A stretch of 32,017 nt of DNA, taken from an uncultured Chitinophagaceae bacterium (GTDB lineage: Bacteria; Bacteroidota; Bacteroidia; Chitinophagales; Chitinophagaceae). Positions within the stretch are counted from its first letter, which is position 1, and each line of letters begins with the position of its first letter. This document shows positions 1 through 32,017 of this stretch, one piece after another. The stretch spans positions 1 through 32,017 of the forward strand of contig CAIQDX010000135.1 in the NCBI GenBank assembly GCA_903870685.1, given 5' to 3'. A model generated the notes under the pieces. It saw only the letters and a list, made by a program, of their open reading frames with translations. It was not told the DNA's origin and did no database searches. The position numbers and the translations under genes were made by a program.

Positions 1-123
1 AGTATTGAAAAAGGAAAACTGGCAGATGTAATTGCTGTTGATGGCGATCCTGTGAAAGACATAAAAGTAATGGGTAATGTAAAATTTGTAATGAAAGCAG
101 GTGCAATAATTAAGAATGATTAA
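1..123 (+). CDS. Amidohydrolase, C-terminal fragment (5' end outside window)
   Basis: The first 40 codons read open in frame 1 and end at TAA (121-123). The fragment contains [18 protein letters not shown] and then a short strand ending [11 protein letters not shown]. This is the typical last segment of imidazolonepropionase-like amidohydrolases, where the composite beta-sandwich domain is completed after the TIM barrel. It closely resembles the end of the complete amidohydrolase at 28231-29523 (FADIIAVKGDPTKDIKLL, then VMKDGIIYK), so the two are probably paralogues. No catalytic residues lie in the visible part, so substrate cannot be judged. Confidence 0.75.
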
Positions 124-154
124 TTTTTTGTAGCTAGCTTTAGTATTTCAATGA

Positions 155-280
155 AGCTATTGTTGCGTCGCACTCTTCAACTTAGGAAAGCTATTAGCTT
201 CGAGCTGTGAGCGTTTGCTCGAAGCTCATGGCTCGCTGCTCACAGCTAAGAAAGTACAAGAGTGCGACGCAACAGCAGCT
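155..280. repeat. Long intergenic inverted repeat (REP/MITE-like)
   Basis: The arms TGTTGCGTCGCACTCTT (161-177) and its perfect reverse complement (258-274) enclose nested smaller palindromes: AGCTGTGAGC (203-212) with GCTCACAGCT (238-247), and GCTTCGAGC (197-205) with GCTCGAAGC (217-225). With a two-base mismatch the outer arms extend to 155 and 280. A 16-of-17 match to the right arm lies at 4380-4396, upstream of rlmN, so this is a dispersed element. It is richer in G+C than the surrounding DNA. There is no ORF in it. Confidence 0.75.
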
Positions 281-306
281 AAATTTTTATTCGATTGCTT
301 GCTACA

Positions 307-349
307 AAAAATAAATGGTCTGACCGTCCCGGTCTGACCATTTATTTTT
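307..349. terminator. Bidirectional Rho-independent terminator
   Basis: A 14-bp perfect stem (307-320 with 336-349), one T-T mismatch, then GACC/GGTC around the loop GTCCC. The outer stem is A-rich on the left and T-rich on the right, giving a U-tract on either strand. It lies between the convergent amidohydrolase fragment and the RluA-type gene, whose stop codon is at 379, and so can serve both. Confidence 0.85.
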
Positions 350-378
350 CAGCGAAAATCATATTTAAATCTGCGATG

Positions 379-1089
379 CTATCCTTTCCATTTTCTCAAC
401 TGCTGCAACAAAGCTCGCAAATCCTTTGGTGGCTCGGCTTCCAATAAAAACGTTTCGTTGGTGAGTGTAAATTTTAATTTCCACGAATGCAATGCTAATC
501 TCGATAAAATAGCTCTTTCTTCTTCGGCTGATTTCGAAAGTTTAAATCTTTTTTTAATGGAAGAAAGTAACACGGGTTTGCCATCGCCATAAATATCATC
601 GCAAACAATGCTGTGACCAATATGTTTCATGTGCACACGAATTTGATGTGTGCGACCTGTATGAATTTGAAATTGCATCCACGAATACAAACGAAAATTT
701 TCTAATACTTCATAATCGGTTACAGAATTTTTTCCTTTTTCATGTGTGATCATGATGCTTTGTTTTCCGGGATGCTCCATGATGGGCATGTCAACAGTTC
801 CTTTTGGTGTAATTAAATTTCCAAACACCAAACCGAGATAAAATTTTTCTACATCTCTTCCTTCAAATAATTGTGATAGTTGTTTATGTGCAGTTTCATT
901 CTTTGCAAAAACAATTACACCGCTGGTATCTTTATCTAATCGATGCACTGTAAAAATTGCGCCGTACTTTTCTTTCAAAATATCTTTCAAAGAAATTTCT
1001 TTACCGAAACGATCAGGAATAGAAAATAATCCTGATGGTTTATTAACAGCAACAAACTGTTCGTTCTCGAAAATAATATCCAATTTCAT
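379..1089 (-). CDS. RluA-family RNA pseudouridine synthase
   Basis: This 236-residue protein should isomerise specific uridines in rRNA or tRNA to pseudouridine in the cytoplasm. The family signature HRLDKDTSG is at residues 49-57 with catalytic Asp52, and the C-terminal GRTHQIRVHMKHIGH block is present. There is no N-terminal S4 RNA-binding domain, so it belongs with the short RluA/TruC-like members rather than RluC/RluD. The ATG at 1087-1089 gives a start immediately before the usual IIFENEQFVAVNKPSG opening. The target nucleotide cannot be read from sequence. It follows rluB on the same strand across a repeat-containing gap, and a terminator lies just downstream at 307-349. Confidence 0.9.
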   Translation of the reverse strand: MKLDIIFENEQFVAVNKPSGLFSIPDRFGKEISLKDILKEKYGAIFTVHRLDKDTSGVIVFAKNETAHKQLSQLFEGRDVEKFYLGLVFGNLITPKGTVDMPIMEHPGKQSIMITHEKGKNSVTDYEVLENFRLYSWMQFQIHTGRTHQIRVHMKHIGHSIVCDDIYGDGKPVLLSSIKKRFKLSKSAEEERAILSRLALHSWKLKFTLTNETFLLEAEPPKDLRALLQQLRKWKG

Positions 1090-1145
1090 TTTTTACAGAA
1101 AGTATTTAAATCATTGTTTAATGAAATTAAAAATTAAAGATTGAT

Positions 1146-1213
1146 TGTCACACTGAGCCTGTCGAAGTGTTTTCAACGTTTGATAATTTGGCTTCGACAA
1201 GCTCAGCCTGACA
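1146..1213. repeat. Imperfect palindromic intergenic repeat (REP-like)
   Basis: The arms 1146-1167 (TGTCACACTGAGCCTGTCGAAG) and 1192-1213 (its near reverse complement, with three mismatches over 22 bases) are separated by 24 bases between the rluB stop and the RluA-type gene start. The core CTTCGACAAGCTCAGCCTGACA resembles a palindromic sequence I recall as very common between genes in many Bacteroidota genomes. It could fold in the transcript between the two pseudouridine synthase genes. It has no T-run, so it is not a standard terminator. Confidence 0.75.
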
Positions 1214-1255
1214 AACGTTTTTTTATAATCTAATTTCTAATTAATGTAATTTTTG

Positions 1256-2311
1256 TTAAGCGTTCTTCTTGGTTCTTGTAAAACTTTGATTCATGTATTT
1301 TAATAAACGCACTTCTTTTTCTTGCAGCATTCTCCATTTGCCTCGATCAACATTTTTCTTGGTAAGATTGGCAAACATAACCCTGTCGAGATTTCTAACA
1401 TCATAACCTAAGTGTTCGAAAATTCTTCTTACAATTCTGTTTCTGCCGCTGTGAATCTCAATGCCCACAACGCTTTTATCTTTATCATCGGCATAACCCA
1501 AATGATCGGCTTTTACAAAACCATCTTCTAAAGTCACGCCGGTTAATATAGCTTCGAAATCTTTTTTAGTAACAGGTTTATCAACTCTTACTTCATAGAT
1601 TTTCTTTACTTGAAAAGATGGATGTGTCAATTGTTGCGCTAATTCACCATCATTGGTTAATAATAAAACACCAGTTGTATTTCTATCCAATCTTCCAACA
1701 GGATAGACTCTTTCTTTTGTTGCACCTTTAATTAATTCCAAAACAGTTTTTCTTCCTTCAGGATCTTTTGAAGTAGTGATATAATCTTTTGGTTTGTTTA
1801 ATAAAATGTAAACAAGATTGCGTTGCAGAAAAATTTTCTTGCCTTTTACTTTTACATCTTCGTTGCCGCGAACTTTATAACCGGGTTCAAAAATTTTATC
1901 GCCGTTAACGGTAACGTTGCCAAGTTTAATGATATCGGCAGCTTCCCTTCTTCCACAAATTCCGCAATATGCCAAAAATTTATTTAAAGGCATTAAGGGC
2001 GTGTTCTCATTTATTTCAACGGGTTCGAATGAATCCTGAACAGGAATATCTTTTTGATTTGAAACAGGAGCAAATGATTTCTTTTCGGGGAATTTATTTC
2101 TGGTATCTCTGGTATCTTTTTTTAAAAATCTTTTTTCTTCAGGTTTATCAGAAACAATTCCTCTTTTTTTATCTAACTTTTTTCTTCTTAATTCTTCGCC
2201 AAGCGCTCTGGATGCGGCTTTGGCTTTACGTTTATCCTGACGGATAGCTTCTTTCTTTTTAGCACCTTTAAATTCGGGCTTGATAAATTTCTCGAATGGT
2301 TTATTACTCAT
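1256..2311 (-). CDS. rluB: RsuA/RluB-type 23S rRNA pseudouridine synthase
   Basis: The longest reading starts with TTG at 2335; I prefer the ATG at 2311, giving 351 residues. Residues 1 to about 100 are a highly basic, disordered-looking Lys/Arg-rich tail. An S4 RNA-binding domain follows (about 107-154, containing LNKFLAYCGICGRREA), then the RsuA/RluB catalytic domain with YPVGRLDRNTTG (catalytic Asp209) and ELAQQLTHPS. The order S4 plus RsuA catalytic fold indicates RluB, which modifies helix 89 of 23S rRNA near the peptidyl transferase centre; RluE/RluF-like alternatives are less likely. The basic tail is long compared with the enterobacterial enzyme and probably contacts RNA. A possible -7 box, TATCTTCG on the minus strand, lies at 2345-2352. 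Confidence 0.88.
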   Translation of the reverse strand: MSNKPFEKFIKPEFKGAKKKEAIRQDKRKAKAASRALGEELRRKKLDKKRGIVSDKPEEKRFLKKDTRDTRNKFPEKKSFAPVSNQKDIPVQDSFEPVEINENTPLMPLNKFLAYCGICGRREAADIIKLGNVTVNGDKIFEPGYKVRGNEDVKVKGKKIFLQRNLVYILLNKPKDYITTSKDPEGRKTVLELIKGATKERVYPVGRLDRNTTGVLLLTNDGELAQQLTHPSFQVKKIYEVRVDKPVTKKDFEAILTGVTLEDGFVKADHLGYADDKDKSVVGIEIHSGRNRIVRRIFEHLGYDVRNLDRVMFANLTKKNVDRGKWRMLQEKEVRLLKYMNQSFTRTKKNA

Positions 2312-2359
2312 GTTTTTTGATTTGCTGTTTTGCAACAGGTGCAGCGAAGATAAACTTTT

Positions 2360-2397
2360 AAAAATGAAACCCTTTCTCAGCCAAGAGAAAGGGTTTC
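2360..2397 (-). terminator. Rho-independent terminator after the LTxxQ-like gene
   Basis: A perfect 13-bp stem (2366-2378 with 2385-2397) with a 6-base loop. Read on the minus strand it is followed by ATTTTTAAAA. It lies just downstream of the stop codon at 2420 and upstream of rluB, so the exported-protein gene and rluB are probably separate transcription units. Confidence 0.85.
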
Positions 2398-2419
2398 GCA
2401 GATTGTTTTTATAGGAGAA

Positions 2420-3148
2420 TTATTTTGAAACAGGCGGGCGATTATTCATATTCCAACCACCTCTAAAATTTCCTCTGAAATTTTTTCTTAGACTATCTGC
2501 TTTTATTAATTGTTCGGGAGTTAAAATTGATTTTGCAATTTCTTTTCTTTCGTTATTTAATGATTGTATTTGTTCTCTTTTTTGTTCAGGTAATAAATTA
2601 TCATTTTCACGAATTGCTTTTCTTTTGCTTTGAATGGCGGCTTGATTTGTTTTGATCTTTGCAATTTGTTCTTCACTTAAATTCAAAGTCAACTTCATTC
2701 TTTCTAACATGCCCGCTTGTCTAACTTTTGCATTGATCTCTCTGTTTTTCATTTGTTGAGCGATCTGATTTTTTTGCTTATCGGTCAACAACGATTTTAT
2801 TTTTTCTTTTCTATCTTTCTTTAATGCAGCCAATTTTGTTTTGTATTCGCCCAAAGAAATTTTATCGTTCTTCTGCAAGTCTGCAAGTTGTTTGTGAAAA
2901 TCTTGATTGATTTCTTTTCCTTTTTTCATCTGGTCGGGAGTAACATGCAATCCTGCCAACATTCCCATTTTTCTTTTAAGTAATGGATGATTTTGTAAGA
3001 ACTGATTTTGCATTGGAGGTCTTTGCTGAAATTGACCATTATTCAAAGGCTTTTTTAAATTACCAGCATTATTATTTTGTGGTGGTTGAGCATTTAGAAA
3101 ACAAACACATGCAAAAATGCATGAGCTTAATAGTATTAACTTTTTCAT
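2420..3148 (-). CDS. Exported Spy/LTxxQ-like helical protein, function unknown
   Basis: The ORF can be extended to a TTG at 3169, but the ATG at 3148 gives a compact signal peptide (MKKLILLSS to LNAQ, about 20 residues) and 242 residues in total. The mature part is Gln/Asn-rich at its start, then almost wholly helical and strongly basic. It repeats a pattern resembling the LTxxQ motif of the Spy/CpxP periplasmic family: LTDKQKNQI, LSEEQIAKI, LPEQKREQI and LTPEQLIKA. This suggests a periplasmic helical-hairpin protein, possibly a chaperone or envelope-stress factor, but only by analogy. It stands alone between rlmN and rluB with its own terminator. High pI and low complexity mean the family assignment could be superficial. 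Confidence 0.7.
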   Translation of the reverse strand: MKKLILLSSCIFACVCFLNAQPPQNNNAGNLKKPLNNGQFQQRPPMQNQFLQNHPLLKRKMGMLAGLHVTPDQMKKGKEINQDFHKQLADLQKNDKISLGEYKTKLAALKKDRKEKIKSLLTDKQKNQIAQQMKNREINAKVRQAGMLERMKLTLNLSEEQIAKIKTNQAAIQSKRKAIRENDNLLPEQKREQIQSLNNERKEIAKSILTPEQLIKADSLRKNFRGNFRGGWNMNNRPPVSK

Positions 3149-3281
3149 TGAGGGTGTTTTAGTTTGCAATTCTGACTTTGAGCTATCTAATTAGTTTAAA
3201 ATTAATCCTGTATTGGATATAAATAGAAGACTTTATAGGTAGAACTAAAAAAACTATCGGCGATTATCTAATTTTTTCAAA

Positions 3282-4322
3282 CTATTTTTTGTTGGCTAAT
3301 TGTCCGCAGGCTGCATCAATATCTTTACCACGACTGCGACGTAGTCTTGCATTAACTCTATTCTTTTCCAAGTAGCTCATAAAATTTTGAATACTTTCTT
3401 CATCTGGTTTTGTGAATTGAAAAGCATCAATTGGATTATACTCGATGATGTTAACCAGATCGGCAGGAACTTGTCGGTAGATCTTTACTAATTCTTCTGC
3501 ATCTTTCATTGAGTCATTAAAATTTTTCAATAAAATATACTCGAATGTTATTTCGTTTCCGGTTGCTTTATAAAAATAATTTAGTGCTTCGATCAATGCT
3601 GCAATATTATTTGTTTCATTGATGGGCATTATCTCATCTCTTTTTTTATCGTTGGCAGCATGAAGTGATACTGCCAATTTAAAACGCACTTTATCGTCGC
3701 CTAATTTTTTTATTTGTTTTGCAACACCTGCAGTTGAAACAGTAATTCTTTTCGGACTCATGAACAATCCATCTTCGGCAGTAATTTTTTCAATTGCTTT
3801 TAAAACGTTGTTGTAATTAAGTAATGGCTCTCCCATTCCCATGAAAACAATATTGCTTAATTTTTTTTCGAAGATCTTTTCGCTTTGCTGATTTATTAAA
3901 ACTACTTCGTCGTAGATCTCATCGAAATTCAAATTTCTTTTTCTGTCCATATAACCGGTTGCACAAAACTTACAACTTAAACTGCAACCGATCTGCGAAC
4001 TAACGCAAGCTGTTTTTCTTTCTTCGGTTGGAATTAAAACACCTTCGATAGCATGACCATCAAAAGTTTTGAATCTGCTTTTAACCGTACCGTCATCACT
4101 TGTTTGAACAGCATCAACTTTTAATGAAGGAAAAGAAAATTCTGTGGAAAGTTTATTGCGTAGGTCTTTGCTTAAATTGGTCATGTCGTCAAAACTTAAT
4201 GCATGTTTTTGCCACAACCATTCGTAAACCTGTTTTACACGAAATTTTTTTTCGCCAATGGTTTCGAAATAACTTTCTAATTGCGCCAATGAAAGGTCAC
4301 GAATATTTGTAAGTGTCGACAT
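3282..4322 (-). CDS. rlmN: Dual-specificity RNA methyltransferase RlmN (23S rRNA A2503 / tRNA A37)
   Basis: This radical-SAM enzyme of 346 residues methylates C2 of A2503 in 23S rRNA and A37 in some tRNAs. The 4Fe-4S motif CSLSCKFC gives Cys113, Cys117 and Cys120. Cys106 in ACVSS is conserved in the family, and the methyl-carrying Cys339 lies in the C-terminal AACGQL. SAM-binding MGMGEPLLN and the helical N-terminal domain (LRNKLS) are present. The frame stays open upstream to a GTG at 4427, but that stretch crosses a dispersed repeat and a good -7 box, so ATG at 4322 is the real start. The length matches the family. A TACTTTTG box ends only four bases before this ATG. Confidence 0.95.
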   Translation of the reverse strand: MSTLTNIRDLSLAQLESYFETIGEKKFRVKQVYEWLWQKHALSFDDMTNLSKDLRNKLSTEFSFPSLKVDAVQTSDDGTVKSRFKTFDGHAIEGVLIPTEERKTACVSSQIGCSLSCKFCATGYMDRKRNLNFDEIYDEVVLINQQSEKIFEKKLSNIVFMGMGEPLLNYNNVLKAIEKITAEDGLFMSPKRITVSTAGVAKQIKKLGDDKVRFKLAVSLHAANDKKRDEIMPINETNNIAALIEALNYFYKATGNEITFEYILLKNFNDSMKDAEELVKIYRQVPADLVNIIEYNPIDAFQFTKPDEESIQNFMSYLEKNRVNARLRRSRGKDIDAACGQLANKK

Positions 4323-4326
4323 GCCG

Positions 4327-4334
4327 CAAAAGTA
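4327..4334 (-). promoter_or_regulatory. -7 promoter box for rlmN
   Basis: TACTTTTG on the minus strand matches the Bacteroidota -7 consensus TAnnTTTG exactly. Only four bases (CGGC) separate it from the rlmN ATG, implying a leaderless or nearly leaderless mRNA. No clear TTG is visible at the -33 position. Confidence 0.55.
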
Positions 4335-4379
4335 ATGTTTTACTGATAAGTGATTTGCTGCCATGAAAAAAGAACGTTG

Positions 4380-4396
4380 AAGGGTGCGACGCAACA
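4380..4396 (+). repeat. Solo arm of the dispersed GTGCGACGCAACA repeat
   Basis: AAGGGTGCGACGCAACA matches 258-274 with one mismatch (G for A). It sits about 55 bases upstream of the rlmN start, in the divergent spacer with the gene at 4520. No matching partner arm is seen nearby. Confidence 0.6.
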
Positions 4397-4466
4397 GGCG
4401 ATGCCATGAAATACAAATGACAGTCACATAAATATTTTTGCGACAAACTGAAACAATAATTTAGTA

Positions 4467-4495
4467 TTGCTGTTCTAAAAAATTTTCTATCTTCA
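4467..4495 (+). promoter_or_regulatory. Candidate promoter for the tandem-repeat exported protein
   Basis: TTG at 4467-4469 and TATCTTCA at 4488-4495 (six of eight to TAnnTTTG positions) are 18 bases apart, close to the Bacteroidota -33/-7 spacing. The ATG is at 4520. Confidence 0.4.
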
Positions 4496-4519
4496 AACTC
4501 TCACATAAAATATTGCAGT

Positions 4520-5176
4520 ATGAAAAAAATGTTCTTTTCTTTTTTGATGATTGGTTTTTTTGTTATTGCTAATGCGCAGGACGCATCGTTGCAACAATAT
4601 ACAGGCAAGTATAGATTTCCTGATGGAAGTGTTGTTACTGAAATTGCCGTTACGATTGAAGGTGGTGTATTAACGTCAAGTACTTCGGCCGGAAATTCTG
4701 TTTTGGAAAGAGTTAATGCCGATACTTTTTCGGTTGTTTCTTTTCAGGGAACTGCAGTTTTTAAAAGAGATGCGAATAAAAAAATTATTGGAGTAGTAAT
4801 TGATGCAATGGGTTATCATTTAGAAGGAATAAAGGATGTTGAACAAGATGTAAGCTTGCAACAATTTACAGGTAAATATAAATTTCCTGATGGAAGTGTT
4901 GTAACAGAAATAACTGTTACGATTGAAGGTGGTGTGTTGACTTCGAATTCTTCGGCCGGGACTTCTGTTTTAGAAAAAGCAGGAACTGATACTTTTACGA
5001 TTGTATCATTTCAGGGAACTGCAGTTTTTAAACGTGATGCAAATAATAAAATTACAGGAGTTGTTGTTGATGCCATGGGTTATCATTTAGAAGGAACAAA
5101 AGATAATTCAACATCATTTTTGTTTACAAAACCAGATGCGTTAAAAATAAAATTGAATGAATTCGCAGTGCGATGA
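4520..5176 (+). CDS. Exported protein with two tandem DUF3471-like repeats
   Basis: 218 residues. A signal peptide (MKKMFFSFLM to ANAQ, about 20 residues) is followed by two copies of an 84-residue unit, residues 23-106 and 112-195, identical at 68 of 84 positions by my count. Each unit runs from SLQQ(Y/F)TGKY through FPDGSVVTEI, VSFQGTAVFKRDAN and DAMGYHLEG. The pattern of a short beta-rich unit with an FKRD segment resembles the DUF3471-type domain often found at the end of Bacteroidota serine hydrolases, but here no enzyme domain is attached. A 23-residue tail ends the protein. It is probably a periplasmic or surface beta-sandwich or lipocalin-like protein. Ligand and role are unknown. It has its own promoter and terminator. 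Confidence 0.75.
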   Translation: MKKMFFSFLMIGFFVIANAQDASLQQYTGKYRFPDGSVVTEIAVTIEGGVLTSSTSAGNSVLERVNADTFSVVSFQGTAVFKRDANKKIIGVVIDAMGYHLEGIKDVEQDVSLQQFTGKYKFPDGSVVTEITVTIEGGVLTSNSSAGTSVLEKAGTDTFTIVSFQGTAVFKRDANNKITGVVVDAMGYHLEGTKDNSTSFLFTKPDALKIKLNEFAVR

Positions 5177-5201
5177 ATTTTAAAAATTATTTTTTACTTA
5201 T

Positions 5202-5240
5202 AAATTCCTTACTGCCAATAATGGTGTAGGGAATTTTTTT
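5202..5240 (+). terminator. Rho-independent terminator
   Basis: An 11-bp stem (5202-5212 with 5226-5236, one G-U pair), loop 5213-5225, and a run of T ending at 5240. It ends the rightward gene at 4520-5176 and faces the convergent lipoprotein gene. Confidence 0.75.
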
Positions 5241-5248
5241 TGGAAGGA

Positions 5249-5662
5249 CTATTTATAATACGTTTCGTCTAAATAAAATAAACCATCTTCATTTTTCCAG
5301 TACCAAAATTTTTTCTTGTAAACACAATAAATACCCCGTAATGATTTTAAAGTATAAATCGCAGGAACATACAAAATCCTTGGTGGCACTGTGTGATAGC
5401 GATATGTAAGATTGGCTAATTGAGTTGGTGTAAAGGATCTTGCAGATTTTGAATAATCGGTTTTTATGCTTCCGTCTGTTGGGAGCTTGCTTTGCGGTGT
5501 TAATATTTTTCCATAACCATCAATAACTATCATTGCTGTTGGCGTTGATACAACAGTTGGTGCTGATGGTGCAGATGGTATTATAGACGAAGGATGTATT
5601 TTTTTGCTACAAGCAACAAAAAATATAATACAAGTAAGTGCCAAATACAACGTTTTTGTCAT
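5249..5662 (-). CDS. Small lipoprotein of unknown function
   Basis: 137 residues. The N-terminus is a lipoprotein signal with the lipobox FVAC and Cys18 followed by SKK. A Ser/Pro/Thr-rich linker (about 20-50) leads to a folded-looking segment containing VIDGYGKILTP and a C-terminus rich in Tyr, Trp and Lys (KKKFWYWKNEDGLFYLDE). I do not recognise a family. It follows hisS by 50 bases on the same strand and could be co-transcribed. The stop is TAG at 5249-5251, close to the terminator of the convergent gene. Confidence 0.7.
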   Translation of the reverse strand: MTKTLYLALTCIIFFVACSKKIHPSSIIPSAPSAPTVVSTPTAMIVIDGYGKILTPQSKLPTDGSIKTDYSKSARSFTPTQLANLTYRYHTVPPRILYVPAIYTLKSLRGIYCVYKKKFWYWKNEDGLFYLDETYYK

Positions 5663-5712
5663 GCGGTTCTAATTGCATGAGCATTGTCTAATACTGTGCC
5701 AGAAACTATTTG

Positions 5713-7068
5713 CTAAAATTCGAAGGAAAGTAATTGTTCGTTGGTGAGTGTTTTTTGTTCGCCCGATTTTAAATTTTTTAGCACAACATTTTTTTCTTCT
5801 AATTCCTTGCTGCCAATAATAATGGCATAAGGAATTTGTTTTTTATCGGCCCACTTAAATTGTTTATCAAATTTTGCCAGCTCGTGAAACATTTCGCAGC
5901 GAATATTTTTTGCACGTAATTGTTGCATTAAATCAAATACAGCACGGCTTTCGGCTTCGCCCAAATTAAAAAATAAAACTTGTGTGGCTGTTTGAACTTC
6001 AACAGGAAATAATTTTAATTCTTCCATCACATCATAAATTCTGTCAACACCAAAACTAATACCAACACCGGGGATATTTGGAACATCGAATGTGCTGGTA
6101 AGATCATCATATCGTCCGCCACCACCAATACTTCCCATTTGAACATTGTTTGCTTTTACTTCGAAGATGATGCCGGTATAATAATTTAAACCACGAGCTA
6201 AAGTAAAATCGATGTTTAAGTTTTTAAGTTTTGTATAATTAATTAAGAACTCAATTTCATCGATACCTTTTTTTGCAGTTGCATTATCGCCAACCAAATT
6301 CTTTAATGCAATTAATTTTTCTTCATTATTACCATTGATAGAAAGGTATTTTTCAATAATTGAAATTTGATTTTCATTCAAACCTCTTTGCAATAATTCT
6401 TCTTTTACTTTTTCAATTCCGATCTTATCTAATTTATCAATGGCGATGGTTATGTCGATCATTTTATCGGCACCACCACATAATTCTGATAATGCTGCTA
6501 ATATTTTTCTGCTATTAATTTTTATTTCAACTTCAACTCCTAATTTTTCGAAAGCAGTTGCATAAATAGTTGCAAGTTCCACCTCATTAATCAAAGAATA
6601 ACTTCCAACAACATCGGCATCGCATTGATAAAACTCTCGGTACCGCCCACGTTGCGGACGATCTGCTCTCCACACCGGTTGAATTTGATAACGTTTAAAA
6701 GGAAAAGTTAATTGACCATGATTCATTGCGACATAGCGTGCAAATGGAATGGTAAGATCGTAACGCAATGCACGTTCGGTAATTCCTTTGGTGTTTTTTC
6801 CAACCAATACTTTTTCAAAATCATCTTTTATTTGTTGATGTTTTGAAACATTATCCAAACCATTATTTAAAATTTTGAAAATTAATTTATCTCCTTCATC
6901 ACCATACTTTCCCATCAATGTATCTAAGTTTTCCATGGCAGGAGTTTCCAAGGGCTGATAGCCATACAATTCAAACACAGAACGAATAGTATTAAAAATA
7001 AAATTTCGTTTGCGAACTGTTTCAGCATTAAAATCTCGGGTGCCTTGCGGTAAACTTGGTTTGGCCAT
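5713..7068 (-). CDS. hisS: Histidyl-tRNA synthetase
   Basis: 451 residues. This class II synthetase charges tRNA-His with histidine. The opening PSLPQGTRDF (residues 4-13) is typical. Motif 2 lies around 125-150 (FKRYQIQPVWRADRP to REFYQCDADV). The histidine-specific block ARGLNYYTG is at 291-299, and motif 3 is GGGGRYDDL to GVGISFGVDRI. The C-terminal anticodon-binding domain includes IPYAIIIGSKEL. Length is normal for the bacterial enzyme. It lies 19 bases downstream of the phosphatase gene and is probably co-transcribed with it. Confidence 0.97.
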   Translation of the reverse strand: MAKPSLPQGTRDFNAETVRKRNFIFNTIRSVFELYGYQPLETPAMENLDTLMGKYGDEGDKLIFKILNNGLDNVSKHQQIKDDFEKVLVGKNTKGITERALRYDLTIPFARYVAMNHGQLTFPFKRYQIQPVWRADRPQRGRYREFYQCDADVVGSYSLINEVELATIYATAFEKLGVEVEIKINSRKILAALSELCGGADKMIDITIAIDKLDKIGIEKVKEELLQRGLNENQISIIEKYLSINGNNEEKLIALKNLVGDNATAKKGIDEIEFLINYTKLKNLNIDFTLARGLNYYTGIIFEVKANNVQMGSIGGGGRYDDLTSTFDVPNIPGVGISFGVDRIYDVMEELKLFPVEVQTATQVLFFNLGEAESRAVFDLMQQLRAKNIRCEMFHELAKFDKQFKWADKKQIPYAIIIGSKELEEKNVVLKNLKSGEQKTLTNEQLLSFEF

Positions 7069-7087
7069 TTAATTATATAACGATCAA

Positions 7088-7570
7088 TTAAGCAGTTTTA
7101 TTTCTTTTTTGTTCTTCCGAATAATTAATGATGATATTATTACATGCTTCATCAAGTAATTTATAAACCCGATGATAACCTTCTTCGGTTCCATACCACG
7201 GATCGGGGACTTCTCTATTTTCGCAAGGATATAATTCATTCAGCAATAAATCAACTTTATTTTCATCCCATAGATCCTGACTCATCACTTTCACTTCTTC
7301 ATAATTATCTGAATCCATCACATAGATCTTATCGAAGTGAAGCATATCCAATTTATTAAACTGCCTTGCCTGTTGAAAAGAAATATCAACGCCATTTATT
7401 TTAGAAACTTTTTGAGATAAACGGTGGGGTGGTTCTCCAATATGATAATTACCCGTGCCGGCACTGTCAACTGTCCAACATAGACCAGCCTTTTTGATTT
7501 TGTTTCGTAGGATACCTTCAGCTAAAGGACTTCGGCAAATATTGCCGAGGCAAACCATTAAAATCTTCAT
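7088..7570 (-). CDS. Low-molecular-weight protein tyrosine phosphatase
   Basis: 160 residues. The N-terminal P-loop VCLGNICRS holds the C(X)5R motif, nucleophile Cys7 and Arg13, with the adjacent Cys12 seen in many LMW-PTPs. The general acid is Asp123 in VPDPWYG. The family dephosphorylates tyrosine-phosphorylated proteins, often kinases involved in polysaccharide export, or acts on phospho-arginine. No kinase or polysaccharide genes are nearby, so the physiological substrate is open. It is the first gene of a likely operon with hisS and has a promoter box almost touching its ATG. Confidence 0.93.
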   Translation of the reverse strand: MKILMVCLGNICRSPLAEGILRNKIKKAGLCWTVDSAGTGNYHIGEPPHRLSQKVSKINGVDISFQQARQFNKLDMLHFDKIYVMDSDNYEEVKVMSQDLWDENKVDLLLNELYPCENREVPDPWYGTEEGYHRVYKLLDEACNNIIINYSEEQKRNKTA

Positions 7571-7574
7571 ATAG

Positions 7575-7582
7575 CAAAAGTA
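7575..7582 (-). promoter_or_regulatory. -7 promoter box for the phosphatase-hisS unit
   Basis: TACTTTTG on the minus strand is a perfect TAnnTTTG box. It is separated by four bases (CTAT) from the ATG at 7570, so the mRNA should be leaderless or nearly so. Confidence 0.55.
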
Positions 7583-7703
7583 GTTTTTAAAAAAATAATA
7601 AAATGTAGTAAAATCAATTACGTGCCCGCTTTTTGTTTTTTATAACATTGCCCATGGTTTCATTCTCCACAGGAGTCCTTAGGACACTTGTACTTTCAGT
7701 TCA

Positions 7704-7735
7704 TTGTTCAATATTATAAAGAATGTGTAACTTTA
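7704..7735 (+). promoter_or_regulatory. Candidate promoter for the 33-codon ORF
   Basis: TTG at 7704-7706, a 21-base spacer, then TAACTTTA at 7728-7735, which misses only the final base of TAnnTTTG. The ATG follows four bases later, the same spacing as at rlmN and the phosphatase gene. Confidence 0.4.
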
Positions 7736-7739
7736 TACT

Positions 7740-7841
7740 ATGCCATTATCTTATCAATTATTAAGTCCGTCAATAATATTAGTCATACTTTGTGGATTAG
7801 TGATTGTTAATGCTTGGAAACATTACTTCGGCAAACATTAG
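7740..7841 (+). CDS. Possible small single-span membrane peptide (33 aa)
   Basis: An ATG ORF of 33 codons ends at TAG (7839-7841) in the 280-base gap between the phosphatase gene and hemW. The peptide has a short polar start (MPLSYQLLSPS), a hydrophobic core (IILVILCGLVIVNAW, enough for one membrane helix) and a basic tail (KHYFGKH). A TTG-N21-TAACTTTA promoter lies just upstream. It has no recognised family and is short enough to be a chance ORF; the promoter spacing and the membrane-like composition are what argue for it. Confidence 0.4.
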   Translation: MPLSYQLLSPSIILVILCGLVIVNAWKHYFGKH

Positions 7842-7850
7842 CATGATTAA

Positions 7851-8975
7851 TTAAAGTTGAAACAAATCAGCCGCAATTCCATCAGCTAAAAATCTTCCTT
7901 TGTCAGTTAAGCGTAAAATTTTTTCGTTCAAAACAACATTGCCATTAGCTTCCCATTTTTTTGCTGATAAAATAATTTTACTTTTTGTCTTGTCATCAGT
8001 CATCAGCCATCTGTCATCCAAAAAATTAATCCCTTCTATTGTTCTTAAACTTGTCATTATATATTCATTCAATTGTTGAGAAGCGGTTAATTCTTCTTTT
8101 TCAAAATTCAAATCACCATTTTCAATGCTTTGAATATATAATGCGTTGTTGGCAATATTCCATTGACGTGATGATCCGTTAAAAGAATGTGCGGATGGTC
8201 CCAAACCAAGGTAGGGTAGGCCTTTCCAATAACTGCTGTTATGTTTGCTTCGGTAATTAGGCTTTGCAAAATTGGATATTTCGTAATGTTCGTAACCGAC
8301 TTCTTTCATCCATTGCATTAATGATTCGAAATGTTTTGCCTGTTTATCAACATCAATATTTTCTTTTTTTTGTTGAATGATCAATTTATCCAAAGCGGTT
8401 TTTGGTTCAACAGTTAAAGCATAACAGGAAATATGTGGAATATTAAATGATATTGCAAATTCAACATTTTTTTTCCATTGTTCATCGGTTAATGTCGGTG
8501 AGCCATAAATTAGATCGATGGTGATATTATTAAAATATTTTGTTGCCAATTTCAAACACTCAATAGCATGTTGTGCATTGTGAGCTCTGTTCATCCATTG
8601 CAGATCAACATCGTTGAAAGACTGAATACCGATGCTTAAACGATTAATGCCAATAGCTTTCCATTCAATTAATTTTTCTTCGGTAATATCATCGGGGTTG
8701 GCTTCCAGTGATATTTCTGCATTCTCATCAAAAAAAAATAATTCTTTTAGTTTTTCAATCATCAATCTTAAATCGGAAATCGAAAGTAATGATGGCGTTC
8801 CTCCGCCAAAATAAATAGTTTCAACTTTTTCGTTCAGATAATCTTTTCTCCATTCGGCTTCTTTGGCAATAGCAGCAATCATTTGCTGTATTAATTTATG
8901 ATTGGTAGAAAAATGGAAGTTGCAATAATGGCATGCATGTTTGCAAAACGGAATATGAATATAAATACCTGCCAT
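7851..8975 (-). CDS. hemW: HemW-type radical SAM heme chaperone (formerly HemN-like)
   Basis: 374 residues from the ATG at 8975; the frame extends to 9038, but that adds a segment crossing the promoter box. The radical-SAM cluster motif is CKHACHYCNF with Cys11, Cys15 and Cys18, followed by YFGGGTPS and an EANPDD block. This CxxxCxxCxF form and the short N-terminus starting at AGIYIHIPFC are typical of HemW, which transfers heme to target proteins, rather than of the oxygen-independent coproporphyrinogen oxidase HemN, whose N-terminus is longer. It is divergent from the DUF4271-hemD pair, so heme functions share one spacer. Confidence 0.9.
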   Translation of the reverse strand: MAGIYIHIPFCKHACHYCNFHFSTNHKLIQQMIAAIAKEAEWRKDYLNEKVETIYFGGGTPSLLSISDLRLMIEKLKELFFFDENAEISLEANPDDITEEKLIEWKAIGINRLSIGIQSFNDVDLQWMNRAHNAQHAIECLKLATKYFNNITIDLIYGSPTLTDEQWKKNVEFAISFNIPHISCYALTVEPKTALDKLIIQQKKENIDVDKQAKHFESLMQWMKEVGYEHYEISNFAKPNYRSKHNSSYWKGLPYLGLGPSAHSFNGSSRQWNIANNALYIQSIENGDLNFEKEELTASQQLNEYIMTSLRTIEGINFLDDRWLMTDDKTKSKIILSAKKWEANGNVVLNEKILRLTDKGRFLADGIAADLFQL

Positions 8976-8990
8976 ATTTTTTAGTTGCAA

Positions 8991-8998
8991 CAAAAGTA
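8991..8998 (-). promoter_or_regulatory. -7 promoter box for hemW
   Basis: TACTTTTG on the minus strand, a perfect TAnnTTTG match, 15 bases upstream of the hemW ATG. A TTG lies upstream at a somewhat short spacing of about 16 bases. Confidence 0.5.
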
Positions 8999-9066
8999 AG
9001 TGTATAGAATTGCACAAATAAAACGAGTTTGTGGGCATCTTTTAAAAATAGATAGATTCACTTTAA

Positions 9067-9074
9067 TATTTTTG
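9067..9074 (+). promoter_or_regulatory. -7 promoter box for DUF4271-hemD
   Basis: TATTTTTG matches TAnnTTTG exactly and lies 14 bases before the TTG start at 9089. It is in the 113-base spacer shared with the divergent hemW gene. Confidence 0.45.
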
Positions 9075-9088
9075 CGCAAATTATAGGC

Positions 9089-10165
9089 TTGAAAAAATCA
9101 TTGATCATATTTCTTCCCTCATTTTTTTGTTTGTGTGTAGTAGCGCAGGTGGATTCAACTTCTAAAAAGAAAGATGAAAAAATTATTACCGAACCAGGGG
9201 AAGTAAAAATTAATCCGATCGATGAAATGCTTCAAAATAAAAACAGGGCAATTCCTATATCAAAGGATTTGATCAAGAAAAAAGCAGTTCCTACTGTAAA
9301 AGATACTGTTGCAACGGTTTTGGTAAATATTGATTCTTTAAAACTTGATTCCATCAAACAAGATTCAATTAAGAAACTTTCTGTAATTAATGCCCAGCCT
9401 GCTAAAACAAATGACACATCTACTTATCGATCTATTATTACAGTCCCATATTTGCCTTTTGATAAGCCCATTGTGTTTATGATCAATAAAGTTCGGGAGC
9501 CTCAAACAAAAGATGAATTATTTTATTTATTGACCGGGCTAATTTTTTTCGTAGCATTTATTAAATTAATATTTCCTAAATATTTTCATAGTCTATTATT
9601 ATTATCATTTCAAACATCATTCAGACAAAGACAAACAAGAGAGCAATTAACGCAGGATAATCTTGCTTCTTTGTTGATGAACTTATTGTTTTTTATTTCG
9701 GGCGGCATTTTTATTAGTTTAGTTTCAAATGCCGAAGGTTATTCAGGCCTTTCGTTTTGGAAATTATTGCTACCATCCTCATTAATTTTAGCCGTTATTT
9801 ATTCATTCAAATATTTATTTCTAATTTTTTTCGGATGGATATTTAATGTAAAATCGGCAGTTAACACTTACATTTTTATTGTGTTTATGATGAATAAAAT
9901 TATCGGAATAATATTAATTCCGATTTTATTGATATTGGCTTTTTCTCCAACCCAAATAACTCAACCGGTATTGATTTTGTCATTGTTTTTGATAGGGATA
10001 TTGTTAATTTACCGTTATCTGATAAGTTTAGTAACCATTCGCCACGAACTGAAAGTGAATGCCATACATTTTTTTCTTTACCTTTGCGCCGTAGAAATTT
10101 TGCCGTTGTTATTGATTTATAAAGTTCTTTTTAAATACATCGGTAATTTTATTAACCCAGACTAA
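9089..10165 (+). CDS. DUF4271-family membrane protein
   Basis: 358 residues from a TTG start, chosen because it restores a signal-like N-terminus (KKSLIIFLPSFFCLCVVAQ) and lies just after a -7 box. No ATG is available before about residue 48. A hydrophilic region of about 110 residues follows, with a repeated LDSIKQDSIKK linker. Six or so membrane spans then fill residues 145-350, with basic FRQRQTREQLTQ between spans one and two. The shape, and position directly before hemD, match the Bacteroidota DUF4271 family, whose function is unknown to me. Only 15 bases separate it from hemD, so they should be co-transcribed and perhaps functionally linked. Confidence 0.8.
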   Translation: MKKSLIIFLPSFFCLCVVAQVDSTSKKKDEKIITEPGEVKINPIDEMLQNKNRAIPISKDLIKKKAVPTVKDTVATVLVNIDSLKLDSIKQDSIKKLSVINAQPAKTNDTSTYRSIITVPYLPFDKPIVFMINKVREPQTKDELFYLLTGLIFFVAFIKLIFPKYFHSLLLLSFQTSFRQRQTREQLTQDNLASLLMNLLFFISGGIFISLVSNAEGYSGLSFWKLLLPSSLILAVIYSFKYLFLIFFGWIFNVKSAVNTYIFIVFMMNKIIGIILIPILLILAFSPTQITQPVLILSLFLIGILLIYRYLISLVTIRHELKVNAIHFFLYLCAVEILPLLLIYKVLFKYIGNFINPD

Positions 10166-10180
10166 TACCAGTTCAATCGC

Positions 10181-10978
10181 ATGGTAAAACCCGGACCCAA
10201 GAATTCAACAACAAAAAAAGTTGCAAAACGAATTTTGATTTCTCAACCAAAGCCGGAAAGTGAAAAATCTCCGTATTTTGATTTGGAGCGTAAATACAAT
10301 CTGGAATTGGTTTTTCATCCCTTTATTAAAATCGAAGGCATCCCTGCCAGAGAATTCAGAAAACAAAAAATAGATATAATTAGTTGTACCGGTGTGGTTT
10401 TTATGAGCCGTCATGCTATTGATCATTTTTTCCGCATGTGCGAAGAAATGAAAGTTACTATCAGTCAGGACACAAAATATTTTTGCATTACAGAAGCTGT
10501 GGCATTATATCTTCAGAAATTTATCTTGTACAGAAAAAGAAAAGTTTTTTATGGTGCTGATGGTAGCAACAAAAGCATGTTCGATGTAATTAATAAACAT
10601 AAAGAAAACGAAAAATTCTTATATGTGTGTAGCGAAAATCAACAGGATAATGAAATTGTGAACTGGTTGAAAAATAATAAATGCGAATTTCAATTAGCAT
10701 TTATGTATCGAACCATCAGCAACGATATTAAAGAAGTGATGGATAAAAAATCATATGATGTAATTTGTTTTTTCACTCCAAGTGGTGTTAGAAGTTTATT
10801 CGATAATTATCCTAAGTTCAAACAAAACGGTACAGTAGTAGGATCCTTTGGCAGCAATACTTCTAAAGCATTAGAAGAAGCCGGATTAAAATTAGAAATT
10901 AAAGCACCAGCACCTCAGACACCAAGTATGGCTGCGGCTTTAGATTTATTTTTAGCATTAGCAAATAAGAAAAAATAA
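10181..10978 (+). CDS. hemD: Uroporphyrinogen-III synthase
   Basis: 265 residues. It should cyclise hydroxymethylbilane to uroporphyrinogen III with inversion of ring D, the last common step before heme and siroheme. The two-lobed HemD pattern is visible: ILISQPKPES and IIKIEGIP-like strands at the start, VVFMSRHAIDHFF in the first lobe, and the C-terminal CFFTPSGVRSLFDN and GSNTSKALEEAGL with PQTPSMAAAL. HemD is poorly conserved, so the call rests on this pattern and on pairing with DUF4271. The basic N-terminal tail (residues 1-17) is unusual for the enzyme. A strong terminator follows. Confidence 0.85.
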   Translation: MVKPGPKNSTTKKVAKRILISQPKPESEKSPYFDLERKYNLELVFHPFIKIEGIPAREFRKQKIDIISCTGVVFMSRHAIDHFFRMCEEMKVTISQDTKYFCITEAVALYLQKFILYRKRKVFYGADGSNKSMFDVINKHKENEKFLYVCSENQQDNEIVNWLKNNKCEFQLAFMYRTISNDIKEVMDKKSYDVICFFTPSGVRSLFDNYPKFKQNGTVVGSFGSNTSKALEEAGLKLEIKAPAPQTPSMAAALDLFLALANKKK

Positions 10979-10995
10979 TATTATTTTTTTATAGT

Positions 10996-11025
10996 AAAAC
11001 CCTTTAAAATTTTAAAGGGTTTTTT
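10996..11025 (+). terminator. Rho-independent terminator after hemD
   Basis: A perfect 14-bp inverted repeat (10996-11009 with 11010-11023) centred on AAAATTTT, with core CCCTTT/AAAGGG and a terminal T-run. It closes the DUF4271-hemD unit. Confidence 0.85.
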
Positions 11026-11063
11026 GTGCAACTTATTTTTAATTTTTGTGTTTACATTGTTGT

Positions 11064-13109
11064 ATGTATTCGAATAAATTAATTGACCAGACAAGTCCTT
11101 ATCTTTTGCAGCATGCACATAACCCTGTGAATTGGTATCCTTGGGGTGATGAAGCTTTGCAAAAAGCGAAAGAAGAAAACAAACCCATCTTAGTTAGTAT
11201 TGGGTATGCAGCTTGTCATTGGTGTCATGTGATGGAAAAAGAAAGTTTTGAAGATGAATCGACAGCTGAATTGATGAACAAACATTTCATCAATATAAAA
11301 ATTGATAGGGAAGAACGTCCGGACCTTGATCATATTTATATGGATGCTGTTCAATCGATGACTGGCAGTGGAGGTTGGCCATTAAATGTTTTTTTAACTT
11401 CCGAACGCAAACCTTTTTATGGTGGCACTTATTTTCCACCGATTGCAGCATATAACCGAAAAAGCTGGAAAGAAATTTTAATTCTTGTTTCAACAGCCTA
11501 TCAGGAAAAAAACAATGAAATAAAATCTCAGGCGGAAAGACTAACTGAACATTTAATTGCTGCTAATTCGTTTGGAATAGATAAACAATCCGAAACTCAA
11601 TCGGATATTGTTTTTACAAAAGAAAATTTAGAAACAATTGCTGCAAATATTTTAGCTCAAGCAGATAAAGAATGGGGCGGATTTGGAAATGCTCCGAAAT
11701 TTCCTCAAACATTTTCTATTCAATTTTTATTGCGCCATTACTATTTCACAAAAGATGAAAATGCTTTGAAACAGGCATTGTTAAGTTTAGATAAAATGAT
11801 TGATGGCGGTATTTATGATCAGATAGGTGGTGGCTTTGCTCGATATAGCACCGATATAAAATGGTTTGCACCTCACTTCGAAAAAATGTTATATGATAAT
11901 GCATTGTTGATTGGTGTTCTAAGTGAAGCATATCAACTCACAAGAAAAGAAATATATGCAGAAACAATTCACCAAACGATGCAATTCATCGAACGAGAAA
12001 TGATAAATGAAGAGAATGGTTTTTATAGTGCATTAGATGCTGATAGCGAGGGAGTGGAAGGTAAATTTTATACTTGGAGCGCAGCAGAAATCGAAAAATT
12101 GTTGCAACAAGATGCTTCGTTGTTTTGCGAATTATATGATGTTCAGGAAAAAGGTAATTGGGAACACAATAATATTTTATGGCTGAAAAGATCAATAGAA
12201 AAATTCGCGATAACAAAAGGAATTGATCTTCAAGAATTGAAAATTAAGATTAATAATTGGCATAAAATTTTAATGAATGAAAGAAACAAACGTATTCGTC
12301 CGCAAACAGATGATAAAATATTATTGGGATGGAATGCTTTGATGAATGTGGCTTGCAGCAAAGCATTTGTGGCAACCGGCGAGGAAAATTACCGACAATT
12401 GGCAATAAAGAATATGCAATTTTTAGAAGAGAAATTTGCAACAGAAAATAATGGATGGCATCATACTTATAAAAATGGTCACGCTAAAATTCCTGCTTTT
12501 TTGGATGATTATTCATACATTATTCAAGCATACATTCATCTACAAGAAATAACAGGAAACAGTGATTATTTAATTAGAGCAAAAGAAACAACCCAATTTG
12601 TTCTTAATAATTTTTTGGATGCAGAGAGCGGGTATTTTTTTTATACGAATCAATTTCAAACCGATATTATTATCAGGAAAAAAGAAGTTTATGATGGCGC
12701 AACGCCATCCGGAAATGCAATAATGGCTGCTAACCTGGATTATTTATCTGTTATATTTTTTGAACAAGACTGGCATTTGCATTCTCAAAAAATTATTAAG
12801 TCTCTAAGCCAGGCAATAATAAAATATCCAACTTCGTTTGGTGCATGGGCATCGGTTCTGCAATTAACAATTAACGGTGTAAATGAAATTGTGATTGCAG
12901 GTAATGATGCATTCGAAAGCCTTTATCCAATTTTAAATAAGTACATGCCCAATAAGATTATTCAATCAACACAAAGAGAACAGCCATTGTTTCCTTTGCT
13001 TAAAGGGAAATTTAAGGACAAAAAATCAGGTTTTTTCCTTTGTAAGGACTATGTTTGCAATGAACCAATATTCGAACTGGAAAAATTTTTGCAAAACTGT
13101 AACAGCTGA
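11064..13109 (+). CDS. YyaL/SPATA20-like protein: thioredoxin-like (DUF255) plus alpha/alpha-barrel domain
   Basis: 681 residues from the ATG at 11064; a TTG six codons upstream (11046) falls on the likely promoter and is not used. The opening [19 protein letters not shown] is diagnostic of the family. A thioredoxin-like DUF255 domain covers about 1-165 with the CHWC pair Cys51/Cys54, GGWPLNVFL and GGTYFPP. The rest (about 190-680) is an alpha/alpha toroid like those of N-acylglucosamine 2-epimerases, with [36 protein letters not shown] and DGATPSGNA. Its biochemical role is not established; redox or carbohydrate-related activity has been suggested from the domains alone. Length is normal for the family. 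Confidence 0.92.
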
Positions 13110-13258
13110 TTGATTATTTTGCGTGAAGTTTACCTCTCACGATTATCAAAAAAGTCGAAAGCAACAATTTAAAGTTTATAAGTATCGTTAGTATCTACCC
13201 TTGAAAAAAAATTACTGTAAACAAAATTAAACGTGGTAAATAATACCGCTTTAAACCA

Positions 13259-13266
13259 TATATTTG
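13259..13266 (+). promoter_or_regulatory. -7 promoter box for the gldKLMN operon
   Basis: TATATTTG matches TAnnTTTG exactly, 25 bases before the gldK ATG. No good TTG lies at the -33 position (GTG at 13233 is the nearest). The 182-base spacer 13110-13291 holds no convincing ORF. Confidence 0.5.
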
Positions 13267-13291
13267 TTATTACCTGTTAATAGTTAATACG

Positions 13292-14605
13292 ATGAAGAAC
13301 CGTTTTAATTTAATTTTATTATCGATTTTAGTTTTGTCATTGAGTTCTTGCTTTTTGAATAAGAAAGGGAACAAAAAAAATAATGTATTCGATGACGGAC
13401 AACTTCGTGGTGTTTCGCCTACTTCAAAACAAAGTATGGGAAAACCAAGAGGAATGGTTTATATCCCACCGGGAACCTTTCATATGGGTCCAAGCGATGA
13501 GGATATAAATTATAATTATACTGCACGAAATAGGCAAGTATCTATTCCAGGTTTTTGGATGGATGCCACAGAAATTACTAACAATGATTACCGTCAATTT
13601 GTTTATTGGGTAAGAGATTCTTTAGCCGCAAAGGAATTAGGATTTTTTAAATCTACTGCTGGTGCATCCGGAAATGGTGGCGATTCTGCCATTGCTATTG
13701 ATTGGGCAAGAGCTCGTACTATAAAATATGATGCATCTAATCTTGAAAAATTAGGCAATAAATTAATTCTGGCTCCTGATAACAGGTTATATGGTAAAGC
13801 AGATGTTGATCCACAAAAGATTATTTACAGAATGGAAACATTCAGATTGATGGAAGCTGCTAAAAGAGAAAATACAGGCGTAGCCAGAAAAAATTTCATA
13901 GATAGAAAAGATGAACCCGTTTATCCGGATACTTTAGTTTGGATTAGAGATTTTTCTTATTCGTATAATGAACCTATGACCAAAAGATATTTTTCGCATC
14001 CATCTTTTGGAAATTATCCTGTGGTAGGTGTAAGTTGGAAACAAGCAGTTGCTTTTTGTCATTGGAGAACACATTATTTGAACAGTTCTTTGGAAAGAAG
14101 AAAAATGGCAGTTGAAAGTGATTTCAGATTACCAAGTGAATCAGAATGGGAATATGCTGCACGTGGTGGCAGAACGGGTTCTCCTTATCCTTGGGGCGGT
14201 CCGTATATTAGAAATAAAAAAGGATGTTTATTGGCAAACTTTAAACCTGGCAGAGGTAATTATGCTGAAGACGGTGGTTTTTATACCGTAAAAGCAGATG
14301 CATATTGGCCTAATGATTACGGTTTATATAATATGGCCGGTAATGTTGCTGAATGGACAAGTTCATATTTCAATGAAAGTGCTTATAATTTTATGTCTGA
14401 TATGAGTCCTGATGTTAGATATGACGCAAAAGATAATGACCCTCCATTAATGAAAAGAAAAGTAATTCGTGGTGGCAGTTGGAAAGATGTAGGTTTTTAT
14501 TTGCAAACTAGCGCCAGAGCATTCGAATATCAGGATACATCGAAATCTTATATTGGTTTCCGTTGTGTAATCGATCTTGCTCCAAGAATGAAAAAAGGTA
14601 AATAA
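13292..14605 (+). CDS. gldK: GldK, type IX secretion lipoprotein
   Basis: 437 residues. A lipoprotein signal ends in LSSC with Cys20. The remainder is a formylglycine-generating-enzyme (SUMF1/FGE-sulfatase) fold: MVYIPPGTFHMGP, WMDATEITNNDYRQF, GVSWKQAVAFCHWR, RLPSESEWEYAARGG, GNVAEWTSSYF and GGSWKD to GFRCVI. With GldN it forms the periplasmic ring attached to the outer membrane in the type IX secretion system; it is a structural relative rather than an active FGE. It is the first gene of gldKLMN, with a 96-base gap before gldL that contains a small hairpin. Gene order alone makes the identity very firm. Confidence 0.96.
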   Translation: MKNRFNLILLSILVLSLSSCFLNKKGNKKNNVFDDGQLRGVSPTSKQSMGKPRGMVYIPPGTFHMGPSDEDINYNYTARNRQVSIPGFWMDATEITNNDYRQFVYWVRDSLAAKELGFFKSTAGASGNGGDSAIAIDWARARTIKYDASNLEKLGNKLILAPDNRLYGKADVDPQKIIYRMETFRLMEAAKRENTGVARKNFIDRKDEPVYPDTLVWIRDFSYSYNEPMTKRYFSHPSFGNYPVVGVSWKQAVAFCHWRTHYLNSSLERRKMAVESDFRLPSESEWEYAARGGRTGSPYPWGGPYIRNKKGCLLANFKPGRGNYAEDGGFYTVKADAYWPNDYGLYNMAGNVAEWTSSYFNESAYNFMSDMSPDVRYDAKDNDPPLMKRKVIRGGSWKDVGFYLQTSARAFEYQDTSKSYIGFRCVIDLAPRMKKGK

Positions 14606-14654
14606 TAAATTTTCAATAACAGATAATAATAATTAATTCAAACAGAATTTTTTA

Positions 14655-14674
14655 ATAGATACTTCGTTATCTAT
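14655..14674 (+). other. Small intercistronic hairpin between gldK and gldL
   Basis: ATAGATA and TATCTAT flank a CTTCGT loop: a 7-bp stem in the 96-base spacer. It lacks a T-run, so it is not a terminator. It could influence mRNA processing or the relative level of the lipoprotein and motor genes. Confidence 0.35.
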
Positions 14675-14701
14675 CTCAATTAAAAATTAAAACTAAGAAC
14701 A

Positions 14702-15466
14702 ATGGCAGCTGCAATTCCTCCTAAAGTTGGTAAAATAGTTGATGTATTTGTATCTATTGCTGCGGCAGTAGTTATTTGGGGCGCATTAAGAAAAATTCTC
14801 CATGCAGAAGATGCAGATTTATGGCTGAGAATTGGTTTATCTACTGAAGCAGGTGTGTTTTTAGTGTATGGTCTTCTTTATCTATATTATCCTGCTCTTG
14901 ATGATCATGAAGTTCATCTTCCTGGTCAACAAAAAGTTGAAGCTTCTCCTTTAATTGCATTAAGTGATATGTTTAAAGAAGCAGGTTTAAGTCCAGAGCA
15001 TTTAACAAAATTGAGTGGTAGTTTTCAAAAGCTTAATACTACTGTGTCTCAAATGAATGAGATAACAGATGTTGTTAAATCAACAAATGATTTTTCTGCA
15101 AAAACTAAAGAAGCTTCGGCAGCTTTAGGTTCTGTGGCAGGAGCTGTTAATGCAGCTACTACTTCTTTAGCTGGTTTTAGCGCAGCTTCCGAAAACACAA
15201 AACAGTTTCATTCACAAGTTCAGGTATTGACCAAAAATTTATCTTCTTTAAATACTATTTACGAATTGGAATTGCAAGAAAGCAATAATCATTTAAAAGC
15301 ATTAAATCAATTCTATGGTAAGTTAGCACAGGCGTCATCTGCAATGAATAGTAGTGCCGATGATGCCATGAAAGCTAAGGAACAAATAACTGCATTGGCA
15401 ACTAACCTTGCCAAATTAAACCAAGTATATGGCAGCATGCTTACTGCTATGCAAGGAGGCAGATAA
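14702..15466 (+). CDS. gldL: GldL, inner-membrane motor protein of type IX secretion
   Basis: 254 residues. Two transmembrane helices fill about residues 11-34 and 40-63, followed by a long cytoplasmic region predicted as coiled coil (about 85-254, rich in Ala, Ser, Thr, Asn and Gln). Glu49 lies in the second helix in LSTEAGVFLVYGLLY. Established work on Flavobacterium GldL places a conserved glutamate in this helix as needed for use of the proton gradient, and numbering appears to coincide. GldL and GldM form the motor that powers secretion and gliding. It is 56 bases upstream of gldM. Confidence 0.95.
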   Translation: MAAAIPPKVGKIVDVFVSIAAAVVIWGALRKILHAEDADLWLRIGLSTEAGVFLVYGLLYLYYPALDDHEVHLPGQQKVEASPLIALSDMFKEAGLSPEHLTKLSGSFQKLNTTVSQMNEITDVVKSTNDFSAKTKEASAALGSVAGAVNAATTSLAGFSAASENTKQFHSQVQVLTKNLSSLNTIYELELQESNNHLKALNQFYGKLAQASSAMNSSADDAMKAKEQITALATNLAKLNQVYGSMLTAMQGGR

Positions 15467-15522
15467 TATTTTTTTGAATGATGACTAAAATTTATAATTC
15501 ACAATATTAATTGTAAGTAGAA

Positions 15523-17052
15523 ATGTCGCTACCTAAAGAGCCACGGCAGAAAATGATTAACCTGATGTATCTGGTGCTAACAGCAATGTTGGCATTGAAT
15601 GTGTCATCAGAAATTCTTAATGCTTTTAAAACGGTTAATAACAGTTTAAATAATGCTAATAGAATTATTGAGGATAAAAATCAATCTATATTCAAGTCGT
15701 TTGAGAAAATGATTGATGATCCAAGAACAAGAGACAAAGCATTAATATATAAACCAGAGGCCGATAGAGTAAGACAAATGTCGGATGAAGCTTATAATTA
15801 CATAGATGCATTAAAAACTGAATTAAAAAAAGAAGTAGGATCGCATATTGAAAATGGTGAGGAAAAATTTGCAGAAGAAAATTTAGAAGCAGCAACAAGA
15901 TTATTTGATACCAAAGGAAAAGGTCCGGAATTATTAAAGAAATTAAACGATTTTAAAACAAATATTTTAAGTGTTGATACTTCTTTAAATGCTCAATTTA
16001 AAGATGCACTTCCTTTAGATCTATCTGTTCCAAAATCAAAATCAGGTAATTCCAAAATGACTTGGACCACTGCTTATTTTCACATGACTCCAACAATTGC
16101 AGCATTAACAATTTTAAGTAAGTTTCAAAACGATGTAAAAAATAGTGAAGCAGCAATTGTTGATTATTTACATAGCAAAGTAGGAGAAGTGAAAGTGCAA
16201 TACGATCAATTTGCTGCCATTGCATCTACTGATAAATCTTATGCAATGGAAGGTGATGAAATTCATATCACTGCCGGAGTTGGTTCGTTCAGCGCAGCTG
16301 CAAAACCTAATATTACAATTAATGGTTCATATCAAAATTTACTACCTGATGGCACTGTGATGTATACCACAAAAGCTACAGGAGTTGGCGAACATTCTGT
16401 AACAGTTAATATCGAACTTACAAAACCTGATGGAACAAAATATAGTGTTCCTAAGATTGTGAAATATACAGTTGGTATGCCAAGCGGCGCTTCCATCTTC
16501 TTAGAAAAAATGAACGTCGCTTATATTGGTGTTGAAAATCCAATTACAGTTTCAGGAGGTAGTGTAGGTAGTGAAAAAGTGAATGTAACTTTTACTGGCG
16601 GAGGTGAAGTAAAAAATTTAGGTGGCGGAAAATACATAATCAATCCAACTACTACCGGTACCAATTCATTAGTTGTTGATGCCGGAGGAAAAAAATTCCC
16701 ATTCCCAATCAGATGTAAATATTTACCAGATCCTGTTGCTGTTGTTTCAGAGAAAAAAGGTGGCGCAATCGCTGCTGCAGAATTTAAAGCCCAGGGTGGT
16801 TTAATTGCAAAATTAATGGAATCAGATTTTGATGCACGTTTTCAGGTTGTCAGTTATAGATTGGGAGCTTATGGTGGATCAATTACATCACCACTTGATT
16901 ATTTAAATAATGGTCCAAGATGGACAGGGGATGCTGCAAGTTTAGTTAACAGATCATCACCTGGAACTAAAATATACTTTGATGATATTCGTGTTAAGGG
17001 ACCTGATGGACGTGAACGTCAATTACCAAGTATATTTTTTGCTTTACGATAA
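15523..17052 (+). CDS. gldM: GldM, periplasm-spanning motor protein of type IX secretion
   Basis: 509 residues, close to the usual length. The N-terminus PRQKMINLMYLVLTAMLA is the family signature and forms the one transmembrane helix that sits with GldL. The remaining ~475 residues lie in the periplasm: a helical first domain (about 35-220) and then several beta-rich domains that reach toward GldK/GldN. Repeated Gly/Thr-rich beta segments (for example VTFTGGGEVKNLGGGKY) are visible. It should transmit motor motion across the periplasm. gldN starts 15 bases after its stop, so the pair is tightly coupled. Confidence 0.96.
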   Translation: MSLPKEPRQKMINLMYLVLTAMLALNVSSEILNAFKTVNNSLNNANRIIEDKNQSIFKSFEKMIDDPRTRDKALIYKPEADRVRQMSDEAYNYIDALKTELKKEVGSHIENGEEKFAEENLEAATRLFDTKGKGPELLKKLNDFKTNILSVDTSLNAQFKDALPLDLSVPKSKSGNSKMTWTTAYFHMTPTIAALTILSKFQNDVKNSEAAIVDYLHSKVGEVKVQYDQFAAIASTDKSYAMEGDEIHITAGVGSFSAAAKPNITINGSYQNLLPDGTVMYTTKATGVGEHSVTVNIELTKPDGTKYSVPKIVKYTVGMPSGASIFLEKMNVAYIGVENPITVSGGSVGSEKVNVTFTGGGEVKNLGGGKYIINPTTTGTNSLVVDAGGKKFPFPIRCKYLPDPVAVVSEKKGGAIAAAEFKAQGGLIAKLMESDFDARFQVVSYRLGAYGGSITSPLDYLNNGPRWTGDAASLVNRSSPGTKIYFDDIRVKGPDGRERQLPSIFFALR

Positions 17053-17067
17053 TAAGACATATTTTAT

Positions 17068-18165
17068 ATGAAAAAATTAATTCTTTTATTACCGCTTATT
17101 TGTTTCATTCTTGTTGTGGAAGCACAAACAAAAAAACCTGCAGGTAAAAAACCTGTTAACAAGAATAAAACAACTGTTAACACAAAAGTTAATCAGCAAC
17201 ACATAACAGATAGTCTAAATTCTGCTGCAAGAATTTCTGATTCTTTAGCCTTGGTTCGGAAAGCTGACAGTGTTAAACTTGCTGCTTCTGTTGCAATGGC
17301 CGCTGCAGATACAACACCTAATTTAAGAATTGATTCGGTTAGTATTTCTCTTCGTAATGATAATGCAGTTGATAAATCAAGCATAAAAGTTCGTACCCCT
17401 TTAGAGTATGAATATATCAGAGAAGACAATGCCGTATATAGACAAAAAATTTGGAGAATACTCGATACAAAAGAAAAAATAAATGCGCCATTTACTTTTA
17501 ATGCTGATGATGATAATGGCAATCAAAGATTTATTTCTATTTTATTAAATGCCATTAAAAAAGGAGCAAGCAATGGCGGAGTAGATGCATTTAACCCAAT
17601 TGACGATAGGTTTACAACACCGTATACCTATAAACAAATTGCACAGGGATTAGTAGGAAAACCAAGACATCAAGAAGTAATTGATTGGGCAAAAGATCCA
17701 AATGGTAGTATCAAAAAAGATTCTGTAATTATTGATGAATTTGATCCTAATATGGTATCAAAATTTGAAATAAAAGAAGAAGTTGTTTTCAGTAAACATA
17801 CTTCAAGAATGTTCATTCGTATTTTAGGAATTGCACCAATGGTTGACGTTTATAATGATAATGCCGATGGAACAAGAACATTCAGATATTCCAAGCCCGT
17901 GTTTTGGGTTTATTATCCAGATTTAAGAGGAACATTAAGCAGACATGAAGTATTTAATCCAAAAAATTCCGGTGCTAGGATGACTTGGGAAGATTTATTT
18001 GAAAGCAGAATGTTTGGTAGTTATATCTTTAAAACAACTTTGGATAATCCTCAGAATAAAGATTTATTGCAATTGGCTAAAAACGATAATTTATTTATGC
18101 TGTTGCAGGGAGAAAAAATCAAAGAAAAAATCTTCAATTACGAACAGGATCTCTGGCAATATTAA
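17068..18165 (+). CDS. gldN: GldN, periplasmic ring component of type IX secretion
   Basis: 365 residues. The signal peptide ends near VVEAQ (about residue 20). Residues 20-95 are a low-complexity Lys/Ser/Asp-rich linker with a repeated (I/V)SDSLAL-like pattern. The folded GldN/PorN domain follows with NAVYRQKIWRILDTKEKIN, a conserved region FTTPYTYKQIAQ and the later KFEIKEEVVF and GIAPMVDVYN. It pairs with GldK in the large periplasmic ring. It is the last gene of the operon, with a strong terminator at 18193-18222. The linker makes it somewhat longer than the Flavobacterium protein. Confidence 0.95.
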   Translation: MKKLILLLPLICFILVVEAQTKKPAGKKPVNKNKTTVNTKVNQQHITDSLNSAARISDSLALVRKADSVKLAASVAMAAADTTPNLRIDSVSISLRNDNAVDKSSIKVRTPLEYEYIREDNAVYRQKIWRILDTKEKINAPFTFNADDDNGNQRFISILLNAIKKGASNGGVDAFNPIDDRFTTPYTYKQIAQGLVGKPRHQEVIDWAKDPNGSIKKDSVIIDEFDPNMVSKFEIKEEVVFSKHTSRMFIRILGIAPMVDVYNDNADGTRTFRYSKPVFWVYYPDLRGTLSRHEVFNPKNSGARMTWEDLFESRMFGSYIFKTTLDNPQNKDLLQLAKNDNLFMLLQGEKIKEKIFNYEQDLWQY

Positions 18166-18192
18166 CAACTGTTCATAAATGTATAAAAGATT

Positions 18193-18222
18193 AAAGGAGA
18201 AGCGTTTAGCTTCTCCTTTTTT
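18193..18222 (+). terminator. Rho-independent terminator of gldKLMN
   Basis: An 11-bp perfect stem AAAGGAGAAGC / GCTTCTCCTTT with loop GTTTA, then a run of six T. It lies 27 bases after the gldN stop. Confidence 0.92.
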
Positions 18223-18273
18223 ATTGACCTCATTTTGATAAAATAAATAAGTAAAAAAAAAGAAAGAAACTTA

Positions 18274-18304
18274 TTGTTTTATTGTTAACTATTCTATACT
18301 TTCG
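18274..18304 (+). promoter_or_regulatory. Promoter-like pair upstream of an ORF-free unit
   Basis: TTG at 18274-18276, a 20-base spacer and TACTTTCG at 18297-18304 (one mismatch to TAnnTTTG). This lies after the gldN terminator and before a second terminator, with no ORF between. Confidence 0.35.
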
Positions 18305-18308
18305 TTAC

Positions 18309-18370
18309 GGTTTTTCATAGGATATTGGATTTTAAAAACGGGGCTGGATTTTTATCCTGGCCCTTTTTTT
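18309..18370 (+). ncRNA. Candidate small RNA between gldN and uvrC
   Basis: If the promoter-like pair at 18274-18304 is used, transcription would begin near 18309 and stop at the hairpin and T-run ending at 18370, giving an RNA of about 60 bases with no start-to-stop ORF. The start point is estimated from promoter spacing. It may instead be only the untranslated tail of uvrC on the other strand, whose terminator it shares. No known RNA family is recognised. Confidence 0.25.
18340..18370. terminator. Bidirectional terminator beside uvrC
   Basis: Stem GGGC/GCCC plus GGAT/ATCC with a small internal loop and a TTTT loop (18341-18363), followed by seven T on the plus strand and by GTTTTTA on the minus strand. 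It directly follows the uvrC stop at 18369 on the minus strand. Confidence 0.75.
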
Positions 18371-20192
18371 ATTTTATAAGCTGATTCTTATTTTCATGAA
18401 AGTAATTCCAAATCAATCTTGATTTTGCATTACCAACCACATCAATCAATTCTGCCTGCGTTTTATTCCGAATAGTATTTATCGATTTAAATTTTTTTAA
18501 TAATTGATCGGCTGTTTGTTTACCGATGCCCTTAATTTCTGCAATCTCATTTTTAAAAGTTCCTTTTGATCTTTTATTTCGATGAAAAGTAATCCCGAAA
18601 TTATGCACCTCATCACGAATTCTTCTTAGCAATTTTAAGCTATCACTATTCCATGGTAGTTTAATAGATTTAGAGTCTTGTTTAAAGAAAAGCTCTTCTT
18701 CATTTTTTGCTAGACCCACTAAGGTCATTTTGCCATTCAATTTGAGTTTATTTATACTATCCAAAGCGGCACTAAGTTGACCTTTACCGCCATCAATTAT
18801 AACGAGTTGAGGTAACGACTCTTTTTCTGCAATAAGTCTTTTATATCGCCTATAAACAACTTCCTTCATAGATGCAAAATCGTTGATGCCTGTTACAGTT
18901 TCTACATTAAAATGACGATAATCTTTTTTACTTGGCATTCCATTCTTAAAACATACCATCGCCGAAACCGGATAACTTCCCTGAAAATTTGAGTTGTCAA
19001 AACATTCAATATGAACAGGCAATTCGCTTAACTGTAAATAATTTTTTAGTTCATACAGAACATTCTTTTTTTCAGTATCATTTTGTTCTTCAAGATGCAA
19101 TATTCTTTTTCTTCTGATTTCCTCTTTGTAATAATTTACATTTTTCAATGAAAGATCAAGTAGTTTCTTTTTATCACCAGCTTTAGGAACTGTAATTATT
19201 ATTTCTGAATCAGGATATTCAATTTTAAATGGAACAATTATTTCCTGCGATAAACTATTAAATGTTTCTCTCAGATTAATGATCGCAAAACTTAATACAT
19301 CTTCGTCTGTTTCTTCCAATTTGGTTTCTAACTGAACGGTATGTGTTTGAATAATAGTGCCATTTTGAACCATCAAATAATTAACATAAGCAATATCACC
19401 TTCTTTCAAAACCGAAAACACATCAATATTATTTAATCGTGTATTTACTATTACGGATCTGGCTTTATAATTTTCTAAATGCTCGATTTTCTTTTTAATT
19501 AAATCAGCTTTTTCAAAAGCTAAATCAGCAGCATGTTCTCGCATTTCTTTTTTAAAATGTTCTATCACAGTTCCTAAATTTCCCTTCAATATTTCTTTTA
19601 TTTGTTTAATACCTTCGGCATAATCCTGCGTGGTTTGCAATGCTTCACATGGTCCTTTGCAATTGCCTAAATGATATTCCAAACAGACTTTAAATTTCTT
19701 TTTTTGAATGTTTGAATCAGAAAGATTGAGTTTGCAATTTCGTAATGGAATATATTGTTTTATAAAATCAATCAGCTCTCTCACTCTTCCCGAAGAGGTG
19801 AATGGTCCTAAATATTCTGAGCCGTCATTTAATTTTTTTCTCGTTAAAAAAATCCGCGGGAACGGTTCTTTTTTAATGACAATAAATGGATATGTTTTAT
19901 CATCCTTTAAACAGATATTGTATTTAGGCTGAAATTGTTTGATGAGTGCATTCTCCAATAAAAAAGCATCTTGTTCCGAATCAACAATTGTAAATTCGAG
20001 ATGATGAATGTGCTGAACTAATTCGTGGGTTTTATAGCTAGTAAAAGTTTTAGAAAAATAAGAGCTCACTCTTTTTCGTAAATCTTTTGCCTTGCCAACA
20101 TAAATTAATTCTTTGCTTTTAGAAAAATATTTATAGATGCCGGGCTGATGCGGAATAGTGATGGCTATATGCTGAAATTGTTCTGCTGTCAT
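18369..20192 (-). CDS. uvrC: Excinuclease ABC subunit UvrC
   Basis: 607 residues. UvrC makes both incisions during nucleotide excision repair after UvrAB finds damage. The GIY-YIG nuclease domain is at about 14-95 (GIYKYF to LIYVGKAKDLRKRV). A UVR motif follows (about 205-240, AFEKADLIKKKIEHLE). The RNase H-like C-terminal nuclease includes ECFDNSNFQGSYPVSAMV and LVIIDGGKGQLSAA. A helix-hairpin-helix pair ends the protein (IKGIGKQTADQLLKKF, then LIDVVG). Its ATG overlaps the stop of the upstream lipoprotein gene by one base (TAATG), suggesting translational coupling. Confidence 0.97.
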   Translation of the reverse strand: MTAEQFQHIAITIPHQPGIYKYFSKSKELIYVGKAKDLRKRVSSYFSKTFTSYKTHELVQHIHHLEFTIVDSEQDAFLLENALIKQFQPKYNICLKDDKTYPFIVIKKEPFPRIFLTRKKLNDGSEYLGPFTSSGRVRELIDFIKQYIPLRNCKLNLSDSNIQKKKFKVCLEYHLGNCKGPCEALQTTQDYAEGIKQIKEILKGNLGTVIEHFKKEMREHAADLAFEKADLIKKKIEHLENYKARSVIVNTRLNNIDVFSVLKEGDIAYVNYLMVQNGTIIQTHTVQLETKLEETDEDVLSFAIINLRETFNSLSQEIIVPFKIEYPDSEIIITVPKAGDKKKLLDLSLKNVNYYKEEIRRKRILHLEEQNDTEKKNVLYELKNYLQLSELPVHIECFDNSNFQGSYPVSAMVCFKNGMPSKKDYRHFNVETVTGINDFASMKEVVYRRYKRLIAEKESLPQLVIIDGGKGQLSAALDSINKLKLNGKMTLVGLAKNEEELFFKQDSKSIKLPWNSDSLKLLRRIRDEVHNFGITFHRNKRSKGTFKNEIAEIKGIGKQTADQLLKKFKSINTIRNKTQAELIDVVGNAKSRLIWNYFHENKNQLIK

Positions 20193-20779
20193 TAATACGA
20201 TTTATCATTCCAAATAACAGTGGTTTCGTCTCCCGATTCTTTTCCACTTTTATCATAAGTTGAATTAATTATTTGAAAACTTTTTCCAACTTTCCAGTTG
20301 AGTTGTTCATTCAAAAAATAATCTCCTTTATTATAATAGCTTCTGATAAAAAATCTTTTGGGTTTATTGTTCTTGTCGTCTAATAAAACAGTCACATTTT
20401 TGATATCAGAAATTGAATCGGTTGTTGAATAAGTAAGTGTGATACTTTTTGTTGTAAGATCATGAAAAACAGATTCTTTAAACAAAGGTTTTAGTTGAGC
20501 GGTTGTAATATCTTTTTTGTAAAATGAATTTGCAAGCAAAATAAAATCATCTAACGAAATAGTTGCTGAATCTCTTTTCCCGGATTTATTTTTACTGATT
20601 TTATAAATGTGATAAGGATTTTGCTGCACATCTTTTATATCTTCTTTAATAAAATCAATCACAGGAAAAAAAGTTGTAGTGTCAGTTATAGAATTATTAG
20701 TGGCAAAATTATTTTTCTTGTCTTTGCATTGTGTAAATGAAACAGCAATAAAAAGTAGAAATAAAAAATATTTGTACAT
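20192..20779 (-). CDS. Lipoprotein of unknown function, coupled to uvrC
   Basis: 195 residues. A short hydrophobic N-terminus ends in SFTQC with Cys18, a plausible lipobox, followed by KDKKNN. The mature protein is rich in Ser, Thr, Asp and Lys, with beta-like segments (STTDSISDIKNVTVLLDD, then RFFIRSYYNKGDYFLNEQ). I do not recognise a family. It ends inside the uvrC start codon and begins 57 bases after the barrel-protein gene, so it may belong to the sigma-factor operon. A TAATTTTA box (20784-20791, minus strand) just before its ATG may be an internal promoter. Confidence 0.7.
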   Translation of the reverse strand: MYKYFLFLLFIAVSFTQCKDKKNNFATNNSITDTTTFFPVIDFIKEDIKDVQQNPYHIYKISKNKSGKRDSATISLDDFILLANSFYKKDITTAQLKPLFKESVFHDLTTKSITLTYSTTDSISDIKNVTVLLDDKNNKPKRFFIRSYYNKGDYFLNEQLNWKVGKSFQIINSTYDKSGKESGDETTVIWNDKSY

Positions 20780-20836
20780 GACGTAAAATTATTCTTAAAT
20801 CCTAATAATCAGAATTTAAAAATTTGCGTAGAAAAA

Positions 20837-22288
20837 TTATTTAAAAAGTGGAGTAGCGATACCAACTTTAAAACCATAGTCTAAACGGTATTCTTTAATA
20901 GGGTAAACATCATTATAAGTTGGTAAATGCTGGTAACGTATTTGCGGACCCAAGTACCATTTTACATTTCCTGTTTTATAAGTTAAATTAAACTCGAGGC
21001 TTGAATTAAAATTCCATTTACGGAAGAAAGGCGCGCCGTTAGCATAATACTTATAATCAGTAGAGATCATATAAACATTCTTGTTCAAAGTAAATGTTGG
21101 CTGAATAGATGCACTGGCACTTAAACCCAATTTTTTGCCTTGAAGAAAATCCCATTGAAAACCAATCGGAATGGATATTTGGTATAATTTATTATCAAGC
21201 TTTGTGCTATAATATCCATTTGTTCCGGTGCTATTACCAAACATTGAAGCAATGCTGACAGAATCTAAATGATTATTTTGAACAAATGCAATAGTTGCCA
21301 TTCCATATGATGTTACTGTTGCATCAATATAGTATTGGCGAATATTAAACTGCAATCCGGTTTTAACTTTAAAATTATTAGTAAGATTATATAATATTCC
21401 TGCACCCAATTCCATTCCTAATGCAGGAGTATGGCGTACACTATTATTTACATTTGCAGTTGTGCCTTGTGTTGATACCGCCATTGCTGTTGTAGGTGCG
21501 TAAGTTAATCTTGTATTATCTTCTTCTAATTTGCGATAACTAATTGAAGGAGTAGCATAAAATTGCAATTCGAATCCTGATTGTTTTTTACTTGGCTTCT
21601 TAGTTTCAAAAGTAAATTCATTCAAATAACTATCGGTATTATTTAGATCAGATTGAATGCTTGATTTGTCTGAAAGATTTTGATACTTACTTTTCTTTGT
21701 TGTTGGTGAAGCAGAGATATCAGAAGAAATCAAATTTTGATTGGTATAATTAAATTCGTCAACCAAGAGCGAATTATCAACCAATAAACTTGTTTTTAAA
21801 ACCGGCTCAGTATGTGATGAAGAATAATTTAAAGAAGGTTTGTTTTGAGTAACAATCTCAACTGATGATGTCTTTTTATCAACCACAATCAAATCTTCAG
21901 CATCGAGATTATTATTATCATTTATTGCTGCTATTGTTTCTTTAGTATAGTTATTAAGATTGATTTGCTGTTCTAAAGTTTCAGTTTTTTCTTGAACAAT
22001 AATTTCATCAGAAGCTGCAGCTAATTTTTCAATATTATTTCCCTGTTTAAGAACTATAATATTTGTTTTGGTGATGATCGTTTTTGGAGGATAATTAAAA
22101 ACAGTTGAAACAGTTAATGTTAATATAATAGCAATAGCAATGAATGTAAGTGCAGGCCATGATGGATTGCCATGTAATTGTGTTCGAATATTTTCCCATA
22201 TATGTTCAGATGGATACATTTTATGTCCTTCCACCTCATCAATGAGATATTGTTCGAAATCGTCGTTTTGGTTAAAATTCTTTTCCAT
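20837..22288 (-). CDS. Predicted trans-envelope protein: anti-sigma-like tail, one membrane helix, C-terminal beta-barrel
   Basis: 483 residues from the ATG at 22288 (a GTG two codons earlier is possible). Residues 1-44 are polar and acidic with YPSEHIWENIRTQL, a short motif seen before the membrane helix in many Bacteroidota proteins encoded next to ECF sigma factors. A hydrophobic helix follows at about 45-64. Residues 65-238 are a Ser/Thr/Asn-rich linker. Residues 239-483 alternate beta strands with aromatic residues (FELQFYATPSISY, LGLSASASIQPTF, YRLDYGFKVGIATPLFK), resembling a small outer-membrane barrel (porin-like/PorT-like). It lies 15 bases after the sigma gene. Its role as an anti-sigma factor is inferred from position and the N-terminal motif only. 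Confidence 0.75.
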   Translation of the reverse strand: MEKNFNQNDDFEQYLIDEVEGHKMYPSEHIWENIRTQLHGNPSWPALTFIAIAIILTLTVSTVFNYPPKTIITKTNIIVLKQGNNIEKLAAASDEIIVQEKTETLEQQINLNNYTKETIAAINDNNNLDAEDLIVVDKKTSSVEIVTQNKPSLNYSSSHTEPVLKTSLLVDNSLLVDEFNYTNQNLISSDISASPTTKKSKYQNLSDKSSIQSDLNNTDSYLNEFTFETKKPSKKQSGFELQFYATPSISYRKLEEDNTRLTYAPTTAMAVSTQGTTANVNNSVRHTPALGMELGAGILYNLTNNFKVKTGLQFNIRQYYIDATVTSYGMATIAFVQNNHLDSVSIASMFGNSTGTNGYYSTKLDNKLYQISIPIGFQWDFLQGKKLGLSASASIQPTFTLNKNVYMISTDYKYYANGAPFFRKWNFNSSLEFNLTYKTGNVKWYLGPQIRYQHLPTYNDVYPIKEYRLDYGFKVGIATPLFK

Positions 22289-22303
22289 CGTCACACATTA
22301 TCG

Positions 22304-22879
22304 TTAGTTCAAAACTGCAAGCCATTTGAAATCTTCTTTTGGCCTTTCAATAATTCTCTTTTTAATTAATATCGTTTCAAGCATTGCCTTTGCTCTAGTA
22401 AATTGGCTTCGGCTTGTGCTTTCTTCTATATCTAACATTTCTCCAATTTCTTTATGACTATAGCCTTCTATCGCATATAAATTCAAAACGGTTTTATAGC
22501 CAACAGGTAATAATCTAATGCTTTCTATCACTTGTTTTCCCTGCATAATTGAAGCAATAGTTTCATCTTTCGAAGGTTGATTTTGTGCATATTGCAAATC
22601 AACATTCTCATTGAATTTTTTATACTTTTTCAAAAAATTGATGCAAGTGTGAACAATAATTCTTCTTATCCAACCTTCAAATGCGCCCTTGTTTTGAAAA
22701 GTATGTATTTGTGTAAAGATCTTTATAAATGCTTCCTGCAACATGTCTTCGGCATCTTCTCTGCTTTGCGCGAAACGATAACATACCGATAACATTTTTG
22801 GACTGTATCTGCTATATAATTCCCTTTGTGAAAAAGGATCATTATGTAAACAGCCAGCAATTATTGCTTGTTCCGTCAT
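22304..22879 (-). CDS. ECF-type RNA polymerase sigma factor
   Basis: 191 residues from the ATG at 22879; the frame extends to 22921, but a likely promoter (CAGCTTTTG near 22925) would place transcription start inside that extension. Region 2 is visible as ELYSRYSPKMLSVCYRFAQSREDAEDMLQEAFIKIF, and region 4 as LPVGYKTVLNLYAIEGYSHKEIGEMLDIEESTSRSQFTRAK, which ends in the helix-turn-helix. It should direct transcription of a specific regulon in response to an envelope or other signal. It is the first gene of an operon with the barrel protein, and is divergent from the TonB-dependent receptor. Confidence 0.93.
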   Translation of the reverse strand: MTEQAIIAGCLHNDPFSQRELYSRYSPKMLSVCYRFAQSREDAEDMLQEAFIKIFTQIHTFQNKGAFEGWIRRIIVHTCINFLKKYKKFNENVDLQYAQNQPSKDETIASIMQGKQVIESIRLLPVGYKTVLNLYAIEGYSHKEIGEMLDIEESTSRSQFTRAKAMLETILIKKRIIERPKEDFKWLAVLN

Positions 22880-23084
22880 TTTGGGGTATAATTTACCCTT
22901 TAAATATATGACATTATTCATTTACAAAAGCTGCATTAAAAAAATTCAATTAATATTTATTTTAACTAAACTTGGAATAATTTTTGCCTATTTATTTAAA
23001 AGTTAAACTATAATTGCAAATAGTGCCGGTTTTAGGCTATTGAATAACTTTCAAGAATGAACTATAAGCAACTTAGATTAGTTA

Positions 23085-23115
23085 TTGGCTTGGATTAAAT
23101 CTAGTGGCACTTTTG
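23085..23115 (+). promoter_or_regulatory. Candidate promoter of the TonB-dependent receptor
   Basis: TTG at 23085-23087, a 20-base spacer and CACTTTTG at 23108-23115 (one mismatch to TAnnTTTG), ending 12 bases before the ATG. The 248-base divergent spacer 22880-23127 contains no other convincing ORF. Confidence 0.5.
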
Positions 23116-23127
23116 TAAAACATTTTC

Positions 23128-25668
23128 ATGAAGAAATTTCTACTACTATATTCTACTTGTACTATATTTTTATTTGTATTACTGATTCCTTCATTAGTGA
23201 AGGCAAATCATTATTATAATTCAGAAACAGAAAAGTCTTCTTTATCAGGCACCATCACCGATAAAAAATCTAATCAACCTTTGGCAGGTGCTACAGTTTA
23301 TATTCCAGATTTAAAATTGAGTACAGTTTCTGATTCATCTGGTAATTATAAATTTAAAAATCTTCCAGCAGGAACTTTTTTAATTGAAATAAAATTCGAA
23401 GGGTATAAAACGATAACTCGTAACATAATTATTAAAGGAACTGTAATTCACGAAAATTTTATTTTAGAAGAAAGCGCTACCGAAATAAATGAAGTGGTTG
23501 TAACCGGTTCATCTAAAGCATCACAAATAAAAAGAAATCCTGTTCCAATTATTTCGGTAAGTCAAGAATATCTGATTACTAATTTAAGCACTAATGCTAT
23601 TGATGCGATTGCAAGAATTCCCGGTGTTCGTGCTGTAACAACAGGACCAAATGTTTCTAAACCATTCATTCGCGGATTAGGTTTCAACCGAATTCTTACT
23701 TTGTACGATGGTATCCGACAAGAAGGTCAGCAATGGGGTGATGAACATGGAATTGAAGTTGATCAATATGCCATTAACAGAGTGGAAGTGATAAAAGGCC
23801 CTGCCAGCTTGGGTTACGGCTCCGATGCATTGGCTGGTGTTGTAAATTTAATTCCAACACAACCTGCACCTGAAGGAAAAATGCTTGGTGATATTGTAAC
23901 CGATTATCAAACTAATAATAAAATGTTTGGTGGCTCGGCAATGTTAAGTGCAACTAAAAACGGATTCGAATGGTTGGCAAGAATATCTCATAAACAAGCT
24001 GCTAATTATCAAAATAAAATTGACGGAAGAGTATTTGGTACAGCGTTTAATGAAACTGATGCAAATGCTTCAATTGGAATTCATCGCAAATGGGGATTCT
24101 CGCATGTTGATTTTGTGATGTATGATGATTTGCAAGAAATTCCTGATGGCAGCAGAGACAGTGCAACATGGAAATTCACTCGACAAATTACTGAAGTCGA
24201 TACTGTTCGTCAAATAGTTTCTGATGCTGATTTAAATAGCTATAAGATCGAACACTTGCATCAGCATGTGCAGCATTACAGAATTTTTTCTGCAAATAAT
24301 TTTATCTTGAATGATGGCTCAAGATTGTTACTGAACTTAGGTTTTCAAAGAAGTATAAGAAGAGAATACAATCATCCTGAAGCTGCTTATCAAAATGTAC
24401 CCGGATTATTTTTACAACTCAATTCAGTTAATTACGATGTAAAATATTCTTTGAAAAATATTGATGAGTGGAATGTGACTTTTGGCTTGAACGGAATGTA
24501 TCAAAGCAACAATGTAACCAATGGATCGGATTTTGTTATTCCTTCCTATCATCAATTTGATGTTGGTGGGTTTGCAACTGCTAAAAAAACTTTTGGCAAA
24601 TTTGATATTGCAGGTGGTATTCGTTATGATACCCGCACATTTCATAATGATGTGTTATTTACAAAACCAAATCCGATTTCAGGATTTGCTATGCCTGTAT
24701 ATGGTGCAAATATTTTAGGTGCCTCACAAATTTTTGAAAAGGATGATGAAAAGTTTGCAGGTTTTTCAGGAAGCTTTGGCGGCACTTATAATTTTACTGA
24801 AAAGTTTTCTGTGAAAGCCAATATTTCGAGAGGTTTCAGGGCACCAAACATTTCTGAAATATCTGCTAATGGAATTCATCCGGGTACAAATATTTATCAA
24901 ATTGGTAATGATAAATTTAAACCTGAATTTAGTTTGCAGGAAGATATTGGTGCTGTTTATTCTTCCAAATTTGCTGTGATTGAATTGAACCTGTTCAATA
25001 ATTTCATTACCAATTATATTTATAATAAAAAGTTGCTCGGAACAAACGGATTGGATTCAGTTATTATTCCGGGAAATATGACTTATAAATTTGAGCAGGC
25101 TCGTGCTAATTTATATGGCGGCGAATTAAGTATTGATTTACATCCTTTCAAAGGCGTTCATTTCGAAAATAGTTTATCGGTTGTATATGCTTTAAATAAG
25201 GGCGAGTTATATCATAGTTATAATGTTTCTGATTCGGAAAAATATTTACCGCAAATTCCGCCAATGCATGGTATTTCTGAAGTAAGATTTGATTTCGATT
25301 CGAAATCTCTAAACATAAAACATGGTTTCTTGAAACTACAGATGGAATATTATGCTTCTCAAAACCGAGTTTATTTTGAGGATGGAACTGAAACCCCAAC
25401 ACCTTGTTATACTTTTTTTAATGCAGGGGTTGGCGGCAATTTTGTAAACAAACAAAACAAAACAATTTGCAGTGTTTATTTGATGACCAATAATATTTTT
25501 GATGTTACTTATTGGGATCATTTAAGCCGCCTAAAATATTTTTATGGAAACTACCAAAACCCAAGCGCCACTGATAATCCAAGAGAACATGGCATTTATG
25601 GAATGGGAAGAAATATATCTTTTAAAATTGATTTTCCATTGAGTTATAATTTGAAGAAATCATCATAG
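23128..25668 (+). CDS. TonB-dependent outer-membrane receptor
   Basis: 846 residues. Signal peptide (about 1-26). A carboxypeptidase-regulatory-like beta-sandwich covers about 38-115 (SGTITDKKSNQPLAGATVYI, GNYKFKNLPAG). The TonB-box region EVVVTG is at 122-127. The plug domain covers about 134-245 with ARIPGVRAV, PFIRGLGFNRILTLYDGIR and VEVIKGPASLGYGSDALAGVVN. The 22-strand barrel follows, ending GRNISFKIDFPLSYNL. The segment EGQQWGDEHG (199-208) is shared by receptors often annotated as metal or heme importers. A His cluster (His376, 378, 380, 383) hints at a metal-related substrate. There is no STN signalling domain and no SusD partner nearby, so transport of a small iron or metal complex is likelier than glycan uptake. 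Confidence 0.93.
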   Translation: MKKFLLLYSTCTIFLFVLLIPSLVKANHYYNSETEKSSLSGTITDKKSNQPLAGATVYIPDLKLSTVSDSSGNYKFKNLPAGTFLIEIKFEGYKTITRNIIIKGTVIHENFILEESATEINEVVVTGSSKASQIKRNPVPIISVSQEYLITNLSTNAIDAIARIPGVRAVTTGPNVSKPFIRGLGFNRILTLYDGIRQEGQQWGDEHGIEVDQYAINRVEVIKGPASLGYGSDALAGVVNLIPTQPAPEGKMLGDIVTDYQTNNKMFGGSAMLSATKNGFEWLARISHKQAANYQNKIDGRVFGTAFNETDANASIGIHRKWGFSHVDFVMYDDLQEIPDGSRDSATWKFTRQITEVDTVRQIVSDADLNSYKIEHLHQHVQHYRIFSANNFILNDGSRLLLNLGFQRSIRREYNHPEAAYQNVPGLFLQLNSVNYDVKYSLKNIDEWNVTFGLNGMYQSNNVTNGSDFVIPSYHQFDVGGFATAKKTFGKFDIAGGIRYDTRTFHNDVLFTKPNPISGFAMPVYGANILGASQIFEKDDEKFAGFSGSFGGTYNFTEKFSVKANISRGFRAPNISEISANGIHPGTNIYQIGNDKFKPEFSLQEDIGAVYSSKFAVIELNLFNNFITNYIYNKKLLGTNGLDSVIIPGNMTYKFEQARANLYGGELSIDLHPFKGVHFENSLSVVYALNKGELYHSYNVSDSEKYLPQIPPMHGISEVRFDFDSKSLNIKHGFLKLQMEYYASQNRVYFEDGTETPTPCYTFFNAGVGGNFVNKQNKTICSVYLMTNNIFDVTYWDHLSRLKYFYGNYQNPSATDNPREHGIYGMGRNISFKIDFPLSYNLKKSS

Positions 25669-25791
25669 AAAACAATTTATTTTTCACTAGCAATTATTAA
25701 TTACTGAAGTTATTTTATATTTTTCTGTAAAGAAAAATTTCAAACCAATCTAATGAAATTAAGTGATGCTTTATTAAAAGAAATAAACAAG

Positions 25792-25799
25792 TAAATTTG
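25792..25799 (+). promoter_or_regulatory. -7 promoter box for the DUF2721 gene
   Basis: TAAATTTG matches TAnnTTTG exactly and ends four bases before the ATG at 25804, implying a nearly leaderless mRNA. The -33 position has only a TTT. Confidence 0.5.
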
Positions 25800-25803
25800 T
25801 TTA

Positions 25804-26247
25804 ATGGACATCTCAATTAACACACCTGCTTTATTATTTCCTGCCATCAGTTTAGTGATGCTGGCTTATACCAATCGGTTCCTTGCATTATCAAACAGAG
25901 TAAGAAGTTTACACGATAAATATAAAAGCCAGGAAGAGAAACATAAAATTCACGGGCAAATAAAAAATCTTCGTTATCGTTTGAAGTTAATTAAAAACAT
26001 GCAGGCATTAGGTGTACTTACTTTTTTGCTTTGCATTTTTTGTATGTATTTAATTTACATTGAAGCGATGGGCTGGGCTCATGCTGTATTTGCATTGAGT
26101 TTGGTTTCATTCACAATTTCACTATTAATTTCTTTACTCGAAATACAACTCAGCACAAAAGCAATCGAATTAGAACTTAGTGATATTGAAGGATTGGAAG
26201 ATCCTTCTCTTATAGAGTATATTAAAAATAAATTTGAAAGAGAATGA
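25804..26247 (+). CDS. DUF2721-family membrane protein
   Basis: 147 residues. The opening TPALLFPAISLVMLAYTNRFLAL is the family pattern: an N-terminal membrane helix (about 8-29), then a basic cytoplasmic helix (SNRVRSLHDKYKSQEEKHKIH), two more membrane helices (about 66-90 and 92-115) and an acidic C-terminal tail. The topology fits DUF2721; function is not established. It stands alone behind the receptor gene, with its own promoter box, and converges on the ABC transporter gene. Confidence 0.85.
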   Translation: MDISINTPALLFPAISLVMLAYTNRFLALSNRVRSLHDKYKSQEEKHKIHGQIKNLRYRLKLIKNMQALGVLTFLLCIFCMYLIYIEAMGWAHAVFALSLVSFTISLLISLLEIQLSTKAIELELSDIEGLEDPSLIEYIKNKFERE

Positions 26248-26255
26248 TTTTAATG

Positions 26256-26308
26256 ATGAATTAAGATTTAAAAGTAATGAGTATGAAAACGGTTAAATCT
26301 TAATTCAT
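26256..26308. terminator. Long inverted repeat, possible bidirectional terminator
   Basis: A perfect 15-bp repeat (26256-26270 with 26294-26308) around a 23-base loop lies between the convergent DUF2721 and ABC transporter genes. The right arm overlaps the ABC transporter stop codon (26300-26302). The stem is AT-rich with no clear T-run, so termination is plausible, not certain. Confidence 0.5.
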
Positions 26309-28144
26309 TACAGCTGCAAATGCTTTTCTTTCACCAATTTGCTGACGCCACATTGCATAATACAATCCTTTCTCAGCAACTAATTCGGCGTGACTACCAG
26401 TTTCAACAACCTGTCCTTTTTCTAAAACATAAATTTTATGTGCATGCATGATTGTACTTAATCGGTGTGCGATCATCACTGTAATTTGTTCTTTCTCTTC
26501 TGATATTCTTCTGATAGTATTTGTAATTTCTTCTTCGGTAATTGAATCTAATGCAGATGTTGCTTCATCAAAAATTAATAAATGAGGCTTGCGTAACAAT
26601 GCACGTGCAATGGATATTCTTTGTTTTTCACCACCACTTAATTTTAATCCGCCTTCACCAATCATCGTATCAATTCCATTTTCGGCTCTTGCTAATAATT
26701 TATTGCAACTTGCTTTTTGTAATGCATCGTTTAAATCTTCTTCTGATGCACCGGGACTAACAAACAATAAATTTTCTTTGATGGTTCCCGCAAATAATTG
26801 TGTGTCCTGCGTTACAAAACCAATCTGGTTGCGGATCTCATCGAAATTCAGATCATTACCATTAATGCCGTTATAAAATATTTTTCCTTCGAGCGGACGA
26901 TATAATCCAACCAATAATTTTACCAAAGTACTTTTTCCTGCACCGCTTGGTCCAACAAATGCAATCGTTTCACCTTTTTTCACATCAAAAGAAATATTTT
27001 CTATTGCTTTGTATTGTACTGTTTGATGTTTGAAAGAAATATTATTGAATTCTAATTCTTCAATAACACCAACATGTTTTGGATGATCAGGTGTTTTATC
27101 AATTGGTCGTTTCATTAAGTTGTGAAAATTATTTATAGATGCTTCTGCTTCGCGATAACTTAAAATGATATTTCCAATTTCCTGCAAAGGACCAAAAATG
27201 AAAAAGCTGTAAAAAGTTAATGTCATTAATTCTCCGGGAGTTAATTTTCCCTGAAATATCAGCCACATTAAAATAAACATGATGAATTGACGAAGCATGT
27301 TTACAAATGTTCCCTGTACAAAACTTAATGCTCGAATACTTTTTACTTTTCGTAATTCTAATCCAAGAATTTTATAAGTGTTATTATTTAAACGTTTTAT
27401 TTCCTGATTGGTTAATCCTAAACTTTTTACTAATTCAATATTGCGTAAACTTTCGGTTGTTGTTCCCGCCAGCATCGTTGTTTCTTTAACGATGGTTTTT
27501 TGAATCATTTTTATTTTTCTACTTAACACATTCGTTAACCATGATAATAATGCAATACCAACAACATAAGTTGGCATAATACTCCAGTGTTTACTGAAAG
27601 CATAAACAGATACCACAACTATTCCAACTATAATTCCAAACAAAACATTTATAAAATAACCAATGAATTTTTCTGTATCTGCACGGACTTTTGTTAGAAT
27701 GGATAAAGTTTCACCGCTGCGCTGATCTTCAAAATCCTGATAAGGCAATTTCATGCTGTGCTTTAAACCATCAGTAAAAATGGTTGCACCAAATTTTTGA
27801 ACAATAACATTTACTGAATAATCCTGAAATGCTTTTGCAATACGCGAAACCATTGCAACACTTATCAAGATGCCGAGAAAACCCAACACTCCCCAAACAA
27901 ATTCTGCTTGTGTTCTTGTTCCTGATGCATGAAATATTTTTCTGTCTTCAGCTTTTCCGTTTTCATTGATGATATGCTCAACAATGTAAGTTCCTTTTTG
28001 AAATGGATGCACCGCAAAGATGTCGTACATCTTACCAAAAAATAAAGGATCAAGCATAGAAAACACCTGATTGATTGTTGCTAATAACAAAGCCAATGCG
28101 ATCATCCATCTGTATGGCTTTAAATATTGGAGTAAAATTTTCAT
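26300..28144 (-). CDS. ABC exporter, fused permease and ATPase (MsbA-like)
   Basis: 614 residues: an N-terminal six-helix transmembrane domain (about 15-330) and a C-terminal nucleotide-binding domain. Walker A GPSGAGKST is at 398-406, the signature LSGGEKQR at 502-509, Walker B LLIFDEATSALD at 522-533 and the H-loop His560 in AHRLST. All catalytic elements are intact, so an active half-transporter that works as a homodimer is expected. A large periplasmic loop lies between the first two helices (about 40-85). The family includes lipid A flippase MsbA and multidrug exporters; the substrate cannot be told here. Upstream, 86 bases separate it from the amidohydrolase gene stop. Confidence 0.95.
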   Translation of the reverse strand: MKILLQYLKPYRWMIALALLLATINQVFSMLDPLFFGKMYDIFAVHPFQKGTYIVEHIINENGKAEDRKIFHASGTRTQAEFVWGVLGFLGILISVAMVSRIAKAFQDYSVNVIVQKFGATIFTDGLKHSMKLPYQDFEDQRSGETLSILTKVRADTEKFIGYFINVLFGIIVGIVVVSVYAFSKHWSIMPTYVVGIALLSWLTNVLSRKIKMIQKTIVKETTMLAGTTTESLRNIELVKSLGLTNQEIKRLNNNTYKILGLELRKVKSIRALSFVQGTFVNMLRQFIMFILMWLIFQGKLTPGELMTLTFYSFFIFGPLQEIGNIILSYREAEASINNFHNLMKRPIDKTPDHPKHVGVIEELEFNNISFKHQTVQYKAIENISFDVKKGETIAFVGPSGAGKSTLVKLLVGLYRPLEGKIFYNGINGNDLNFDEIRNQIGFVTQDTQLFAGTIKENLLFVSPGASEEDLNDALQKASCNKLLARAENGIDTMIGEGGLKLSGGEKQRISIARALLRKPHLLIFDEATSALDSITEEEITNTIRRISEEKEQITVMIAHRLSTIMHAHKIYVLEKGQVVETGSHAELVAEKGLYYAMWRQQIGERKAFAAVMN

Positions 28145-28230
28145 AGTTGTATCTGTTGCTGCTTGCTTACAATAAATAATATCGGCAATAATAATTTACA
28201 ATCGCCCAAACTTCATTAAATGCAATTATT

Positions 28231-29523
28231 TTATTTTGTCGTTTTATAAATAATTCCGTCTTTCATAACCCACTGAACTTGCTGCAATAATTTAATATCT
28301 TTAGTTGGATCACCTTTGACAGCAATGATATCAGCAAATGCACCAACTTTTATTTCACCAACTAATCCATCCATGTCTAATAATTGTGCAGCAACAGTTG
28401 TAGCTGTTTGAATGGCTTTCACATTACTCATTCCCCAATCAACCATAAATTCAAAATCTTTTGCTTGAGGTAAGTTCCAATCGTAACCACCAATATCAGT
28501 TCCATAAACAATTTTAATTCCGGCATTCATTGCTTTCTTAAAAATTGCAGGACCTGCATTTTTAAATTGAGTATTGATGATGCTTCCTGCTTTTGCTCTT
28601 CCTTCGGCAACATATTCATTCACAAAAATAGTGGGACACCAATAAATATTTTTTTGTACCATCAGCTTTACACATTCATCATCCATTCCACTACCATGTT
28701 CAATGCTGATAGCTCCTGCATTAATTGCAGTAAGAATTCCATCTCTTGTCATGGCATGTGCTGCTAATTTTTTTCTGCTTTTAATTGTCTCATCACCAAC
28801 AGCATTTATTTCTTCTGTTGTAAAATTTGGTAAGCTTCTAAAACTACCATCAGGTAATTGATAATAACCTCTGTCTGCATAAATTTTTATCCAATCGGCG
28901 CCATGTGCAATTTGTTCACGAACTGCTTTGCGTGCTTCATCGGCGCCATTAATTTCCTGTATTCCTTTTGGAAGATCTAATTCCCAATTATATTCTTTTG
29001 GAAGAATTGGATAATGGCCAACAGTATTAATTGCTCTTGTTGAAACAAACATTCTCGGTCCTGAGATTACACCATTATTGATGGCTCGTTTAACATCAAC
29101 ATCGGCATACATCGCACCTTCTGTTTCCAGATCACGAATTGTTGTGAAGCCATTTTGCAAAGAAATATTTGCACTTCTGGAGGCACGTAATGCTCGGTAA
29201 GGAATAGATTCTTTTAATAATTGTACAGCATAATCTTCGCTGGTGATATCGCCTTGTAATAAAACATGGGTATGCGAATCTATTAAACCCGGCAAAACAA
29301 AATAATTCGAAAGATCAATTACAGAATCTGTTTTTTGTTTGAATGAGTTTGCTGCAACAATAGATTCGATCTTATTATTTCGAACGACGATTATTTGATT
29401 GCTAAGTGTTTGTCCGCTTTTGGTATCTAATAATTGCCCGCATTTTATAGTAATTGTTTTTTGTGCATCGATATTTGATGCGATACAAAAACAGAAAATA
29501 AAAAATGAAAATATTTTTCTCAT
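28231..29523 (-). CDS. Exported metal-dependent amidohydrolase
   Basis: 430 residues. The signal peptide ends near NIDAQ (residue 21), so the enzyme is periplasmic or secreted. It has the binuclear amidohydrolase centre: His84 and His86 in DSHTH, Lys213 in WIKIYADRG as the likely carboxylated bridging lysine, His256 in AAHAMT, His276 in IEHGSG and Asp343 in YGTDIGG. This arrangement fits imidazolonepropionase-like hydrolases, which include prolidases and aryl dipeptidases, so a small peptide or N-acyl substrate is likely. The C-terminus matches the fragment at 1-123. Confidence 0.92.
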   Translation of the reverse strand: MRKIFSFFIFCFCIASNIDAQKTITIKCGQLLDTKSGQTLSNQIIVVRNNKIESIVAANSFKQKTDSVIDLSNYFVLPGLIDSHTHVLLQGDITSEDYAVQLLKESIPYRALRASRSANISLQNGFTTIRDLETEGAMYADVDVKRAINNGVISGPRMFVSTRAINTVGHYPILPKEYNWELDLPKGIQEINGADEARKAVREQIAHGADWIKIYADRGYYQLPDGSFRSLPNFTTEEINAVGDETIKSRKKLAAHAMTRDGILTAINAGAISIEHGSGMDDECVKLMVQKNIYWCPTIFVNEYVAEGRAKAGSIINTQFKNAGPAIFKKAMNAGIKIVYGTDIGGYDWNLPQAKDFEFMVDWGMSNVKAIQTATTVAAQLLDMDGLVGEIKVGAFADIIAVKGDPTKDIKLLQQVQWVMKDGIIYKTTK

Positions 29524-29587
29524 ACTTGTTGTTTTGAATTAACCAAGATACAACTATCAACTAAAATAAAAGTTCATTTTAAAATGA

Positions 29588-29620
29588 AATACCTCGTTTC
29601 AAAAAACGAGGTATTTTTTT
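29588..29620. terminator. Terminator of the second sigma-factor operon
   Basis: A 12-bp perfect stem (29588-29599 with 29604-29615) with a CAAA loop. A T-run follows on the plus strand; on the minus strand TTTCATTTT follows. It adjoins the HMA-like gene stop (29619-29621), so its main role should be to end that leftward operon. Confidence 0.8.
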
Positions 29621-29831
29621 AATCCAGCTCTTTACAATAATAACCGGCACTGTTTATTATTTCTTCAATCGAATGCGGCGATAATCCATCTGCTTCAATT
29701 CTTAAAACTTTATCGCAATCATGCAGATCGATATTCCATTTTAAAACGCCTTGAATATTTCTGAGATGTGGCGAAATTTTTCTAACAGTTTTTACATCTT
29801 CTACATTTGTTTTAAAAACTAAAATATCCAT
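29619..29831 (-). CDS. HMA-like ferredoxin-fold small protein without CxxC
   Basis: 70 residues. The pattern beta (MDILVFKTNV), helix (VKTVRKISPHL), beta (GVLKWNIDLHD), beta (KVLRIEADG), helix (SIEEIINSAG) and a final YYCKELD matches the heavy-metal-associated fold of copper chaperones. The CxxC metal-binding loop expected near residues 10-17 is missing; only Cys39 and Cys66 occur. It is therefore unlikely to bind copper in the usual way and may be a binding or regulatory relative. It is the third gene of the sigma operon, 13 bases after its neighbour. Confidence 0.75.
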   Translation of the reverse strand: MDILVFKTNVEDVKTVRKISPHLRNIQGVLKWNIDLHDCDKVLRIEADGLSPHSIEEIINSAGYYCKELD

Positions 29832-29844
29832 TGCAATTTATTTT

Positions 29845-30246
29845 TTATTCGGCAGTGATATTTTTTTCAGATTCACCAAACCCTTTCCAGCCGTGGCATT
29901 TATTGCGCCATTGTTGTTTGAACTGATCTCTTTCTTCAGGGCTCATCTTTTCCCATTTTTCTATCATTTCATTGTTCCATGTACCGCGAAATTTATTTTT
30001 TAATTCATGCCGACAGCAATGACGATGGCCTTTACCGAATCCACCGAAAAGTATTTTACTCAACACCAATATTCCGAATGCTTGCCAAAAAGTGATTGCT
30101 TTTACACTTAATACCGAAACCAAAATACCATTCCATAAACTCATCACTATATAGCCAAATAATGCAGCTGCACTGATTGCTAAAATGATTATTCCCAAAG
30201 CAATTAAAATAAATAAGAATGGGTTTTTCTTCCAAAATCTTTTCAT
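29845..30246 (-). CDS. Two-helix membrane protein with His/Cys-rich loop, in sigma operon
   Basis: 133 residues. Two hydrophobic helices (about 10-33 and 37-66) are followed by a His/Cys cluster GHRHCCRH (73-80) and a charged helical tail containing KWEKMSPEERDQFKQQWRNK and CHGW. The MSPEER helix resembles C-termini seen in other small membrane proteins encoded after ECF sigma factors. Position right after the sigma gene (10 bases) suggests an anti-sigma or sensor role, and the His/Cys cluster could bind a metal. Both points are inference. I know of no established function. Confidence 0.75.
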   Translation of the reverse strand: MKRFWKKNPFLFILIALGIIILAISAAALFGYIVMSLWNGILVSVLSVKAITFWQAFGILVLSKILFGGFGKGHRHCCRHELKNKFRGTWNNEMIEKWEKMSPEERDQFKQQWRNKCHGWKGFGESEKNITAE

Positions 30247-30256
30247 GATTTAATTT

Positions 30257-30835
30257 TTAATAGTTTAATAATTCGTTGCGCAAGGTTTGCAGTCGTTCTC
30301 TCAAATGCAGCACAGCATAACGTTTCCGCGACAATAATGTATTAACAGGTACACCTGTTCTTTCACTTATTTCTTTGAACGAAACAGCTTCTAATTCATT
30401 CAAAACAAAAACAGTTTTCTGATCTTCAGGTAGTTCATTCAATGCATTGTTCAATGTTTCCCAAAACAGCGAACGCAAATAATCAGTTTCAGGATTATTA
30501 TCTGCATCAAAAAATAATTCAGCCCAATTCAGCATTTCATCTCCATCAGCCTCAGAAAAAATATCATCGAGCAATTCGGGTTTGTGTTTGCGTTTCTTAT
30601 CGGTTATTTTATTTCGCGCAACCGTAAACAACCAACCTGTTAGTTGTTCAATAGGTTGCGTATTGCCGATCAATTGATAGAAAACATCCTGCAAAATATC
30701 TTCGGCATCAGCTTCATTGCTCACACGTTTACGAATGAAGCCCAGCAAGCGCTTGCTGTAATCGTTGATTACCTCTGTGATATTGCGTTTTTGTTTTTCC
30801 GCCATTGATGCCTCTAAGATAACTGCTCCGTTCAT
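30257..30835 (-). CDS. ECF-type RNA polymerase sigma factor
   Basis: 192 residues from ATG at 30835; ATG at 30805 (182 residues) is equally possible. Region 2 is LLGFIRKRVSNEADAEDILQDVFYQL, with GWLFTVARNKITDKKRK, and region 4 is LPEDQKTVFVLNELEAVSFKEISERTGVPVNTLLSRKRYAV, carrying the helix-turn-helix. It is an ECF member independent of the one at 22304-22879, with a different region 4. It leads a three-gene operon with the His/Cys-rich membrane protein and the HMA-like protein. Confidence 0.93.
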   Translation of the reverse strand: MNGAVILEASMAEKQKRNITEVINDYSKRLLGFIRKRVSNEADAEDILQDVFYQLIGNTQPIEQLTGWLFTVARNKITDKKRKHKPELLDDIFSEADGDEMLNWAELFFDADNNPETDYLRSLFWETLNNALNELPEDQKTVFVLNELEAVSFKEISERTGVPVNTLLSRKRYAVLHLRERLQTLRNELLNY

Positions 30836-30913
30836 TAATATGAAAGACGAACAGCCTTTGCGGATATTGTAAGAAAGAAAATAAATTTTTTGGGACGAGC
30901 TTCAGAATTTCTA

Positions 30914-31285
30914 CTAAACTGCGGTTGTGTCACTCACTTCAACAGTTTTTTGTTCATTCAACACTTCACCGATACTGGTACAAGTAATAGTGACTTTGAA
31001 TTTTGTGTTGAGGCTGATATGAAAATTATTAGCTGATAAGATTTCTCTTGTTGCACTATCATCTTGCATTACCTGAGCCAGATCAGCTGCCAAGGGAATG
31101 CCGCTGATGATATTATTTACTCTTCCGTTTTTAAATGCAATTAAAAATTTATATCCTGCTTTGCGACCACTACCGGCTCTTTCAAAATCAATACGGTTAA
31201 GGTCAAGCACTTGTTCGGTAGTTACAGACCTCTTCAATAAGATTCTGATAATAGGTAAATATTTGTTCCAGATAGTAACGTACAT
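30914..31285 (-). CDS. Conserved-looking protein of unknown function
   Basis: 123 residues, no signal peptide and no membrane helix, so probably cytoplasmic. The N-terminus MYVTIWNKYLPIIRILLKRS is amphipathic, a basic GSGRKAGYKF stretch follows, then IAFKNGRVNNIIS and a beta-rich C-terminus (KFKVTITCTS, ending VSDTTAV). I think similar proteins occur in other Bacteroidota, but I do not recognise a named family. It is preceded by comM with a 106-base gap and has its own promoter, with the -7 box against its ATG. Confidence 0.7.
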   Translation of the reverse strand: MYVTIWNKYLPIIRILLKRSVTTEQVLDLNRIDFERAGSGRKAGYKFLIAFKNGRVNNIISGIPLAADLAQVMQDDSATREILSANNFHISLNTKFKVTITCTSIGEVLNEQKTVEVSDTTAV

Positions 31286-31286
31286 G

Positions 31287-31318
31287 CAAAGATTTTATAA
31301 AAGTGTATATGACGACAA
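31287..31318 (-). promoter_or_regulatory. Promoter of the 123-residue protein, leaderless type
   Basis: On the minus strand TTG (31316-31318), a 21-base spacer and AATCTTTG (31287-31294, one mismatch to TAnnTTTG). Only one base separates the box from the ATG at 31285, so transcription would begin at or very near the start codon. Confidence 0.5.
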
Positions 31319-31391
31319 ACACTTGCCGAAAAAGATGGGATGAAGCTGTAAAGATGCAGAATAAAAAAGGGATGGGCAAATAAGATATTGA

Positions 31392-32017
31392 TTATCCGGC
31401 CCAACCTTCTCTGTCTAAACTTCTGAATTGAATGGCTTCGGCTAAATGTTCAGGTTTTATATTTTCGCTGAAAGCCAAGTCAGCAATGGTTCTGCTCACT
31501 TTTAAAATACGATCGTAAGCTCTGGCCGAAAGATTTAATCGCTCCATTGCTTTCTTTAATAAAGTTTCGCCAATACTATCAATCACACAAATTTCACGTA
31601 GTTGTTTACTGCTTATTTGTGCGTTGGCATAAACACCTGCATTATTTTTATAACGTTCGGTTTGGATGTCTCTTGCCTTAATTACACGTTCACGAATATT
31701 TGCAGAACATTCTCCTTTGGTATTCATGTTACTTAATTCGCTGAAAGCAACAGGTGTTACTTCAACGTGCAGATCAATGCGATCTAATAATGGTCCCGAA
31801 ATTTTATTCAGGTATTTTTGAACAGCACCGGGTGGACAAGTACATTCTTTTTCGGGATGATTATAAAATCCGCATGGACAAGGATTCATTGAAGCGATCA
31901 ACATAAAATTTGCAGGAAAATCCAATGCAATTTTTGCACGGCTGATGGTTACTTTTCTTTCTTCCATCGGTTGACGCATCACTTCTAAAACTGTTCTTTT
32001 AAATTCGGGTAATTCAT
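31392..32017 (-). CDS. comM: ComM/YifB-type magnesium-chelatase-like AAA+ ATPase (5' end outside window)
   Basis: The C-terminal 208 or so residues are visible; the frame is open to the right edge. It begins inside the AAA+ core (ELPEFKRTVLEVMRQP), continues through VTISRAKIALDFP and sensor-1 region LIASMNPCPCGFYNHP, a Cys-rich loop ending CTCPPG, and the arginine-finger region GPLLDRIDLHVEV. The C-terminal helical Mg-chelatase domain includes LNLSARAYDRILKVSRTIADL. ComM is a helicase that promotes branch migration during natural transformation. Walker A and B lie upstream outside the window, so activity cannot be checked here. Confidence 0.93.
   Translation of the reverse strand, partial: ELPEFKRTVLEVMRQPMEERKVTISRAKIALDFPANFMLIASMNPCPCGFYNHPEKECTCPPGAVQKYLNKISGPLLDRIDLHVEVTPVAFSELSNMNTKGECSANIRERVIKARDIQTERYKNNAGVYANAQISSKQLREICVIDSIGETLLKKAMERLNLSARAYDRILKVSRTIADLAFSENIKPEHLAEAIQFRSLDREGWAG

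Follow-up and report, generated by a model that had tools for sequence, protein, structure and literature searches.

A predicted Dma/Reo-type anti-sigma factor beside an ECF sigma gene, and an apparently separate lipoprotein-uvrC unit, in a Chitinophagaceae-like genome

The locus and its main features

The 483-residue protein encoded directly after an ECF sigma factor gene in a Chitinophagaceae-like genome is very probably an anti-sigma factor of the Dma/Reo kind, acting on that sigma factor by a scheme of release and autoregulation. The lipoprotein and uvrC genes that follow seem to form a unit of their own. Here, we describe the architecture of the protein, its tie to sigma factor genes, the predicted promoters of the locus and the readings that compete with this one.

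The window, by which we mean the whole stretch of 32,017 nucleotides that was analysed, carries the four genes on the minus strand at the positions given in an earlier note on this DNA, as open reading frames and profile matches confirmed. The sigma factor (191 aa; 22304..22879), Das-like by its setting, matches Sigma70_r2 (E 1.6e-18) and Sigma70_r4_2 (E 2.4e-11) in Pfam. The ATG of the gene for the putative dual membrane-spanning (Dma-type) anti-sigma factor (20837..22288) lies 15 nt past the sigma stop codon, and a further 57 nt separate this gene from that of the lipoprotein (195 aa; 20192..20779). The end of the lipoprotein gene does overlap the start codon of uvrC, as previously noted, with one base common to stop and ATG in TAATG; uvrC itself (18369..20192), for a nucleotide excision repair nuclease subunit, matches TIGR00194 with 497 bits.

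Architecture of the 483-residue protein

Conservation in 24 sequences and an AlphaFold2 model support a partition of the chain into four parts, all on the minus strand: a predicted cytoplasmic anti-sigma tail (residues 1-45; 22154..22288), an inner-membrane helix (residues 46-65; 22094..22153), a periplasmic linker predicted to be disordered (residues 66-238; 21575..22093) and an OmpA-like outer-membrane beta-barrel (residues 239-483; 20840..21574). Entropy is 1.3-1.9 bits in the tail (9-48), 2.1-3.2 in the poorly conserved, gap-rich linker (79-238) and mostly 1.1-2.5 in the barrel, where two blocks at 259-278 vary as much as the linker. The model places a helix at residues 46-65, gives the linker (about 64-233) block pLDDT values of 32-65, and forms a barrel from residue 239 in which 22 of 25 ten-residue blocks reach pLDDT 87-98. 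The single membrane helix, the disordered linker of about 170 residues and the C-terminal barrel that the earlier note had read from the sequence are thus borne out, and the full-chain prediction that it had suggested contains the helix and a confident barrel.

The structural matches of the barrel include OprF (Z 17.2), PagL (Z 16.8) and OmpA (Z 15.6), with NspA also within Z 15-17; judging from the strand counts of these proteins, we take the number of strands to be eight. In Pfam, the OMP_b-brl_2 match reaches 31.4 bits, above the cut-off of 27, and at E values up to 1 it is joined only by a weak match to Opacity. For the barrel protein no NCBIfam model passed its cut-off, and a sequence search of solved structures with the barrel profile gave chance-level matches only.

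The chain probably runs from the cytoplasm to the outer membrane in one piece. The best 19-residue hydropathy of the helix is 2.38 in the window protein and does not fall below 2.0 in any of the 80 sequences tested, among them the window protein. Charge gives no support for the orientation of the helix, for these 80 sequences have no positive-inside bias: lysine and arginine in the ten flanking residues are more numerous before the helix in 30, equal in 20 and less numerous in 30, with none before and two after in the window protein.

The tail and its tie to sigma factor genes

At 68 of 97 genomes of the family and 64 of 91 genera, the barrel protein is too widespread for its architecture to be a product of chance; the whole-genome searches covered the phylum Bacteroidota. 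Does the short tail always lie beside an ECF sigma gene, as the earlier note had wondered? It does in every case counted. In all 73 close loci whose upstream DNA is long enough, an ECF sigma gene stands directly 5' of the barrel gene; one is also beside the tail in 23/23 relatives and in all 20 further tail genes, of which 16 belong to other families and four are second copies within the family. These 20 include five that encode short proteins of 246-263 aa with no recognised barrel, and the sole barrel-only match lacking the tail (L209) had no sigma gene in the DNA examined.

Within the tail, two helices (residues 10-20 and 28-39) are accompanied by an invariant W31 and near-invariant M24, P26, S27, H39 and W44. 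In a model of the sigma factor fused to the barrel protein, pTM was 0.46 and the tail blocks had pLDDT 48-77. The sigma part of this model superposes on CnrH bound to CnrY (4.5 A, 148 residues) and on SigW bound to RsiW (5.8 A, 153 residues), against 9-14 A for other anti-sigma-bound factors (AlgU, sigmaE, SigK, BldN, sigma-28) and 18.9-25.2 A for the polymerase-bound ECF factors 9m9e, 5zx2, 6dv9 and 6jbq, a comparison of conformations made on the fused model. We infer that the tail binds the sigma factor.

A predicted sigma promoter

The promoter-like box GCAGC-N16-TGTC, 5' of the sigma gene (22910..22934, minus strand), is present in 59 of 66 non-redundant sigma-gene upstream regions, versus 0.1% in shuffles. 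It is probably autoregulatory. Sediminibacterium salmoneum and Hydrotalea flava are two culturable relatives that carry it. Five of the seven regions without it come from one clade, in which the sigma factor is nearly unchanged in regions 2 and 4; it is also absent from two of the four sigma-barrel pairs that lie away from uvrC, one of which (L246) appears to be the same locus as one of the seven (L104).

The regulon search used the exact pattern only. In the genome of the window it occurs at 11 places, nine within open reading frames, one intergenic with no open reading frame near downstream, and one at the sigma promoter, and no gene besides the sigma gene has it upstream. Four congeneric genomes hold 47 exact places; among the 30 examined, the few intergenic ones precede differing genes or none. 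A reversed pattern occurs at fewer places (one in the genome of the window), but it contains CpG, and the excess over this control was therefore not used.

Immediately 5' of the sigma start codon lies a small leader hairpin, GGGTA-AATTA-TACCC (22884..22898, minus strand). RNAalifold returned no structure on the MAFFT alignment of the leaders because the hairpin arms are out of register there, and an arm-swap test was used in its place.

The lipoprotein-uvrC unit and the question of coupling

The lipoprotein has a lipobox cysteine, Cys18, that is invariant in 50 aligned sequences, and a model with pLDDT 90.4 whose predicted fold may be LolA/lipocalin-like. Its best structural match has Z 6.5 and the matches come from mixed families, among them 4mxt (Z 6.4), LolA3 (Z 5.5) and RseB (Z 5.4), with START- and lipocalin-like proteins equally good; LolA-like proteins thus stand among its best matches, yet with Z below 8. 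The only Foldseek match below 0.001 was a phycobiliprotein lyase. Pfam had no match at E up to 0.1 for the lipoprotein of the window, and NCBIfam nothing above its cut-offs.

Four nucleotides 5' of the lipoprotein ATG is TAATTTTA (20784..20791, minus strand), which resembles the -7 box TAnnTTTG of the Bacteroidota primary sigma factor. Of 64 orthologous regions, 54 have a housekeeping-type box of this sort, 3-7 nt ahead of the lipoprotein ATG, versus 1.9% in shuffles; it is present in 0/79 regions before the barrel gene and 2/75 before uvrC. Some of the ten lipoprotein regions without it look like wrongly chosen starts, which were left uncorrected. In more distant loci, where lipoprotein and uvrC genes lack the sigma pair, only 3/17 have the strict box before an ATG; at several of the rest, GTG or TTG follows a box of similar sequence. 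On this sequence evidence, the lipoprotein and uvrC seem to be a second unit with a promoter-like box of its own, separate from the sigma/barrel unit.

The earlier note had proposed that an envelope-responsive unit is coupled here to DNA repair. On that reading, the sigma factor, barrel protein, lipoprotein and UvrC would make up one envelope-stress regulon, with read-through carrying the response to outer-membrane damage into DNA repair. Several observations are in its favour: in 59 of the 68 barrel-bearing genomes of the family, uvrC follows on the same strand at a distance of no more than 2 kb; the lipoprotein and uvrC genes overlap in 25 of 73 loci and are 0-20 nt apart in 36 (by longest-ORF starts); the 57-nt gap of the window holds no perfect terminator-like hairpin; and, with the exact sigma box before no other gene of this genome, no further targets are visible beyond the genes that follow. 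Besides the box before the lipoprotein, however, the distribution of the genes speaks against it. Of 26 family genomes with uvrC but without a barrel match, 14 have the lipoprotein gene immediately ahead of uvrC (in two of the 26, the upstream DNA is 0.6 kb or less), and the same order is kept in 4/5 genomes in which the sigma-barrel pair is elsewhere or split off. Synteny is high in general, in that gldN, convergent to uvrC, stays adjacent in 50 of 61 cases, and outside the family none of the 14 genomes with the tail shows the linkage to uvrC. Moreover, terminator-like hairpins occur in the barrel-lipoprotein gap at 6 of 65 loci, versus 0.8% in shuffles, by a scan for perfect stems only; by eye, imperfect hairpins are present at more loci, which were left uncounted.

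The lipoprotein-uvrC pair is preceded by a promoter-like box of its own and is also found where the sigma/barrel pair is absent; the proposed coupling to repair is thereby weakened, and we regard a single regulon as doubtful, even though read-through could occur at this locus. A bolder version is quite unlikely, in which the promoter of its own gene is the only strong one in the genome for a Dma-type sigma factor, and outer-membrane damage leads to self-amplification and to read-through that also yields UvrC and a lipoprotein-handling protein; if true, it would amount to a dedicated switch from outer-membrane damage to DNA repair kept across Chitinophagaceae genera. We found no published link between uvrC and a sigma factor in the open-licence literature.

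How the sigma factor might be released

In the Dma/Reo-type scheme that we prefer, the 45-residue cytoplasmic tail, with its two short helices, would hold the sigma factor, a single helix would pass through the inner membrane, a disordered stretch of about 170 residues would bridge the periplasm, and the OmpA-like barrel would sit in the outer membrane. Disturbance of the outer membrane, or of barrel assembly, would then free the sigma factor, which would transcribe its own operon from GCAGC-N16-TGTC in a self-amplifying response that also replenishes the anti-sigma factor. A housekeeping promoter would serve the lipoprotein and uvrC, probably with at most some extra read-through. The topology, the signal, the fuse step discussed next, the autoregulation and the function of the promoter are what we infer for this scheme.

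How could a disturbance at one end of the chain reach the other? The earlier note proposed direct sensing by one chain without a protease, which would amount to mechanical or conformational signalling, an idea that suits a single chain with both ends conserved. We judge this unlikely, given a linker that is poorly conserved, gap-rich and predicted to be disordered, and whose length of about 170 residues would leave slack over the periplasm. Since such a linker appears too long and too loose to pass on a pull or a change of shape, it would most likely be a protease-sensitive fuse. Control of the adjacent sigma factor by one chain is well supported as a class by the published Dma/Das and EcfO/Reo systems. 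The proposal that no protease is involved is unsupported, as the disordered linker would be a natural target for cleavage.

Two further readings would take the protein out of sigma control. The hydrophobic segment could be a cleaved signal sequence, leaving a barrel with a disordered tail and an incidental sigma neighbour, and the lack of positive-inside bias is in keeping with this; but signal-peptide n-regions are far shorter than the 45 conserved residues that precede the helix, and with the tail beside sigma genes in every further case, the five barrel-less proteins included, we consider it very improbable. A FecI/FecR-type arrangement, with the divergent TonB-dependent-receptor-like gene (23128-25668) as sensor and the 483-residue protein as an ordinary porin, can hardly be right: 5 of 23 relatives, three congeners among them, have a similar divergent gene upstream, but the upstream neighbours otherwise vary, the protein has no match to the FecR periplasmic domain at E up to 1, and the conserved tail accompanies the sigma gene.

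Comparison with known systems

The CnrH/CnrY pair (PDB 4cxf) offers a likeness in its cytosolic anti-sigma segment and in the superposition of the sigma model on CnrH, but CnrY is a short protein that lacks a barrel and relies on a separate sensor. The closer parallels are Dma1/Das1 and Dma2/Das2 of Bacteroides thetaiotaomicron, one-chain anti-sigma factors beside ECF sigma genes (Pardue et al. 2024, PNAS, via PMC13088901). As far as that account describes them, they share the N-terminal anti-sigma domain, the single helix, the long disordered tether, the C-terminal barrel and the adjoining ECF sigma gene, and dma2 likewise has more genes downstream, these being for DUF4943 and DUF4858 proteins where the present locus has a lipoprotein without a Pfam match and uvrC. 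Reo, of the EcfO/Reo system of Bacteroides fragilis and Phocaeicola vulgatus, is likewise described as a predicted periplasm-spanning protein with a C-terminal outer-membrane barrel and a proposed sensor of outer-membrane stress (PMC9308784, PMC13114119); features reported for EcfO/Reo itself are a regulon that includes nigD genes and a longer O-antigen upon impairment (PMC9308784, PMC13114119).

By architecture and setting, as likened through these published descriptions, we place the locus with the Dma/Reo kind, and the architecture is already published. The earlier remark that such architectures lack a worked-out mechanism holds in part. The sigma/anti-sigma genetics are published, in that the sigma factor next door becomes active in Bacteroides and Phocaeicola when proteins of this type are lost (PMC13088901, PMC9308784); a release step is not described in the passages of the Dma/Das and EcfO/Reo papers that we draw on. 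What is new is the linkage to uvrC, the GCAGC-N16-TGTC box, and the separate lipoprotein box together with the stand-alone lipoprotein-uvrC pair, by which the sigma/barrel unit is set apart from the lipoprotein-uvrC unit. The conserved tail can now be tested, as can a concrete candidate promoter, GCAGC-N16-TGTC, and the family-wide set, with its short tails, variable linkers and shorter barrel-less relatives, makes outer-membrane reporting by one chain directly testable. Dma/Das come from Bacteroides thetaiotaomicron and the present locus from a Chitinophagaceae-like genome, and the range of a little-studied class of outer-membrane-anchored anti-sigma factors is thereby widened from gut Bacteroidales to a large family whose genomes are mostly environmental.

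Architecture of the barrel protein

The four genes all lie on the minus strand: an ECF sigma gene (22304-22879; Pfam Sigma70_r2 and r4_2), the gene for a 483-residue barrel protein (20837-22288; OMP_b-brl_2 at residues 281-452, 31.4 bits with a cut-off of 27), the gene for a 195-residue lipoprotein with only chance-level Pfam matches (20192-20779), and uvrC (18369-20192; TIGR00194, 497 bits). The sigma and barrel genes share one reading frame, and the lipoprotein stop and uvrC start codons have one base in common. On one side, divergent to the sigma gene, is a TonB-dependent-receptor-like gene recognized by eye (23128-25668), with a similar divergent gene at the locus in 5 of 23 relatives. On the other, convergent with uvrC, are two genes (15523-18165) that we take to be gldM- and gldN-like.

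The barrel protein had been proposed to consist of a cytoplasmic tail, one inner-membrane helix, a linker and an outer-membrane barrel, and this partition is supported by both conservation and a structure model. In an alignment of the window protein with 23 relatives, residues 9-48 are conserved (entropy 1.3-1.9 bits), residues 79-238 are poorly conserved (2.1-3.2 bits), and the last 245 residues are again mostly conserved (1.1-2.5 bits), except for residues 259-278 (2.8-3.1 bits). Within the tail, W31 is invariant and M24, P26, S27, H39 and W44 are nearly so (20 sequences). Because the two genes share one frame, the sigma factor and barrel protein were folded as a single read-through chain (mean pLDDT 72.8, pTM 0.46). 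The model contains both the membrane-helix segment (residues 46-65 of the barrel protein) and a confident barrel, which begins at residue 239 and reaches pLDDT 87-98 in 22 of its 25 blocks; the linker between them spans about 64 to 233 (block pLDDT 32-65), and the tail folds as a pair of short helices, 10-20 and 28-39 (block pLDDT 48-77). Structural matches of the barrel include OprF (Z 17.2; 2.3 A over 131), PagL (16.8), NspA (16.0) and OmpA (15.6), all presumably 8-stranded. No excess of lysine and arginine is seen ahead of the helix: of 80 sequences, 30 have more before it, 20 have equal numbers and 30 have more after it, a distribution that speaks against the proposed topology.

The tail and its sigma factor

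The expectation that the tail always lies beside an ECF sigma gene was borne out. We collected 80 named loci, those with a genus or family name being mostly Sediminibacterium, Hydrotalea, Segetibacter and Chitinophagaceae, and the sigma gene is directly upstream of the barrel gene in all 73 with enough DNA. When two overlapping sets, 119 genomes of the order and 148 of the phylum, were searched with profiles, 20 more genes with the tail came to light: 7 belong to other families in the order, 9 to other families in the class, and 4 are second copies inside the family. Each of the 20 again has a sigma gene immediately upstream. Twelve of these match a barrel family at E up to 0.01; three others, all long proteins, lack a match at that threshold, and five short proteins of 246-263 residues gave no barrel match. 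The tail thus seems to be a module found also where no barrel is recognized. The short proteins (L198, L201, L205, L206 and L207) combine the tail with a membrane helix, are encoded directly after the sigma gene, and may be natural cases in which the sensing part was exchanged. The sole barrel-only match, L209, had no sigma gene in the DNA examined around the locus.

The sigma part of the model is closest to CnrH in complex with CnrY (4.5 A over 148), followed by SigW with RsiW (5.8 A over 153); it is 9-14 A from other anti-sigma-bound factors and 19-25 A from polymerase-bound ECF factors. These superpositions, taken from the fused model, hint at an inhibited arrangement.

Upstream of the sigma gene, 76 named-locus regions and that of the window were reduced to 66 by removing near-identical ones. 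The motif GCAG(C/T)-N16/17-TGTC is present in 59 of the 66 (shuffled, 0.1%), with a 16-nt spacer in 53 and at 26-33 nt before the ATG. This box has the shape of an ECF promoter, which suggests autoregulation. Of the seven regions without it, five are from one clade, in which the sigma factor is little changed; the other two, L104 and L110, are more divergent. Among sigma-barrel pairs located away from uvrC the box is kept in 2 of 4, and no exact match precedes any other gene of this genome. Loci L112, L115, L116, L119, L123, L124 and L125 form a clade that lacks the GCAGC/TGTC box, despite an almost unaltered sigma factor, and shares a different AT-rich sequence. Between box and ATG, many loci have a small GGG..CCC-type hairpin; it lies at 22884-22898 in the window, and leaders from 57 related sigma genes were compared with it. 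Pairing is stronger between an arm and its own partner (12.6) than between arms exchanged among loci (11.7, sd 0.27; none of 1000 swaps equal), a difference inflated by relatedness, and RNAalifold found no structure in the leader. The hairpin may act on translation or on mRNA stability.

Is uvrC part of the sigma unit?

The earlier note also suggested that uvrC may be coupled to the sigma/barrel unit, and here the outcome is divided: the genes are indeed linked, and the lipoprotein and uvrC look like a separate unit. Among 97 genomes of the family with a completeness of 90% or more, the barrel protein was found in 68 (E up to 1e-10) and uvrC in 93. By best matches, 59 of the 68 have uvrC within 2 kb downstream of the barrel gene and on the same strand. 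G298, where the barrel gene is split over two contigs with its 3' piece 0.7 kb before uvrC, counts as linked too. No linkage was called in G321 and G294, where the barrel gene is close to the end of a contig; uvrC was not found in G033, G330 has a 5.4-kb insertion, and in G296, G312, G339 and G346 the pair is located away from uvrC. Among the named loci, a set chosen by similarity to the window barrel protein, 74 of 76 are linked, with the lipoprotein in between in 73 of 75. Downstream sequence is available for 22 of the 23 relatives; uvrC is there in 21, in one case (L052) beyond an opposite-strand ORF. Outside the family, 14 genomes with the tail have a uvrC match, and none of them is linked; some carry short tail proteins. 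General synteny accounts for part of the linkage, because gldN, convergent with uvrC, is retained in 50 of 61 loci. At L234 (2925-7515), an inserted SusC/SusD-like gene pair, judged by eye, separates the barrel gene from lipoprotein-uvrC. L037, L058 and L059 yielded no lipoprotein gene of this family; there uvrC follows the barrel gene by 94-169 nt.

Three observations make lipoprotein-uvrC look like a transcription unit of its own. First, among 64 lipoprotein upstream regions (near-identical ones likewise removed), 54 have TAnnTTT(G/A), which we take to be the Bacteroidota primary -7 box, at 3-7 nt from the ATG (shuffled, 1.9%); it occurs in 0 of 79 regions before the barrel gene and 2 of 75 before uvrC. 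Second, the lipoprotein gene is directly upstream of uvrC in 14 of 26 family genomes that have uvrC and no barrel-protein match, and no sigma gene of the same type was seen in the stretches taken from those 26, which reached about 4 kb at most and, in two cases, no more than 0.6 kb; lipoprotein-uvrC is also kept in four of five genomes whose sigma-barrel pair is at another site or has been split off. Third, a perfect terminator-like hairpin is present in 6 of 65 barrel-lipoprotein gaps (shuffled, 0.8%). The strict TAnnTTT(G/A) box before an ATG was found in only 3 of 17 lipoprotein-uvrC loci without an adjoining pair, so support for the lipoprotein box is best at loci that have the sigma pair. 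The gap in the window has no perfect hairpin of this kind, and read-through from the sigma unit is possible there. The lipoprotein model is confident (pLDDT 90.4); its best structural matches, mixed and below the level at which they carry weight, are Ups1 (6.5), a Bacteroides LolA-like protein (6.4) and RseB (5.4), and any role in handling lipids or lipoproteins is a guess.

Proposed mechanism and known systems

We infer a mechanism in which the tail would bind and hold the sigma factor, and the assembled barrel would keep the chain quiet. With outer-membrane damage or failed assembly as the signal, the linker or barrel would be exposed to periplasmic proteolysis; the tail would then be lost and the sigma factor would transcribe its own operon.

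Such proteins have been described before. PMC13088901, on Dma2, lists these four parts in identical order for proteins adjoining ECF21 sigma genes, reports that the phenotype of a dma2 deletion depends on das2, and describes the class as solely Bacteroidota. PMC9308784 describes a P. vulgatus anti-sigma factor with a predicted outer-membrane barrel, whose impairment allows the sigma factor to act, and a regulon of this sigma/anti-sigma system that is induced by an antibacterial toxin. We therefore place the 483-residue protein in this already published kind, judged by its architecture and setting.
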